Positions 1 to 64,000 of a stretch of 64,000 nt of DNA are shown piece after piece. The stretch spans positions 1 through 64,000 of the forward strand of contig CANHWG010000005.1 of assembly GCA_947464335.1 (NCBI GenBank). The letters are read 5' to 3'. How positions within the stretch are numbered: position 1 is the stretch's first letter; each line of letters opens with the position of its first letter. A model generated the notes under the pieces. That model worked only from the letters and a program-made list of their open reading frames with translations. It made no database searches and was not told the origin of the DNA. Source of the stretch: Flavobacteriaceae bacterium (GTDB lineage Bacteria; Bacteroidota; Bacteroidia; Flavobacteriales; Flavobacteriaceae). A program made the position numbers and the translations under genes.

Positions 1-1
1 C

Positions 2-532
2 GGTAGCAGTTATCGTTTGGGTTTAGAAGTAGAATCTTTGATTACACTAACCCCAAAGGTAACGCTAAACCCTAACATAACATTGAGTCAAAACAAAAAC
101 AGAGACTTTAATTTTCAACGAAATGGCATTCTAGAAAACTTAGGGAATACGGATATTGCCTTTTCGCCAAATGTTATTTTTGGAAATCGATTTACCTATC
201 AACCTATTAAAACAGTTCAGTTTTCGTTGTTTTCAAAATATGTAGGCCAACAATTTATGGGTAATATCGACTCACAAAACTCTGTATTGGATGCTTTTTT
301 TGTCAATGACTTCAATTTCACCTACCAATGGATCATCAATAAAGGATTAAAATCGATAGTTTTTTCAGCATTAGTGAACAATATTTTCAATGTTGAATAT
401 GAGTCAAATGGCTATTTCTATACTTTTGATGACGATTTTAGTAACCCAGGAACGATAACAACGCAGGAAGGTGCAGGATTTTATCCACAAGCAGGAATCA
501 ATTTCTTGGCAGGTTTAACCTTGAATTTTTAA
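2..532 (+). CDS. TonB-dependent receptor, C-terminal fragment (5' end outside window)
   Basis: Open frame from window edge; beta-barrel pattern, 'NNIFNVEYESNGYFYTF' and terminal '...LAGLTLNF' typical of TBDR C-termini. Confidence 0.85.
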   Translation, partial: GSSYRLGLEVESLITLTPKVTLNPNITLSQNKNRDFNFQRNGILENLGNTDIAFSPNVIFGNRFTYQPIKTVQFSLFSKYVGQQFMGNIDSQNSVLDAFFVNDFNFTYQWIINKGLKSIVFSALVNNIFNVEYESNGYFYTFDDDFSNPGTITTQEGAGFYPQAGINFLAGLTLNF

Positions 533-948
533 TTAGATATAATCAAATTATTTCCAACTATTTCAATACGATAGGGTTTCATTGGATATTGTTGACCTGC
601 GCTTTGGCCTGAAAACAAACTGTAGGTTGTGTTATCACAATTACAATTAGCATTAATCCCCGAAATAGACATGGGTGTTGTACAGGTAGCAAAAGCTTGG
701 TTGGGACACGCTAAATCAAAAGCATTAAAACCGCTTCCTGTGTTAAAGACTACAATTCCTCTGGCTCCCTGAGAAAAATCGATAATGTAATTACTTGGGA
801 ATTGAAGATTACTATATTGGGGCAGACTTAAGTTTAGCGATAAATTTACAGGTAAATTTGGAATATTGGGATTATTATAATTTACACTTCCCGAATCACA
901 AGCATAAACAAAGGAGATAATTAAAAACAGGACTAAAATCTTTTTCAT
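529..948 (-). CDS. Small lipoprotein with degenerate Rieske-like fold
   Basis: Lipobox-like signal (ISFVYACDS); C-terminal 'ACPNQ...NCNCDNTTYSLFSGQ...YPMKPYRIEIVGNNLIIS' resembles a Rieske layout without His ligands. Confidence 0.6.
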   Translation of the reverse strand: MKKILVLFLIISFVYACDSGSVNYNNPNIPNLPVNLSLNLSLPQYSNLQFPSNYIIDFSQGARGIVVFNTGSGFNAFDLACPNQAFATCTTPMSISGINANCNCDNTTYSLFSGQSAGQQYPMKPYRIEIVGNNLIISN

Positions 949-1046
949 AATAAATTTAATAAAATACATAGCGAAACAAATTTAATTTAATTAACTTTGA
1001 CAAGCGTTATCAAATGCATACAAATTTTAATTAATAATAAAAATAA

Positions 1047-1054
1047 TATCTTTG
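1047..1054 (+). promoter_or_regulatory. Bacteroidetes -7-like element TATCTTTG upstream of greA
   Basis: Matches TAnnTTTG; no clear -33 TTTG seen. Confidence 0.4.
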
Positions 1055-1109
1055 CAAAAAGAAATCCCGTTGCGATGGGATTTTTTCTATTTATATAAAA
1101 GAGGAAAAC

Positions 1110-1586
1110 ATGAGTACAGTATCATATTACACAGCGGAAGGATTAAAAAAATTAAGAGAAGAATTAGATCAATTGAAAAGCATCGAAAGACCTAAAGCTT
1201 CACAAGCGATTGCAGAAGCTAGAGACAAAGGCGACTTGTCTGAAAATGCAGAATATGACGCGGCTAAAGAAGCGCAAGGAATGCTTGAAATGAGAATTGC
1301 CAAATTAGAAGAAGTACATTCGAATGCACGATTGATAGATGAATCACATCTAGACACTTCAAAAGTATTGGTTTTGTCTAAAGTGAAAATCAAAAATCAG
1401 CAAAATGGTATGGAGATGAATTATACTTTAGTAGCCGAAAGTGAAGCCGATCTAAAATCAGGAAAAATATCAGTTACTTCGCCTATTGGTAAAGGATTAC
1501 TTGGAAAATCAGTAGGACAAATTGCGGAGATTACTGTTCCAAACGGAAAACTTAACTTTGAGGTTTTAGAAATCTCTAGAGACTAA
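1110..1586 (+). CDS. greA: Transcription elongation factor GreA
   Basis: Full-length GreA: 'GDLSENAEYDAAKEAQGMLE', 'SPIGKGLLGKSVGQIAEITVPNG'. Confidence 0.97.
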   Translation: MSTVSYYTAEGLKKLREELDQLKSIERPKASQAIAEARDKGDLSENAEYDAAKEAQGMLEMRIAKLEEVHSNARLIDESHLDTSKVLVLSKVKIKNQQNGMEMNYTLVAESEADLKSGKISVTSPIGKGLLGKSVGQIAEITVPNGKLNFEVLEISRD

Positions 1587-1588
1587 TA

Positions 1589-1978
1589 ATGAGTTCCATT
1601 TTTACTAAAATTATTAACGGAGAAATCCCAAGTTACAAAATAGCTGAGGACGAAAATTTCATTGCCATTTTAGATGTAAATCCGAATGCTACAGGACACA
1701 CGCTTTGTATCCCAAAACAGGAAATCAATAAGATTTTTGATATGGATGAAGCGCTCTATTTAGGTTTGATGAATTTTTCAAGAAAAGTAGCCAAAGCCCT
1801 TGAAAAAACAGTGGAATGTAAACGCATTGGTGTTGCTGTTGTGGGTCTCGAAGTGCCGCATGTTCATGTGCATTTAATTCCACTTCACGATATGGATGAT
1901 ATGCGTTTTCAGCGAAAAGTCTCGTTGACCAAGGAAGAATTTGAGGCGTTAACCAAAGCGATTCAAAGTAATTTATAA
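1589..1978 (+). CDS. HIT family protein
   Basis: HIT motif 'HVHVHLIPL', 'SIFTKIINGEIPSYKI'. Confidence 0.95.
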   Translation: MSSIFTKIINGEIPSYKIAEDENFIAILDVNPNATGHTLCIPKQEINKIFDMDEALYLGLMNFSRKVAKALEKTVECKRIGVAVVGLEVPHVHVHLIPLHDMDDMRFQRKVSLTKEEFEALTKAIQSNL

Positions 1979-1982
1979 ATCA

Positions 1983-2013
1983 AAAAATCCCGATTTCTCG
2001 GGATTTTTTTTTT
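1983..2013 (+). terminator. Rho-independent terminator
   Basis: AAAAATCCCGA-TTTC-TCGGGATTTTT hairpin plus T run. Confidence 0.85.
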
Positions 2014-3160
2014 AAACCTTCTTAAACGAAACCTGCATTGTAGTTCCTTTTCCAATTTCGGAATGTAGGACTTTTATTTTCCCTTTATGGTACTCTTCTA
2101 CAATTCTTTTGGTTAAAGACAGTCCTAAACCCCAACCCCTTTTTTTGGTGGTAAATCCGGGTTCAAAAATACTTTTAAATTGGTTTTTGGGGATTCCGTT
2201 TCCGGTGTCTGAAATCAATATTTTGACAAAATTAGGTTCACTTACTATTTCTACAGATATGCTCCCTTTACCTTTCATGGCATCAATAGCGTTTTTAACT
2301 AAGTTTTCAATCGTCCAACTATGAAGAGCCGAATTCAATGAAACCACGATTGCTTTTTCTGGGGCAGTAAAGGAAAAATTAACTTGTTTTGAAAATCTTG
2401 ATTTTAGATAATCGAAAGATTTTTCTGTTTCGTCAATGATATTTAAAGACTCTAAAATAGGTTCGGAACCAATTTTTGAAAACCTATCGGCTATAGTTTG
2501 AAGTCGGTTAATATCCTTTTCTATTTCCGTTATTGTGGTTTCATCAACATTATCGGCTTTCATAATTTCGAGCCAACCGATTAAAGAAGACAATGGTGTT
2601 CCTATTTGATGTGCTGTTTCCTTTGCCATTCCAGCCCAAAGTTTATTTTGAGTAGCCATTTTGGTGCTTCGATAAAAATTATAAACTAATGCACCAAAAA
2701 GAACAATTATCAAAAGCAAAGCTATAGGGTAATATTTTAATTTGTTGAGTAATGATGAATCCCCATAATATAAATAATGCATCTGTTTTTCAGATATTTG
2801 CATAACAATTGGTTCATTCTGATTTTTTAATTTTTGCAAATAACGTTCTAATCTAGTCTTGTCTTTTAAAATGTCAGCATCAACGTTCTTGGTGTTAATT
2901 ATGGAATCTTTATCGGTTACAATAATAGGAATATTCGGTTCTTGTATAATTTGAAAAGGAAGTTCCATATCCACATCAGCATTGGGATCAGCACTATTAA
3001 TTTTTTTTTGAGCTAATGCCCAATTTTGCATTTTGATACGCTCTTGGTCTTTGAATATTTGAAAAAAAGAATAGGTATTCCACAATATCAAAATCACAAT
3101 GACAAAGGATGCCATAATAATAATCCAACGGGTAAGGTTTCTTTTCTCGGAAAACTGCAT
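2012..3160 (-). CDS. Sensor histidine kinase
   Basis: H-box 'MAKETAHQIGTPLSSLIGWLEIMK', N box 'ENLVKNAIDAMKGKG', G boxes 'DTGNGIP', 'GWGLGLSLTKRIVEEY'. Confidence 0.93.
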   Translation of the reverse strand: MQFSEKRNLTRWIIIMASFVIVILILWNTYSFFQIFKDQERIKMQNWALAQKKINSADPNADVDMELPFQIIQEPNIPIIVTDKDSIINTKNVDADILKDKTRLERYLQKLKNQNEPIVMQISEKQMHYLYYGDSSLLNKLKYYPIALLLIIVLFGALVYNFYRSTKMATQNKLWAGMAKETAHQIGTPLSSLIGWLEIMKADNVDETTITEIEKDINRLQTIADRFSKIGSEPILESLNIIDETEKSFDYLKSRFSKQVNFSFTAPEKAIVVSLNSALHSWTIENLVKNAIDAMKGKGSISVEIVSEPNFVKILISDTGNGIPKNQFKSIFEPGFTTKKRGWGLGLSLTKRIVEEYHKGKIKVLHSEIGKGTTMQVSFKKV

Positions 3161-3260
3161 GTATACTAATTTGGTTTAAAAGTAATGAAAAAATGATAAC
3201 TTCTAATTTTGATGTTTAGACAAAACATAAAAAAAATTACATTTGTAAAAACATAAAAAC

Positions 3261-4136
3261 ATGCTCAGTTTCGAACCACATACATTATCTCCTGCGCAAC
3301 TTCAGGGCTATTTGCAAAGTGCTGTTGCTCCAAGACCAATTGCTTTTGCTAGTACTGTCGATGAAAATGGCAAGCCCAATTTATCCCCGTTCAGTTTTTT
3401 TAATGTGTTTAGTTCGAACCCGCCTATTTTAGTTTTTTCGCCGGCACGACGCGTTCGAAATAACACTACAAAACATACACTAGAAAACTGTAAAGCTACC
3501 AGAGAAGTGGTAATTAATGTGGTCAATTATGATATCGTTCAACAGGCATCTTTATCGAGTACTGAATATCCGGATGGTGTTAATGAGTTTATAAAATCGG
3601 GCTTAATGATGTTGCCTTCAGACATGATAAAACCCTATCGCGTTGCCGAAAGTCCGGTTCAGTTTGAATGCAAAGTCAATGAAATTATCGCTTTGGGACA
3701 TCAAGGTGGTGCTGGAAATTTAATTATTTGTGAAGTAGTAAAAATTCATATTAACGAATCGGTTTTAGACGAAAAAGGAACGATTGACCAAAACAAAATT
3801 GATTTGGTTTCTCGACTAGGTGGTAATTGGTATTCGCGCTCTAATCAAGGATTATTTGAAGTTGAAAAACCGCTGACTACTCTCGGAATTGGTGTAGATG
3901 CTATTCCTGATTTTGTTAAAAAAAGTGGTGTTTTTGACGGCAATGATTTAGGAAAATTAGGGAATATAGAAGCTTTGCCAACACCAGAAGAAATTACTAT
4001 ATTTGTACAACAAAATTTTGCTGTGAAAGGTGTTTTGAGTTCGGATGATGCAATGAAAATTCACCAAAAAGCAAAAGAATATTTAAATAATAATGATGCG
4101 CTTTCTGCTTGGAAAGTGCTTTTAGCAAAACAATAA
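3261..4136 (+). CDS. Flavin reductase family protein
   Basis: 'APRPIAFASTVDENGKPNLSPFSFFNVFSSNPPILVFSP' flavin reductase-like FMN-binding motif. Confidence 0.9.
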   Translation: MLSFEPHTLSPAQLQGYLQSAVAPRPIAFASTVDENGKPNLSPFSFFNVFSSNPPILVFSPARRVRNNTTKHTLENCKATREVVINVVNYDIVQQASLSSTEYPDGVNEFIKSGLMMLPSDMIKPYRVAESPVQFECKVNEIIALGHQGGAGNLIICEVVKIHINESVLDEKGTIDQNKIDLVSRLGGNWYSRSNQGLFEVEKPLTTLGIGVDAIPDFVKKSGVFDGNDLGKLGNIEALPTPEEITIFVQQNFAVKGVLSSDDAMKIHQKAKEYLNNNDALSAWKVLLAKQ

Positions 4137-4138
4137 TT

Positions 4139-4516
4139 ATGGAAGTTACCGGTAAAATTAAAGTGGTTAATGCTGAGCAACAAGTGAGTGCCAGCTTTAG
4201 AAAAAGAGAATTGGTTGTAGCAACAGAGGAGCAATATCCTCAATTCATCAGTATCAATTTTGTTCAAGACAAATGTGATTTATTAAACAATTACAATGTA
4301 GGCGAAGCAGTAAAAGTATCTATCAATTTGAGAGGAAGAGAATGGGTAAATCCGCAAGGAGAAACCAAATATTTTAATGATATTCAAGGTTGGAGAATCG
4401 AAAAAATGCAGGCGGAAGCACCGGCAAACCCAGGAATGGCACCAATGCCTCCAGCAGAAGCTTTCGCGCCAGCTACCAACTTCAATGAAGAAGAGCACGA
4501 TGATTTGCCATTCTAG
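4139..4516 (+). CDS. DUF3127 domain protein with SSB-like C-terminal tip
   Basis: 'MEVTGKIKVVNAEQQVSASFRKRELVVATEEQYPQFISINFVQDKCDLL' matches DUF3127; C-terminus '...NFNEEEHDDLPF'; start at 4139 rather than the track's 4109. Confidence 0.85.
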   Translation: MEVTGKIKVVNAEQQVSASFRKRELVVATEEQYPQFISINFVQDKCDLLNNYNVGEAVKVSINLRGREWVNPQGETKYFNDIQGWRIEKMQAEAPANPGMAPMPPAEAFAPATNFNEEEHDDLPF

Positions 4517-4554
4517 AAAATAGAGAGAAGTACAAAGAGTATAGAATATAGATT

Positions 4555-4600
4555 GTCATTCTAAATTTTAACCCATATGGTAATTTAGAATGACTTTTTT
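4555..4600 (+). terminator. 13-bp perfect hairpin with T run
   Basis: GTCATTCTAAATT ... AATTTAGAATGAC TTTTTT. Confidence 0.75.
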
Positions 4601-4646
4601 ATGCTTTTTGTCTATTCTATATATTTTGTTTTTTATTCTCTTAACT

Positions 4647-5297
4647 ATGTATTTCCTAAATAAAGAACTTTATTTTCCACCAGTTGAAGAAGCTTCTTTC
4701 GAAGGCATTCTTGCTGTTGGTGGTGATTTATCGGTGGACCGATTACTAGTAGCTTATCGTAATGGGATTTTTCCATGGTATAATGAAGATGATCCTATAT
4801 TGTGGTGGGCTCCGCCTGAGCGAATGGTAGTGGCTCCTTCTATGTATAAAGTTTCGAAAAGTATTCGAAATCTACTCAACCAAAATAAATTCAGCGTTAC
4901 GTTGAATCAAAACTTCAAAGAAGTAATTCTGGGCTGTCAGCAAATTGACCGACCAGGCCAAGAGGGAACTTGGCTTTCTGATGATTTTGTAAAATCCTAT
5001 ACCAAACTCCACGAAATGGGAATTGCTAAATCGGTTGAGGTATGGCAAAATGACGAATTAGTTGGCGGATTGTATGGTGTAGATTTGGGTCATGTTTTTT
5101 GTGGTGAAAGTATGTTTTCAAAAGTTTCCAACGCAAGTAAAATTGCTTTTGTAACTTTAATCAAATACCTAAACGAAAACAATTATAAGCTTCTCGACTG
5201 TCAGGTGCACAATGATCATTTAGAGAAATTAGGAGCAATAGAAATTTCTAGAGAAACCTTTATGAAAGTGTTATATTCAGAAAAAACCTCGTTTTAA
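4647..5297 (+). CDS. aat: Leucyl/phenylalanyl-tRNA--protein transferase
   Basis: 'GILAVGGDLSVDRLLVAYRNGIFPWYNEDDPILWWAPPERMV', 'GGLYGVDLGHVFCGESMFS'; start moved from 4590, which lies in the terminator hairpin. Confidence 0.95.
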   Translation: MYFLNKELYFPPVEEASFEGILAVGGDLSVDRLLVAYRNGIFPWYNEDDPILWWAPPERMVVAPSMYKVSKSIRNLLNQNKFSVTLNQNFKEVILGCQQIDRPGQEGTWLSDDFVKSYTKLHEMGIAKSVEVWQNDELVGGLYGVDLGHVFCGESMFSKVSNASKIAFVTLIKYLNENNYKLLDCQVHNDHLEKLGAIEISRETFMKVLYSEKTSF

Positions 5298-6008
5298 AGT
5301 TCGATTTATTTTTCTTTTTATCAAATGATAATAGACCACCAGATTGTCATAAATCAAAGCGATTGCAAGTATAAATGCTGCAAAAAGCAATATTTTTAAT
5401 TCATAGGTTTTATAAAACAACCCGCCCAAAATACATCCAAAAAAGAAAAATAGAATAATAGAAATTCTCAAAAAAATACTCACGGATAAACGCTTAAGTT
5501 CAGCAGCTTTCTTATAAAAAAACAACTGCGAAAGCTCAATTCCCAAATCGGTAAACAATCCCGTTAAGTGTGTCGTTCTTACTGTTGATTGTGAAATTTT
5601 GGTCACCAAAGCATTTTGTAAACCCATGGCAAAAAGCAAGGTGTAAGCAATATATTCGGAGGTTATATTTTTGGTTAAACCTATAAGGCATAGTAAAATT
5701 ATTTCTAAAAACATCGGGATGGCATGGGCAATTTTTGGTTTTTTTATAGCTGTTATTTCGACCAAAAAATTGGAAACAAACGCACCCAGTAAAAAGAAAA
5801 AAATAAAGGCCATAAATGTAAGTGCCTTAGAATAGTTTTTTAACGAAATGGCTTCGGCAAAAAAAGCAAAATGCCCGGTAACATTAGTAGTTAAAGTTGC
5901 TACAGACAAAACACCAGCTATATTTACTATTCCTGCGACAAAGGATAAAGTAGAAGCCAACCTCAAGTTATGTGAAAAAGTTCTTCTGTTTCCTTTGTGG
6001 CGAAACAT
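5277..6008 (-). CDS. YoaK/DUF1275 family membrane protein
   Basis: 'FVAGIVNIAGVLSVATLTTNVTGHFAFFAEAI', 'LLFAMGLQNALVTKISQSTVRTTHLTGLFTDLGIELSQL'. Confidence 0.85.
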   Translation of the reverse strand: MFRHKGNRRTFSHNLRLASTLSFVAGIVNIAGVLSVATLTTNVTGHFAFFAEAISLKNYSKALTFMAFIFFFLLGAFVSNFLVEITAIKKPKIAHAIPMFLEIILLCLIGLTKNITSEYIAYTLLFAMGLQNALVTKISQSTVRTTHLTGLFTDLGIELSQLFFYKKAAELKRLSVSIFLRISIILFFFFGCILGGLFYKTYELKILLFAAFILAIALIYDNLVVYYHLIKRKINRTLKRGFF

Positions 6009-6061
6009 GTTTTTAAATTTTATCTAAAGTACGAATAAAACGAGCAGCATTGCCATTAAAA

Positions 6062-6625
6062 TCAAAAAGCTTTTTTCCAACAATCAGCAACATGATCGTT
6101 CATCATTCCCGTAGCTTGCATGTGCGCATAAACAACGGTCGAACCTACGAATTTAAATCCCCTTTTTTTTAAATCTTTACTTAAGCTGTCTGAGATTTCA
6201 GATGTTGCAGGAACTTCTTTCAAAGATTGAGGATTATTATCTATTGGTTTTCCATTCGTGAAACCCCAAATGTATTTTGAAAAGCTGCCAAACTCTTTTT
6301 GAACTTCTATAAATGCAATCGCATTGGAAACTGTTCCTCTAACCTTTAATTTATTTCGAATAATGCCTTCATTCAATAACAATTCTTGAATTTTATCTTC
6401 ATTATATTCGGCAATTTTTTTATAACTAAACTGCTCAAAAGCATTTCTGAAATTTTCTCTTTTTTTTAAAATAGTATGCCAACTTAGTCCTGCTTGAAAC
6501 GTTTCTAAAACTAAAAACTCAAATAATTTGTCATCATCATACACGGGATTGCCCCATTCGTTATCGTGATAATCCCTATACAAATCGTCTTTTTCACACC
6601 AAGCACAACGTATTTTATTTTCCAT
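6062..6625 (-). CDS. tag: DNA-3-methyladenine glycosylase I
   Basis: 'RCAWCEKDDLYRDYHDNEWGNPVYDDDKLFEFLVLETFQAGLSWHTIL'; start chosen at MENKIRCAW. Confidence 0.95.
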   Translation of the reverse strand: MENKIRCAWCEKDDLYRDYHDNEWGNPVYDDDKLFEFLVLETFQAGLSWHTILKKRENFRNAFEQFSYKKIAEYNEDKIQELLLNEGIIRNKLKVRGTVSNAIAFIEVQKEFGSFSKYIWGFTNGKPIDNNPQSLKEVPATSEISDSLSKDLKKRGFKFVGSTVVYAHMQATGMMNDHVADCWKKAF

Positions 6626-7265
6626 CTTTTGCGATATACTTTTCAATAATATTATGCCCTAAATAAATCATTGGTGTCATCAAAACAGCAATAGCCAATT
6701 TTACACTATAGCCAGTCATTGCTGAGAGAAAAAAGGTTTTCGTGTCCATTATTCCAGGTAACCAAAACGCTATTCCAAGCACAATAAAACTATCAAATAA
6801 TTGTGAAATTACGGTTGATCCTGTGCTTCGTAACCAAATTTTTCGTTCTCCCGTCCTTCTTTTAAAAAAATGAAAAATACTCACATCGATAAGCTGTGAA
6901 ACTAAAAAAGCGGTAATACTTCCCACAATTATTAATTGACTTTGACCAAAAACAGCATCAAATTGTAATGTCGAAATTGTACTTACTTCAGAAGATGGAA
7001 TTTGCATCGCAAAAAATAAAACGATAAAAGTATAGGCAATCAAACAGGCCGTAATTACCGATAGTTTTCGAACGCCTTTTTCACCAAAATATTCGTTGAT
7101 TAAATCGGTCGTCACAAAAACAACAGGCCAAGGAAGAATTCCGATACTCATAACTGCTGGGCCAACATCTATTAACTTTCCGCCAATGAGTTCAGCGACA
7201 ATTGCATTAGTGATAAAGATACCGGCAAGAACAACATAAACAGTCGCTTTTTTCGATTGAAACAT
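6615..7265 (-). CDS. Queuosine precursor transporter (YhhQ/VUT family)
   Basis: 'AELIGGKLIDVGPAVMSIGILPWPVVFVTTDLINEYFGEKGVRKL', 'FLVSQLIDVSIFHFFKRRTGERKIWLRSTGSTVISQLFDSFIV'. Confidence 0.92.
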   Translation of the reverse strand: MFQSKKATVYVVLAGIFITNAIVAELIGGKLIDVGPAVMSIGILPWPVVFVTTDLINEYFGEKGVRKLSVITACLIAYTFIVLFFAMQIPSSEVSTISTLQFDAVFGQSQLIIVGSITAFLVSQLIDVSIFHFFKRRTGERKIWLRSTGSTVISQLFDSFIVLGIAFWLPGIMDTKTFFLSAMTGYSVKLAIAVLMTPMIYLGHNIIEKYIAKDGK

Positions 7266-7368
7266 AATTTTTGTTTTTCTCAAATTTATAGAAATTTCTG
7301 TAATGATATTCAAAAGACTATGATGAAATGAATTTTCATTACTTTTGATAACAATAATAAATTAACTC

Positions 7369-9492
7369 ATGAAAAAAATAATATTTACCTTAATTATGAT
7401 TGCTCCAATTGTTGCTATTACTGCTCAAAAAGATTCAAATCCTATTTTAAAAAAATGGGATGGTCCCTATGGTGGCGTTCCTGCATTTACTGAATATAAA
7501 CTAAACGATTTAAAGCCCGCCATTGAATTTGCTATTGCAGAAAAACTGAATGAAATAGAACAAATTGCCAATAATAAAGAAGCACCAACCTTTGAAAACA
7601 CGATTGTCGCCTTGGAAAAAATTGGGAGAAAACTGAGTCAAGTGTATGCCATTTTTGGAATATATAGCGCCAATATGAATAGTCCAGAATTTGAACCCAT
7701 CGAAACGGAAATGACGCCTAAATTTTCTGAGTTAAACAATAAATACTATCAAAATACTAGATTATTTGATAGAATTTCGACGGTATATAATGCTCCCGAA
7801 AAATCAAAATTAAATCCAGAACAACAACGATTGGTGTGGTTTTACTATTCAAATTTTGTTCGTGAAGGTGCCAATGCTGATCCGCAAAGCAAAGAAAGAA
7901 TTGCAAAAATTAATGAAGAATTAGCGGGATTATTTACCAAATTTAGTCAAAACCAATTAGCTGATGAGTCTAATATTTATTTAGAATTAAAAAAGGAAGC
8001 TGATTTTGAAGGTTTACCAACCGAACTTAAAAATGCAGCAATCGCAGAAGCCAAAGAAAGAAAGTTGAACGTTATAGGTTGTATTGCTAATACACGTTCT
8101 TCCATTGAACCTTTTTTAACTTTTTCAAACCGAAGAGATTTAAGAGAGAAAGCTTTTAAAATATTTACAAATCGAGGAGATAATGACAACGCCAATAACA
8201 ACAATGCAACTTTAGTTCAAATTTTAAAACTAAGAGCTGAAAAAGCAAAATTATTAGGTTTTAAAACATTTGCCGATTGGAGTTTATCAAATACAATGGC
8301 ACAAAAGCCGCAAAAAACTTTAGATCTAATGATGTCTGTTTGGACACCAGCTGTTGAAAAAGTGCATACGGATGTTGCCGAAATGCAAAATATGGTTGCT
8401 GCCGAAGGCGGAAAATTCAAAATCGCCGCTTGGGATTATCGCTATTATTCTGAAAAAGTCAGAAAAGCAAAATACGATTTAGACCAAAATGATTTAAAGC
8501 CGTATTTGCAACTAGAAAAATTACGTGAAGGAATGTTTTGGGTTGCTGGTGAAGTTTTTAATTTAGGTTTCAAACAAGTAGATAATGTTCCCGTTTTTCA
8601 TCCTGACGTAAGAGTTTGGGAAGTCTATAATAAAATCTCAAATAAAGTGGTTGGCGTTTGGTATTTTGATCCATATGCTCGAAAAGGAAAACGTTCTGGC
8701 GCTTGGATGAATGCCACTAGAGAGCAAAGTAGAGTTGAAGGCGATGTCATTACATTGGTATCTAACAATTGTAATTTTATCAAAGGGAAAGAAGGAGAAC
8801 CTATTTTAATTTCATGGGATGATGCAAGTACTTTATTTCACGAATTCGGGCATGCCTTACACGGATTAAATTCAAATGTTACTTACCCAAGTTTATCGGG
8901 AACCAATACCCCAAGAGATTATGTCGAATTTCCGTCTCAAATTATGGAACGTTGGTTGGCTACACCCCAAGTGTTAAACCAATTTGCACTACATTATCAA
9001 ACAGGTCAGCCAATGCCTATTTCATTGGTTGAACGAAACGAAAAAGCAGCAACATTTAATGAAGCGTTCTCAACGGTAGAAACAATTGCAAGTGCGTTGG
9101 TTGATATGAAACTACACTTATTACAAAACCCAGATATCGACCCTAAAAAATTTGAAAAAGAAACCTTGGATATGTTAAACATGCCAAAAGAAATCGTAAT
9201 GCGTCATAGAATCCCACAATTTGGACACATTTTTTCAGACGATGCGTATGCAGCAGGTTACTATGGTTATTTATGGGCTGATGTAATTAGTGCAGATGCT
9301 ACCGAAGCATTCACAGAAGAAACCAAAAATAAATTATATGATAAAAGAATGGCTAAACTTTTATATGAAAATGTGTTTAGCATAGGAAATACTATTGATC
9401 CTGAAATTGCCTATAAAAGATTTAGAGGCAGAGATGTTACTTCAGATGCTTTGATGAGAGCCAGAGGTTTTACTCCATCCACCAAAAAATAA
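7369..9492 (+). CDS. M3 family metallopeptidase (peptidyl-dipeptidase Dcp-like)
   Basis: Zinc motif 'FHEFGHALHGL', signal peptide, M3 architecture. Confidence 0.95.
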   Translation: MKKIIFTLIMIAPIVAITAQKDSNPILKKWDGPYGGVPAFTEYKLNDLKPAIEFAIAEKLNEIEQIANNKEAPTFENTIVALEKIGRKLSQVYAIFGIYSANMNSPEFEPIETEMTPKFSELNNKYYQNTRLFDRISTVYNAPEKSKLNPEQQRLVWFYYSNFVREGANADPQSKERIAKINEELAGLFTKFSQNQLADESNIYLELKKEADFEGLPTELKNAAIAEAKERKLNVIGCIANTRSSIEPFLTFSNRRDLREKAFKIFTNRGDNDNANNNNATLVQILKLRAEKAKLLGFKTFADWSLSNTMAQKPQKTLDLMMSVWTPAVEKVHTDVAEMQNMVAAEGGKFKIAAWDYRYYSEKVRKAKYDLDQNDLKPYLQLEKLREGMFWVAGEVFNLGFKQVDNVPVFHPDVRVWEVYNKISNKVVGVWYFDPYARKGKRSGAWMNATREQSRVEGDVITLVSNNCNFIKGKEGEPILISWDDASTLFHEFGHALHGLNSNVTYPSLSGTNTPRDYVEFPSQIMERWLATPQVLNQFALHYQTGQPMPISLVERNEKAATFNEAFSTVETIASALVDMKLHLLQNPDIDPKKFEKETLDMLNMPKEIVMRHRIPQFGHIFSDDAYAAGYYGYLWADVISADATEAFTEETKNKLYDKRMAKLLYENVFSIGNTIDPEIAYKRFRGRDVTSDALMRARGFTPSTKK

Positions 9493-9502
9493 ATTAATAA
9501 AT

Positions 9503-9533
9503 AAAAATGCTTCTAGATTAGGAGCATTTTTTA
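9503..9533 (+). terminator. Rho-independent terminator
   Basis: AAAAATGC...GCATTTTTT hairpin. Confidence 0.75.
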
Positions 9534-9596
9534 TTTAAATTTTATAATCGCTTTAACTACATCAAACAAAAGATTACTTTTACCTTTGTGAATTAA

Positions 9597-10196
9597 TTGA
9601 TTTATATGAAATTCTATTTTTCATCCATACTGTTTTTATTTTTTCTTTTTTCTTGTCAGGATGACCCAAAAGTTAGAGCGCTACAACAAGAAAAAGAAGC
9701 TCAAAAAAGAGACGCTGTTTTTACTTCTATTTCGAATGGATGGAAATTTAATTGGCAACCTTCCAACCAAGTATCACAAAATTTAACAAGTTCTTGGACA
9801 GAATGGCGTGTGTTTTTAAACGAATTAGGACAAAAGCCCAAAAGTAGTATTGGCGCTTTTCAGCAAAAAGCAAAAACACTTTCCAAAAGAGCATTTGAAT
9901 TAAACAATAATATCCCTTTACAGTATAATTTACCCGAAGTAAAAAGTAGAATTTCGGTAATTACAACAAAAATAAACGCAATTAATCTTTACATTCATCT
10001 GAATCAAATTCCCGATAAAAAAATAGTTGCCTTAGTGCAAGAAATCAATAGCGAGTTAGTGTCAATGAACTCACAACTCGATGAAATCAAACGTAAAAGC
10101 GAAATCAAAATGGAAGATGGAGAAGCCGATATGATTCGGATGCTTGATACAGCAAGGGCAATTCCTACTAATCCAAATCCAAAAATCACAAATTAA
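9597..10196 (+). CDS. Hypothetical lipoprotein
   Basis: Signal peptide with lipobox 'LFLFFLFSCQDD'; 4-bp gap to mfd. Confidence 0.7.
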   Translation: MIYMKFYFSSILFLFFLFSCQDDPKVRALQQEKEAQKRDAVFTSISNGWKFNWQPSNQVSQNLTSSWTEWRVFLNELGQKPKSSIGAFQQKAKTLSKRAFELNNNIPLQYNLPEVKSRISVITTKINAINLYIHLNQIPDKKIVALVQEINSELVSMNSQLDEIKRKSEIKMEDGEADMIRMLDTARAIPTNPNPKITN

Positions 10197-10199
10197 ATT

Positions 10200-13100
10200 T
10201 TGAGTATAGCTTCTTTATATAACAGTTATCTTCATTCGACGAAAGTCAAAAAAATAACAGACGAACTTAATAATCCTTTAACCAAAATACAATTCAAAGG
10301 ACTTTTGGGCTCGGCTTTCTCATTCGTATTTCAGGCCATTTTCAAAAAAAGTGAAAAACCATTTCTCTTAATTTTTAACGAAAAAGAAGAAGCAGCGTAT
10401 TTTTTAAACGATTTGGAACAAATGATTGGCGCCGATGATGTGTTGTTTTATCCCAGTTCCTATCGCCGTCCCTATCAAATAGAAGAAACCGATAATGCGA
10501 ATGTATTGTTGCGTTCTGAAGTATTAAACAGAATTAATTCGCGCAAAAAACCCGCCGTAATAGTTACTTATCCTGAAGCTCTTTTTGAAAAAGTTGTGAC
10601 TCGAAAAGAACTCGAAAAAAACACCTTGAAAGTTTCTGTTGGAGAAACCGTTTCTATCGATTTTATCAACGAAGTATTATTTGAATACGAATTCAAACGC
10701 GTTGATTTTATTACTGAGCCCGGAGAATTTTCAGTGCGTGGTGGAATCTTGGATGTCTTTTCATTTTCAAATGATAATCCGTATCGAATAGAGTTTTTTG
10801 GCAATGAAGTAGATAGTATCCGAACCTTTGATGTTGCCACACAACTTTCGCTAGAAAAGCAAACTAAAATTACGATTATCCCTAATCTTGAAAACAAGTT
10901 TATCAAAGAAAACCGAGAAAGTTTCCTCGATTATATCAGCGACAAAACCGTTTTATGTATAGAGAATACTGAGTTTCTAACAGCACAGTTAGACAAACTT
11001 TTTGCAAAAGCCATTGAAACATTTGATGCCTTATCAAAAGAGGTAAAACATGCAGCGCCCGAACAGTTGTTCTTAACCCAAGAAGCATTTTTGCGCAAAG
11101 CATTAGATTTTTCAATCATCGAATTGTCGAATAAACCGTTTTTTAAAACGACCCAATCTTTTGAATTTTACATACAACCTCAACCTTCATTTAACAAACA
11201 ATTTGATTTGTTATTAAACAAATTGAGTGACAATCATTTTAATGGCTTTACGAATTACTTATTTTGTTCTAATGAAGGACAAGCCAATCGTTTTCACGAT
11301 ATTTTTGAAAGCATCGATGAAGCAAACCATGAGAATGTCCGCAAACAATATCATACCATCGTTTCATCATTATATCAAGGATTTATAGATGAAGAAAACC
11401 AAATATGCTGTTATACCGATCATCAAATTTTTGAGCGATACCATAAATTCAATATCAAAAATGGTTATTCCAAAAAGCAAACCCTCACGCTGAAAGAACT
11501 GAATTCCTTATCCGTTGGCGATTATGTAACGCATATTGACCACGGAATTGGAAAGTTTGGTGGTTTACAAAAAATTCAAGTCGAAGGCAAAACACAAGAA
11601 GCGATTAAATTGGCGTATGCCGATAATGACATCGTATATGTAAGCATTCATTCCTTACACAAAATTTCAAAATACACCGGAAAAGACGGAACGCCACCCA
11701 AAATTTACAAACTGGGTTCGAATGCGTGGAAAACCTTAAAACAAAAGACCAAAGCCCGTGTAAAGCATATTGCTTTTAACTTAATTCAACTCTATGCCAA
11801 GCGCCGTTTAGAAAAAGGTTTTGCATGTGCTTCTGATAGTTATTTGCAAAAAGAGCTAGAGAGTTCGTTTATCTATGAAGATACACCCGATCAAATTACA
11901 GCAACGCAAGATGTCAAAGTCGACATGGAAAAAGATAGACCGATGGATCGATTGGTTTGTGGTGATGTAGGTTTTGGTAAAACGGAAGTGGCCATTAGAG
12001 CGGCTTTTAAAGCGGTCGATAATAGTAAGCAGGTTGCCGTTTTAGTACCCACTACTATTTTGGCGTACCAACATTACCGAACGTTTACCGAACGATTGAA
12101 AGACATGCCTGTCAATATTGGCTATTTAAATCGATTTAGAACGGCCAAAGAAAAAGCAAAAACGATAGAAGATTTAGCTTCGGGTAAATTAGATATTCTT
12201 ATTGGAACGCATCAATTGGTGAATAAAAATGTTGTCTTCAAAGATTTAGGTTTACTGATTGTGGATGAAGAACAAAAGTTTGGAGTAAACGTTAAAGACA
12301 AATTAAAAACTATAGCTGCCAACGTAGATACGCTAACTTTAACAGCAACACCCATTCCGAGAACCTTACAGTTTTCGTTGATGGCGGCAAGAGATTTATC
12401 GGTAATTACAACTGCGCCGCCCAATCGTTATCCTATCGAATCAAAAGTAGTTGGTTTTAGCGAAGAATTAATTCGAGATGCTATTTCGTATGAAATTCAA
12501 CGAAACGGGCAAGTTTTCTTTATCAATAACCGAATCGAAAATATTAAAGAAATTGCCGGCATGATTCAACGATTGGTTCCCGATGCACGTGTTGGTATTG
12601 GTCATGGCCAAATGGAAGGCAACAAACTCGAAGAATTGATGCTCGGATTTATGAATGGTGAATTTGATGTTTTGGTGGCAACCACCATTATCGAAAGTGG
12701 TTTGGATGTACCCAATGCGAATACGATTTTCATCAACAACGCGAATAATTTTGGTTTATCCGATTTGCATCAAATGCGCGGTCGCGTGGGACGAAGTAAT
12801 AAAAAAGCGTTTTGTTATTTTATTTGTCCTCCGTATTCAGTCATGACTGATGATGCTCGTAAACGTATTCAGGCATTGGAACAATTTAGTGAATTAGGAA
12901 GCGGATTTAATATTGCGATGAAGGATTTGGAAATTCGTGGTGCAGGAGATTTATTGGGTGGTGAACAAAGCGGATTTATTAATGAAATTGGTTTTGAAAC
13001 CTATCAAAAAATCATGAACGAAGCCATTGAAGAGTTGAAAGAAAACGAATTCAAAGAGCTTTATGAGTCTGAAAATGATAGTGATACCAAAGAATATGTA

Positions 13101-13559
13101 AAAGAATTGCAGATTGATACTGATTTTGAATTGTTGTTCCCAGATGATTATATCAACAATATTACCGAGCGTTTGAATTTGTATAACGAGTTAGGAACTA
13201 TAAAAGAAGAAGCCGGATTATTGGCCTATGAAACCAAACTTATTGATCGTTTTGGACCGTTACCTAAAGAAGCCAAAGCGTTATTAAACAGTATCCGAAT
13301 TAAATGGATTGCCACCCAAATGGGAATTGAAAAAGTCATCATGAAGCAAGGCAAATTAATCGGCTATTTTGTGGGCGACCAGCAATCGGAGTATTACAAC
13401 TCAAAACAATTTAGACAGATGTTACAATTTGTGCAGCAACACGGAAACATTTGTAAAATGAAAGAGAAAGAAACCAAAAATGGTTTGCGATTATTACTCA
13501 CATTTGAGAATGTAAAATCGATAAATAAAGCTTTAGAATTTATGGAAATGATGCGTTAA
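10200..13559 (+). CDS. mfd: Transcription-repair coupling factor
   Basis: CarD-like RID 'LSVGDYVTHIDHGIGKFGGLQKI', helicase motifs 'VCGDVGFGKTEVAIRAAFKA', 'DEEQKFGV', 'ATPIPRTLQ'; TTG start. Confidence 0.97.
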   Translation: MSIASLYNSYLHSTKVKKITDELNNPLTKIQFKGLLGSAFSFVFQAIFKKSEKPFLLIFNEKEEAAYFLNDLEQMIGADDVLFYPSSYRRPYQIEETDNANVLLRSEVLNRINSRKKPAVIVTYPEALFEKVVTRKELEKNTLKVSVGETVSIDFINEVLFEYEFKRVDFITEPGEFSVRGGILDVFSFSNDNPYRIEFFGNEVDSIRTFDVATQLSLEKQTKITIIPNLENKFIKENRESFLDYISDKTVLCIENTEFLTAQLDKLFAKAIETFDALSKEVKHAAPEQLFLTQEAFLRKALDFSIIELSNKPFFKTTQSFEFYIQPQPSFNKQFDLLLNKLSDNHFNGFTNYLFCSNEGQANRFHDIFESIDEANHENVRKQYHTIVSSLYQGFIDEENQICCYTDHQIFERYHKFNIKNGYSKKQTLTLKELNSLSVGDYVTHIDHGIGKFGGLQKIQVEGKTQEAIKLAYADNDIVYVSIHSLHKISKYTGKDGTPPKIYKLGSNAWKTLKQKTKARVKHIAFNLIQLYAKRRLEKGFACASDSYLQKELESSFIYEDTPDQITATQDVKVDMEKDRPMDRLVCGDVGFGKTEVAIRAAFKAVDNSKQVAVLVPTTILAYQHYRTFTERLKDMPVNIGYLNRFRTAKEKAKTIEDLASGKLDILIGTHQLVNKNVVFKDLGLLIVDEEQKFGVNVKDKLKTIAANVDTLTLTATPIPRTLQFSLMAARDLSVITTAPPNRYPIESKVVGFSEELIRDAISYEIQRNGQVFFINNRIENIKEIAGMIQRLVPDARVGIGHGQMEGNKLEELMLGFMNGEFDVLVATTIIESGLDVPNANTIFINNANNFGLSDLHQMRGRVGRSNKKAFCYFICPPYSVMTDDARKRIQALEQFSELGSGFNIAMKDLEIRGAGDLLGGEQSGFINEIGFETYQKIMNEAIEELKENEFKELYESENDSDTKEYVKELQIDTDFELLFPDDYINNITERLNLYNELGTIKEEAGLLAYETKLIDRFGPLPKEAKALLNSIRIKWIATQMGIEKVIMKQGKLIGYFVGDQQSEYYNSKQFRQMLQFVQQHGNICKMKEKETKNGLRLLLTFENVKSINKALEFMEMMR

Positions 13560-13915
13560 AAGTAAAAAAACGCATCTTCGATATGTTCTATTATAAAATC
13601 GTTTTCTTCTTTAGTAATAGCAATAATATCAAATCGAGATTCTACCTCTAAATCATTAGAAATAATGTACTCATTAATTGCTTTTACTAATAATTTGATT
13701 TTCGTTGGTTTTACAAAATCCTGAGGTAAACCAAACTCGATACTTGATCGTGTTTTAACTTCCACAATAGCTAGAACATTTTCTTTTTGAGCGATGATAT
13801 CAACTTCGGCTTTCTGAAAAGTCCAATTGGTTTCTAGAATATCATAGCCGTTTTTTTGCAGAAATTCTACAGCCAATTCTTCGCCAAATTTACCAAGCTC
13901 GTTGTGTTTAGCCAT
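13556..13915 (-). CDS. YraN family protein (UPF0102, endonuclease-like)
   Basis: 'GKFGEELAVEFLQKNGYDILETNWTFQKAEVDIIAQKENVLAIVEVKTRSS'. Confidence 0.93.
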   Translation of the reverse strand: MAKHNELGKFGEELAVEFLQKNGYDILETNWTFQKAEVDIIAQKENVLAIVEVKTRSSIEFGLPQDFVKPTKIKLLVKAINEYIISNDLEVESRFDIIAITKEENDFIIEHIEDAFFYF

Positions 13916-13941
13916 GTCATTGCGAGTTTACGAAGCAATCT
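13916..13941. repeat. Dispersed GTCATTGCGAG...CGAAGCAATCT repeat, abutting yraN start codon
   Basis: GTCATTGCGAGTTTACGAAGCAATCT; second copy core at 16703-16722. Confidence 0.6.
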
Positions 13942-13952
13942 TCTATATCTGT

Positions 13953-14918
13953 CTATTCAAAAACTACTTTGCTTTCTTTATCATTCACCTCTATAGAAAC
14001 TTGTCTGCCAAAAATCAATGCGCGATTATCTCGAATATGTCCAGCAGGAAAATTATATATTATTGGAATATTTAATCCTTTGACGGTATCTTCAATTATT
14101 TCTAAAGCGTTTCTTCCCCATGGAATGTCATTATCTTTCATATCGGTCATTGCGCCAACAATAATGCCTTTTAAGCTCGATAAACAACCGTTGCGTTTCA
14201 AGTTCATCATCATTCGATCTACATGATATAAATATTCATCTAAATCTTCGATGAATAAAATTTTATCTTCACAATCTATTGCCGATTCAGAGCCCAATAA
14301 ACTATACAATATAGAAAGATTTCCTCCAACTAATTCTCCATTTGCAATTCCGTTATGATTTAAGGCATCACATTCTAATGTGTAGTGTAATTTATCTCCA
14401 AATAAAACGCTGCATAATGAATTCTTTGCCTCATCGGTTGCTCGAGCTATTGAAACAGGCATCGTGCCATGTATAGACTCGATTCCTATTCGGTTCAAAT
14501 GACTGTGTAAAACGGTAACATCGCTAAAACCAATTATCCATTTTGGGTTTTGCTTAAACTTTGTGAAATCTAACTTGTCAATTATTTTTACAGTACCGTA
14601 GCCGCCTCGAACACACCAAATGGCTTTGATGTTTGGGTTGTCCATTTGCTCCTGAAAATCGGCTGCTCGTTGGTCATCTGTTCCTGCCAATTGATGATAA
14701 TCTAAGCCAATGGTATTCCCCATTTTAACTTTTAATCCCCAGCCCTCGAGCAAATTAATTGTGGGTTTTAAATTATCGTCAATATTTTTTCGTGCGGTAG
14801 AAACGATGGCAACAGTGTCGCCCTTTTGCAAATAAGGTGGTGTAATCATCTTTTTTTGAGAATGAAGATTTAAAAAGAATAAAGATAATAGAATAAAAAA
14901 TATAGATTTATTGTTCAT
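13953..14918 (-). CDS. LD-carboxypeptidase (peptidase S66)
   Basis: 'TPPYLQKGDTVAIVSTARK', 'IKAIWCVRGGYGTVKIIDKLDF', 'GFSDVTVLHSHLNR'. Confidence 0.93.
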   Translation of the reverse strand: MNNKSIFFILLSLFFLNLHSQKKMITPPYLQKGDTVAIVSTARKNIDDNLKPTINLLEGWGLKVKMGNTIGLDYHQLAGTDDQRAADFQEQMDNPNIKAIWCVRGGYGTVKIIDKLDFTKFKQNPKWIIGFSDVTVLHSHLNRIGIESIHGTMPVSIARATDEAKNSLCSVLFGDKLHYTLECDALNHNGIANGELVGGNLSILYSLLGSESAIDCEDKILFIEDLDEYLYHVDRMMMNLKRNGCLSSLKGIIVGAMTDMKDNDIPWGRNALEIIEDTVKGLNIPIIYNFPAGHIRDNRALIFGRQVSIEVNDKESKVVFE

Positions 14919-14975
14919 TTTTGAAAATGATAATAGCAAATATAATCAAATTATAGTTTAAGAAAACCAATGCCA

Positions 14976-15059
14976 TAGCCCTGATAATAGTGAAAATCCT
15001 TTTTATTTTTTTAAAGAAAAAAAATAAAAAGATTGAAGCGGATAGCAGGAAATAGCTCC
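14976..15059 (-). repeat. Palindromic intergenic repeat family, copy 1 (no TTCGAC core)
   Basis: TAGCCCTGATAATAGTGAAAATCCTTTTT...AAAAAGATTGAAGCGGATAGCAGGAAATAGCTCC; reverse complement aligns to 43179-43284. Confidence 0.8.
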
Positions 15060-15102
15060 GAATAAATTGCTTATTTTTGCGGTTTATATACCGAAATTTA
15101 TC

Positions 15103-17232
15103 ATGTTAGAAAATCCAACCCGAGGCAAAGCCGAACTGAGCGAAGCTAAACGATATACGATTACTGCCGCTTTGCCTTATACCAATGGGCCTATTCATAT
15201 TGGCCATTTGGCAGGTGTTTATGTGCCGTCTGATATTTATGCGCGCTATTTAAGATTACAAGGAAAAGAGGTTGCTTTTATTTGCGGAAGCGATGAGCAC
15301 GGTGTTGCTATTTCTATGAAAGCCAAAAAAGAAGGCATCACGCCACAACAAGTGATTGATAAATACGATGGCATTATTCGAAAATCGTTTATTGATTTTG
15401 GAATTTCATTTGATAATTATTCGAGAACTTCTTCTAAAATACATCACGATACGGCGCAAGAATTTTTCAGAAAATTATATGATAACGGTGACTTTATTGA
15501 AGAGGTAACTGAGCAATTATATGATGCTAAAGCAGATCAGTTTTTGGCAGATCGATTTGTAACCGGAACGTGTCCGAAATGCGATAACCCAGAAGCGTAT
15601 GGTGACCAATGTGAAAAATGTGGTTCTACCTTAAATGCAACAGACTTAATTAACCCAAAATCTACCATAACAGGAGAAACTCCGATACTCAAATCAACGA
15701 AACATTGGTTTTTGCCTTTAGACAGATACCAAGATTTTTTAACGCAATGGATATTAGTAGACCATGCCAAAGATTGGAAAACCAATGTTCTTGGCCAAGT
15801 GAAATCATGGTTAGATGATGGTTTAAAACCTCGTGCGGTGACCCGTGATTTAGACTGGGGAATTGATGTGCCTGTTGATGGTGCCGAAGGGAAAAAATTA
15901 TATGTTTGGTTTGATGCGCCCATTGGTTATATCTCGGCAACCAAAGAATGGGCTGCTCGTGAAGGTAAAAATTGGGAGCCATATTGGAAAGATGCCGACA
16001 CCAAATTAGTGCACTTCATCGGTAAAGATAATATTGTATTTCACTGTATCATTTTCCCAGCGATGTTAAAAGCTGAAGGAACGTATATTTTGCCGGATAA
16101 TGTACCTGCAAACGAGTTCTTGAATTTAGAAGGGAATAAATTGTCAACGTCTAAAAACTGGGCGGTTTGGTTGCACGAATATTTGCAAGATTTTCCGAAT
16201 CAGCAAGATGTTTTGCGCTATGCGTTAACGGCAAATGCCCCAGAAACGAAAGACAATGATTTTACTTGGAAAGATTTTCAGGCGAGAAATAATAATGAAT
16301 TAGCCGCAGTTTTTGGGAATTTTATCAATCGAGTTGTGGTTTTAACTAACAAATATTACAACGGAATTGTGCCATCACCGAATGAATTAACGGAAGTTGA
16401 CGAACAAACATTGGCAGAATTAAAAGCTTATCCTGCCGTAATTTCGAGTTCGATTGAACGGTACCGATTTAGAGAAGCACAAGGAGAATTGATGAATGTG
16501 GCTCGACTTGGAAATAAATATTTGGCTGACGAAGAACCATGGAAAATGGTAAAAACAAATCCGGAACGTGTGCAGACACAAATGTATGTGGCGTTACAAA
16601 TTGCAGCAGCTTTGCAAATTTTATGTGAGCCATTTTTACCTTTTACTTCTGAAAAATTGAAACGAATTCTTGCTATTTCGACGAAGAAAGACACAAGCGC
16701 TAGCGAATTGGCGAAGCAATCTCATCTTAATTGGCAATCCGTTTCTGAAACATCTGAATTATTACACCCAAATCACAAAATAGGTGAAGCCGAAATTTTG
16801 TTTGCCCAAATAGAAGATGCCGAAATCCAAAAACAAATAGACAAACTCGAAGCGACTAAAAAAGCGAATGTTATGGAAAATCAAGTAATCGAACCTCAAA
16901 AACCAACTGCAACGTTTGACGATTTCTCTAAATTAGATTTACGCGTTGGAACTATATTGGAGGCCGAAAAAATGCCCAAAGCCAATAAACTTTTAGTCTT
17001 AAAGGTAGATACCGGTATTGATGTTAGAACGATTGTTTCGGGAATTGCAGAACATTTTTCGCCCGAAGAAGTGATTGGGAAACGAGTTACGGTTTTGGTG
17101 AATTTAGCACCAAGAGCTTTGCGTGGCGTGGAAAGTGAAGGGATAATTTTGATGACCAATACTGCCGAAGGTAAATTGGTTTTTGTCAATCCTGATGCTG
17201 ATAGCGTGAAAAATGGAGCGTTGATTAGTTAA
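15103..17232 (+). CDS. metG: Methionine--tRNA ligase with C-terminal tRNA-binding domain
   Basis: '[34 protein letters not shown]', zinc Cys cluster, '[14 protein letters not shown]' (KMSKS equivalent), C-terminal '[29 protein letters not shown]'. Confidence 0.97.
16703..16722. repeat. GCGAnnnnnCGAAGCAATCT repeat inside metG
   Basis: GCGAATTGGCGAAGCAATCT vs GCGAGTTTACGAAGCAATCT at 13922-13941 (17/20 identical). Confidence 0.55.
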
Positions 17233-17239
17233 TAAAAAA

Positions 17240-17722
17240 ATGACTAAAAAACTTTCGGTAATAACGATTTTTACATGGATAATTAGTCTTGCTGTATGGC
17301 AATTACTTTTTTATTCGCATAAAGTAGTATCCGAAATTCTTTGGGAAATACATACTATTTTTAGTAGTGTATTAGTGTTTTATACGCTGCTTAACCTTAT
17401 TGTAAAAGAAACAACTTTAGACATAATTAAAATAACGTTCAAAATAATATTCAAAGTTTGGCTCATTATTTTTATTGCATTCTCTATGCAAAATTCCTTT
17501 AAACAAAAAGCATTTGTTCTGACAACTACCTTTATTTTTGGTTATTTAGAGGGATTAATTGAAATCAATGTATGGCTAAGAAACTTTTCATTTCGATTTC
17601 AAAGTAAACTCTTTCAAAATGCAACTTCAAAATTTGATAAAACACAACTTAGCATTATTTGCCTCTCACTGGTACACATCCTTTGTGCTTTTATAGCTTT
17701 AGTCTTTTTTAATATAAAATAA
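17240..17722 (+). CDS. Hypothetical membrane protein
   Basis: Several hydrophobic segments, no family recognised. Confidence 0.6.
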   Translation: MTKKLSVITIFTWIISLAVWQLLFYSHKVVSEILWEIHTIFSSVLVFYTLLNLIVKETTLDIIKITFKIIFKVWLIIFIAFSMQNSFKQKAFVLTTTFIFGYLEGLIEINVWLRNFSFRFQSKLFQNATSKFDKTQLSIICLSLVHILCAFIALVFFNIK

Positions 17723-17725
17723 CTT

Positions 17726-18409
17726 ATGAATCCAAAAACAATCGCTTTCGATGCCGATGATACGTTATGGCACAACGAGCCCTACTTTGATGAAGCGCAA
17801 GCAAAATTTGCCGAATTGTTTGAAGATTATGCTAGTCATCAAGAAGTCTTGCAGTTGATTTTATTGCATCAAGTAAAAAATTTACCCTTATATGGTTTTG
17901 GAATTAAAGCTTTTACGTTATCAATGCTAGATAGTGCTTTAGCATTAACCGATTCAAAAATAGATGGTAAAGGAATTGAAAAAATAATCCAAATTGGAAA
18001 AGATTTATTGCAAAAACCGGTAGAGCTTTTGCCCGAAATAGAAACTGTTTTAGAAAAACTAAAAGGAAAATACAAGTTAGTTGTGGCTACCAAAGGTGAT
18101 TTGAAAGACCAACACCGAAAACTCCACGATTCTAAAATTGGACATTATTTTCATCATATCGAAGTAATGAGTGATAAAAAAGAAATTGATTATCAAAAAA
18201 TGCTTACTCGATTAGATTGTAAACCCGAAGATTTTTTGATGATAGGCAACTCCCTAAAATCTGATGTACTTCCTGTTTTAAATCTGGGAGGTCATGCTAT
18301 TCATGTGCCTTATCATACCACCTGGGAATATGAAAAAATTGATTTTGAAATCATTCACCCTAACTTTAATGCCGTTACTCACATTAATCAAATTTTAGAT
18401 TTATTATAA
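17726..18409 (+). CDS. HAD family hydrolase
   Basis: 'AFDADDTLWHNEP', 'MIGNSLKSDVLPVLNLGGHAIHVPY'. Confidence 0.93.
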   Translation: MNPKTIAFDADDTLWHNEPYFDEAQAKFAELFEDYASHQEVLQLILLHQVKNLPLYGFGIKAFTLSMLDSALALTDSKIDGKGIEKIIQIGKDLLQKPVELLPEIETVLEKLKGKYKLVVATKGDLKDQHRKLHDSKIGHYFHHIEVMSDKKEIDYQKMLTRLDCKPEDFLMIGNSLKSDVLPVLNLGGHAIHVPYHTTWEYEKIDFEIIHPNFNAVTHINQILDLL

Positions 18410-18480
18410 ATTATAATTTTAATCTTTTAGTTTGATAGGTTTACTGTCAAAAAATGTAATTTTATAAAAAATTAGAAATC

Positions 18481-19002
18481 ATGTTACAAAAAAATATCGA
18501 AAAAGCGCTGAACAATCAAATCCGAATTGAAGCAGAATCTTCACAAATCTATTTATCCATGGCTTGTTGGGCAGAAGTTCAAGGTCTTGAAGGAGTTGCC
18601 CAGTTTATGTACAAGCAATCTGATGAAGAACGCATGCACATGCTCAAACTAGTTAAATATGTTAATGAGCGAGGTTCAAATGCTGAAATCACGGAACTAA
18701 AAGCGCCTAAAACAAAGTTCGGAACGTTTAAAGAAATGTTTGAAGAATTATATAAGCATGAATTATTTGTTTCCAATTCAATTAATGAATTAGTGCATAT
18801 TACCTTAGGTGAAAAAGATTATGCTACTCATAATTTCTTGCAATGGTATGTAGCCGAGCAAATTGAAGAAGAAGCACAAGCCAAAACTATTTTAGATAAA
18901 ATTAATTTGATTGGTGAAGATCGTGGTGGTTTGTATTTATTTGATAGAGATATTCAACAGTTGGTGGTTACAACTTCATTATCATTAAACACTGGAGCTT
19001 AA
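18481..19002 (+). CDS. Ferritin
   Basis: 'NNQIRIEAESSQIYLSMACWAEVQGLEGVAQFMYKQSDEERMHMLKL', 'FLQWYVAEQIEEEAQAKTILDKI'. Confidence 0.95.
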   Translation: MLQKNIEKALNNQIRIEAESSQIYLSMACWAEVQGLEGVAQFMYKQSDEERMHMLKLVKYVNERGSNAEITELKAPKTKFGTFKEMFEELYKHELFVSNSINELVHITLGEKDYATHNFLQWYVAEQIEEEAQAKTILDKINLIGEDRGGLYLFDRDIQQLVVTTSLSLNTGA

Positions 19003-19041
19003 TAATTACGATTCTTTGTTCCTTATTTTAATGTCATCGTA

Positions 19042-19233
19042 ATGAGCAAAAAAGTTAAAACCAAAGAGCTAAAAAAGGACAAACAACAAAAAAAGTTATT
19101 GCTTAAAAATTTGAAAATTGCAGAAAATTGCAAATCAAAATGTTGTAAAAAATACAAGGATAATGAAGAAAAACGTTGTAAACGTTGCCCGATGTTTGAT
19201 TTGTTCAAAAAATTAAAAGAGAAAAACCTTTGA
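19042..19233 (+). CDS. Small Lys/Cys-rich protein downstream of ferritin
   Basis: 63-aa ORF, 'NCKSKCCKKYKDNEEKRCKRCPMFDLFKKL'. Confidence 0.55.
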   Translation: MSKKVKTKELKKDKQQKKLLLKNLKIAENCKSKCCKKYKDNEEKRCKRCPMFDLFKKLKEKNL

Positions 19234-19251
19234 GAAATTAAAGGTTTTTTT
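19222..19251 (+). terminator. Rho-independent terminator overlapping the stop codon
   Basis: AAAAACCTTT...AAAGGTTTTTT. Confidence 0.7.
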
Positions 19252-19253
19252 AA

Positions 19254-19730
19254 TTAAAAAAAGAGGTAAGTCCAGTTTGAACCATCGCTAATAAACATCA
19301 TAGTTTTCGTAACCGCATTACTTTGCATTGTGAGCGGTGCTGTTGTCAAAGTATTTGAGTTTGAAGCAAAAAAGTTTCCTCCTAACGAATATATAAAAGC
19401 ATTTTGAGTATTTGAAATATTACGTACAATGTAAATTCTACCAGGTACTAAGGCCGCATTAGGTAATTGAAAATCTGCTGATCCAGATGTTGGAGTTAGG
19501 GAAATATAAACCCCATCATTAATATTTGTTTTATTTGCAAATGTCCCACCATTTAAAGGAGCAGAACCAGGAACTAATGCATTGGCTATTCCTATTTCCT
19601 TTACATTTAAATTTCCATTAATATCTAAAGTGCTTAACGGATTTGTAGTATTAATTCCAACTTGTGAAAAACCAAAATTTACAGCGCAAATAGCTGTAAT
19701 TAAAATCAATACTAACTTTAATCGTTTCAT
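19254..19730 (-). CDS. Secreted hypothetical protein with 'VGINTTNPLSTLDINGNL' motif
   Basis: Signal peptide; motif common in Bacteroidetes surface/tail-fibre-like proteins. Confidence 0.6.
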   Translation of the reverse strand: MKRLKLVLILITAICAVNFGFSQVGINTTNPLSTLDINGNLNVKEIGIANALVPGSAPLNGGTFANKTNINDGVYISLTPTSGSADFQLPNAALVPGRIYIVRNISNTQNAFIYSLGGNFFASNSNTLTTAPLTMQSNAVTKTMMFISDGSNWTYLFF

Positions 19731-19871
19731 GTTTTGTTCGGTTTGACTTTCTAAAAGTAACTAAATTGTTACTTAAACAACAATTCATTTTACAAAAACA
19801 TTACCGAAAACGTTTTCGTGTTGACAACTTTAACTTGTTGAAGTCGATTTTTTACAACATTCGCAAACAAA

Positions 19872-19900
19872 AAACGGCAAAAGTTAACCTTTTGCCGTTT
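19872..19900 (-). terminator. ssb terminator hairpin
   Basis: AAACGGCAAAAG-TTAAC-CTTTTGCCGTTT, 12-bp perfect stem downstream of the minus-strand ssb. Confidence 0.7.
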
Positions 19901-19920
19901 CATTAAAACTCCTAAACGTT

Positions 19921-20253
19921 TTATTTACCTAATAATAAAATTTCATTGGCAACTACTTCGGTCACATAGCGTTTGTTACCATCTTTATCATCGTAACTTC
20001 TATGGGTTAACTTACCTTCAATGGCAATTTCTTTCCCTTTGTCAACATATTTTTCAATAATGTCAGCTACTTTTCCCCAAGCAGAAACTCGATGCCATTC
20101 GGTTTGTTCTACTTTATCACCTTTGTCATTGATAAAGTAATCATTGGTTGCGATTGTAATGTTGGCTACTTTTTTTCCTCCATCAAAAGTTTTGATTTCT
20201 GGCTCTTGTCCTACGTGACCGATTAACTGTACTTTGTTTCTCATTGCATTCAT
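19921..20253 (-). CDS. ssb: Single-stranded DNA-binding protein (short, no acidic C-terminal tip)
   Basis: 'RNKVQLIGHVGQEPEIKTFDGGKKVANITIATNDYF...TEWHRVSAWGKVADI'; ends '...ILLLGK'. Confidence 0.92.
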   Translation of the reverse strand: MNAMRNKVQLIGHVGQEPEIKTFDGGKKVANITIATNDYFINDKGDKVEQTEWHRVSAWGKVADIIEKYVDKGKEIAIEGKLTHRSYDDKDGNKRYVTEVVANEILLLGK

Positions 20254-20449
20254 GGCGTTTAAATTTAAATGTTATTGTTAACTAATTTTTTTGTTGTTTG
20301 AAATTGTTGTGTCAAATCAACGATGCAAAGTTGTAATGGTTGGAAGAAAATATTCGGTTACTAATCATTTACTTTCGGTTGTAACTATTTGTAAGCGTTT
20401 GTAAACGGAAAATATTTACTATATTTGATTGATTATAAAAGCATTACAT

Positions 20450-20800
20450 ATGAGTAAATCCTGTTTAGAATGTGGAGAAAAAATTGTGGGTCGCGAAGAC
20501 AAAAAGTTTTGTAGTGATGGATGTCGCAATGCGTACAACAATAAAATAAATAAAGACAGTACCAATTATATGCGTAACATTAACAACAAGTTGCGCAAAA
20601 ATTACCGAATTTTGTCAGGCCTCAATGTGGAAGGAAAATCGAAAACCACTAAATCCAAGCTCGTGAGCAAAGGGTTTGATTTTGATTTTTTTACCAACAT
20701 ACTAAATACTGGAACAGGTAATACCTATTATTTTGTGTATGACCAAGGTTATCGATTGTTGGAAAACGATTTTTATATGTTAGTAAAAAAAGAATATTAA
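20450..20800 (+). CDS. Zinc-finger (treble-clef-like) hypothetical protein
   Basis: 'CLECGEKIVGREDKKFCSDGCRNAYNNK' CxxC...CxxxC. Confidence 0.7.
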   Translation: MSKSCLECGEKIVGREDKKFCSDGCRNAYNNKINKDSTNYMRNINNKLRKNYRILSGLNVEGKSKTTKSKLVSKGFDFDFFTNILNTGTGNTYYFVYDQGYRLLENDFYMLVKKEY

Positions 20801-20810
20801 TTGTAAATTA

Positions 20811-23141
20811 ATGAGAAAAAACAACGCTCCCATTTATTCCCTACTAGTGCTCGTTTCCTTAATTTTTTGGGTATTCTATTTTATGATGCCTCAAAGTTTT
20901 GATGAAACAGAAGCGCCACTTTCTGATTTTTCGACCAAAAGAGCACTCGAAATTGTCAAAGAAATTTCGAAAAAGCCACACTTTGTAGGTTCTAAAAACC
21001 ATGAAGTTGTAGCGCAATATCTTCAAAATGAGCTTCAAAATTTAGGTTTAGAAACTTCGCTTCAAGAAGGTTATACCTTAACTGAATTTGGAACTTTGGT
21101 AAAGTCGAAAAATATAATAACCAAAATTAAAGGGTCTAAAAATTCTAAGGCATTAGTATTACTTTCTCATTATGATTCGGCACCACATTCAGTTTCACTT
21201 GGTGCTAGCGATGATGCTTCGGGTGTTGCCACTATTCTAGAAAGTGTTCGTGCGTTTTTGCATACTAAAAAAGTACCTAAAAACGATATCATTATCCTTT
21301 TTACCGATGCAGAAGAATTGGGTTTAAATGGAGCAGCGCTTTTTGTAACGCAACATCAATGGGCAAAAGAGGTTGGTTTAGTGTTAAATTTTGAAGCACG
21401 TGGTAGTTCAGGTCCAAGTTATATGTTGATGGAAACCAATGATGGTAACGCTAAAATGGTAGAGGCATTTAAAGCTGGAAATACCAATTATCCTGTTTCC
21501 AATTCATTAATGTACAGTATTTACAAAATGCTGCCAAATGATACTGATTTAACCGTTTTCAGAGAACAAGGTAAAATTCAAGGGTTTAATTTTGCGTTTA
21601 TTGATCATCATTTTAATTATCACACAGCCCAAGATTCTTATCAGAATTTAGATCCAAAAACCTTGGCACATCAAGGAAGTTATTTGTTTCCGTTACTGAA
21701 TTATTTTGCTATTGCTGATTTAACCAACCTAAATTCATCGGATAATAAAGTCTATTTTAATATACCCTTTAATTTTGTGAGTTATCCTTTTGGATGGATT
21801 TTTCCGATGCTACTTATAGCTTTTGGATTGTTTTTTCTTTTTGTTTTTGTAGGATTGGGAAAACGTGCGTTACGATTGGATGAAATTATTAAAGGATTTA
21901 TTCCACTATTGGGTTCAATACTTACCGCAGGTTTGGTCACCTATATTGGATGGAAATTACTATTGAATTTTTATCCTCAGTATAACGATATTCTTCACGG
22001 ATTTACGTATAATGGCCATTCTTATATCTATGCTTTTCTGAGTTTAACTTTAGCGATTTGCTTTTTATTTTATCAAAATAATGGCAAGCGAAATCCCGAA
22101 ATGAGCCAGATGATTGCTCCGTTATTTTTTTGGCTACTCATTAATATTGGAATTGCGTTAAAACTTCCAGGTGCTGGGTTTTTAATTATTCCGGTAATCT
22201 CAAGCTCTTTAATACTCGGGTTTTATGTACTAACGCAAAAATCGAGTTGGTTATTAAATTGTCTTTTAGCGATACCTACGCTCATTATTTTAGTCCCATT
22301 TATACAAATGTTTCCCGTTGGATTAGGATTAAAAATTCTTTTTGGAAGTTGCCTATTAGCGGTTTTATGTTTTACCTTGCTCTTACCTATTTTTGGCACC
22401 TTTACCAAAAAAGGACTATGGGCTGTTTTTTTTATTTTAATTTCTATTGGGTTCTTTATCAAAGCGCACCAATGTTCCGAGTATAACAATGAAAAGGCAA
22501 AACCAAATAGTTTAGTTTATATTTTAAACACCGATTCAAATAAAGCTTCTTGGGCTACCTACGATACCAATCTTGATGAATGGACCAAAACCTATTTGGG
22601 CGAAAACCCTAAAAATGGTAGTGATTTAAATTCGAAAAAAATGTATAGTAAATATGGCTCAGAATATCGTTTTATGGCTCAAGCTCCACTAAAAAATATT
22701 GCCAAACCTACTATTGAATTTCTTCGTGATACTATTAAAGGAAATCAGCATCTATACAAAATTAGAATTACGCCCAACCGAGCTGTAAATCGTTATGATA
22801 TTTTTGTTAATAACAACATCTCATTTAATAATTTAAAAGCTAACGGTGTCAAACCAATTAATTTTAAAAGCAATATTGCATCAAGAACTTCCGGCAAATT
22901 GTTGACCTATTACGTGGTTGACAATCTTCCTTTGGAAATGGAGTTTTCAATCAATGCAAAACAAAAACTCGATTTAGATGTAATAGAAAGTTCCTTTGAT
23001 TTATTATCTAATCCATTACTAAAAGTTAAGCCACGAAAATCTTGGATGATACCAACGCCTTTTGTATTGAATGATGCTGTTATTATTAAACAGAAAATAA
23101 AAGCAACTCCAAAAGTTGCAATTGATAACCTAAAACGATGA
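20811..23141 (+). CDS. M28 family membrane metallopeptidase
   Basis: 'LLSHYDSAPHSVSLGASDDASGVATILE', 'FTDAEELGLNGAALF', then multiple TM segments. Confidence 0.93.
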   Translation: MRKNNAPIYSLLVLVSLIFWVFYFMMPQSFDETEAPLSDFSTKRALEIVKEISKKPHFVGSKNHEVVAQYLQNELQNLGLETSLQEGYTLTEFGTLVKSKNIITKIKGSKNSKALVLLSHYDSAPHSVSLGASDDASGVATILESVRAFLHTKKVPKNDIIILFTDAEELGLNGAALFVTQHQWAKEVGLVLNFEARGSSGPSYMLMETNDGNAKMVEAFKAGNTNYPVSNSLMYSIYKMLPNDTDLTVFREQGKIQGFNFAFIDHHFNYHTAQDSYQNLDPKTLAHQGSYLFPLLNYFAIADLTNLNSSDNKVYFNIPFNFVSYPFGWIFPMLLIAFGLFFLFVFVGLGKRALRLDEIIKGFIPLLGSILTAGLVTYIGWKLLLNFYPQYNDILHGFTYNGHSYIYAFLSLTLAICFLFYQNNGKRNPEMSQMIAPLFFWLLINIGIALKLPGAGFLIIPVISSSLILGFYVLTQKSSWLLNCLLAIPTLIILVPFIQMFPVGLGLKILFGSCLLAVLCFTLLLPIFGTFTKKGLWAVFFILISIGFFIKAHQCSEYNNEKAKPNSLVYILNTDSNKASWATYDTNLDEWTKTYLGENPKNGSDLNSKKMYSKYGSEYRFMAQAPLKNIAKPTIEFLRDTIKGNQHLYKIRITPNRAVNRYDIFVNNNISFNNLKANGVKPINFKSNIASRTSGKLLTYYVVDNLPLEMEFSINAKQKLDLDVIESSFDLLSNPLLKVKPRKSWMIPTPFVLNDAVIIKQKIKATPKVAIDNLKR

Positions 23142-23941
23142 AACAAGTTTCGGTATTAGGATGTGGTTGGCTTGGGTTGCCTTTGGCAAAATCTTTACAA
23201 GAAAAAGGTTTTTTGATAAAAGGTTCTACGACATCTTTGGAGAAAATTCCAGTACTACAAAAAAGTGAGGTCCAACCATTCCAAATCGAATTATCAGAGC
23301 AGGCAATCAAAGGAGAAATCAATTTGTTTCTTCAAAATTGCGAACTATTAATTATTGATATTCCACCCAAATTGCGAAACAATTCTAGCGAAAACTTTGT
23401 CAAAAAAATTCACAATTTAATTCCGTTTATCGAAAATTCAAAGATTGAAAAAATTATTTTTATTAGTTCGACTTCCGTTTATGCCGATGACAATTCTGTG
23501 GTTACTGAAGCAACAAAACCTCAACCTAATACCGAAAGCGGAAAACAACTTTTAACTGTCGAAAACCTTTTGATAAGCAACTCCAATTTCAAAACTACAG
23601 TTATCCGATTTGGCGGATTGATTGGAGAAAATCGGCATCCCGTAAAATTTCTAGCTGGCAGAGAAAACTTGGAAAATCCTGATGGTCCAATAAATTTAAT
23701 TCATCAAACCGATTGTATTGGAATTATCGAAACTATTATTGAGCAAAACTGTTTTAATGAAATTTTTAATGCGGTTGCGCCATTTCATCCTACTCGAAAA
23801 GAGTATTATTCTCAAAAAGCATTAGAACTACATTTACCTTTACCGAAATTTGAGGATGCTAAACCATCGGTTGGAAAAATTATTTCTTCCGGAAAAGTTG
23901 AGCGTATTTTAAACTATACCTTTCAAGAACGGGAACTATGA
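23138..23941 (+). CDS. NAD(P)-dependent epimerase/dehydratase-like protein
   Basis: 'VSVLGCGWLGLPLAKSLQEKGF', 'IIFISSTSVYADDN'. Confidence 0.85.
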   Translation: MKQVSVLGCGWLGLPLAKSLQEKGFLIKGSTTSLEKIPVLQKSEVQPFQIELSEQAIKGEINLFLQNCELLIIDIPPKLRNNSSENFVKKIHNLIPFIENSKIEKIIFISSTSVYADDNSVVTEATKPQPNTESGKQLLTVENLLISNSNFKTTVIRFGGLIGENRHPVKFLAGRENLENPDGPINLIHQTDCIGIIETIIEQNCFNEIFNAVAPFHPTRKEYYSQKALELHLPLPKFEDAKPSVGKIISSGKVERILNYTFQEREL

Positions 23942-24183
23942 ATTTTATTGATTGTATTGGAATAATTGGTGTCGGATTAATTCTAGTTGCTTATTTTTTG
24001 AACATTTTTTCCTTGATTAAAAAAGATGGTGTTTTATTTTACTTGATGAATATAATTGGTGCAAGTATTGCTTGTTTTACCTCTTATCTTATTAATTATT
24101 TTCCGTTTGTAATACTCGAAGGAACTTGGGTAATAGTAAGTATTATTGGTTTACTAAAAAGCATAAAAAAACCTCAAGCATAA
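23938..24183 (+). CDS. Small membrane protein (CBU_0592-like)
   Basis: 'IGIIGVGLILVAYFLNIFSLIKKDGVLFYLMNIIGA'. Confidence 0.7.
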   Translation: MNFIDCIGIIGVGLILVAYFLNIFSLIKKDGVLFYLMNIIGASIACFTSYLINYFPFVILEGTWVIVSIIGLLKSIKKPQA

Positions 24184-24191
24184 CTTGAGGT
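24171..24191. terminator. Convergent-gene terminator hairpin
   Basis: ACCTCAAG-CATAA-CTTGAGGT. Confidence 0.65.
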
Positions 24192-24213
24192 TCTGTGTTC
24201 ATTCTAATCTGTA

Positions 24214-26268
24214 TTACCAAATCTTTACTCTTTTTTCTGGCTCAACATACATTCCGTCTCCTTTTTTAATATCAAAGGCACTGTAGAAAGTATCCAAATT
24301 TAATAACGGCACATAAGCTCTGTACATTCCTGGTGAATGTGGGTCAGTTTTTACTTGGTTTTTCAATGCTTCATCACGCATTTTACTTCTCCAGATAGTT
24401 GCCCATGAAATAAATAAACGTTGTTCTGGAGTATACCCATCAATTAATCCTGGATCTTTATTTTCTTTTAAATACAGTTGCAAACCATCATAAGCTGCAT
24501 TAATTCCGCCTAAATCACCAATGTTTTCACCTAGTGTAAATTTACCATCTACTTTAATTCCAGGAAGCGGCTCTAAAGCCGAGTATTGATCTGCCAAAGC
24601 ATTTCCTAAAGCTGTGAATTTTGACAAGTCATCGGCAGTCCACCAATCTTTTAAGTTTCCTTCGGCATCAAAAGTAGCGCCTTGATCATCAAATCCGTGT
24701 GAAATTTCGTGACCAATGACAGCTCCTATTCCGCCATAATTTACGGCTTCGTCCGCTTGATAATTATAAAATGGTGGCTGTAAAATTGCTGCTGGGAATA
24801 CAATTTCGTTATAAGAAGGATTATAGTAAGCATTTACTGTTTGTGGAGACATTCCCCATTCTGTTTTATCAACTGGTTTGCCTAATTTATCTAAATCTTT
24901 TTTCCAATTCCACTCCGACACATTTTTAAGATTTCCGAAATAGCTTCCACCATCTTCTATACTTTTAACAGATAAAGCTGAATAGTCTTTCCATTTATCT
25001 GGATATCCAATTTTGATTGTTAAGCTATTTAATTTTTCAACCGCTTTTATCTTGGTTTCTGGCGACATCCATGACAAATTGTTAATTCGTAATTCGTAGG
25101 CGCGCATTACATTTCTAATCATTTTATAAGCCTTATCCTTTGCAGCTGCTGGAAACATTTTTTCAACATATAATTTGCCTAGCGCTTCACCAACAGTTCC
25201 GTTAACTACCTGAAGTGCTTTTTCGTGACGTGGTCTTTGTTTTAAAGCTCCAGTTAAAGTTTTTCCATAAAATTCCCAGTTGGCTGTTTCAATATCAGTA
25301 GACAATTGACCCGCTGCACCTCTTAACAACATCCAGCGCATGTATGCCTTCCAGTCATCTACTTTATCCTCAGTAAAAATGGTTTGTAAAGCGGCAATGT
25401 ATTTTGGTTGTGTAACAATAACCGTATCTAGTTTTGTAATTCCAATACCATTTAAATACGAGTTCCAATCGATAATTGGTGCCATTTGTTGCAAATCACT
25501 AATCGCTGTTGGATTGTACTGTTTTTTAGGATCTCTTCGTTCTACTCTGTCTAATCTTGGGCGCGACATGGCAATTTCTAATGCAACTACTTTTTCGGCA
25601 TCCAATTTTGCTTGCGTTGGTGATTTTGCAATAAATGATAACATGCGAGCCACGTGTTCTTGGTATTTTTCTCGTTTTTCTTTTGAGTCTTTGTCTTCTG
25701 AAATATAATAATCTCTATCAGGCAAACCCAATCCGCCTACGCCAAGACTTACTGAATTTTTATTACTGTTTTTATCATCAGCACCTATTCCAAATCCAAA
25801 AAAACCAACTCCACCACCTTTTGCTTCTTCTTCTATCATTAATTTTTGCAAATCTTTGATGTTCTTTATTGCATCAATTTTTGCCAAATACGGTTTTATT
25901 GGAGTAATGCCTTGTTTGTTTCTTGCTACCGTATCCATAGCAGATTTGTACATAATTATCGCTTTCCCTTGATCCGTATTTGGAGCATACTTCGGATTTT
26001 TAGTTGCTTCTTTTAAAATAGCTAATGCATCTTTGTCTGTATTTTGACGTAATTCATCAAAACTTCCCCAACGGGTTTTATCTGCTGGGATTTCAGTGTT
26101 TTTTAACCATGTCCCATTGACAAATTGAAAGAAATTGTCTTTTGGACTTACAGCCGTATTCATATAGGAAGTGTTAATTCCAGGTGTTTTTTGTTGAGCA
26201 TTAAGTTGTAAAACACAAGAGAAAAAACATACGGATAAGAATACTTTGGAAATAGTAATAAGCTTCAT
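24214..26268 (-). CDS. M13 family metallopeptidase (neprilysin-like)
   Basis: 'VIGHEISHGFDDQG', 'ENIGDLGGINAAYDGLQLYL', signal peptide. Confidence 0.96.
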   Translation of the reverse strand: MKLITISKVFLSVCFFSCVLQLNAQQKTPGINTSYMNTAVSPKDNFFQFVNGTWLKNTEIPADKTRWGSFDELRQNTDKDALAILKEATKNPKYAPNTDQGKAIIMYKSAMDTVARNKQGITPIKPYLAKIDAIKNIKDLQKLMIEEEAKGGGVGFFGFGIGADDKNSNKNSVSLGVGGLGLPDRDYYISEDKDSKEKREKYQEHVARMLSFIAKSPTQAKLDAEKVVALEIAMSRPRLDRVERRDPKKQYNPTAISDLQQMAPIIDWNSYLNGIGITKLDTVIVTQPKYIAALQTIFTEDKVDDWKAYMRWMLLRGAAGQLSTDIETANWEFYGKTLTGALKQRPRHEKALQVVNGTVGEALGKLYVEKMFPAAAKDKAYKMIRNVMRAYELRINNLSWMSPETKIKAVEKLNSLTIKIGYPDKWKDYSALSVKSIEDGGSYFGNLKNVSEWNWKKDLDKLGKPVDKTEWGMSPQTVNAYYNPSYNEIVFPAAILQPPFYNYQADEAVNYGGIGAVIGHEISHGFDDQGATFDAEGNLKDWWTADDLSKFTALGNALADQYSALEPLPGIKVDGKFTLGENIGDLGGINAAYDGLQLYLKENKDPGLIDGYTPEQRLFISWATIWRSKMRDEALKNQVKTDPHSPGMYRAYVPLLNLDTFYSAFDIKKGDGMYVEPEKRVKIW

Positions 26269-26440
26269 AATAAGTTAGTTTTTTAGTTAATTTTTACAAA
26301 TTTATTGTTTCTACTTTAACAATACTTTTTTTAACATAATTATAAGGTTTATTTCTTTGAAAAACATAGAGGCTATAAGTTGCTTTTGTACTTTTGCATA
26401 CTTGTTTATTTTTTTTAATATTCGATATAATCCTATACTA

Positions 26441-27109
26441 ATGCTACCCATAATAAAAAAATATAGAGTTTTTATAATTACATTTTTAGTTTTCTCTGTA
26501 ATTACGATTTCTTTATTTTACCATGTTTTAAAACCGAGTAAAAAACTCCCTATCTATAATCCGGCTGATGTAAATCCAGAATTAGTAGATTCTACCGTTC
26601 AATATATTGCCCGTGAACATAGAATTGCAGACTTCTCATTTGTTAACCAAAATGGAAAAGTGATAACCCAAAAAGACTATGAAGGAAAAATATATGTAGT
26701 TGATTTTTTCTTTACCACTTGCCCTACCATTTGTCCGATAATGACAAAAAACATGGTCGATGTTCAAAAAGCAATTCTAAATAATCCTAAAGTTATGATT
26801 TTATCACACACCGTAACACCCGATATAGATAGTGTTCCTGTATTAAAAAAATATGCTTTAGAAAAAGGAGTTGTCGATTCTAAATGGAATCTTGTTACTG
26901 GTGAAAAAAAAGAAATATACAGCATGGCACGCAAGTCTTATCTAGCCGTAAAATTAGGAAAGCCAAAGGAATTATATGATATGGTTCATACCGAAAACTT
27001 TGTCTTAGTTGATGCCGAAAAAAGAGTTCGAGGTTTTTATGACGGTACCAAAAAAGAAGATATTGAACGATTAATTGAGGATATAAACTGGTTAAGTCAA
27101 AATGAATAA
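26441..27109 (+). CDS. SCO family protein
   Basis: 'YVVDFFFTTCPTICPIMTKNMVDVQKAI' CxxxC, 'DMVHTENFVLVDAEKRVRGFYDGT'. Confidence 0.92.
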   Translation: MLPIIKKYRVFIITFLVFSVITISLFYHVLKPSKKLPIYNPADVNPELVDSTVQYIAREHRIADFSFVNQNGKVITQKDYEGKIYVVDFFFTTCPTICPIMTKNMVDVQKAILNNPKVMILSHTVTPDIDSVPVLKKYALEKGVVDSKWNLVTGEKKEIYSMARKSYLAVKLGKPKELYDMVHTENFVLVDAEKRVRGFYDGTKKEDIERLIEDINWLSQNE

Positions 27110-27169
27110 TAACATTTTATTAGGATATTAATTTGTATTTTCGCAATCTAAAATCAATCTAAATAATCC

Positions 27170-27397
27170 TTGTTAACAATTGACTCTCTTCAAAAAGGGC
27201 AAAAAGCCACAATCATTTCCTTTGACGATACAATAGTTCCGTTAAAACTCATAGAAATGGGATGCCTAGAAGGAAATATAGTCGAGTTACTTCAAATTGC
27301 TCCACTTGGTGACCCTCTATTTTTATCGGTAAACGATACCAATCTTGCTATTAGAAAAGAAATGGCAAGTAGAATTTTTGTTGAAATTTTGAAATAA
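27170..27397 (+). CDS. feoA: Ferrous iron transport protein A
   Basis: 75-aa FeoA/SH3-like 'LIEMGCLEGNIVELLQIAPLGDPLFLSVNDTNLAIRKEMASRI'; TTG start; immediately before feoB. Confidence 0.93.
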   Translation: MLTIDSLQKGQKATIISFDDTIVPLKLIEMGCLEGNIVELLQIAPLGDPLFLSVNDTNLAIRKEMASRIFVEILK

Positions 27398-27398
27398 A

Positions 27399-29426
27399 AT
27401 GGTAAAAAAAGATACCCTAAAAGTAGCTTTAGTTGGCAATCCAAATACAGGAAAAACATCCTTGTTTAATTCACTTACTGGATTACGGCAGCAAGTAGGA
27501 AACTATCCAGGAATTACGGTAGAAAAAAAGCAAGGTTCTTTTGTTTTAAACAACCATCAAAAAGTTTCTGTTATTGATTTACCTGGAACTTACAGTTTAA
27601 ACCCAAGTTCAATTGATGAAAGTGTTACCACTGAATATTTATTAGATTCAAAAAATAAAGATTTTCCACAAGTAGCAATAATTGTGGCCGAAGCGGAGAA
27701 TTTAAAACGAAATCTATTGCTTTTCACACAAGTAAAAGATTTAGGCATTCCAACGATTTTAGTCATTAATATGGCTGATAGAATGTTGTTAAAAGGCATT
27801 TCAATCAACAAAGAAAATCTCGAAAAACAGCTTGACACTACAATAGTCTTCACAAGTGCTCGTAAGAATACTGGAATTTCGGATTTGAAAAACGCCATTC
27901 AAAATTTGGACCAACAATCAAATAAACCCCTTTTTTCAAAGGATATCTCAATCTATAAAACGTGGCTTTCAGATACCTATAAATTTGGTTTTATGGATAT
28001 TGATGACAAGCAAAAACAAACAATAGTAAAAAAAGAGCAACATCATGAAACCGTAAAACGATACCAATTTATCAATTCGGTTTTGAAAGATAATTTTGAA
28101 AAAGATTCAACAATCGCAACCGACTTTGACTCCCGATTAGACAAAATATTGACACACAAATTCTTCGGATACATTATATTCTTGACTTTATTAATATTTA
28201 TATTTCAAGCCGTTTTTTCTTGGTCTAGCCCATTTATGGATTTTATAGACGTAAGTTTTGCTTCCTTAACCGAAACCATTGCAACGCATTTACCTGAAGG
28301 AAAAATTAACGAATTGATTACTCAAGGAATTATCCCAGGTATTGGTGGCATTGTGATTTTTGTACCTCAAATTGCCATACTTTTTCTCTTCATTGCAGTG
28401 TTGGAAGAAAGTGGTTACATGAGTCGTGTGGTTTTTTTAATGGATAAAATCATGCGTAAATTTGGTTTAAACGGAAAAAGTGTGGTGCCTTTAATTTCTG
28501 GAAATGCCTGTGCTATTCCTGCTGTGATGGCAACTCGAAATATTGAAGATTGGAAAGAAAGATTAATTACTATTTTAGTTACACCATTTTCAGTTTGTTC
28601 TGCTCGGCTTCCGGTTTATTCTATCATTATATCGCTAATTGTCCCCAAGCAGAAAGTCTTTGGGTTTATTAATTCACAAGCATTAACTTTATTAGGAATG
28701 TATGTTTTTGGTATTGTTTTAGCGTTACTTTCAGCTGTGATTTTAACGAAAATGATCAAAGCAAAAAACAAATCGTATTTTGTAATTGAAATGCCTTCCT
28801 ATAAAATGCCTCAATTTCGAAATGTTTTTTATACAGTTTTTGAAAAGACCAAATCATTTGCAATCGACGCAGGGAAAATCATTTTGGCCGTTTCAATTGT
28901 ACTTTGGTTTTTAGCTTCGCATGGTGGCGAAAATTTTGATAATTCAAAAGAAATTATCAGCAGTAAAATTGAAAATAAAAACCTCCCTGAAAAGGAACTA
29001 AACGCTGCTATCGCCTCTTTCCAAATTGAAAATTCCTATATCGGAATGATGGGTAAAGCAATTGAACCGGCGATAAAACCATTGGGTTATGATTGGAAAA
29101 TAGGAATTGCAATTATCACTTCATTTGCAGCCAGAGAGGTTTTTGTAGGAACACTAGCTACCATTTATAGCGTTGAAGATGCTGAAGATGAAGGCACTAT
29201 AAAATCTAAAATGCAAGCCGCAACTTTTTCCAACGGTGAAAAAATATTTACAATCCCAACTGGGGTTTCACTCTTACTATTTTATGCGATTGCATTGCAA
29301 TGTGGCGCCACTGTGGCTATTGTTAAAAGAGAAACCAACTCTTGGAAATGGGCGCTTATTCAGCTTTTTGGAATGGGAATACTTGCTTATTTGTTTGCTT
29401 TTATTGGCTATTCTCTTTTGAAGTAA
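27399..29426 (+). CDS. feoB: Ferrous iron transport protein B
   Basis: G1 'GNPNTGKTSLFNSLTG', 'DLPGTYSLNPSS', Gate domains 'MSRVVFLMDKIMRKFGLNGKSVVPLISGNACAIPAVMATR'. Confidence 0.98.
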   Translation: MVKKDTLKVALVGNPNTGKTSLFNSLTGLRQQVGNYPGITVEKKQGSFVLNNHQKVSVIDLPGTYSLNPSSIDESVTTEYLLDSKNKDFPQVAIIVAEAENLKRNLLLFTQVKDLGIPTILVINMADRMLLKGISINKENLEKQLDTTIVFTSARKNTGISDLKNAIQNLDQQSNKPLFSKDISIYKTWLSDTYKFGFMDIDDKQKQTIVKKEQHHETVKRYQFINSVLKDNFEKDSTIATDFDSRLDKILTHKFFGYIIFLTLLIFIFQAVFSWSSPFMDFIDVSFASLTETIATHLPEGKINELITQGIIPGIGGIVIFVPQIAILFLFIAVLEESGYMSRVVFLMDKIMRKFGLNGKSVVPLISGNACAIPAVMATRNIEDWKERLITILVTPFSVCSARLPVYSIIISLIVPKQKVFGFINSQALTLLGMYVFGIVLALLSAVILTKMIKAKNKSYFVIEMPSYKMPQFRNVFYTVFEKTKSFAIDAGKIILAVSIVLWFLASHGGENFDNSKEIISSKIENKNLPEKELNAAIASFQIENSYIGMMGKAIEPAIKPLGYDWKIGIAIITSFAAREVFVGTLATIYSVEDAEDEGTIKSKMQAATFSNGEKIFTIPTGVSLLLFYAIALQCGATVAIVKRETNSWKWALIQLFGMGILAYLFAFIGYSLLK

Positions 29427-29566
29427 ATCAACAAATGTTAATTTTTTTGTTACTGGTATATGACAATCAATGCTTTGTAAAATAATTTCATTTTTTATTA
29501 TTTATAATTTGTCTAAATAAAATTAAGCAGTTATTTTTGCTGTATAGAATTAATCTAAATAACAAA

Positions 29567-31798
29567 ATGAAGTTCCAAATAACACTGCTTTTCTTTGCCA
29601 TCTCCTTTACTTCTCTTGCCCAAGAATACGATCTTGCCTTTAACGATACAATAAAAAGATTATCCCCTGTAATTATTACCCCTAAACAACAAAGCCCTGA
29701 AAGAATGCCTGAAATAAAAGAAAATATTCTTTTTTCTGGTAAAAAAAATGAGGTGTTAAAGCTATCCAATATCAATGGGAACTTCACAACAAATAATGCC
29801 CGAGAAATTTTTGCTAGAATTCCAGGTGTTACCATATGGGAAAATGAAGGTTCGGGAATTCAAATCAATGTTGGAGTAAGAGGTTTAAGTCCAAACCGAA
29901 GCTGGGAATTAAACACAAGACAAAACGGTTATGATATTTCATCTGATGTTTTTGGCTATCCTGAAGCCTATTACAACCCACCATTAGAGGCTGTAGAAAC
30001 TATAGAATTAGTTCGCGGTGGTTCTTCGTTACAGTTTGGACCACAATTTGGCGGAATGTTGAACTATGTCTTAAAAAGAGAAACCAAAAAGAAATTTTCA
30101 TTTGAAACACAAAATACGGTTGGAAGTTATGGTTTGATGAGTACCTATAACGCCATTGGCGGTACTTTTAAAAAGTTCTCCTATTATGTATACAATCATT
30201 CTCGTAGCGCCGATGGATGGAGAGAGAATAGTGATTACACCGTTAGAAATTCACATGTTTTTGTAGAATATCGTTTTACAGAAAACACAAAACTATCGGC
30301 AGAATATACCAATATGGATTATAAAATGCAACAAGCTGGTGGTTTAACCGATGAGCAATTCAATGCAAATCCTAGACAATCTTTAAGAGAAAGAAATTGG
30401 TTTGGCACACCTTGGAATGTGTTTTCGATAAATTTTGACACCAAAATAAGTGACAATTTTACGTCAAACACGAAATTATTTGGACTTATTGGCGAACGAA
30501 ATAGCGTGGGTTTTACGGCTACACCAAATGTCGAGGATGCCATAAATCCTGCAACAAACAATTATGCAAATCGTAGAGTAGATCGTGATTATTATAAAAA
30601 CTTTGGACTCGAAAACAGAAACATCTATAAATATAAATTAGGAAAAATCAATAATAATCTTGCCTTTGGAGTTCGTTTGTATAAAGCCAATACGCAACGT
30701 CTGCAAGATGGTAAAGGAACAACTGGTTCCGATTTTGATTTGTCAATTGAGGGAAGATTTGCGCGTGATTTAGACTTTACAACTGAAAATGTGGCTGTTT
30801 TTGCAGAAAATCAATTTAAAGTTACCGAAAAATTTAGTGTAACTCCAGGTGTTCGTTATGAGTACATTCAGAACACAGGCGAAGGAAGATTTGGAGTTAG
30901 TAGCGGAAATGATGTGGCTTTTCCTGATAAGACAATTTCACGCAGTAAACCATTATTTGGACTAGGATTGGAGTATAAATTCAGAACAACTAATATTTAT
31001 GCCAATATTACGCAAGCTTTTAGACCTGTATTGTTTTCAGATCTTACGCCACCAGCCGTTTCTGATGTGATTGATCCAAATTTAAAAGATGCTAGCGGTT
31101 TTAATGCTGATGTAGGTTTTAGAGGAAACTATAAAAACTATTTAAATTTTGATTTTAGTTTATTTTATTTAAGCTACAACAATAGAGTTGGCGGTATCAG
31201 ACAATTTTTAAACAATGATGAACCAACACAAGGAACATTTATTTATAGAACCAATTTAGGCGAAACGGTGAATAAAGGAATTGAAGGTTTCTTCAATTTA
31301 AACATTACTCGCTTATTTGAAATTGAAAAACCCTATGGAAATCTAGATTTCTTTGCATCCGTAAGTTTTATTGATAGTCGTTATACTGATTTTAGGATTT
31401 TTAGTACTCCTTCAGCACCAGATTTTACCATTACTGAAACCAATCTTTCAGGTAATAGAGTGGAAAACGCACCGAGATACATTCATAATTTTGGACTTTC
31501 TTGGAGTAATAATAACATATCGGCAACAGCACAATACAGAATGTCGGGCAGAATTTTTACTGATGCAAACAATACTACAACTCCATCTGCCAATGGCGTA
31601 ACAGGACTTTTGGATGAATATCGGGTTTTTGATTTATCCACCGAATATAAATTCTTAAAAAATTACAACATTCGCGCAGGAGTTAATAACTTACTCAACG
31701 AAGATTATGCCACTCGAAGAGCGGGTGGTTATCCTGGCCCAGGAATTTTACCAGGAGAAGGAAGAACATTCTATATTTCGATAGGCGCTAAACTTTAA
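29567..31798 (+). CDS. TonB-dependent receptor (FecA-like)
   Basis: Plug 'IFARIPGVTIWENEGSGIQINVGVRGLSPNRSWELNTRQNGYDIS', C-terminal barrel '...FYISIGAKL'. Confidence 0.95.
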   Translation: MKFQITLLFFAISFTSLAQEYDLAFNDTIKRLSPVIITPKQQSPERMPEIKENILFSGKKNEVLKLSNINGNFTTNNAREIFARIPGVTIWENEGSGIQINVGVRGLSPNRSWELNTRQNGYDISSDVFGYPEAYYNPPLEAVETIELVRGGSSLQFGPQFGGMLNYVLKRETKKKFSFETQNTVGSYGLMSTYNAIGGTFKKFSYYVYNHSRSADGWRENSDYTVRNSHVFVEYRFTENTKLSAEYTNMDYKMQQAGGLTDEQFNANPRQSLRERNWFGTPWNVFSINFDTKISDNFTSNTKLFGLIGERNSVGFTATPNVEDAINPATNNYANRRVDRDYYKNFGLENRNIYKYKLGKINNNLAFGVRLYKANTQRLQDGKGTTGSDFDLSIEGRFARDLDFTTENVAVFAENQFKVTEKFSVTPGVRYEYIQNTGEGRFGVSSGNDVAFPDKTISRSKPLFGLGLEYKFRTTNIYANITQAFRPVLFSDLTPPAVSDVIDPNLKDASGFNADVGFRGNYKNYLNFDFSLFYLSYNNRVGGIRQFLNNDEPTQGTFIYRTNLGETVNKGIEGFFNLNITRLFEIEKPYGNLDFFASVSFIDSRYTDFRIFSTPSAPDFTITETNLSGNRVENAPRYIHNFGLSWSNNNISATAQYRMSGRIFTDANNTTTPSANGVTGLLDEYRVFDLSTEYKFLKNYNIRAGVNNLLNEDYATRRAGGYPGPGILPGEGRTFYISIGAKL

Positions 31799-31802
31799 CA
31801 TA

Positions 31803-31832
31803 AAAAGGTTCTCTAAAATTAGAGAACCTTTT
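31803..31832 (+). terminator. Rho-independent terminator
   Basis: AAAAGGTTCTCTAA-AA-TTAGAGAACCTTTT. Confidence 0.85.
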
Positions 31833-31843
31833 ACTTTTGTATT

Positions 31844-31969
31844 ATGGATTTTCAAGAAATACTGGTTTATATACTTATGATAGTTGCACTTGGTTTCCTT
31901 GTCCGAAAATTTTTTTGGAAATCTAAGTCAAAGAAGAACTGCGGCAATGGCAATTGTGGTTGTCATTAA
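31844..31969 (+). CDS. FeoB-associated Cys-rich membrane protein-like small ORF (41 aa)
   Basis: Manual translation MDFQEILVYILMIVALGFLVRKFFWKSKSKKNCGNGNCGCH*: single TM then CGNGNCGC; not in ORF track (too short). Confidence 0.75.
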   Translation: MDFQEILVYILMIVALGFLVRKFFWKSKSKKNCGNGNCGCH

Positions 31970-32784
31970 CCCAAAGCCACATCCAAAGTCATCATCACAA
32001 TAAATCCACCAATTAAACCTAACGTAGCAATGTCGGTGTTTTTATCTTGCTGGGTTTCTGGAATTACTTCTTCTACCACTACAAATATCATGGCTCCAGC
32101 AGCAAATGCTAAAGCATACGGCAAAATCGGAATGAAAAATATAACCGCAACAGCACCTAAAACACCCGCAATGGGCTCAACCAAAGCCGATGATTGTCCG
32201 TACATAAAACTTTTCCATCTACTCATTCCCATTCTGCGTAATGGCATTGAAACCGCAATTCCTTCTGGAAAATTTTGAATTCCAATACCAATTGCCAAGG
32301 TAACGGCACCCGCAATTGATGCTTCGGGTATTCCTGCCGCAACACCACCAAAAAGAACTCCAACCGCCAAACCTTCAGGAATATTATGTAACGTAATCGC
32401 TAAAACCAACAATGTCGTTCGTTGCCAAGGCGATTTTACTCCTTCGGTCTCTTTAAAATTGATGTGTAAATGAGGTAACAATTTATCCAACCCAAAAATA
32501 AATAAAGCGCCTAAGGCAAATCCAACGGCTGCCGGAATAACTTTAACAAATCCTTCTCCATGGCTCATTTCAATAGCGGGTGCCAACAAACTCCAAAAGC
32601 TAGCCGCTATCATAACACCACCCGTAAAACCTAGCATTCCGTCAAGAACAACGCGATTCATATTCTTAAAAAAGAACACAAAAGATGCTCCCAAAGCGGT
32701 TAAAAACCAAGTAAATAACGTGGCGTATAAAGCCGCTAAAACTGGATTTATACTTTCGAAATAGGCAATAATTGACTCAAACAT
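31966..32784 (-). CDS. ZIP family metal transporter
   Basis: 'LAITLHNIPEGLAVGVLFGG', 'GIQNFPEGIAVSMPLRR'. Confidence 0.95.
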   Translation of the reverse strand: MFESIIAYFESINPVLAALYATLFTWFLTALGASFVFFFKNMNRVVLDGMLGFTGGVMIAASFWSLLAPAIEMSHGEGFVKVIPAAVGFALGALFIFGLDKLLPHLHINFKETEGVKSPWQRTTLLVLAITLHNIPEGLAVGVLFGGVAAGIPEASIAGAVTLAIGIGIQNFPEGIAVSMPLRRMGMSRWKSFMYGQSSALVEPIAGVLGAVAVIFFIPILPYALAFAAGAMIFVVVEEVIPETQQDKNTDIATLGLIGGFIVMMTLDVALG

Positions 32785-32786
32785 AA

Positions 32787-33434
32787 TTAATGAACGTATA
32801 AATTAGTAGCTATTTTATTGGATATTGTAATTTCTTTAGAATTGATTTCCACCAATAAAGTATCATCAAAACTTTCTTTTTCTTTGACCACAAAAGTAGA
32901 ACCTAAAGCTATTTTTTGTTTATCTAAATACTTTAAAAAATCGGAAGACGAATCTTTCACACCTATACAACGGTATTCCTTATTTAGCTCTACATCGGAT
33001 AGTAATAATTTAGTCACTTTTTTTATTTCACCGTCAGCATTCGGAATGGGATCGCCATGCGGGTCAAAATCAGGAAATCCTAAAAACTTATCCAACTTAT
33101 TGATTAATGATTCTGATTTTATATGCTCTAATTCTTCTGCAATGTCATGCACTTCGTCCCAAGAAAAATGAAGCTTTTCTACCAAAAAAACTTCCCACAA
33201 ACGGTGTTTTCTAACAATCATTTTAGCCGAATGAAATCCTTTCTCTGTCAAGGTTACGCCTTGGTATTTTTGATAGGCAACCAATTCTTTTTCGGAAAGT
33301 TTTTTTAACATATCGGTTACCGACGATGCTTTGGTATCCATTGTTCCTGCAATAGCATTCGTATTGACACCTTTTGGTGAAACCAAGGATAAATGATAGA
33401 TAACTTTTAAATAATTCTCTTCGGATGTAGTCAT
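32787..33434 (-). CDS. DtxR/MntR family metal-dependent transcriptional regulator
   Basis: 'SEENYLKVIYHLS', 'VTDMLKKLSEKELVAYQKYQGVTLTEKG', 'VHDIAEELEHIKSESLINKLDKFLGFPDFDPHGDPIP', FeoA-like C-terminus. Confidence 0.95.
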   Translation of the reverse strand: MTTSEENYLKVIYHLSLVSPKGVNTNAIAGTMDTKASSVTDMLKKLSEKELVAYQKYQGVTLTEKGFHSAKMIVRKHRLWEVFLVEKLHFSWDEVHDIAEELEHIKSESLINKLDKFLGFPDFDPHGDPIPNADGEIKKVTKLLLSDVELNKEYRCIGVKDSSSDFLKYLDKQKIALGSTFVVKEKESFDDTLLVEINSKEITISNKIATNLYVH

Positions 33435-33492
33435 AAAAACAAGTTATTTTATACAAATAAAAGAAATTAATTTCATTGGTTATAAATATATT

Positions 33493-33508
33493 TTTAGTTT
33501 TGTCTAAA
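33493..33508. promoter_or_regulatory. Candidate metalloregulator operator TTTAG-N6-CTAAA
   Basis: TTTAGTTTTGTCTAAA between divergent regulator and TonB receptor genes. Confidence 0.4.
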
Positions 33509-33522
33509 TTTAAATTTCGTAG

Positions 33523-35574
33523 ATGAAAAAAATAATGCTTTTGTTTTTATGTATCGCTCAATATAACAACGCTCAAACCACAACGGATACAATTTCTAAA
33601 ACAAAAAAGAAGGAATTAGAATTGGATGAAGTAGTTGTTTCTGGAACTTTAAAAGCGGTTAAACGGTTAGAAAATCCTGTGCCAGTTGAAGTAATTACGA
33701 CCACTTTCTTAAAGCAAAATCCGACCAGTACTGTTTTTGATGCTTTGCAAAATGTAAACGGTTTACGTCCACAAAACAATTGCAATGTTTGTAATACTGG
33801 CGACATTAGAATAAATGGTCTTGATGGTCCGTATACCATGGTTACTATTGACGGAATGCCGATAGTGAGTGCGCTTGGAACGGTTTATGGTTTATCGGGA
33901 ATTCCCAATTCGATGATTGAAAAAATTGAAGTGGTAAAAGGCGCTGCGTCCACACTTTATGGCAGCGAAGCTGTCGGCGGATTAATTAACATCATTACAA
34001 AAAAATCTAAAACCACTTCTTTATTTACCGCCGATATGTTTTCTACTTCTTGGCTCGAAAATAATATTGATTTAGGATATAAGGCATCTATCGGTAAAAA
34101 GGTGGAGGCACTTTTTGGTGTCAATTACTTCTACTACAATAATCCTACAGACAACAATAACGATAATTTTACAGATATTGCGTTGCAAGACCGAGTATCT
34201 TTTTTTAGCAAATGGAACATTAGCCGAAAATCAGAAAAAGAGTTTAGCATAGTGTCCCGCTATCTGTGTGAAGATCGTTGGGGTGGCGAAATGCAATGGA
34301 ATACTGGTTTTCGTGGCGGTGATGAAGTATATGGCGAAAGCATTTACACCTCGCGTTATGAACTTTTAGGTAAGTATCAATTGCCCGTAACTGAAAAAAT
34401 GTACCTTCAATTTTCATTCATTAGTCATGACCAAAATTCGGTTTATGGCAATTCGTTTTTCTTAGCCAATCAAAAAATTGGGTTCGGACAATTCCTTTGG
34501 GATAAAAACATAAAAAATCATTCGCTTCTTTTTGGAAGTGCTTTCCGATATCAATTTTATAACGATAATACGCCAGCAACAACAACTGCTGACCATTCCA
34601 AAATTTATAGTCTTTTTGTGCAAGACGATATAAAATTTTCTGAAAGAACAGGACTTCTTCTGGGTTCACGCTACGACTACAACTCGGCTCACGGTTCCAT
34701 TTTTACGCCCCGAATTGCTTTGAAATGGAAGCCATCACAAGATGATATTTTGAGACTAAATTTTGGTACTGGTTTTAGAGTAGTCAATCTTTTTACCGAA
34801 GATCATCAAGCATTATCAGGAGCAAGAGATGTCGTTTTAGTTGATAATTTAGAACCCGAAACATCCTATAATGTCAACTTGAATTACTTAAAAAAATATA
34901 GATTGGAGAATTTAGGGATTTTGAATTTAGAAATGTCCTCCTGGTATACGTATTTTACCAATCGAATTTTTGCCAATTACGACCTTAATCCCAACCAAAT
35001 TGTTTACGATAATTTGAATGGATTTTCAAAAATATTTGGATTGAGTGCTAACGTCGATTGGATTACGCCTTTTGGTTTAAAAGCCACCGTTGGCGCAAGT
35101 TATTTTGATCCATTCACGAAGCAAGATGGCGTATCATTTGTTCCTTTGTTTACCGAAAAATATTCGTTGAACTGGGCGATTAATTATGAAATTCCCGAAT
35201 GGTTTCTTTCTTTTGATTATACTGGGAATCTGACTGGTCCGATGCGTTTGCCTTTGTTAAGTGAACTTGACCCACGACGCGACTATTCGCAACCCTTTAG
35301 TATTCAAAACATTCAGGTTACTTATAAAAAATTTCATAATCTTGAAATCTATTCGGGAATAAAAAACCTTTTTAATTGGACACCCAACCGTGGCAATCCG
35401 TTTTTGATTGCTCGAGCCAATGATCCGTTTGATCAAAATGTGCAATTTGATATGAATGGAAATGCGGTTCCTACTGCCGATAATCCTTTCGGATTAACCT
35501 TTGACCCAACCTATGCTTATGGTCCAAATCAAAGCGCTCGAATTTTCCTCGGTCTACGATTTCATATTGATTAA
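33523..35574 (+). CDS. TonB-dependent receptor
   Basis: TonB-box-like 'ELDEVVVSGT', plug 'IRINGLDGPYTMVTIDGMPIVSALGTVYGLSGIPNSMIEKIEVVKGAASTLYGSEAVGG'. Confidence 0.96.
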   Translation: MKKIMLLFLCIAQYNNAQTTTDTISKTKKKELELDEVVVSGTLKAVKRLENPVPVEVITTTFLKQNPTSTVFDALQNVNGLRPQNNCNVCNTGDIRINGLDGPYTMVTIDGMPIVSALGTVYGLSGIPNSMIEKIEVVKGAASTLYGSEAVGGLINIITKKSKTTSLFTADMFSTSWLENNIDLGYKASIGKKVEALFGVNYFYYNNPTDNNNDNFTDIALQDRVSFFSKWNISRKSEKEFSIVSRYLCEDRWGGEMQWNTGFRGGDEVYGESIYTSRYELLGKYQLPVTEKMYLQFSFISHDQNSVYGNSFFLANQKIGFGQFLWDKNIKNHSLLFGSAFRYQFYNDNTPATTTADHSKIYSLFVQDDIKFSERTGLLLGSRYDYNSAHGSIFTPRIALKWKPSQDDILRLNFGTGFRVVNLFTEDHQALSGARDVVLVDNLEPETSYNVNLNYLKKYRLENLGILNLEMSSWYTYFTNRIFANYDLNPNQIVYDNLNGFSKIFGLSANVDWITPFGLKATVGASYFDPFTKQDGVSFVPLFTEKYSLNWAINYEIPEWFLSFDYTGNLTGPMRLPLLSELDPRRDYSQPFSIQNIQVTYKKFHNLEIYSGIKNLFNWTPNRGNPFLIARANDPFDQNVQFDMNGNAVPTADNPFGLTFDPTYAYGPNQSARIFLGLRFHID

Positions 35575-35593
35575 AATAAAGTAGTTTTGTGAA

Positions 35594-36739
35594 ATGCAAC
35601 ATTACAATTACATTTTCACGGGTTCGGGTTTGTCAGCGCTTATGACTGTTTATGAAATGGTGCTTTCGAAAAAATTTGAGGATAAAACCATTTTACTTAT
35701 CGATGAGAATGCAAAAAAAACCAATGACCGAACGTGGTGTTTTTGGGATGAAAAAGGAATGTATGATGAATTGGCTTCCGCCAAATGGAACGCAGCTTGG
35801 TTCAAAAACGAAAAATTTGAAAGACGATTAGATTTATCGCCTTACCAATATAAAATGGTTAAAGGTTTAGATTTTTACAACTTCATTTTTGAGGAACTTT
35901 CCAAAAATTCAAACATTCATTTTGTCAATCAAAAAGTTATCGATTTTAAGGAATTAGGAAATCATTGTGTCGTTAAAACAGCACTAGAAAGTTTTACATG
36001 CAACCAAATTTTCAATTCTATTTTTAACTCGGAATTGGTTAAAACCCAAACGAAATATCCTTTTTTACATCAGCATTTTATAGGTTGGTTTATCAAAAGT
36101 AAGGAAGCCGTTTTCACTCCTGATTGTGCTACGTTTATGGATTTTTCGGTAGAACAAAAAGGAAATACACGTTTTATGTATGTATTGCCTACGTCGGAAA
36201 CTGAAGCATTGATAGAATATACGTTGTTCTCCAAAGACTTGTTAGAAAAACAAGAATACGAAACCGAAATCAACAACTATATTCAAAAACTCGGCATAAC
36301 AGAATATGAAATTGTAGAAAAAGAGCAAGGAAATATTCCGATGACCTGTTTTCCTTTTTGGAAACACAATTCTAAAAACATAATAAATATTGGTTCGGCT
36401 GGTGGTTGGACCAAAGCCAGTACCGGTTATACTTTTAAAAATGCAACTAAAAAATCAAAAGCTTTAATGTTGTTTTTGCAACAGGAAACTGATTTAAGAA
36501 AGTTTCATAAAACCGATAAATTTTGGTTCTATGATTTGTTGCTTTTGGATATTTTAGACAAAAAAAACCATTTGGGTTCAACCATATTCACCTCCATGTT
36601 TCAGAAAGAAAATACCACCATTATCTTTAAATTTCTAGACGAGGAAACCTCGTTTTGGGAAGACTTGCAAGTCATTTGGAAATGCCCGAAAGGTATTTTT
36701 GTAAAAGCATTGTTTAGAAGAATGATCGGTTTGCGTTAG
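35594..36739 (+). CDS. crtY: Lycopene cyclase family protein
   Basis: 'YNYIFTGSGLSALMTVYEM', 'NDRTWCFWDEKG', 'MDFSVEQKGNTRFMYVLPTSETEALIEYTLFS', 'IPMTCFPFWKHNSKNIINIGSAGGWTKASTGYTF'. Confidence 0.9.
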   Translation: MQHYNYIFTGSGLSALMTVYEMVLSKKFEDKTILLIDENAKKTNDRTWCFWDEKGMYDELASAKWNAAWFKNEKFERRLDLSPYQYKMVKGLDFYNFIFEELSKNSNIHFVNQKVIDFKELGNHCVVKTALESFTCNQIFNSIFNSELVKTQTKYPFLHQHFIGWFIKSKEAVFTPDCATFMDFSVEQKGNTRFMYVLPTSETEALIEYTLFSKDLLEKQEYETEINNYIQKLGITEYEIVEKEQGNIPMTCFPFWKHNSKNIINIGSAGGWTKASTGYTFKNATKKSKALMLFLQQETDLRKFHKTDKFWFYDLLLLDILDKKNHLGSTIFTSMFQKENTTIIFKFLDEETSFWEDLQVIWKCPKGIFVKALFRRMIGLR

Positions 36740-36742
36740 GGA

Positions 36743-36804
36743 TTGAAGCACTTGTTTGAGTTCTTTTTGTGAAATGCAATGGAACAAAAAAACGAGTGCT
36801 TCAA
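36743..36804. repeat. Inverted repeat downstream of crtY
   Basis: TTGAAGCACTTGTTT (36743-36757) / AAACGAGTGCTTCAA (36790-36804), 14/15 complementary. Confidence 0.7.
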
Positions 36805-36810
36805 CCCCGA

Positions 36811-36857
36811 CCCCAATTATCATTAATTCGTTATTTATGTTTTTATCCTAATTGGGG
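36811..36857. repeat. Second inverted repeat downstream of crtY
   Basis: CCCCAATTA (36811-36819) / TAATTGGGG (36849-36857). Confidence 0.6.
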
Positions 36858-36978
36858 TAACGCCCAATTTGTCTATTAAATAATAACAAATCTTTATGAA
36901 TTCTTTAAATCGTACGTTTAGATTTCTGTTTATCTTTGTAACGATTTATTAAATCAAAATTCTGAAATCAACAACCTG

Positions 36979-36994
36979 CCTGTCGGTAGACAGG
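36979..36994. repeat. Short palindrome CCTGTC-GGTA-GACAGG upstream of bacilliredoxin
   Basis: Perfect 6-bp stem, preceded by an extra CCTG. Confidence 0.6.
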
Positions 36995-37013
36995 TCTTAA
37001 ATCATAAATAATT

Positions 37014-37424
37014 ATGTATCCAGAAGAAATGGTAAAACCAATGAGAACAGAACTTTCTGACGCTGGTTTTCAAGATTTATATAGTGCAACAGACGTGAAA
37101 AACGCAATTAAAGCAGAAGGCACAACACTTGTGGTTGTGAATTCGGTTTGTGGCTGTGCAGCAAGAAACGCGCGCCCAGGAGCAAAAATGAGTTTGGACG
37201 GGGCAAAAAAACCAGATCATTTAGTTACGGTTTTCGCAGGCGTTGACAAGGAAGCAGTTGATGCTGCAAGAGAAGAAATGTTCCCATTTCCACCTTCTTC
37301 GCCAAGTATGGCATTGTTTAAAAATGGCGAATTGGTTCACATGCTAGAACGTCACCATATTGAAGGTCGTCCGGCAGAAATGATTGCTGAAAATTTGAAA
37401 GACGCTTACGCAGAATTTTGTTAA
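37014..37424 (+). CDS. BrxA/BrxB family bacilliredoxin
   Basis: 'VVNSVCGCAARNARPG' CGC motif, 'MFPFPPSSPSMALFKNGELVHMLERHHIEGR'. Confidence 0.93.
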   Translation: MYPEEMVKPMRTELSDAGFQDLYSATDVKNAIKAEGTTLVVVNSVCGCAARNARPGAKMSLDGAKKPDHLVTVFAGVDKEAVDAAREEMFPFPPSSPSMALFKNGELVHMLERHHIEGRPAEMIAENLKDAYAEFC

Positions 37425-37430
37425 AAAATT

Positions 37431-37459
37431 AAATCCTTTCTATTCGGAAGGATTTTTTT
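37431..37459 (+). terminator. Rho-independent terminator
   Basis: AAATCCTTTC...GGAAGGATTTTTTT. Confidence 0.75.
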
Positions 37460-37587
37460 ATTTTGAAACGCAACCTTTTCAATTGTAAAATTGATTAGGT
37501 TTTTTTATTTCAAAAAAAATGTAATTTTGCCTTCGAATTCTTCCATTTAGAGTTCAATCATTTATTTCTCACTTAAACGTTTATAGC

Positions 37588-38946
37588 ATGCAACTGTATA
37601 ACACTTTAAGCGCAGAAGAAAGAGCCGAGCTTATTGACCAAGCGGGCAAACAACGCCTAACGTTGTCTTTCTATGCGTATGCCAAAATTGAAAACCCTCA
37701 ACAATTTCGCGACAACTTATTTATCGAATGGAACAAACTCGATGCGCTTGGCCGAACCTATGTTGCTAAAGAAGGTATTAATGCTCAAATGTCTATTGCA
37801 GCTGAAAATATGGAAGCCTTTAGAGAAACACTCGAAGCTTACGATTTTATGCGAGGCATTCGTTTAAATGTAGCTGTTGAACATGATGATCATTCGTTTT
37901 TGAAGTTGACTGTTAAAGTTCGCGATAAAATCGTAGCCGACGGACTAAACGATGAAACTTTTGATGTCACCAATATAGGAGTGCATTTAAAAGCCAAGGA
38001 ATTCAACCAAATTTTAGAAGACCCAAATACCATTGTTGTTGATTTTAGAAATCATTACGAAAGTGAAATTGGTCATTTTAAAGGTGCGATTACTCCCGAT
38101 GTAGAAACTTTTAGAGAAAGTTTACCCATAATTAACGAACAACTTCAAAATCATAAAGAAGATAAAAATTTGGTGATGTATTGCACTGGTGGAATCCGTT
38201 GCGAAAAAGCTTCGGCCTATTTTAAACATCAAGGTTTTAAAAATGTATTTCAGTTGGAAGGCGGCATTATCAATTATGCCAAACAAATAAAAGAAGAAGG
38301 TTTAGAAAGTAAATTCATTGGAAAGAACTTCGTTTTCGACCATCGCCTTGGCGAAAGAATTACAGATGACATTGTTTCGCAATGCCATCAATGCGGAAAA
38401 CCATGTGACAATCACACCAATTGTGAAAACGAAGGTTGTCATTTGTTATTTATTCAATGTGATGAATGCAAAGCCGTAATGGAAAACTGTTGTTCGACGG
38501 AGTGTCAAGAAATAATCCACATGCCATTGGTTGACCAAGTTACATTACGTCGAGGCATCAAAAATGGGAATATGATTTTCAGAAAAGGAAAATCAGATAA
38601 ATTGTTATTCAAACATTCGGGAGAACTTTCGGACAAATCATTGGCTATCGCCAAAAAGCAAACAGATATTCGTCAGAAAATCAAAATCAAAAAAGTTTTA
38701 ATTGGGAAAGCGGAGCATTATTATGTAAAAGCGCAAGTTGGGCTTTTCATTATTGAAAATCAGGATTTATCTATTGGCGATAAGATACTAATATCTGGAC
38801 CAACAACAGGGAATGAGGAAATGATAATCGAAAAAATGTTCGTCAACGGTAGTGAAAATACTTTAGCAAAATCTGGTGATAAAGTCACGATTTCTTTACC
38901 ATTCCGAATTCGTTTGTCGGATAAGTTGTTTAAAATTATCCCATAA
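37588..38946 (+). CDS. trhO: tRNA uridine hydroxylase/rhodanese TrhO-like with C-terminal beta-barrel extension
   Basis: 'GRTYVAKEGINAQMSI', 'VVDFRNHYESEIGHFKGAI', rhodanese loop 'MYCTGGIRCEKASAYFKHQGF', Cys-rich region, then ~95-aa extension. Confidence 0.9.
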   Translation: MQLYNTLSAEERAELIDQAGKQRLTLSFYAYAKIENPQQFRDNLFIEWNKLDALGRTYVAKEGINAQMSIAAENMEAFRETLEAYDFMRGIRLNVAVEHDDHSFLKLTVKVRDKIVADGLNDETFDVTNIGVHLKAKEFNQILEDPNTIVVDFRNHYESEIGHFKGAITPDVETFRESLPIINEQLQNHKEDKNLVMYCTGGIRCEKASAYFKHQGFKNVFQLEGGIINYAKQIKEEGLESKFIGKNFVFDHRLGERITDDIVSQCHQCGKPCDNHTNCENEGCHLLFIQCDECKAVMENCCSTECQEIIHMPLVDQVTLRRGIKNGNMIFRKGKSDKLLFKHSGELSDKSLAIAKKQTDIRQKIKIKKVLIGKAEHYYVKAQVGLFIIENQDLSIGDKILISGPTTGNEEMIIEKMFVNGSENTLAKSGDKVTISLPFRIRLSDKLFKIIP

Positions 38947-38970
38947 AATTCTTTGTTTTTTAAGATACTT

Positions 38971-39018
38971 AATTCCAAATTCAGGTGAAAAAATGCACTT
39001 AGAATTTGGAATTTTTTA
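38971..39018 (+). terminator. Rho-independent terminator
   Basis: AATTCCAAATTC...GAATTTGGAATT TTTT. Confidence 0.75.
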
Positions 39019-39107
39019 TTGGAATTTATTTTTTTAAAATACTATCTTTACCAATTAATCGTTTTTATGAATTATAAGTTGCTTTTCGCAACACTCTCTA
39101 TATCATT

Positions 39108-40385
39108 ATGGCTTGTCAAAGTTGTTCAACTTCAGATGGTGGCGCACCTAAGGGTTGTAAAAATAATGGGACTTGCGGCACCGATAGCTGCAACAAATTA
39201 ACTGTTTTTGATTGGTTAGCCAATATGAGTTTGCCAAATGGTGAAACTCCGTTTGACTGTGTCGAAGTGCGATTCAAAAATGGTCGAAAAGATTTTTATC
39301 GCAATACCGAAAAACTTACGCTTAGCATTGGAGATATTGTCGCTACTGAGGCATCTCCGGGTCATGATATTGGAATTGTGACGCTAACGGGGGAATTGGT
39401 AAAAATTCAGATGAAGAAAAAAGGAGTCAATCCTACCAGTCCCGAAATTGCCAAAGTATACCGAAAAGCTTCTCAAAAAGACATTGATATTTGGAGTAGT
39501 GTTCGTGATAAAGAGGCAGAAATGCAGGTAAAAGCACGTGAATTAGCAATTGTTCACAAATTAGAAATGAAAATCTCCGATGTAGAATATCAGGGTGATG
39601 GTTCTAAAGTAATTTTTTATTACACTGCCAGCGATAGAGTAGATTTTAGATTGTTAATCAAAGATTATTCGCGTGTTTTTAACACCCGAATTGAAATGAA
39701 ACAAGTTGGGTTGCGTCAAGAAGCTTCTCGTTTGGGCGGAATTGGTTCTTGCGGAAGAGAATTATGTTGCTCTACTTGGCTGACCGATTTCCGTAGTGTA
39801 AACACTTCTGCCGCGCGTTACCAACAACTCTCCTTAAATCCACAAAAATTAGCAGGACAATGTGGTAAATTAAAATGCTGTTTGAATTATGAGTTAGATA
39901 CTTATATGGATGCTTTAAAAGGTTTTCCTGATTTTGAAACTAAATTAAAAACAGAAAAAGGAGATGCTATTTGCCAAAAACAAGACATCTTTAAAGGACT
40001 AATGTGGTTTGCTTATACGGAAAACTTTGCTAATTGGCATGTGTTAAACATTGAGCAAGTAAAAGAAATAATTGCTGAAAACAAACAAAATAAAAAAGTA
40101 AGTTCTCTTGAAGATTTTGCTATAGATACGATTGTTGAGCCAGAAAAAGACTTTAACAACGCTATGGGTCAAGAAAGTTTAACTCGATTTGACCAACCCA
40201 AAAAGAGTAAAAACAAGAATAGAAATAAAAACAGAAACAAAGCTTCTAATTCAAATGAGTCACAAGCAAACGTTATAAGGCCAAATAATATTCAAAATCA
40301 AGGGCAAAATCAAAAACAAGGAAAAAAGTCAAACCCACAAAACAAAAAACCAATAATCATAAAAAAGAATGAGACTAAAGAATAG
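39108..40385 (+). CDS. ricT: PSP1/RicT-like regulatory protein
   Basis: 'RQEASRLGGIGSCGRELCCSTWLTDFRSV...LNPQKLAGQCGKLKCCLNYE'; Cys-rich N-terminus. Confidence 0.92.
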   Translation: MACQSCSTSDGGAPKGCKNNGTCGTDSCNKLTVFDWLANMSLPNGETPFDCVEVRFKNGRKDFYRNTEKLTLSIGDIVATEASPGHDIGIVTLTGELVKIQMKKKGVNPTSPEIAKVYRKASQKDIDIWSSVRDKEAEMQVKARELAIVHKLEMKISDVEYQGDGSKVIFYYTASDRVDFRLLIKDYSRVFNTRIEMKQVGLRQEASRLGGIGSCGRELCCSTWLTDFRSVNTSAARYQQLSLNPQKLAGQCGKLKCCLNYELDTYMDALKGFPDFETKLKTEKGDAICQKQDIFKGLMWFAYTENFANWHVLNIEQVKEIIAENKQNKKVSSLEDFAIDTIVEPEKDFNNAMGQESLTRFDQPKKSKNKNRNKNRNKASNSNESQANVIRPNNIQNQGQNQKQGKKSNPQNKKPIIIKKNETKE

Positions 40386-40854
40386 CATCCTTTTTATTGT
40401 AATGCTGCTTATAATTGTTTCTTGTGATAAACGAAGTGTTTTTGATGACTATAAATCAGTTGGAAACGCTTGGCACAAAGACAGTATTGTAACTTTTGAA
40501 TTGCCACAATTAGATGCTAAAAAGCCCTACAATTTATATATTAATGTCAGAGACAATGATGATTACCCGTTTAATAATTTATTCTTAATTGTCTCTTTAG
40601 AACAGCCAAACAAACAAGTAAAAGTAGACACCTTAGAATATCAAATGACTAATCCTGACGGAACACTTCTTGGTGATGGCTTTTCAGATATTAAAGAAAG
40701 TAAGCTTTTTTATAAAGACAAAGAAAATTTTACCCAAAAAGGAGTTTATAAAATTCATATCAAACACGCAACGAGACAAACCGGAAAAATTGAAGGTGTT
40801 ACTTCACTTCCTGGTATTTCTGACGTTGGTTTCAGAATAGAATCTACGGAATAA
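40369..40854 (+). CDS. gldH: Gliding motility lipoprotein GldH
   Basis: Lipobox 'LIIVSCDKRSVFDDYKSVGNAWHKDSIVTFELPQLDAKKPYNLYINVRDNDDYPFNNLFLIVSLE'. Confidence 0.92.
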   Translation: MRLKNSILFIVMLLIIVSCDKRSVFDDYKSVGNAWHKDSIVTFELPQLDAKKPYNLYINVRDNDDYPFNNLFLIVSLEQPNKQVKVDTLEYQMTNPDGTLLGDGFSDIKESKLFYKDKENFTQKGVYKIHIKHATRQTGKIEGVTSLPGISDVGFRIESTE

Positions 40855-40858
40855 AATT

Positions 40859-43177
40859 ATGGCACAAAAAAATAATTCTACCGCCACGGTCAAAGACATC
40901 AATTACTACAAAAAGAAATTTTGGAAATTGTTTTTTTATGGTATGGGTGTCATGGCTTTGTTTTTCACATTAGCTTCTTGGGGCTTTTTTGGAAGCATGC
41001 CTTCATTTGAAGATTTAGAAAATCCGGAATCCAATTTGGCTACCGAAGTTATTTCTTCTGATGGTGTGACTATAGGTAAGTTTTATAACGAAAACCGAAC
41101 ACCAATAAAATACCAAGATTTGCCCTCTCATTTGGTTAAAGCTTTAGTAGCAACCGAGGACGAACGTTTTTACGAACATTCCGGAATTGATGCTAAAAGA
41201 ACTTTTGGTGCGGCTTTAAAATTAGGTTCTAATGGTGGCGCGAGTACTATTTCACAGCAGTTAGCCAAGCAATTGTTTCATGGTGAAGGTTCTAAATTCT
41301 TTCTGTTTCGTGTGATTCAAAAAGTAAAAGAATGGATTATTGCCATCAAGTTAGAACGCCAATATACCAAAGACGAAATCATTGCTATGTATTTTAATGT
41401 ATATGATTTTAATAACTATGCCATCGGAATTCGTTCGGCTTCCAAAACCTATTTCTCCAAAGAACCTAAAGATTTAACAATAGACGAATCGGCTATTTTA
41501 GTCGGAATGTTTAAAAACTCTTCGCTATACAATCCGGTTAGAAATCCACAAGGCGTAAAAAACAGACGAAATGTGGTGCTTTCCCAAATGTTGAAATCAA
41601 AAATAATTTCTGAATCTCAAAAAGAAAGCTTGAGTCAGCTGCCAATTAAACTCGATTTCAAACTGCAAACGCACAAAGAAGGAATCGCAACTTATTTTCG
41701 TGAATTCCTCCGCGAATACATGAAAAACTGGGTTAAAGAAAATAAAAAACCAGATGGAACTGATTATGATATCTACACCGATGGATTAAAAATTTACACC
41801 ACCATAGATTCTAAAATTCAAGAACATGCCGAAGAAGCCGTTCAGGCCCATATGAAAAACCTACAACAGGAATTCTTCGCTGAACAAAAAAATAATAAAA
41901 ACGCTCCGTTTGTTAACATCACAACCGATGAAACCAAAAGAATAATTAACCAAGCCATGAAACAATCTGAGCGTTGGCGAGTGATGAAAGACATGGATAA
42001 GTCCGAAGAAGAAATCATTGCCTCTTTCAGTGTTAAAGCAAAAATGAAAATCTTCTCTTGGAAAGGAGAAATCGATACATTGATGACGCCACTGGATTCA
42101 ATCAGATATTATAAACATTTTCTACAAGCCGGACTAATGTCAATGGAACCGCAAACGGGTCATATCAAAGCTTGGGTTGGCGGAATCGATTATAAATATT
42201 TTCAATACGACCACGTTGGTCAAGGTGCTCGTCAAGTAGGTTCCACTTTCAAACCCTTTGTTTATGCCACTGCCATCGAACAATTAGGAATGTCTCCTTG
42301 TGATTCGATCATCGATAGCCCATTTATGATACACAAAGGAAGACACAATGTTACCGAAGATTGGGAACCCAAAAATTCGGACCGCCAATACCGTGGAATG
42401 GTGACTTTAAAAAGAGCTTTAGCACTGTCTATCAACACAGTTTCTGCCAAACTAATTGACAAAACCGGTCCAGAAGCGGTTGCTTCTTTAACAAAAAAAC
42501 TAGGCGTAAAATCAGATATTCCATCACAACCATCAATTGCCTTAGGTGCCGTTGAAATTACCGTAGAAGATATGGTAGCTGCCTACAGTACTTTTGCCAA
42601 TCAAGGTGTCTATATCAAACCACAGTTTATTAGTAGAATTGAAGACAAAAATGGTGTTGTTTTATACGAACCCGTTCCAGATTCTCATGATGTATTAAAC
42701 AAGGATATTGCCTATGCTGTAATTAAACTTCTCGAAGGCGTAACCGAAAGTGGCTCTGGTGTTCGTCTGCGTACACAAGGTGGCGGAAGTGGCGACACTC
42801 GTTGGACTGGTTATCCGTATATGTTTACCAATCCTATTGCCGGAAAAACAGGAACTTCTCAAAATCAATCCGATGGTTGGTTTATCGGAATGGTTCCTAA
42901 TTTGGTAACTGGCGTTTGGGTTGGTTGCGAAGACCGTTCGGCTCGTTTTAAAGGAATCACTTATGGACAAGGAGCTACAGCTGCCTTACCAATTTGGGGA
43001 TATATGATGAAAAAATGTTATGAAGATAAAGATTTGATTATCTCTAAAGATCCTTTTGAAAGACCTGATAATCTTTCTATTAAAGTGGATTGTTATGAAC
43101 GAAAAAGAGACACCATTCCTGACTCAACTGCAATTCCTATCGAAGAAGAACAAAACACAGATGAATTTGGATTATAA
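40859..43177 (+). CDS. Penicillin-binding protein 1A
   Basis: Transglycosylase 'VATEDERFYEHSGIDAKRTFGA', transpeptidase 'GSTFKPFVYATAIE', 'KTGTSQNQSDGWFIG'. Confidence 0.96.
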   Translation: MAQKNNSTATVKDINYYKKKFWKLFFYGMGVMALFFTLASWGFFGSMPSFEDLENPESNLATEVISSDGVTIGKFYNENRTPIKYQDLPSHLVKALVATEDERFYEHSGIDAKRTFGAALKLGSNGGASTISQQLAKQLFHGEGSKFFLFRVIQKVKEWIIAIKLERQYTKDEIIAMYFNVYDFNNYAIGIRSASKTYFSKEPKDLTIDESAILVGMFKNSSLYNPVRNPQGVKNRRNVVLSQMLKSKIISESQKESLSQLPIKLDFKLQTHKEGIATYFREFLREYMKNWVKENKKPDGTDYDIYTDGLKIYTTIDSKIQEHAEEAVQAHMKNLQQEFFAEQKNNKNAPFVNITTDETKRIINQAMKQSERWRVMKDMDKSEEEIIASFSVKAKMKIFSWKGEIDTLMTPLDSIRYYKHFLQAGLMSMEPQTGHIKAWVGGIDYKYFQYDHVGQGARQVGSTFKPFVYATAIEQLGMSPCDSIIDSPFMIHKGRHNVTEDWEPKNSDRQYRGMVTLKRALALSINTVSAKLIDKTGPEAVASLTKKLGVKSDIPSQPSIALGAVEITVEDMVAAYSTFANQGVYIKPQFISRIEDKNGVVLYEPVPDSHDVLNKDIAYAVIKLLEGVTESGSGVRLRTQGGGSGDTRWTGYPYMFTNPIAGKTGTSQNQSDGWFIGMVPNLVTGVWVGCEDRSARFKGITYGQGATAALPIWGYMMKKCYEDKDLIISKDPFERPDNLSIKVDCYERKRDTIPDSTAIPIEEEQNTDEFGL

Positions 43178-43178
43178 A

Positions 43179-43284
43179 TTTTAGGAGCTATTCCTGCTAT
43201 TCGTTGCAATCTTTTTTAATTTATACTTCGACAAGCTCAGTACGACAAATTAAAAAAGGATTTTCACTTCTATCAGGGCTAAAA
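43179..43284 (+). repeat. Palindromic intergenic repeat family, copy 2 (with TTCGAC core)
   Basis: TTTTAGGAGCTATTCCTGCTATTCGTTGCAATCTTTTTTAATTT...AAATTAAAAAAGGATTTTCACTTCTATCAGGGCTAAAA. Confidence 0.85.
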
Positions 43285-43292
43285 AATAAATC

Positions 43293-43991
43293 ATGATTAA
43301 CAAAAAAGTAAATTCCGTTACAGAAGCACTACAAGGTATCGAAGATAATATGACCATTATGTTGGGTGGCTTTGGACTTTGTGGTATTCCCGAAAATAGC
43401 ATAGCCGAATTAGTAAAAAAAGAAACTACCGGACTAACTTGTATCTCTAATAATGCCGGTGTTGATGATTTTGGATTAGGTTTGTTGCTACAAAAAAGAC
43501 AAATCAAAAAAATGATCTCTTCTTATGTAGGTGAAAATGCCGAATTTGAACGCCAAATGCTTTCTGGCGAATTAGATGTAGAACTAACACCTCAAGGAAC
43601 TTTAGCCGAAAAATGCCGTGCCGCTCAAGCCGGAATCCCAGCATTCTTTACTCCAGCAGGTTACGGCACTGAAGTGGCTGAAGGGAAAGAATCACGCGAA
43701 TTTAATGGTAAAATGCACATTATGGAACTGGCGTATAAAGCTGATTTCTCTATTGTAAAAGCATGGAAAGGTGACGAAGCCGGAAACTTAATTTTTAAAG
43801 GAACAGCCCGAAACTTTAATGCCTGCATGGCTGGTGCTGCAAAAATTACCATTGCCGAAGTAGAGGAATTAGTACCAGTAGGTTCCTTAGACCCCAATCA
43901 AATTCACATTCCAGGAATCATGGTGCAACGCATCTTTAAAGGAGAAAAATTCGAAAAAAGAATTGAACAACGAACGGTTAGAAAAAGATAA
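43293..43991 (+). CDS. scoA: 3-oxoacid CoA-transferase subunit A
   Basis: '[22 protein letters not shown]', '[33 protein letters not shown]'. Confidence 0.95.
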
Positions 43992-44001
43992 TTTGAAAAT
44001 G

Positions 44002-44406
44002 TGATGATTTGAAAATTTGAAGATAAGAAACGATAAAGACAATTTAATTGTAAAAATGAGTTTTGAGTTTGCTTTAAAAATAATGGCTTATTCAGAAGAA
44101 ATTCGTCAATCAAATCGTTTTGAAATGGCATCTCAAATTTTCAGAAGCGGAACATCAATAGGTGCCAATATTAAAGAAGCCCAAAATGCTGAAAGTAAAG
44201 CTGATTTTATTCATAAAATGAAAATTGCAGCAAAAGAAGCCGATGAAGTTCAGTATTGGTTAGCTTTATGCAAAGAGTCTGAATTTTATCCAAACCCGAG
44301 TAAGGAATTACACAATGAAATACAATCTATAAATTTGATTTTATCGAAAATCATCTCTTCAAGTAAGAAGTCTTAATTTTCAAATTTTCAAATTTTCAAA
44401 TCATCA
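44002..44406. mobile_element. Putative small element: four-helix-bundle gene bounded by 23-bp inverted repeats
   Basis: Left TGATGATTTGAAAATTTGAAGAT (44002-44024); right ATTTTCAAATTTTCAAATCATCA (44384-44406), 22/23 complementary; interrupts scoA-scoB. Confidence 0.5.
44017..44376 (+). CDS. Four helix bundle protein (S23/IVP-like)
   Basis: 'SNRFEMASQIFRSGTSIGANIKEAQNAESKADFIHKMKIAAKEADEVQYWLALCKES'; internal Met at 44056 is also a plausible start. Confidence 0.9.
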   Translation: MKIRNDKDNLIVKMSFEFALKIMAYSEEIRQSNRFEMASQIFRSGTSIGANIKEAQNAESKADFIHKMKIAAKEADEVQYWLALCKESEFYPNPSKELHNEIQSINLILSKIISSSKKS

Positions 44407-44410
44407 AATT

Positions 44411-45067
44411 ATGTTAGATAAAAACGACATCGCAAAACGAATTGCCAAAGAAGTAAAAGACAAGTACTTTGTAAACCTTGGTATCGGCATTCCAACATTA
44501 GTAGCTAATTACGTTCGAACTGATATTTCAGTTGAATTTCAAAGTGAGAATGGCGTTCTCGGAATGGGGCCATTTCCTTACGAAGGCGAAGAAGATGCCG
44601 ATGTAATCAATGCGGGAAAACAAACCATTACTACATTACCAGGGGCAAGTTTCTTCGACTCTGCTTTTAGTTTCGGAATGATTCGCAGTCAAAAAGTAGA
44701 TTTAACCATTCTTGGTGCTATGGAAGTTTCCGAAAATGGCGATATTGCCAACTGGAAAATCCCAGGAAAAATGGTAAAAGGAATGGGTGGCGCTATGGAT
44801 TTAGTAGCTTCTGCCGAAAACATAATCGTAGCCATGATGCACGTAAACAAAGCGGGAGAAAGTAAGATTCTAAAAAAATGCACATTACCTTTAACAGGCG
44901 TTGGTTGCGTTAAAAAAGTAGTTACTGAATTGGCTGTTTTAGAAATAACGCCCAAAGGGTTTAAACTTTTAGAACGCGCACCTGGTGTTTCTGTAGAACA
45001 TATCATCGCTTCTACTGAAGCTGATTTAATTGTTGAAGGCAATATTCCAGAAATGGTTATTGATTAA
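44411..45067 (+). CDS. scoB: 3-oxoacid CoA-transferase subunit B
   Basis: 'VNLGIGIPTLVANYV', 'FQSENGVLGMGPFPYEGEEDADVINAGKQTITTLPGASFFDSAFSFGMIR'. Confidence 0.95.
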   Translation: MLDKNDIAKRIAKEVKDKYFVNLGIGIPTLVANYVRTDISVEFQSENGVLGMGPFPYEGEEDADVINAGKQTITTLPGASFFDSAFSFGMIRSQKVDLTILGAMEVSENGDIANWKIPGKMVKGMGGAMDLVASAENIIVAMMHVNKAGESKILKKCTLPLTGVGCVKKVVTELAVLEITPKGFKLLERAPGVSVEHIIASTEADLIVEGNIPEMVID

Positions 45068-45446
45068 GATACTCCAATAAAACTTCAGATGCATTGCCAA
45101 AAGTATTCGATTTTTCAGTGATGCTGACTGCGCGTTTTTTATTCAATTTATAGGTCAAATCATACTTAGTAGTAAAGAGAATAGCCGACATAAATGGGTT
45201 GTTGATATAGGTAACCAAGGTATCCCGTGCGCCATCAATAGTCTGAATTTCGACTACTTCTTCTTGTTGGAATTTGTATTTGAGTTCCATTTTCAAAACA
45301 CCATCTTCTATAATCGGACGAACATAAATATTCATCAAATCAGTATTTCCAATAGTTTTTGCCATCGTTAATTTGGCAAAAGTGCCATCAGCCAAACTGG
45401 TTTTGACATGGTTATAAAACTCGGAAAATGATACTTTAAACGACAT
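45057..45446 (-). CDS. Conserved hypothetical protein
   Basis: 129-aa intact ORF, convergent with scoB. Confidence 0.65.
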   Translation of the reverse strand: MSFKVSFSEFYNHVKTSLADGTFAKLTMAKTIGNTDLMNIYVRPIIEDGVLKMELKYKFQQEEVVEIQTIDGARDTLVTYINNPFMSAILFTTKYDLTYKLNKKRAVSITEKSNTFGNASEVLLEYLNQ

Positions 45447-45478
45447 ATTTTAAATAAATATTGGGGTGTTATGTTACT

Positions 45479-46249
45479 TTATTCAGATGGATACAGTTCT
45501 TTATATGTTTTAAAATCTTTTTTATAAGTCTTATCTTTTATCGTTTTGAGCTGACCAGACCATTTCCCATGCTTCATTTTATAAATTGTAGAATCAAAAA
45601 ACGTAATAACAAAATTTTCGTTTTCTTCATTATAGGGTTTCGTTTCGTCAGAATCGATTACGACTTTCTTTGACGAAAAAGACACTACTTCATTACCAAC
45701 AAAATTTGGATTAAATGCCACATAGTTTCCATAAGGCCCATCTCCAACCGAATCATATTTAGAAACCAATTGAAACACATTATTTTCTACAAAAAATAAA
45801 AAATTAGATTGAACATAGCCGCAAGCCCCAACGCCATAGGATATTTCAAAAAAACGACTGTCGGAATTTTTAGTTGTATCATTAGTGAAAACATTTTCAT
45901 ACATAGACCATATAGGATCTTCAGAACTGGCATACGTTTCTACAGGAATACTTTGAATTAACTTGTTTTTACAATAAAAATCTAGACGGCAAAAATTAAT
46001 TTCAATACGGTCTTTAGTAAAACCTGTTTTTAATGTGACCGCAAGTACTTTATCTAAAACATTTAAATTCTTTAACTTTTCAAAAACTAAAGTATCTATT
46101 TTTAAAGCTTTGTCGTAAAGATTCAAGGTGTCAATAGCAACTAATTGATCTGTTTTATCATTCGGATTCCGAAGATCATCAATACTTTTTTTATCCTCTT
46201 TACAAGAAAACAAAAGAATTAGAATTGTTAAAAAAAGAAGCTTTTTCAT
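45479..46249 (-). CDS. Hypothetical lipoprotein
   Basis: Lipobox 'ILILLFSCKEDKK'. Confidence 0.7.
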   Translation of the reverse strand: MKKLLFLTILILLFSCKEDKKSIDDLRNPNDKTDQLVAIDTLNLYDKALKIDTLVFEKLKNLNVLDKVLAVTLKTGFTKDRIEINFCRLDFYCKNKLIQSIPVETYASSEDPIWSMYENVFTNDTTKNSDSRFFEISYGVGACGYVQSNFLFFVENNVFQLVSKYDSVGDGPYGNYVAFNPNFVGNEVVSFSSKKVVIDSDETKPYNEENENFVITFFDSTIYKMKHGKWSGQLKTIKDKTYKKDFKTYKELYPSE

Positions 46250-46256
46250 TTTAATT

Positions 46257-47696
46257 CTAAAAAAACCAGCTTGCTACAAAAATGGCGGTAATTACGCATA
46301 TCAAATCAACCAAAAGCATCGTTCCAAGTGTGTAACGCGTGTTTTTAACATTAATACTTCCAAAGTAAACCGCTATCACATAAAAGGTTGTTTCGGCACT
46401 ACATTGAAAAATACAACTCAGTCTTCCGGTAAAAGAATCGGGGCCAAAAGTTCGCATCGAATCGAGCATAAAACCACGAGAACCACCGGAACTAAAAGGT
46501 CGCAGCATTGCCACTGGTAAAGAATCTGTAATTTGTTTGCTTACACCAATATTTGAAAATGCTATCGATATTCCATCACTTATAATTTCAAATAAACCGC
46601 TATTTCTAAAAAAAGAAATGGCCACCAACATTCCCATGACATAAGGGAATATCTTAACTCCGGTTTGTAATCCATTGTTGGCGCCTGTGACAAAAGCATC
46701 AAAAATAGTCGTGTTTTTTTCAACAAATTTTTTCTCGTGAATGAATGAAAAAACAAGTGTAAAAGCTATAATTGTCACAAGCATCAAGCCCGAAAGATTA
46801 GACGTAAACGAATTTTTGCCTATTAAATCCAAACTATTAACATAAAATAAAAGTCCAACAATTGCTGCAATAATTGTCATCAATGCAACCACTAATGAAG
46901 CACTTTTAAAATTGATTCTTTGTCTTAAGCCGACAATTAAAAACGCGGCAATGGTTCCAATGAATGAAGTGATTATACAAGGCAACATAACATCCGCTGG
47001 ATTACTGGCATTTTCTGCTGCTCTGTATCCAATAATAGAAGTTGGAATCAAAGTTAATCCTGCGGCATGAAGACACATAAACATAATTTGAGCATCACTC
47101 GCTTTATCTTTTTCGGGATTGAGTTCTTGTAAACTTTGCATCGCTTTTAAACCAAATGGAGTTGCTGCCGAATCTAACCCAAGAAAATTGGCGGCAAAAT
47201 TAAGAGTCATATAGGATATCGACTCGTGATTTTTAGGCACTGTTGGAAAGACTTTTACAAAAACTGGGCTTAGTCTTTTGGCTAATTTTTCAGATGCTCC
47301 TGAGTCAATAAGCAATTGCATTAGCCCACAGAAAAAAGCTAAATAAGCAATTAAAGGCAGAATTAAATCGAGTAAACTGTTTTTGCAAGTAGGTAACAAT
47401 CCGTCCGATTTTTGAACACCGGAATAAATTTTTACAGTCTTTGCTTTAAAAACATAAGTAGTATCAGCATTAAGGGTATCTCTATTAATAATCATGGTTT
47501 GTTCAGGTGCTTTTTTGATGCTGTCCATAACAAACTTAGGTACTTGCTCTAAATATTTTTCAGAAATTAAAATGGGGTCATCTTTTTTTCCATTTAATAC
47601 ATTATCAACTGAATAACTATTTCCAATACACAAACTAAAGATTACAAATACTATTGAAGAGACAAAAATAGCCAGCCAAAATCTACTTAAAACCAT
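46257..47696 (-). CDS. Nucleoside-recognition (Gate) domain protein, SpmA-SpmB-like fusion
   Basis: 'SKRLSPVFVKVFPTVPKNHESISYMTLNFAANFLGLDSAATPFGLKAMQSLQELNP' (SpmA-like) then 'GANNGLQTGVKIFPYVMGMLVAISFFRNSG...MLRPFSSGGSRGFMLD' (SpmB-like). Confidence 0.88.
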   Translation of the reverse strand: MVLSRFWLAIFVSSIVFVIFSLCIGNSYSVDNVLNGKKDDPILISEKYLEQVPKFVMDSIKKAPEQTMIINRDTLNADTTYVFKAKTVKIYSGVQKSDGLLPTCKNSLLDLILPLIAYLAFFCGLMQLLIDSGASEKLAKRLSPVFVKVFPTVPKNHESISYMTLNFAANFLGLDSAATPFGLKAMQSLQELNPEKDKASDAQIMFMCLHAAGLTLIPTSIIGYRAAENASNPADVMLPCIITSFIGTIAAFLIVGLRQRINFKSASLVVALMTIIAAIVGLLFYVNSLDLIGKNSFTSNLSGLMLVTIIAFTLVFSFIHEKKFVEKNTTIFDAFVTGANNGLQTGVKIFPYVMGMLVAISFFRNSGLFEIISDGISIAFSNIGVSKQITDSLPVAMLRPFSSGGSRGFMLDSMRTFGPDSFTGRLSCIFQCSAETTFYVIAVYFGSINVKNTRYTLGTMLLVDLICVITAIFVASWFF

Positions 47697-47888
47697 AACT
47701 TGTTTTTTGGTAAATATAACATTTATCGATTTTGATAGAAAATTTTAGAGTTAATTTTATTTTTGATTTTATTACATATTAAACAAAATGTAATTTTCTG
47801 TGAATTTTTGTTAATTAAATCTACAAATTAATTTAGTGTTTATATATTTGTTGACTATTATTCAATTTATTCCCATTTCTGTAAAATT

Positions 47889-50840
47889 ATGAAAAAGAAA
47901 TACTCATTATTATTTTCAATACTTCTAGTATGCGGCTCTGTTTTTGGTCAATCAAAAGAAGATATTCAAAAAATTACTGCCGAATACAATTTAAGTAAAC
48001 TCAAAGAAAAAGAAACTTTTTATAGAAAAAAAGCTCGTGAAGAAAAAGAAAAAGCCATAGCAGTCGCTAAAGCGAAAAACTGGCCAATTTATACCGTTAA
48101 AGATAATGGAAGTGTTTCAGAGTTAATGAAACTTTCGCCAGAAGGCTTCCCTATTTACTACGCTACAGATAATGTTGATGCAGCTAGATCTACCAGAACT
48201 AATCACTTGAACACAAATGGATCTCTTGGATTAAATTTAAATGGACAAGGGATGACTGTTAGAGTTTGGGACGGTGGAAATGTTAGAACTACTCATAATG
48301 CTTTTGGCGGAAGAGTAACGATTGGCGATGATGCTGCTAATCCAGCAAATATTTTCCATGCTACCCATGTTACTGGAACTATGATTGCTAGTGCGAACCC
48401 TGCAAACATCAAAGGGATGGCATTTCAAGCTAATGCGAGAACTTTTAATTGGACCGATGACGAATCTGAAGCTGTTTCTGAAGCAATAGGTGGTATGCTT
48501 ATTTCGAATCATTCTTATGGTGTTCCTATAACAAATAATGGAGTTACAGTTCCTTCATGGTATATTGGTGCCTATTCTTCTGATGCAGCTGCTTGGGATG
48601 ACATTACCTATGATGCGCCCTTTTTTCTTCCGGTAATGTCAGCAGGAAATGATGGTCAAAACAACAATAATCCAGAACCTTCTAGTTTTGGATATGATAA
48701 ACTTACATCAAATAAAACTGCTAAAAACTCTTTAATTGTTGCTAATTGTCAAGATGTTACCACAGCAACAAATGGTACAGTAGTATTATCAAATATACTG
48801 ATTAATCCATCAAGTAGTCAAGGACCAACTGATGATTTGAGAATAAAACCTGATATTACTGGAAACGGAACAGGTTTAACCTCATCAAGTAATATTAGTA
48901 ACACCGCAACAGGAAGTTCTACAGGAACTTCAATGTCTTCTCCTAATGTGGCTGGAACATTAATCTTACTGCAACAACATAATAAAAACATAACCAATAG
49001 CTTTATGCGAGCTGCAACGCTTAAAGGCATAGCTTGTCATACGGCTGATGATGCGGGACAAATTGGTCCTGATCCAATATTTGGTTGGGGATTGTTGAAT
49101 GCAAAAGTAGCTGCTGAAACAATTACAAATAATGGATTATCCTCTTGGATTTCAGAAGAAAATTTAATTACTGGCCAAACGTTTACAATGAATGTAAATT
49201 CTAATGGAACGACTCCTCTTATAGCTTCTATTAGTTGGACTGATCTTGCTGGCGCACCGTATAGTGGTAATGAAGGAGCTAATAACCCAACGCCTGTTTT
49301 AGTTAATGATTTAGATATTAGAATCACTAGAAACGGAACTACTTTTTATCCATGGAAATTAACCTCAGATTTTGAAAGTCCTGCCATTAGAACTGGAGAT
49401 AATGCAGTTGATAATATCGAACAAATTAAAATTGATAATCCGCCTGCAGGTCAATATACAATAACTGTAACAAACAAAAGAGCTCTTGTTACAGGCAGTC
49501 AAAAATATTCACTTATCATTACAGGCTTAAGCTCTGCTTTTGCTTTAAATTCTAATTCAGATAATTTAACAGTTTGTTCAACCCAAAATGCTGTTTATAC
49601 TTTTAATTATACTCAAGCTCCAACTAGCACAGGAACAACAACATTCTCTGCTGTAGATATACCAGCTGGAGCATCTGCTTCATTTTCTCCAACATCTTTG
49701 AATACTAATGGGACGGTTACGATGACAATTTCTGGATTATCTAATGTAGTACCAAATGAATATTTTGTTGGAATAAAAGGCACTAGTACTACAGATACAG
49801 AAACGAGATACAAATCATTAAAGGTTTACAATGGGAATTTTCAACAAGTTGCACTGCAAAACCCAACAAATGGTCAACAAGCTTTATCTACTACAACTCA
49901 ATTGAATTGGAATAGCCAATTAAATGCACAAAGCTATACTGTTCAAGTTTCTTTAAATCCACAGTTTTCTACTTTTATATTTAATGAAGTTACTGCTGAA
50001 AATCAATATACATTAGATGGATTAAGTCAAGCTACAAGATATTATTGGAGGGTTATTCCTTCTAATTTCTGCGGGAATGGAATAGCTTCAAATGCTGTTG
50101 TTTATTCATTTGCTACTGGAACTTTAGCTTGTAACAATACTTTCACAGCTACTGATTTTTCAAATAATACTATTGCAACTGTTCCAAACTCTGAAGCAAC
50201 TGTCCCAGTAACTGTGACGGGTGGTTATACTATTGGTGACTTAAATGTAAATATGAATATAACGCATACTTGGATTGGAGATATTAGAGTTACACTCGAA
50301 GGTCCAGCATCTATTGGAAGTCCAAGTATCATTTTATTAGATATCCCATGTGGAGATTTCCAAAATATTAATTGTACTATGGATGATGATGGAGGCACTC
50401 CAGCTTGTTCTGGAAATCCTGCTATATCAGGAACTATAGCTCCAGTAGATTCCTTTAGTCCTTTAAATACTCTACCTGCTGATGGTGAATGGATATTGAG
50501 AGTTTTTGACTTTAATAATGAAGATGGTGGAACTATAAATAGTTTCAGCATTAACATTTGTAGTGTTCAAAATGCCTTGTCTGTTGGTGCCAATCCGATT
50601 ATGAATAGTAGTGTTTATCCAAACCCTACTAAAGGAATCGTAAATGTTTCTATTCCTGATTTAATAGATACTGCTACTATAAAATTATATGATATACAAG
50701 GAAGACAAATACTTTCAAAAGAAACGAACCAAGTTAATTCTTCTTTTGAAATAGACAACCTTCAAGACGGAATGTATTTAGTGAATATTGAAAATGAAGA
50801 AGCTTCTGTTACTAAAAAGATTATTTTAAAAAGAAATTAA
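47889..50840 (+). CDS. S8 family serine peptidase with P-like domain and T9SS type A sorting domain
   Basis: Subtilase 'VRVWDGGNVRTTHNAF', 'HATHVTGTM', 'GTSMSSPNVAGT'; C-terminus 'VYPNPTKGIVNVSI...IKLYDIQGRQIL...NLQDGMYLVNIENEEASVTKKIILKRN'. Confidence 0.95.
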   Translation: MKKKYSLLFSILLVCGSVFGQSKEDIQKITAEYNLSKLKEKETFYRKKAREEKEKAIAVAKAKNWPIYTVKDNGSVSELMKLSPEGFPIYYATDNVDAARSTRTNHLNTNGSLGLNLNGQGMTVRVWDGGNVRTTHNAFGGRVTIGDDAANPANIFHATHVTGTMIASANPANIKGMAFQANARTFNWTDDESEAVSEAIGGMLISNHSYGVPITNNGVTVPSWYIGAYSSDAAAWDDITYDAPFFLPVMSAGNDGQNNNNPEPSSFGYDKLTSNKTAKNSLIVANCQDVTTATNGTVVLSNILINPSSSQGPTDDLRIKPDITGNGTGLTSSSNISNTATGSSTGTSMSSPNVAGTLILLQQHNKNITNSFMRAATLKGIACHTADDAGQIGPDPIFGWGLLNAKVAAETITNNGLSSWISEENLITGQTFTMNVNSNGTTPLIASISWTDLAGAPYSGNEGANNPTPVLVNDLDIRITRNGTTFYPWKLTSDFESPAIRTGDNAVDNIEQIKIDNPPAGQYTITVTNKRALVTGSQKYSLIITGLSSAFALNSNSDNLTVCSTQNAVYTFNYTQAPTSTGTTTFSAVDIPAGASASFSPTSLNTNGTVTMTISGLSNVVPNEYFVGIKGTSTTDTETRYKSLKVYNGNFQQVALQNPTNGQQALSTTTQLNWNSQLNAQSYTVQVSLNPQFSTFIFNEVTAENQYTLDGLSQATRYYWRVIPSNFCGNGIASNAVVYSFATGTLACNNTFTATDFSNNTIATVPNSEATVPVTVTGGYTIGDLNVNMNITHTWIGDIRVTLEGPASIGSPSIILLDIPCGDFQNINCTMDDDGGTPACSGNPAISGTIAPVDSFSPLNTLPADGEWILRVFDFNNEDGGTINSFSINICSVQNALSVGANPIMNSSVYPNPTKGIVNVSIPDLIDTATIKLYDIQGRQILSKETNQVNSSFEIDNLQDGMYLVNIENEEASVTKKIILKRN

Positions 50841-50849
50841 GATTAGATT

Positions 50850-50877
50850 AAAAGCCCTGAAATTCAGGGCTTTTTTT
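50850..50877. terminator. Rho-independent terminator
   Basis: AAAGCCCTGAA-ATTCAGGGCTTTTTTT. Confidence 0.85.
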
Positions 50878-51589
50878 ATACATGGATAATTTCTTCTTCA
50901 ATGAGTATAGCTTCTCGACGAAGTCTTAGAAAAATTTGTGCAACGGCAATTACATCTTTTTCACAATAGATTACTATTCTATCAATGTCTTTTTCAACAT
51001 AATAAACATGTGCTACTTGACTACCATCTATATCTCCTTTTGGAGAGGGAATACCTAATATTTTAGTTAATAGTTTTAAAGAAGTATAATGTTTATAATC
51101 GCCAAATTTCCATAATTCTAGTGTATCTAAATGTGGTATCTCCCATGGCTTTTTGCCAAATAAATTTAACTTGTTCGGAATAGCAATTTGGTTAATTATC
51201 ATGCGGCGGGCAATAAACGGAATATCAAACTCTTTAGCATTGTGTCCGCATAAAACATGTTGTGCCTGATTAAAATGAGTGTCCATTAAACTAGTGAAGT
51301 CTCTTAATATCTTTTTTTCATCGCCAAAAAATGACGTTACCCTAAAGTTCCTTATGTCGCCTTTGTTTACAAAATATCCTACTGATATACATACTATCTT
51401 TCCAAACTCAGCCCAAATGCCAGCGCGTTCATAAAACTCTTCGGGTGTGAACTCTTCTCTTCTTTGGTAGTGTGTTTTTTGCTCCCAAAGTTCTTTCATT
51501 TCATTATCCAATCCTTCGAAATTCTCCGTTTCCGGAACGGTTTCAATGTCAAAAAACAGAATATTATTGAGGTTTATCTTTTCTATCAT
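50876..51589 (-). CDS. Predicted 3'-5' exonuclease (PolB-like)
   Basis: 'NILFFDIETVPETENFEGLD', 'LCGHNAKEFDIPFIARRMIIN', 'YCEKDVIAVAQIFLRLR'. Confidence 0.9.
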   Translation of the reverse strand: MIEKINLNNILFFDIETVPETENFEGLDNEMKELWEQKTHYQRREEFTPEEFYERAGIWAEFGKIVCISVGYFVNKGDIRNFRVTSFFGDEKKILRDFTSLMDTHFNQAQHVLCGHNAKEFDIPFIARRMIINQIAIPNKLNLFGKKPWEIPHLDTLELWKFGDYKHYTSLKLLTKILGIPSPKGDIDGSQVAHVYYVEKDIDRIVIYCEKDVIAVAQIFLRLRREAILIEEEIIHV

Positions 51590-51655
51590 GATACTAAATT
51601 TAAGAATTTACCGACTTAAAATTACGTAATGTCATTCGAATATGAAAGAAAAATT

Positions 51656-52126
51656 TTAAAAAAATGATTGCTGCTTAGATGGATATTCGTGTTCCAATAA
51701 CCATTTCTTGCGCCACAAACCACCGGCATAACCGGTTAAAGAGCCATCTGTACCTACAACACGATGACAGGGAATGACAATCCAAATTGGGTTTCTGCCA
51801 TTGGCAGAAGCTACTGCGCGAATGGCTTTTGCATCTCCAATTTTTTTAGACAAGTCGAGATACGACATGGTTTTACCGTAAGGAATATTCAATAATTCTC
51901 GCCACACTTTTTGTTGAAAATCGGTTCCTTCTGGATTAATTTTAAAGTCAAAACGAATACGTTTCCCCTCAAAATATTCCTGAAGTTGAGATACACCTTC
52001 TTGCAGTTGTTTTGGAATCTTTTTTGAAACATCTCCTTCGTTTAAAATAGAAATTTCCGAAATACCGTTTTCATCTCCTCTGATTTTGGTGATTCCGAGT
52101 GGCGATTGTATGAAAGCGGTTTCCAT
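51656..52126 (-). CDS. Methylated-DNA--[protein]-cysteine S-methyltransferase
   Basis: 'NPIWIVIPCHRVVGTDGSLTGYAGGLWRKKWLLEHE'. Confidence 0.96.
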   Translation of the reverse strand: METAFIQSPLGITKIRGDENGISEISILNEGDVSKKIPKQLQEGVSQLQEYFEGKRIRFDFKINPEGTDFQQKVWRELLNIPYGKTMSYLDLSKKIGDAKAIRAVASANGRNPIWIVIPCHRVVGTDGSLTGYAGGLWRKKWLLEHEYPSKQQSFF

Positions 52127-52166
52127 TTGATAAAATTAGTTAATTAACCGCAAAAAGCGCAAAGAT

Positions 52167-52535
52167 CTATTTCGAGAAAGTATAGATATAATCCTCCAAC
52201 GCTTTTAATTGTTCGTCACTCATATTTTTAGTGATGGCAAAATTGGTTTTCATAATCTCGTACTGACTTGGATCGACTATTGGTTCACTTTCTTCTCTAA
52301 GAAACGAAACGATACTACCCTTTTTTTCTTTATAAATTTTTGCTATTTCTTGGATACTAGGGCCAATTATTTTTTGCTCTGCTTGATGACAAGCAATACA
52401 ATTTCCTTCGGCTTCAAAAAGTTCTTTCCCCGAAATATTTGTGGCGGTTTTATCTTCTGAAATTGGTGTTTTCTCCTCTTTGTTTTGACAAGAGAATATT
52501 AAAAAAAATAAAATTAGAAATACGGTGTTTTTCAT
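52167..52535 (-). CDS. c-type cytochrome lipoprotein
   Basis: Heme site 'CIACHQ', 'GPSIQEIAKIY', lipobox 'LIFSCQNK'. Confidence 0.92.
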   Translation of the reverse strand: MKNTVFLILFFLIFSCQNKEEKTPISEDKTATNISGKELFEAEGNCIACHQAEQKIIGPSIQEIAKIYKEKKGSIVSFLREESEPIVDPSQYEIMKTNFAITKNMSDEQLKALEDYIYTFSK

Positions 52536-52560
52536 AGTCTTTAAAAATTCAATACATTTC

Positions 52561-52668
52561 TTTTAGCCCCGATTGGAGTGGAAATCCTTTTTTTTAAGTT
52601 AAAGCCCTTCGACTGCGCTCAGGGTGACAAAAAAAGATTGCAATGTAAAGCGGGAACATGGATAACTG
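52561..52668 (-). repeat. Palindromic intergenic repeat family, copy 3 (with TTCGAC core)
   Basis: TTTTAGCCCCGATTGGAGTGGAAATCCTTTTTTTT...AAAAAAAGATTGCAATGTAAAGCGGGAAC; reverse complement aligns to 43179-43284. Confidence 0.8.
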
Positions 52669-52694
52669 ATAAAGCCCAAACCATTCGCTCCTTC

Positions 52695-52717
52695 CTTCGA
52701 CTGCGCTCAGGATGACA
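52695..52717. repeat. Solitary CTTCGACTGCGCTCAG(GATGACA) core
   Basis: Core identical to the one at 52607-52622. Confidence 0.8.
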
Positions 52718-53710
52718 TTATTTATTGAGAAGAATGGCAGCTTCTTTGGCAAAATAGGTCGAAATCAAACTGGCGCCGGCGCGCTTGATACACATTAATT
52801 GCTCCATCATAATTTTGTCGTGGTCGAGCCAACCTCTTTCGGAAGCAGCTTTAATCATAGCATATTCGCCCGAAACGTGGAAAACGGTTACCGGAACATT
52901 GACTGCGTTTTTGACTTCGCGAACGATATCAAGATACGCAATTCCGGGTTTTACCATCACCATATCGGCGCCTTCTTCAACATCCATAAGAGCTTCTTTG
53001 ATGGCTTCGATGCGATTGGCGTAATCCATTTGGTAGGTTTTTTTGTCTTTTGGGATTTCTGCGTTATCTACCGGTGCGCTATCTAAAGCATCACGAAACG
53101 GACCATAAAACGCAGAAGCATATTTAGCCGAATAACTCATGATTCCAACATTGGTAAACCCTGCAGCATCTAATCCTTGGCGTAATCGAAGAACTCTTCC
53201 GTCCATCATGTCGCTTGGTGCCACAAAATCGGCTCCGGCCTGTGCATGAGAAACGGCCATTTTTACTAGTGCTTCATTCGTTGCATCATTGGCAATATCT
53301 CCGTTTTCTATAATTCCGTCGTGACCGTAAATAGAATAAGGATCGAGAGCCACATCGGGCATTACAATCATTTCGGGGCAAGCGGCTTTGATTGCTTTAA
53401 TGGCGCGTTGCATTAATCCGTTCGGATTCCATGCTTCTTTCCCGGTGTTGTCTTTCAAGCTTTCATCTACTTTTACATAAATGTTTACAGCTCGGATTCC
53501 GAGAGCAAATACTTCTTTAACTTCTTCTACCGTTAAATCGATAGATCGGCGATAAATTCCGACCATTGATGGAATTTCTACTTGTATGTTTTCGCCTTCT
53601 GTAATAAACATTGGGAACATAAAATCACTGGGACTTAATGTTGTTTCGCGGACTAACGAACGAATGCTTTCGTTTACTCGTAATCTTCTGCCTCTTTGTA
53701 GTGGGAACAT
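52718..53710 (-). CDS. hemB: Porphobilinogen synthase
   Basis: 'DVALDPYSIYGHDGIIENG', 'SDMMDGRVLRLRQGLDAAGF', 'MVKPGIAYLDIVREVK'. Confidence 0.97.
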   Translation of the reverse strand: MFPLQRGRRLRVNESIRSLVRETTLSPSDFMFPMFITEGENIQVEIPSMVGIYRRSIDLTVEEVKEVFALGIRAVNIYVKVDESLKDNTGKEAWNPNGLMQRAIKAIKAACPEMIVMPDVALDPYSIYGHDGIIENGDIANDATNEALVKMAVSHAQAGADFVAPSDMMDGRVLRLRQGLDAAGFTNVGIMSYSAKYASAFYGPFRDALDSAPVDNAEIPKDKKTYQMDYANRIEAIKEALMDVEEGADMVMVKPGIAYLDIVREVKNAVNVPVTVFHVSGEYAMIKAASERGWLDHDKIMMEQLMCIKRAGASLISTYFAKEAAILLNK

Positions 53711-53789
53711 ATTGATTTATGATTTATGATTAACGATTGTAGATATTTGATTTGATATTGAGTGCTTCGACTTCTGCAATCAAAAATCA

Positions 53790-54719
53790 TTAATCTTCAA
53801 TCCAATTAATCGGATTTTCTAAAACTTTAATTAATTTTTCTTCTTCACTTCCAACTTCCGGATGATGGTCATACACCCATTGCACATGTGGTGGTAAACT
53901 CATCAGAATGCTTTCAATTCTTCCGTTGGTTTTTAATCCAAATAAAGTGCCTTTATCGTGAACCAAGTTAAATTCGACGTAGCGCCCACGACGGATTTCT
54001 TGCCAGGATTTTTGGGCTTCTGTATAATTCAACTCTTTTCTTTTTTCCACAATGGGAATGTATGCTTCGCAGAAACTGTTGCCGACTTCGGTCACGAAGT
54101 TGAACCAATCCTGCATTTTTATGTCTTCAGTTTCTTTACAATAATCGAAAAACAATCCGCCAATGCCTCGCGCTTCATTTCGGTGAGCATTCCAAAAATA
54201 AGCATCACATTGTTTTTTAAACTTTGGATAAAACTCTGGATTGTGTTTATCACAGGCGGTTTTACACGTTTGATGGAAATGTCTTGCATCTTCTTCAAAC
54301 AGATAATACGGCGTTAAATCTTGTCCGCCACCAAACCACGAATTGATTACTTTCCGGGAACCTGTACTGAGCGCAGTCGAAGTATCATACATTTCAAAAT
54401 AGCGCCAATTGGCATGCACTGTTGGTACCATGGGATTTTTAGGATGGATGACCAAACTCAATCCACAGGCAAAAAAATCGGCTTCGCCCACGTTGAACAT
54501 TTTTTGCATAGAATCTGGTAATTTGCCATGTACCGCTGAAATGTTGACTCCGCCTTTTTCAAAAACGTTCCCATTTTCCATCACGCGTGTTCTACCTCCG
54601 CCACCTTCAGGACGTTCCCAAATATCTTCACGGAATTGGGCCACGCCATCTACTGCTTCTAAAGCTGAAGTGATTTGGTCTTGGAGTTGGAGGATGTATT
54701 GATAGAATTTATCTTTCAT
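53790..54719 (-). CDS. hemF: Coproporphyrinogen III oxidase, oxygen-dependent
   Basis: 'WERPEGGGGRTRVMENGNVFEKGGVNISAVHG', 'SWFGGGQDLTPYYLFEEDARHFHQ', 'RRGRYVEFNLVHDKGTLFGLKTNGRIESILMSLPP'. Confidence 0.97.
   Translation of the reverse strand: MKDKFYQYILQLQDQITSALEAVDGVAQFREDIWERPEGGGGRTRVMENGNVFEKGGVNISAVHGKLPDSMQKMFNVGEADFFACGLSLVIHPKNPMVPTVHANWRYFEMYDTSTALSTGSRKVINSWFGGGQDLTPYYLFEEDARHFHQTCKTACDKHNPEFYPKFKKQCDAYFWNAHRNEARGIGGLFFDYCKETEDIKMQDWFNFVTEVGNSFCEAYIPIVEKRKELNYTEAQKSWQEIRRGRYVEFNLVHDKGTLFGLKTNGRIESILMSLPPHVQWVYDHHPEVGSEEEKLIKVLENPINWIED
54361..54383. repeat. CTTCGACTGCGCTCAG core copy inserted in frame in hemF
   Basis: CCTGTACTGAGCGCAGTCGAAGT (+ strand), read as TSTALSTG in HemF. 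Confidence 0.75.
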
Positions 54720-54721
54720 TG

Positions 54722-54796
54722 TTTAGTTGTTGGTTGTCGGTTGTCAGTTGACAGTAAGGAATTCCTAACAACTATCAACTATCAACCATCAACTAT
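54722..54796. repeat. Period-7 inverted array between hemF and hemE
   Basis: (GTTGtcg)n arm, central AGGAATTCCT palindrome, (ATCAACt)n arm. Confidence 0.7.
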
Positions 54797-55815
54797 TTAT
54801 ATTCCTTAACCGCTTCTACAAAAGCTTTGGCGTGATCAACTGGAATGTTGGGTAAAATGCCATGACCAAGGTTTACGATGTAATTGTCTTTTCCGAATTC
54901 GTTAATCATTTCATGCACCATTTTTTTGATGGTTGGAATAGGAGAAAGCAAACGACTTGGGTCAAAGTTTCCTTGTAAGGTAATTTTCCCACCTGATAAA
55001 TAACGGGCATTTCTTGGCGAACAGGTCCAATCTACTCCCAATGCAGATGCTTTTGATTTTGCCATATCATTCAAAGCAAACCAACACCCTTTTCCGAATA
55101 CGATAACTTTGGTGTCTTCTGCTAAAGCATCCACGATTTGGTTGATGTATTTCCATGAGAATTCTTTGTAATCTTCGGGAGAAAGCATTCCGCCCCACGA
55201 ATCAAAAATTTGAATGGCGTTGCAACCGGCTTTTACTTTTTCTTTTAAATATAAAATGGTGGTGTCGGTGATTTTTTGCAATAAGGTATGCGCTGCAACT
55301 GGATTGGAGAAACAAAATCCTTTTGCCGTATCGAAACTTTTAGAACCTTTCCCTTCCACTGCGTAACAAAAAATTGTCCAAGGTGAACCAGCAAAACCAA
55401 TTAATGGAACCTCATCGTTCAACATTTCTTTAGTTAGTTTGATGGCATCAAAAACGTATCCTAAGGTTTCGTGAACATCGGGAACAAAAGTTCTGTTCAC
55501 ATCTTCCATAGTGCGAATTGGATTTGGAATTATGGGTCCCAAATTGTCTTTCAACTCTACGTGAATTCCCATAGCACGTGGCACAACCAAAATGTCTGAA
55601 AATAAAATCGCGGCATCAGGTTTTACAATTCGGATAGGTTGCACCGTGATTTCAGCCGCTAATTCTGGTGTTTCACAACGAGTGAAGAAATCATATTTAT
55701 CGCGTAAAGCACGGAATTCGGGTAAATATCTTCCGGCTTGACGCATCATCCAAACGGGTGGACGTTCTACAGTTTCATTATTTAAGGCTCTTAAAAAAAG
55801 GTCGTTTTTAATCAT
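54793..55815 (-). CDS. hemE: Uroporphyrinogen decarboxylase
   Basis: '[21 protein letters not shown]', '[14 protein letters not shown]', '[16 protein letters not shown]'. Confidence 0.97.
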
Positions 55816-55816
55816 T

Positions 55817-56485
55817 TTATTGTCTATAATATTCTATACATTTCATTATGGCACTTTCAACCGTTGGTTGATTAGCAATAATTCTGTTTGTTGTTACATA
55901 TTTTAAGGCTTCGGCAGTTGTGTTACCGATACAAAAGCATATCTCATCGTCAATTTTATTTTCCTGCAAATAACTTTCAACCGCTGATGGACTAAAAAAT
56001 AAAATTCCGTTAGGCACTAAATCTATTTTATGAGAAGTTAAAAGCGTTTCATAAACTTCAACTTCTTCAAACTTTATTCTTGCTAATTGCAATGCGTCAG
56101 GCAAAACGTCTTTTCGAATGTTTCCGCAAAAAAAAGTAAAGCTATTATTTGAATATTGATTACAAATAACCGAAGCTAATTCGGAAGCATAATCGGAATA
56201 TTCTATTACTTCAAAATTATTTTGTTCTACTAATGTTTTGGTTTTTTCTCCAACACAGAAACACTCTCTATTATTTATTTGGGCAATTTTATTATATAAA
56301 AGAACGTTTTCGACCGCATTTTGGCTGGTGAAAATTAGATAGTCGTTTATGGTTTCAATCTCAAAATCCTTATTTTGAATACGGATAAAATCTTCATCAT
56401 AAATCGAAAAATCCGCACTCAACAGTTGCTGCTTTTGTTTTTCTGAAAGCTTCTTTGTTGATACTATGCGAATTGGATTTTGCAT
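55817..56485 (-). CDS. hemD: Uroporphyrinogen-III synthase
   Basis: '[18 protein letters not shown]', '[35 protein letters not shown]'; context. Confidence 0.9.
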
Positions 56486-57408
56486 TACTTTTTCAATTCG
56501 TTTTTGATTTTTGTCATTAACTCAGTTCCTCCATTTTCTAAAATTTCCTGAGCCGAATTAAAACCTAATTTCTTCCACTCCGATATGTCGACCGATTTTT
56601 CAATTTCTAGTTTTTGTTTCCCATCTATTGATAACAAAATACCCTTGAAATCTATAGTGTCGTCATTTTCATTATATTTTGCCAAAGCTCCGATTGGCGC
56701 AGTACAACCACCTTCTAAGGTTTTCAAAAATTGGCGCTCTATGTAGGTGCAAATTTCAGTTTCGATATCGTTGAGTTGTGAAACCGCATCAATAGTAAAA
56801 TGGTCATTCTCCATCGCTACGATTACCATTGCTCCTTGTGCCGGAGCTGGAATCATCCAATCCAAATTGATAAAACTATCCGGTTTTAAATTGATTCTTT
56901 CTAAACCGGCGGCGGCAAAAACAGCTCCGTTCCAATCGTTATCTTTCAATTTTTGGATTCGGGTATTCACGTTTCCACGTAAATCAACCACAGTATGTTT
57001 TGGATATTTATGCCACCATTGGGCTTGACGCCGAAGACTTCCAGTAGCAATTATAGCTTCAGAAGTAAGAAAATCTTGGTTTCCCTTGTGAACCAAAATA
57101 TCTAACACATTCGCGCGTTCTAAAACGGCAGCTTGCACAATTCCTTTGGGCAAAGCGGTTGGTACATCTTTCATCGAATGTACTGCAATATCTACTTGAC
57201 CATTTATCATGGCAATATCTAAAGTCTTGGTAAAAATTCCCGTGATTCCGAGTTCATAAAGAGGTTTGTCGAGAATGATATCTCCATCCGATTTCACAGC
57301 TATGATTTCAGTAGCATACCCTAAATCTTGAAGTTGCTTTTGAACGGTGTGAGCTTGCCAAAGAGCTAATTCGCTATCACGAGTTCCTATTCTGATTGTT
57401 TTGGCCAT
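56485..57408 (-). CDS. hemC: Hydroxymethylbilane synthase
   Basis: 'IRIGTRDSELALWQAHTVQKQL', 'AVHSMKDVPTALPKG', 'LKTLEGGCTAPIGALA'. Confidence 0.97.
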   Translation of the reverse strand: MAKTIRIGTRDSELALWQAHTVQKQLQDLGYATEIIAVKSDGDIILDKPLYELGITGIFTKTLDIAMINGQVDIAVHSMKDVPTALPKGIVQAAVLERANVLDILVHKGNQDFLTSEAIIATGSLRRQAQWWHKYPKHTVVDLRGNVNTRIQKLKDNDWNGAVFAAAGLERINLKPDSFINLDWMIPAPAQGAMVIVAMENDHFTIDAVSQLNDIETEICTYIERQFLKTLEGGCTAPIGALAKYNENDDTIDFKGILLSIDGKQKLEIEKSVDISEWKKLGFNSAQEILENGGTELMTKIKNELKK

Positions 57409-57409
57409 T

Positions 57410-58666
57410 TTATTTAGAAGAAGTTTCTATCTGAAATATTTTCTCAATCCATTCGATACTTTCATCTACCATCGTAGTATCATCTTTTAAATGACTGGCA
57501 AAATGATTGGTAATTTTTTGTATGATTCTAGTACTAATTAGTTCGGCTTGCGCTTCATCAAAATTAGATAACTTTTTTCTTTGTACACTTAATTCTGACT
57601 CTTTAATCGAGTTGAGTTTTTCTTTTAAAGCATGAATGGTAGGGGCAAATTTTCTTTGTTTGGTCCATGCCAAGAATTCCTCCATAATTTCTTCAATAAT
57701 TACTTCGGCTGCTGGAATATGCTTTTTACGATTTTCTAATGTTTCATCGGTCATTTGAGATAAATGATCCATATGAACTAAAGTAACACCTTCGACAGTG
57801 GTTACATTTTCGTTTACGTTTTTAGGTATTGATAAATCTAAAATTAAGAGTGGCTTTTTTAAGTTTAATATTGCTTTGTCTACAGTTGGGTTTTGTGCGC
57901 CAGTTGCTACCACTAATACATCTGCTTTTTGAATTTCCAGTTGCAAATCGGAATAATCTTTTACGATTACATTTAGTTTCCGAGCCAATCGTTCTGCAGT
58001 ATCTTTAGTACGATTAATCAAGGTGATTTGTTCGTGCTTAGTGTGTTTTACTAAATTTTCACAGGTGTTCCTTCCTATTTTTCCAGTACCAAAAAGTAAA
58101 ATGTTTTTATTGGCAATATCGTCAACATTACTAAAAATATAACGAACAGATGCAAAAGAAACAGAGGTTGCTCCTGTGGAAATTTCGGTTTCATTTTTAA
58201 TTCTTTTACTCGTTTGAATTACGGCATTAACCAAACGTTCTAAAAAAGCATTCACCAAATTCATTGATTTACTTTCTGTAAAAGCGGATTTGATTTGACT
58301 AATGATTTCAAAATCGCCAAGAATTTGACTGTCTAAACCCGTTCCAACGCGAAACATGTATCGAACAGCTTCTTGGTTTTTATAGATATAAGCCACTTTT
58401 TGAAAATCTTCTACAGTGCCTTGACTATTATCACAAAGTAATTTTATTAATTGAAACGGATGTTGCGCAAAACCATAAACTTCTGTACGGTTACAGGTAG
58501 AAGTTACAAGCAAAGACGCTATGCCTTCTTGTTGTGCCTGCAGTAAAACATTCTTCTTTCCGCTTTCATCCAAACTGAATTTCCCTCTAATGTCTGCATC
58601 AGCTTTTTTATAACTTAAGCCAACAACATAAAAAGTACTATGTTTCGAAATGTTTCCGTTTTCCAT
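57410..58666 (-). CDS. hemA: Glutamyl-tRNA reductase
   Basis: 'LLVTSTCNRTEVYGFA', 'GTGLDSQILGDFEIISQIKSAF', 'ILLFGTGKIGRNTCENLVKH'. Confidence 0.97.
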   Translation of the reverse strand: MENGNISKHSTFYVVGLSYKKADADIRGKFSLDESGKKNVLLQAQQEGIASLLVTSTCNRTEVYGFAQHPFQLIKLLCDNSQGTVEDFQKVAYIYKNQEAVRYMFRVGTGLDSQILGDFEIISQIKSAFTESKSMNLVNAFLERLVNAVIQTSKRIKNETEISTGATSVSFASVRYIFSNVDDIANKNILLFGTGKIGRNTCENLVKHTKHEQITLINRTKDTAERLARKLNVIVKDYSDLQLEIQKADVLVVATGAQNPTVDKAILNLKKPLLILDLSIPKNVNENVTTVEGVTLVHMDHLSQMTDETLENRKKHIPAAEVIIEEIMEEFLAWTKQRKFAPTIHALKEKLNSIKESELSVQRKKLSNFDEAQAELISTRIIQKITNHFASHLKDDTTMVDESIEWIEKIFQIETSSK

Positions 58667-58837
58667 TTTTTGCTCTTTACCTAAAAGAGGAACAAAGTTA
58701 TCGTTATGCCTTTTACAAAAACAACGCTAAAAGAACTTTTTGTGTCGCTATGAGTTATTTTTATAGGTGTTTGTATTTTTATCGTTATTTCTTTTAAATT
58801 TGTACTGAAATCAAGTAGTTATTTGGCTCTTATATAG

Positions 58838-58854
58838 ATTTATTCTAAATAAAT
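58838..58854. promoter_or_regulatory. Candidate operator ATTTATTCTAAATAAAT in hemA/AraC intergenic region
   Basis: AT-rich imperfect palindrome with TTCTAAAT half-site. Confidence 0.3.
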
Positions 58855-58894
58855 ATTTTAAATACGCACTTATACATTTTCAAAAAATATCGCT

Positions 58895-59767
58895 ATGGGT
58901 TCTAAAGAAATAATAACAATTGAGAATGATTTTACCTTAATCCGTTTTCAGAATGATGCTGATGAAATTTCTACGTTTCAAAGTCCGGTAAATATGGGTT
59001 TGATACAATTTCATTTCGGATTAAAAGGAAGTGCAAAGTTCATTTTTAACAATGGGAATTATACCTTAGACCTAAAGGAAGAGAAATGCTTGTTGTTTTA
59101 TAATCCCGAAAAAGAGTTACCACTTAATATTGAAATTGCACCAAAATCCTGGTTAATCACTATTCTAGTTTCTATCAAAAAGTTTCATGGTTTGTTTACG
59201 ACCAATGCAGAACACATTCCGTTTTTGAGTCAAGAAAACAAAGACAAGAAATACTATAACGAAAGTGACGTGAGTCCATCGATGGCGATTGTACTCAATC
59301 AAATGTTTCATTACAACCTGAATCCTTCCATAAAAAATTTGTACTACAAAGGCAAAGGATATGAATTGCTCAGTTTGTTTTTTAACCGAAACGAAGATCC
59401 AAATGCGGAGCAATGTCCGTTTTTAATAGACGAAGAAAATGTTTTAAAAATTAAAAAAGCAAAAGAAATTATTATTGCCAATATGGCGGAACCACCAAGT
59501 TTAGAATCGCTAGCCAATCAAGTAGGGTTAACCTTGAAAAAATTAAAAATGGGATTCAAACAAATTTATGGTGATACCGTTTACGGATTTCTTTTTGATT
59601 ATAAAATGGATTATGCACGTCAACTATTAGATTCGGGTTCCTATAACGTAAACGAAGTAGGATTAAAGATTGGATACAGTACCGGAAGTCATTTTATTGC
59701 AGCATTCAAGAAAAAATTCGCGACTACACCCAAGAAGTATTTAATGTCAATGAGTCAAAACAATTAA
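58895..59767 (+). CDS. AraC family transcriptional regulator
   Basis: Two HTH helices 'SLESLANQVGLTLKKLKMGFKQIYGDTVYGFLFDYKMDYARQLLDSGSYNVNEVGLKIGYSTGSHFIAAFKKKFATTPKKYL'. Confidence 0.95.
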   Translation: MGSKEIITIENDFTLIRFQNDADEISTFQSPVNMGLIQFHFGLKGSAKFIFNNGNYTLDLKEEKCLLFYNPEKELPLNIEIAPKSWLITILVSIKKFHGLFTTNAEHIPFLSQENKDKKYYNESDVSPSMAIVLNQMFHYNLNPSIKNLYYKGKGYELLSLFFNRNEDPNAEQCPFLIDEENVLKIKKAKEIIIANMAEPPSLESLANQVGLTLKKLKMGFKQIYGDTVYGFLFDYKMDYARQLLDSGSYNVNEVGLKIGYSTGSHFIAAFKKKFATTPKKYLMSMSQNN

Positions 59768-59798
59768 CAAAAGTTATTACTAAATAAAAAAAACCAAA

Positions 59799-60815
59799 AT
59801 GAAAGGAGTATTATTAGTAAATCTGGGATCGCCAGAAAGTCCAACCGCAAAAGATGTAAAGCCGTATTTAGATGAATTTTTAATGGATAAATACGTCATT
59901 GATGTGCCGTTTTTACTGCGCGCTTTATTAGTACGTGGCATCATCCTTCAAACGCGTCCGAAAAAATCGGCGGAAGCATACAGTAGAATATGGACTGATG
60001 AAGGTTCACCACTAATTGTGATCTCTAAAAAAATGCACCAAAAAGTACAAACTTTAGTTGATATTCCAGTGGCCTTAGCCATGCGTTATGGAACTATTAC
60101 GATTAAAAAAGGATTGCAAGAATTGAAAGATAAAGGTGTAACCGAAGTGATGCTACTGCCTTTATATCCGCAACATGCTATGGCATCAACCACAACTATT
60201 TTGGTATTAGCCGAAGAATTACGTCAAGAGTTTTTCCCGGAAATGAAATTCACTATTGTGCCTGCATTTTATAATAAACCTGATTACATCAAAGCCTTAT
60301 CCAATTCGATTAAAAAACATTTAGAAGATTTTGAATACGACCATTTATTGTTTTCATATCATGGTATTCCCAAACGACACATTCGCAAAACCGATATAAC
60401 CAAATCACATTGTAAAATGGACCGAACTTGTTGTAATACTCCGTCGCCAGCACATGAATTTTGCTACAGCCATCAATGTTATGAAACCACCAAACAAGTA
60501 GTAAAAACATTAGGAATTCCAGAAGGAAAATACAGTCAAACCTTTCAATCTCGATTGGCTGGTGACAAATGGTTAACGCCTTATACCGATGTTGAAATTA
60601 ACAAAATGCCTGAGAAAGGAATCAAAAAATTGGCCGTGGTGACGCCCGCTTTCGTTTCTGATTGTTTGGAAACATTAGAAGAAATAGCGATGGAAGCCAA
60701 CGAACAGTTTTTACATCATGGCGGTGAGGAATTTCTAGCCATTCCGTGTATGAATGATGAAGACGAATGGTGTCAAGTAGTGGCGAATTGGGTTAAAGAT
60801 TTTCAGAGAGAATAG
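59799..60815 (+). CDS. hemH: Ferrochelatase
   Basis: 'GVLLVNLGSPESPTAKDVKPYLDEFLMDKYVID', 'LLFSYHGIPKRH', 'VTPAFVSDCLETLEEI'. Confidence 0.97.
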   Translation: MKGVLLVNLGSPESPTAKDVKPYLDEFLMDKYVIDVPFLLRALLVRGIILQTRPKKSAEAYSRIWTDEGSPLIVISKKMHQKVQTLVDIPVALAMRYGTITIKKGLQELKDKGVTEVMLLPLYPQHAMASTTTILVLAEELRQEFFPEMKFTIVPAFYNKPDYIKALSNSIKKHLEDFEYDHLLFSYHGIPKRHIRKTDITKSHCKMDRTCCNTPSPAHEFCYSHQCYETTKQVVKTLGIPEGKYSQTFQSRLAGDKWLTPYTDVEINKMPEKGIKKLAVVTPAFVSDCLETLEEIAMEANEQFLHHGGEEFLAIPCMNDEDEWCQVVANWVKDFQRE

Positions 60816-60842
60816 AAAATAGATGAAAGAAAATAGACTTTA

Positions 60843-61385
60843 ATGGAACTCTACAACTACATAAAATCACTGCATCTTATTTTTGTCATTACCTGGTTTG
60901 CGGGTTTGTTTTATATTGTTCGCTTGTTTGTCTATCAAATTGAAGCCAACGACAAGCCATCGCCCGAAAAAGAAATTCTGCAAAAGCAATACAAAATCAT
61001 GACCTATCGGTTGTGGTATATTATCACGTGGCCAAGTGCCGTTTTAGCAACACTGTTTGCAGTTTGGCTATTAATTTTAATGCCTGCATGGTTACAGATG
61101 CCTTGGATGCATGTTAAGTTGGGATTTGTCGTTTTATTGATTGCCTACCAAATAAAATGTCATTTGATTTATACCGAATTACAGAACGATGTTGTAAACT
61201 ATTCTTCAAACTTTATGCGTTTGTGGAATGAAGGTGCAACGATTATTCTATTCGCCGTGGTTTTTTTAGTAATTTTAAAAAATGCTTTCAACTGGATTTA
61301 TGGCGTAATTGGAATAGTGTTGTTCTCGATTTTGATAATGCTTGGATTTAAGTTTTATAAAAGAATAAGAGAAAAAAGTAACTAA
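60843..61385 (+). CDS. hemJ: CopD/HemJ-like protoporphyrinogen IX oxidase
   Basis: 'YIKSLHLIFVITWFAGLFYIVRLFVYQIEA', 'MTYRLWYIITWPSAVLA', four-TM pattern, adjacent to hemH. Confidence 0.9.
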   Translation: MELYNYIKSLHLIFVITWFAGLFYIVRLFVYQIEANDKPSPEKEILQKQYKIMTYRLWYIITWPSAVLATLFAVWLLILMPAWLQMPWMHVKLGFVVLLIAYQIKCHLIYTELQNDVVNYSSNFMRLWNEGATIILFAVVFLVILKNAFNWIYGVIGIVLFSILIMLGFKFYKRIREKSN

Positions 61386-61412
61386 GCAAAAGCCACTAGG
61401 TAATACTAACTA

Positions 61413-62915
61413 ATGCCTTATGACTATTGCCCAATGCCTATAAAAATGCTCAACGGCTTCAAAATGTCAATGCTTTCACTTCGAATTAGGATTTTCCTAT
61501 CGATGATTATATTGATATTAATCGCTTCCATTTTGATGGCTTCCATCTCGATTATTCAATTTAAAAATGAAGCCAAGGATTACCATCAAGAACGTTTAGA
61601 CCGAAAAGAATTTGCCATAAAAGAGCATATCAATTATGTGCTATCTAATACCACATATCCGCTTACTGAAAGGAATCTTCCGTTAATTTTTAAAGATAAA
61701 ATCCATGAACTAGCAGACATTCACAATCTTGAAATTAATATTTATGGGTTGAATGGAAAATTGCTGAAATCGTCTAAAGCTTCTTTTTCTGTGGATAAAG
61801 TAGCGCCACCCATTCCGAGTTATGTTCTAAAACTCGTACAGTCCTCCGTTGAAAAAAGATATGTTGACATTAAAAATGTAAACGGCATTAAAAACCGATC
61901 TTCCTATAGTCAAATTAAAGATGATAAATTCAAACCGTTAGGAATTTTAAACATTCCGTATGTGGAAGACGATGGTTTTTATGAAACCGAACTACGCCAA
62001 TTTTTGTTGCGGTTGAGTCAGGTGTATTCCTTTATGTTAATTATCGCTTTTGCTTTGGCTTATTTTCTTTCGAGTTATATTACCAAATCACTAAAAACTA
62101 TTTCGGATAAAATATATGAAACAAGCTTGAATCAAAAGAACGAGAAAATCGTAATTGAAGCGAACAGTAGAGAAATTAATTCCTTGATAAATGCCTACAA
62201 TCAGATGGTGGATAAACTAGAAGATAGTGCCACGATGCTTGCCCAAAGTGAGCGTGAACAAGCTTGGCGCGAAATGGCAAAACAAGTGGCACATGAAATT
62301 AAAAATCCATTAACGCCAATGCGATTAACGGTACAGAGTTTCCAGCGGAAATTTGACCCAAATGACTTAGAATTAAAACAAAAATTGAACGATTATTCCA
62401 AAACCCTAATCCAGCAAATAGATACCATGAGCGCAGTGGCTTCGGCATTTTCAAACTTCGCTTCGATGCCAGCGCAACAAAATGAAACCCTCAATGTTGT
62501 TCAAGTGGTAGAATTAGCATTGGATATTTTTAACGAAGACTTTATTGTTTTCGAAAGTAACAAGGAATATGTCATTTCAAAAATAGATAGAACACAACTC
62601 ATTCGAATTATTACCAATCTGGTTAAAAATGCCATACAATCTATTCCCGATGAACAATTGGAAAAACACATTTTGGTTTCGGTAAATGAAGAAGAAGACA
62701 ACGTAATTATTGCGGTAAAAGACAACGGAATAGGCATAGAATATGAAAACAGAGAACATGTTTTTGAACCAAAATTTACAACCAAAACTAGTGGAATGGG
62801 ATTAGGATTGGGAATTATCAAAAATATTATCGAAAATTACAAAGGAACTATTACATTTGAATCTGAAGTTGGAAAAGGATCAACGTTCATTGTTTCGCTT
62901 CCAATTGTAAAATAA
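61413..62915 (+). CDS. Sensor histidine kinase (NtrY-like core)
   Basis: H-box 'AWREMAKQVAHEIKNPLTPMRLTVQSFQRKF', 'NLVKNAIQSIPDE', 'GMGLGLGIIKNIIENY'; start uncertain (61413 or internal Met). Confidence 0.93.
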   Translation: MPYDYCPMPIKMLNGFKMSMLSLRIRIFLSMIILILIASILMASISIIQFKNEAKDYHQERLDRKEFAIKEHINYVLSNTTYPLTERNLPLIFKDKIHELADIHNLEINIYGLNGKLLKSSKASFSVDKVAPPIPSYVLKLVQSSVEKRYVDIKNVNGIKNRSSYSQIKDDKFKPLGILNIPYVEDDGFYETELRQFLLRLSQVYSFMLIIAFALAYFLSSYITKSLKTISDKIYETSLNQKNEKIVIEANSREINSLINAYNQMVDKLEDSATMLAQSEREQAWREMAKQVAHEIKNPLTPMRLTVQSFQRKFDPNDLELKQKLNDYSKTLIQQIDTMSAVASAFSNFASMPAQQNETLNVVQVVELALDIFNEDFIVFESNKEYVISKIDRTQLIRIITNLVKNAIQSIPDEQLEKHILVSVNEEEDNVIIAVKDNGIGIEYENREHVFEPKFTTKTSGMGLGLGIIKNIIENYKGTITFESEVGKGSTFIVSLPIVK

Positions 62916-62927
62916 AACTTTTAACTT

Positions 62928-63710
62928 ATGAACTTCGAAAACGTACTTGTAGCAATAGAAAATGGTATCGGACAAATTACCATTAATCGACCATCCAAAT
63001 TAAACGCGCTTAATGTAGCCACTATTCAAGAATTACATAATGCTTTTGAATCGCTCGAAAATAATGATGAAGTAAAAGTAATCATACTAACGGGTGAAGG
63101 CGAAAAAGCTTTTGTAGCTGGTGCTGATATTTCTGAATTTGCAAGCTTTACAGTTCAAGAAGGTGCTCAATTGGCAGCACAAGGACAAGAATTATTATTT
63201 GATTTTGTAGAAAATTTAAAAAAACCTGTCATTGGAGCCGTAAATGGTTTTGCCTTGGGTGGCGGATTAGAATTAGCCATGTCATGTCATTTCCGAATAG
63301 CTTCAGACAATGCCAAAATGGGTTTGCCCGAAGTTTCTTTGGGCGTAATTCCAGGATATGGCGGAACGCAACGTTTGCCTCAACTTGTTGGAAAAGGACG
63401 CGCGATGGAAATGATTATGACTGCGGGAATGATATCTGCCGAAGAAGCATATCGTTTCGGGTTAGTAAATCATGTAGTGCCGCAAGCGGAGCTTATAGAT
63501 TTTACCCAAAATATCGCTGCTAAAATTATGCGCAATTCACCAATGGCAATTGGCAGTGCGATAAAAGCAGTAATTGCCAACTTCAAAGATGGTGAAAATG
63601 GTTATGAAACCGAAATCAGAAACTTTGGGAAATGCTTCGGTACCGAAGATTTTAAAGAAGGAACAACAGCGTTTTTAGAAAAGAGAAAGGCCTCTTTTTC
63701 TGGAAAATAA
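62928..63710 (+). CDS. Enoyl-CoA hydratase/isomerase family protein
   Basis: 'GEKAFVAGADISEF', 'GAVNGFALGGGLELAMSCHFRIAS', 'GLPEVSLGVIPGYGGTQRLPQLVG'. Confidence 0.96.
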   Translation: MNFENVLVAIENGIGQITINRPSKLNALNVATIQELHNAFESLENNDEVKVIILTGEGEKAFVAGADISEFASFTVQEGAQLAAQGQELLFDFVENLKKPVIGAVNGFALGGGLELAMSCHFRIASDNAKMGLPEVSLGVIPGYGGTQRLPQLVGKGRAMEMIMTAGMISAEEAYRFGLVNHVVPQAELIDFTQNIAAKIMRNSPMAIGSAIKAVIANFKDGENGYETEIRNFGKCFGTEDFKEGTTAFLEKRKASFSGK

Positions 63711-63757
63711 TTTAATGTTCAGTCCTTTACTGCTTTCTAAAAGCTGAATACTGAACA

Positions 63758-64000
63758 CTACTTTTCACCTTCCCATTCGGCATAAAACTGAGATAGGAAA
63801 TTTTCCATGTATTGGTGTCGTGCTTCTGCTATTTTTTTGCCTGTAGGTGTATTCATTTTGTCTTTTAGCAACAGTAATTTTTCATAGAAATGATTCAATG
63901 TTGGCGCATCAGAGTTTTTGTAATCTTCTTTACTCATATTAAGATTCGGCTGAATATTCGGATTGTATAACGCTCTGTTTTTAAAACCGCCGTAATTAAA
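63758..64000 (-). CDS. HD-domain phosphohydrolase, C-terminal fragment (continues beyond window)
   Basis: Manual translation 'FNYGGFKNRALYNPNIQPNLNMSKEDYKNSDAPTLNHFYEKLLLLKDKMNTPTGKKIAEARHQYMENFLSQFYAEWEGEK*'; not in ORF track. Confidence 0.75.
   Translation of the reverse strand, partial: FNYGGFKNRALYNPNIQPNLNMSKEDYKNSDAPTLNHFYEKLLLLKDKMNTPTGKKIAEARHQYMENFLSQFYAEWEGEK

Follow-up and report, generated by a model that had tools for sequence, protein, structure and literature searches.

What are the three palindromes, with conserved ends and a different centre in every copy, that lie between genes in a 64,000-nt stretch of a Flavobacteriaceae genome (the window), and do they act as RNA or as DNA? 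An earlier note had taken them for an unnamed three-copy family that is structured, mobile or functional as RNA, rather than simple terminators.

Identity of the window elements

The three sequences quoted in the earlier note are all present in the window as given, and a cmscan of the whole window against Rfam 15 returned just three matches over the gathering cut-off (42 bits), all to RF01705 (Flavo-1). Each spans the full model (positions 1–76) and lies far above chance (E 6e-15 to 1.2e-12; Table 1). No other Rfam family reached its gathering score in the window, and a permissive scan brought nothing credible. It is close to certain that the three elements are copies of Flavo-1, which is already a known family and in this window an ordinary occurrence. 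The belief that the element had no formal name was wrong, and its novelty falls with the Rfam family that already covers it. That the copies form a family was right; that they number three was not, as the draft genome to which the window belongs (2.44 Mb, 87% complete) holds 61 Flavo-1 matches, 45 of them over the cut-off.

Read from the sequence, the termini of Flavo-1 are AGGAGC and GGGCTA, and these set the bounds of all three copies; copy 3 extends further on its left (GGAGCGAATGGTTTGGG...). The genome contains the right-flank pattern GGATTTNCACTNNNATCNGGGCTA ten times and not once when read backwards. As described before, the centre varies from copy to copy and is always prolonged by T-run/A-run pairing. 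The folded (Rfam) strand is antisense to both neighbours of copy 1 and to hemB and the cytochrome c gene at copy 3, and a promoter-like TATTTTTGC of metG stands directly downstream of copy 2. Near copy 1, a pair of ~40-nt inverted repeats (83% complementary; window 43985–44415) brackets a 119-aa open reading frame (44017–44376) that matches Pfam 23S_rRNA_IVP (PF05635, 5.7e-25) and sits between both CoA-transferase subunit genes.

Table 1. Flavo-1 copies, their tips and flanking genes (positions in the window), and copies with a second type of base elsewhere.
Feature	Position	Strand	Details
Flavo-1 copy 1	43183..43281	-	RF01705 75.9 bits, E 6e-15, match 43186-43284
Variable tip, copy 1 (aatttatacttcgacaagctcagtacgacaaatt)	43218..43251	.	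other sequences stand there at the orthologous gap
Class A penicillin-binding protein gene	40859-43177	+	copy 1 gap; Pfam
CoA-transferase subunit A gene	43293-43991	+	copy 1 gap; Pfam
Flavo-1 copy 2	14976..15059	+	RF01705 71.5 bits, E 9.9e-14, match 14973-15056
S66 LD-carboxypeptidase gene	13953-14939	-	copy 2 gap, divergent; Pfam
Methionyl-tRNA synthetase gene	start ~15103	+	copy 2 gap, divergent; Pfam
Flavo-1 copy 3, long-ended form	52564..52691	+	RF01705 67.6 bits, E 1.2e-12, match 52561-52661
Variable tip, copy 3	52596..52628	.	contains repeat CCCTTCGACTGCGCTCAGGG, common to nine copies of the draft genome
hemB (ALAD)	52718-53710	-	copy 3 gap
Cytochrome c gene	52167-52535	-	copy 3 gap
Second-base copies, genome G045	861363 (L151), 1530607 (L161), 1696518 (L162)		
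Second-base copies, draft genome			L033, L036, L039, L040

Flavo-1 was proposed as an RNA motif by Weinberg et al. 2010, whose table gives it a "y" for RNA and an "n" in two columns that we take to denote cis-regulatory and switch candidates (PMC2864571). Rfam types RF01705 as "Gene; sRNA", and a later survey ranks Flavo-1 with the most abundant sRNA families of bacteria and gives no function for it (PMC9029176). In the transcriptome of F. psychrophilum, matches occur in either orientation, many are untranscribed and no consistent transcript was seen (PMC9723704). No relevant account of a Flavobacterium MITE or similar palindrome emerged from a literature search. The copies analysed here share arms, loops and a variable centre with the published motif (PMC2864571) and differ from the catalogued sRNA gene in that transcription signals are absent.

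Fold, strand and transcription signals

We aligned the arms of 133 copies (30 from the draft genome, 30 best hits from other genomes and 73 from the complete genome G045), of which 123 passed. Over twelve core pairs 92.5% of cells are Watson–Crick; 500 shuffles averaged 75% and never exceeded 77%, and sliding one arm along the other left 11–32%. Pair 9–20 is found as CG (55), TA (36), GC (15) and AT (11), and pair 13–16 as AT (63), TA (38), GC (18) and CG (3). Compensatory changes are strong across the 123 copies, and this covariation, together with the conserved ends, the variable centre and the many copies, bears out the proposal of a structured family. A duplex DNA site that binds protein or absorbs supercoils between transcription units (e.g., for gyrase or a nucleoid protein) would suit an intergenic element that often lies between co-directional genes and is kept in some copies at gene ends, but it does not need arms that covary through all four pair types, and we consider such a site very improbable.

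The core also carries a near-invariant A.G mismatch on the Rfam strand (120/123), a retained bulged C (118/123) and two symmetric three-base purine loops, GNA opposite GNA, again on the Rfam strand. The first loop has G.A in 110/123 and A.G in 115/123 copies, the second G.A in 111/120 and A.G in 86/99, with G replaced mainly by A. The pattern fits sheared G.A pairing, which is established structural knowledge, and is present on one strand only. Both the strong covariation and the two GNA/GNA loops on the Rfam strand are new here, as are several findings described below: the orientation relative to co-directional genes, the missing transcription signals, the intact copies in divergent gaps, the persistence at orthologous gene ends and the contrast between arms and tips. 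Wobble in core pairs favours the same strand (G.T 23 vs. A.C 2), an asymmetry that comes mostly from pair 18–11 (14 vs. 2; 27 vs. 12 when all twelve pairs are taken), and a more favourable fold is predicted for the Rfam strand than for the complement in 108/133 copies with DNA energies and in 79/133 with RNA energies. The fold by itself cannot separate RNA from DNA, because RNA forms such loops too.

Two forms are poorly covered by the Rfam model or lie outside it: forms with long ends and a different interior, such as the one at hemB, and copies on a second base (TGGGCGTG..GTCGGGCT..ATCCCTCACGC; Table 1). The second base has its GGG/CCC stem swapped, allows GCGTG to pair with CACGC and scores lower with the Rfam model.

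Gene context was taken from 60 loci (30 in the draft genome, 30 in other genomes) and 72 copies in G045, with genes from crude ORF calls in which single cases may be wrong. Between two co-directional neighbours the Rfam strand is antisense to them at 30 loci and sense at 9 among the 60, and antisense at 33 and sense at 14 in G045 (63 to 23 when pooled, P = 2e-5). Replication direction is an unlikely cause of this orientation, because the antisense-to-sense ratio in G045 is 20:9 for neighbours on the regional majority strand and a similar 13:5 for the others. Many co-directional copies begin no further than about 8–18 nt from the upstream stop codon. Divergent gaps hold 31 copies and convergent gaps 12, a preference that is not significant against background (P = 0.06, pooled). 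The divergent gaps that hold copies are probably untranscribed, and the copies in them score as well as others (Kruskal P = 0.48).

Around 115 aligned copies, base composition reveals nothing promoter-like ahead of the Rfam 5′ end; after the Rfam-strand 3′ end stands an A-run, not a T-run, and CTAAAA lies beyond the opposite end. With no T-run directly after the hairpin at either end, Flavo-1 was rejected as an intrinsic terminator, and the earlier note was right to set simple terminators aside. No promoter or terminator belongs to the element. Its placement points to an element of folded DNA and away from the small RNA gene of the catalogue. The Rfam classification and the strong covariation would agree with a family of trans-acting small RNA genes; tens of copies per genome count against it, and we give it scant probability. 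Flavo-1 is unlikely to be an RNA gene because it has no promoter-like signal and ends on an A-run, because its integrity is independent of gene context, and because published RNA-seq is inconsistent (PMC9723704). The functional RNA of the earlier note thus survives weakly.

Spread, persistence and sharing of tips

Further copies exist in number beyond the draft genome, as had been envisaged: 58/61 sampled genomes of the genus (one genome per species) contain a Flavo-1 match, and the count per genome reaches at least 64. Copy number is 0 in G018, G020, G058 and G170 and exceeds 60 in others. Across the phylum, matches occur in at least 45/297 genomes and at least 23/140 genera, lower bounds since few candidates were scored per genome, and they thin out from genus to family to order to class. 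Carriage by plasmids or phages is unsupported: a search of plasmid and phage records gave no match at E 1e-3, a weak negative from a single 89-nt consensus query.

Flavo-1 resembles REP/REPIN sequences and their RAYT system (PMC2817692, PMC3116915, PMC3733652), which are likewise dispersed intergenic imperfect palindromes with a favoured strand and many copies per genome. It differs from them in being longer, in lacking a GTAG/CGTC end tag (GTAG in at most 8/123 and CGTC in at most 3/123 copies at any end, on which membership was rejected), in being unlinked to Y1_Tnp genes and in keeping some copies at orthologous gene ends. Active mobility as a miniature element that a RAYT/IS200-type (Y1) transposase copies in trans, in the manner of REPINs, would be in keeping with a dispersed palindrome that has a strand-specific fold and ranges from 0 to more than 60 copies within one genus. 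Against it, the draft genome has 61 copies and, at 87% completeness, no Y1_Tnp; across the 61 genomes Y1_Tnp and copy number do not correspond, several copy-rich genomes lacking the gene and two (G024 and G033) having it with one Flavo-1 copy each; and Flavo-1 lies within 1.5 kb of only 1/12 Y1_Tnp loci. Identical whole-copy duplicates, moreover, are absent among the copies compared. Mobilisation by Y1 is largely refuted, and we regard this explanation as improbable.

Integron attC sites are palindromes whose ends are conserved and whose tip varies; they often lie just past a stop codon, and their folded strand is antisense to the gene. Flavo-1 shares all of these features and differs in that no cassette arrays were seen and the RYYYAAC/GTTRRRY ends are missing; 0/123 copies have both, and membership was rejected.

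We then asked what becomes of single positions among relatives; loci were picked by best DNA match, and the fractions describe close relatives rather than the whole genus. Among 29 relatives that have the copy 1 gap, about 25 hold an element in it, sometimes degenerate, in the same orientation and with other centres. The four without it (L086, L097, L098 and L099) have hairpin terminators there, three of them an ordinary hairpin with a T-run. This hint from four genomes at one locus that the element replaces intrinsic terminators was not upheld in G045, where terminators are about as frequent near elements as elsewhere (39% vs. 33% in co-directional gaps, 50% vs. 50% in convergent ones). At copy 2, 10/29 closest relatives carry an element ahead of the metG promoter, oriented as in the window, and the rest have none. 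At copy 3, no fewer than 12 relatives have this outer frame after hemB, around entirely different interiors, and it remains with hemB in several relatives whose next gene differs. The hemB 3′ ends of L102–L106, L110, L113, L120, L122, L124 and L125, grouped by frame, read GGAGCGAATGGCTC..TTCCYGCT..ATCRGGGCTA around unrelated interiors. In several genomes of the genus, Y1_Tnp (RAYT-like) genes were also observed within about 1 kb of hemB, at G047:C25:44717, G051:C1:1606790, G031:C514:1056 and G025:C6:160856.

More broadly, for 11/30 copies of the draft genome G045 has an element at the end of the orthologous gene. Orientation agrees in nine of these cases; one of the remaining two has orthologous genes on either side (about 89% protein identity) and an inverted element between them. 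The position of Flavo-1 can last long and its orientation is not indispensable, since elements persist at orthologous ends and one of them is inverted.

These observations bear on the main rival to a DNA element, a cis-acting RNA in flanking transcripts. Here the mRNA strand, complementary to the Rfam model, would fold within a 5′ or 3′ untranslated region and influence how stable the mRNA is or how strongly it is expressed. A cis-acting RNA remains the main rival because orientation follows the adjacent genes and some sites persist, as at the PBP1A/CoA-transferase and hemB ends; the frequent start close to a stop codon and the terminators in the four genomes that lack the element at the PBP1A/CoA-transferase gap point the same way. 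However, the strand with the purine loops and the favoured wobble is the antisense one, copies in divergent gaps are just as intact, one ortholog is inverted, and intrinsic terminators beside elements are neither rarer nor commoner. On balance we consider a cis-acting RNA unlikely.

Arms and tips tell different histories. Arm identity is 0.731 in the draft genome, 0.715 in G045 and 0.720 between both, and we see no sign of recent whole-copy spread in either genome, because arms are as diverged within as between genomes. By comparison, the middle 28 bases are at least 80% alike in 39 pairs of copies in the draft genome and 52 in G045, and in 0/1,890 pairs between them; tips recur among copies of one genome but not across the two genomes compared. 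Eleven G045 copies carry a CCACGCTTTTGGGCGTGG-like tip despite differing core pairs, one of them on the alternative base TGGGCGTG..ATCCCTCACGC. The independence of tip and arm is incomplete: arms of tip-sharing copies are somewhat more alike (0.79 vs. 0.70–0.72, permutation P = 0.001), partly from the tip window overlapping the arm in short copies. The mobility suggested by the earlier note is accordingly uncertain for the element as a whole, and the tips alone look recently spread. Among loci examined, the draft-genome tip CCTGTCAGG occurs solely inside Flavo-1. By comparison, CCTTCGACTGCGCTCAGG, the tip of nine copies in the draft genome, is also found outside the element; in the window it stands at 52606–52629 (in copy 3), at 52694–52717 (beside copy 3) and at 54366.

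The folded-DNA reading and its meaning

With middling confidence, we favour a reading of Flavo-1 as a dispersed REP-like element that functions as folded DNA, not as a discrete sRNA, and has exchangeable tips. The Rfam strand, single-stranded or extruded from the duplex, would form a long hairpin consisting in order of an outer stem, a bulge on the 3′ side, the core stem with its A.G mismatch and two GNA/GNA loops, the bulged C and an interchangeable tip. A putative structure-reading protein may recognise the core, the acting molecule would be DNA, and tips may spread by short-tract conversion or tip replacement. Against the folded-DNA reading, present-day mobility is unsupported and the arms are without recent copying, and a cis-acting function of the transcript could account equally well for persistence at gene ends and for an orientation that tracks the genes. 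More tentatively still, the DNA hairpin may combine an old, slowly changing base, kept at some gene ends genus-wide, with a genome-specific tip module that is swapped within a genome largely independently of the base.

Tip sharing poses a concrete, testable question, namely how dispersed repeats exchange the tips of their hairpins. If the division into base and tip is true, concerted evolution would be acting on hairpin tips alone. If Flavo-1 does work as DNA, an abundant entry of the sRNA catalogue would be something other than RNA, and any tally of bacterial small RNAs that relies on Flavo-1 would be inflated.
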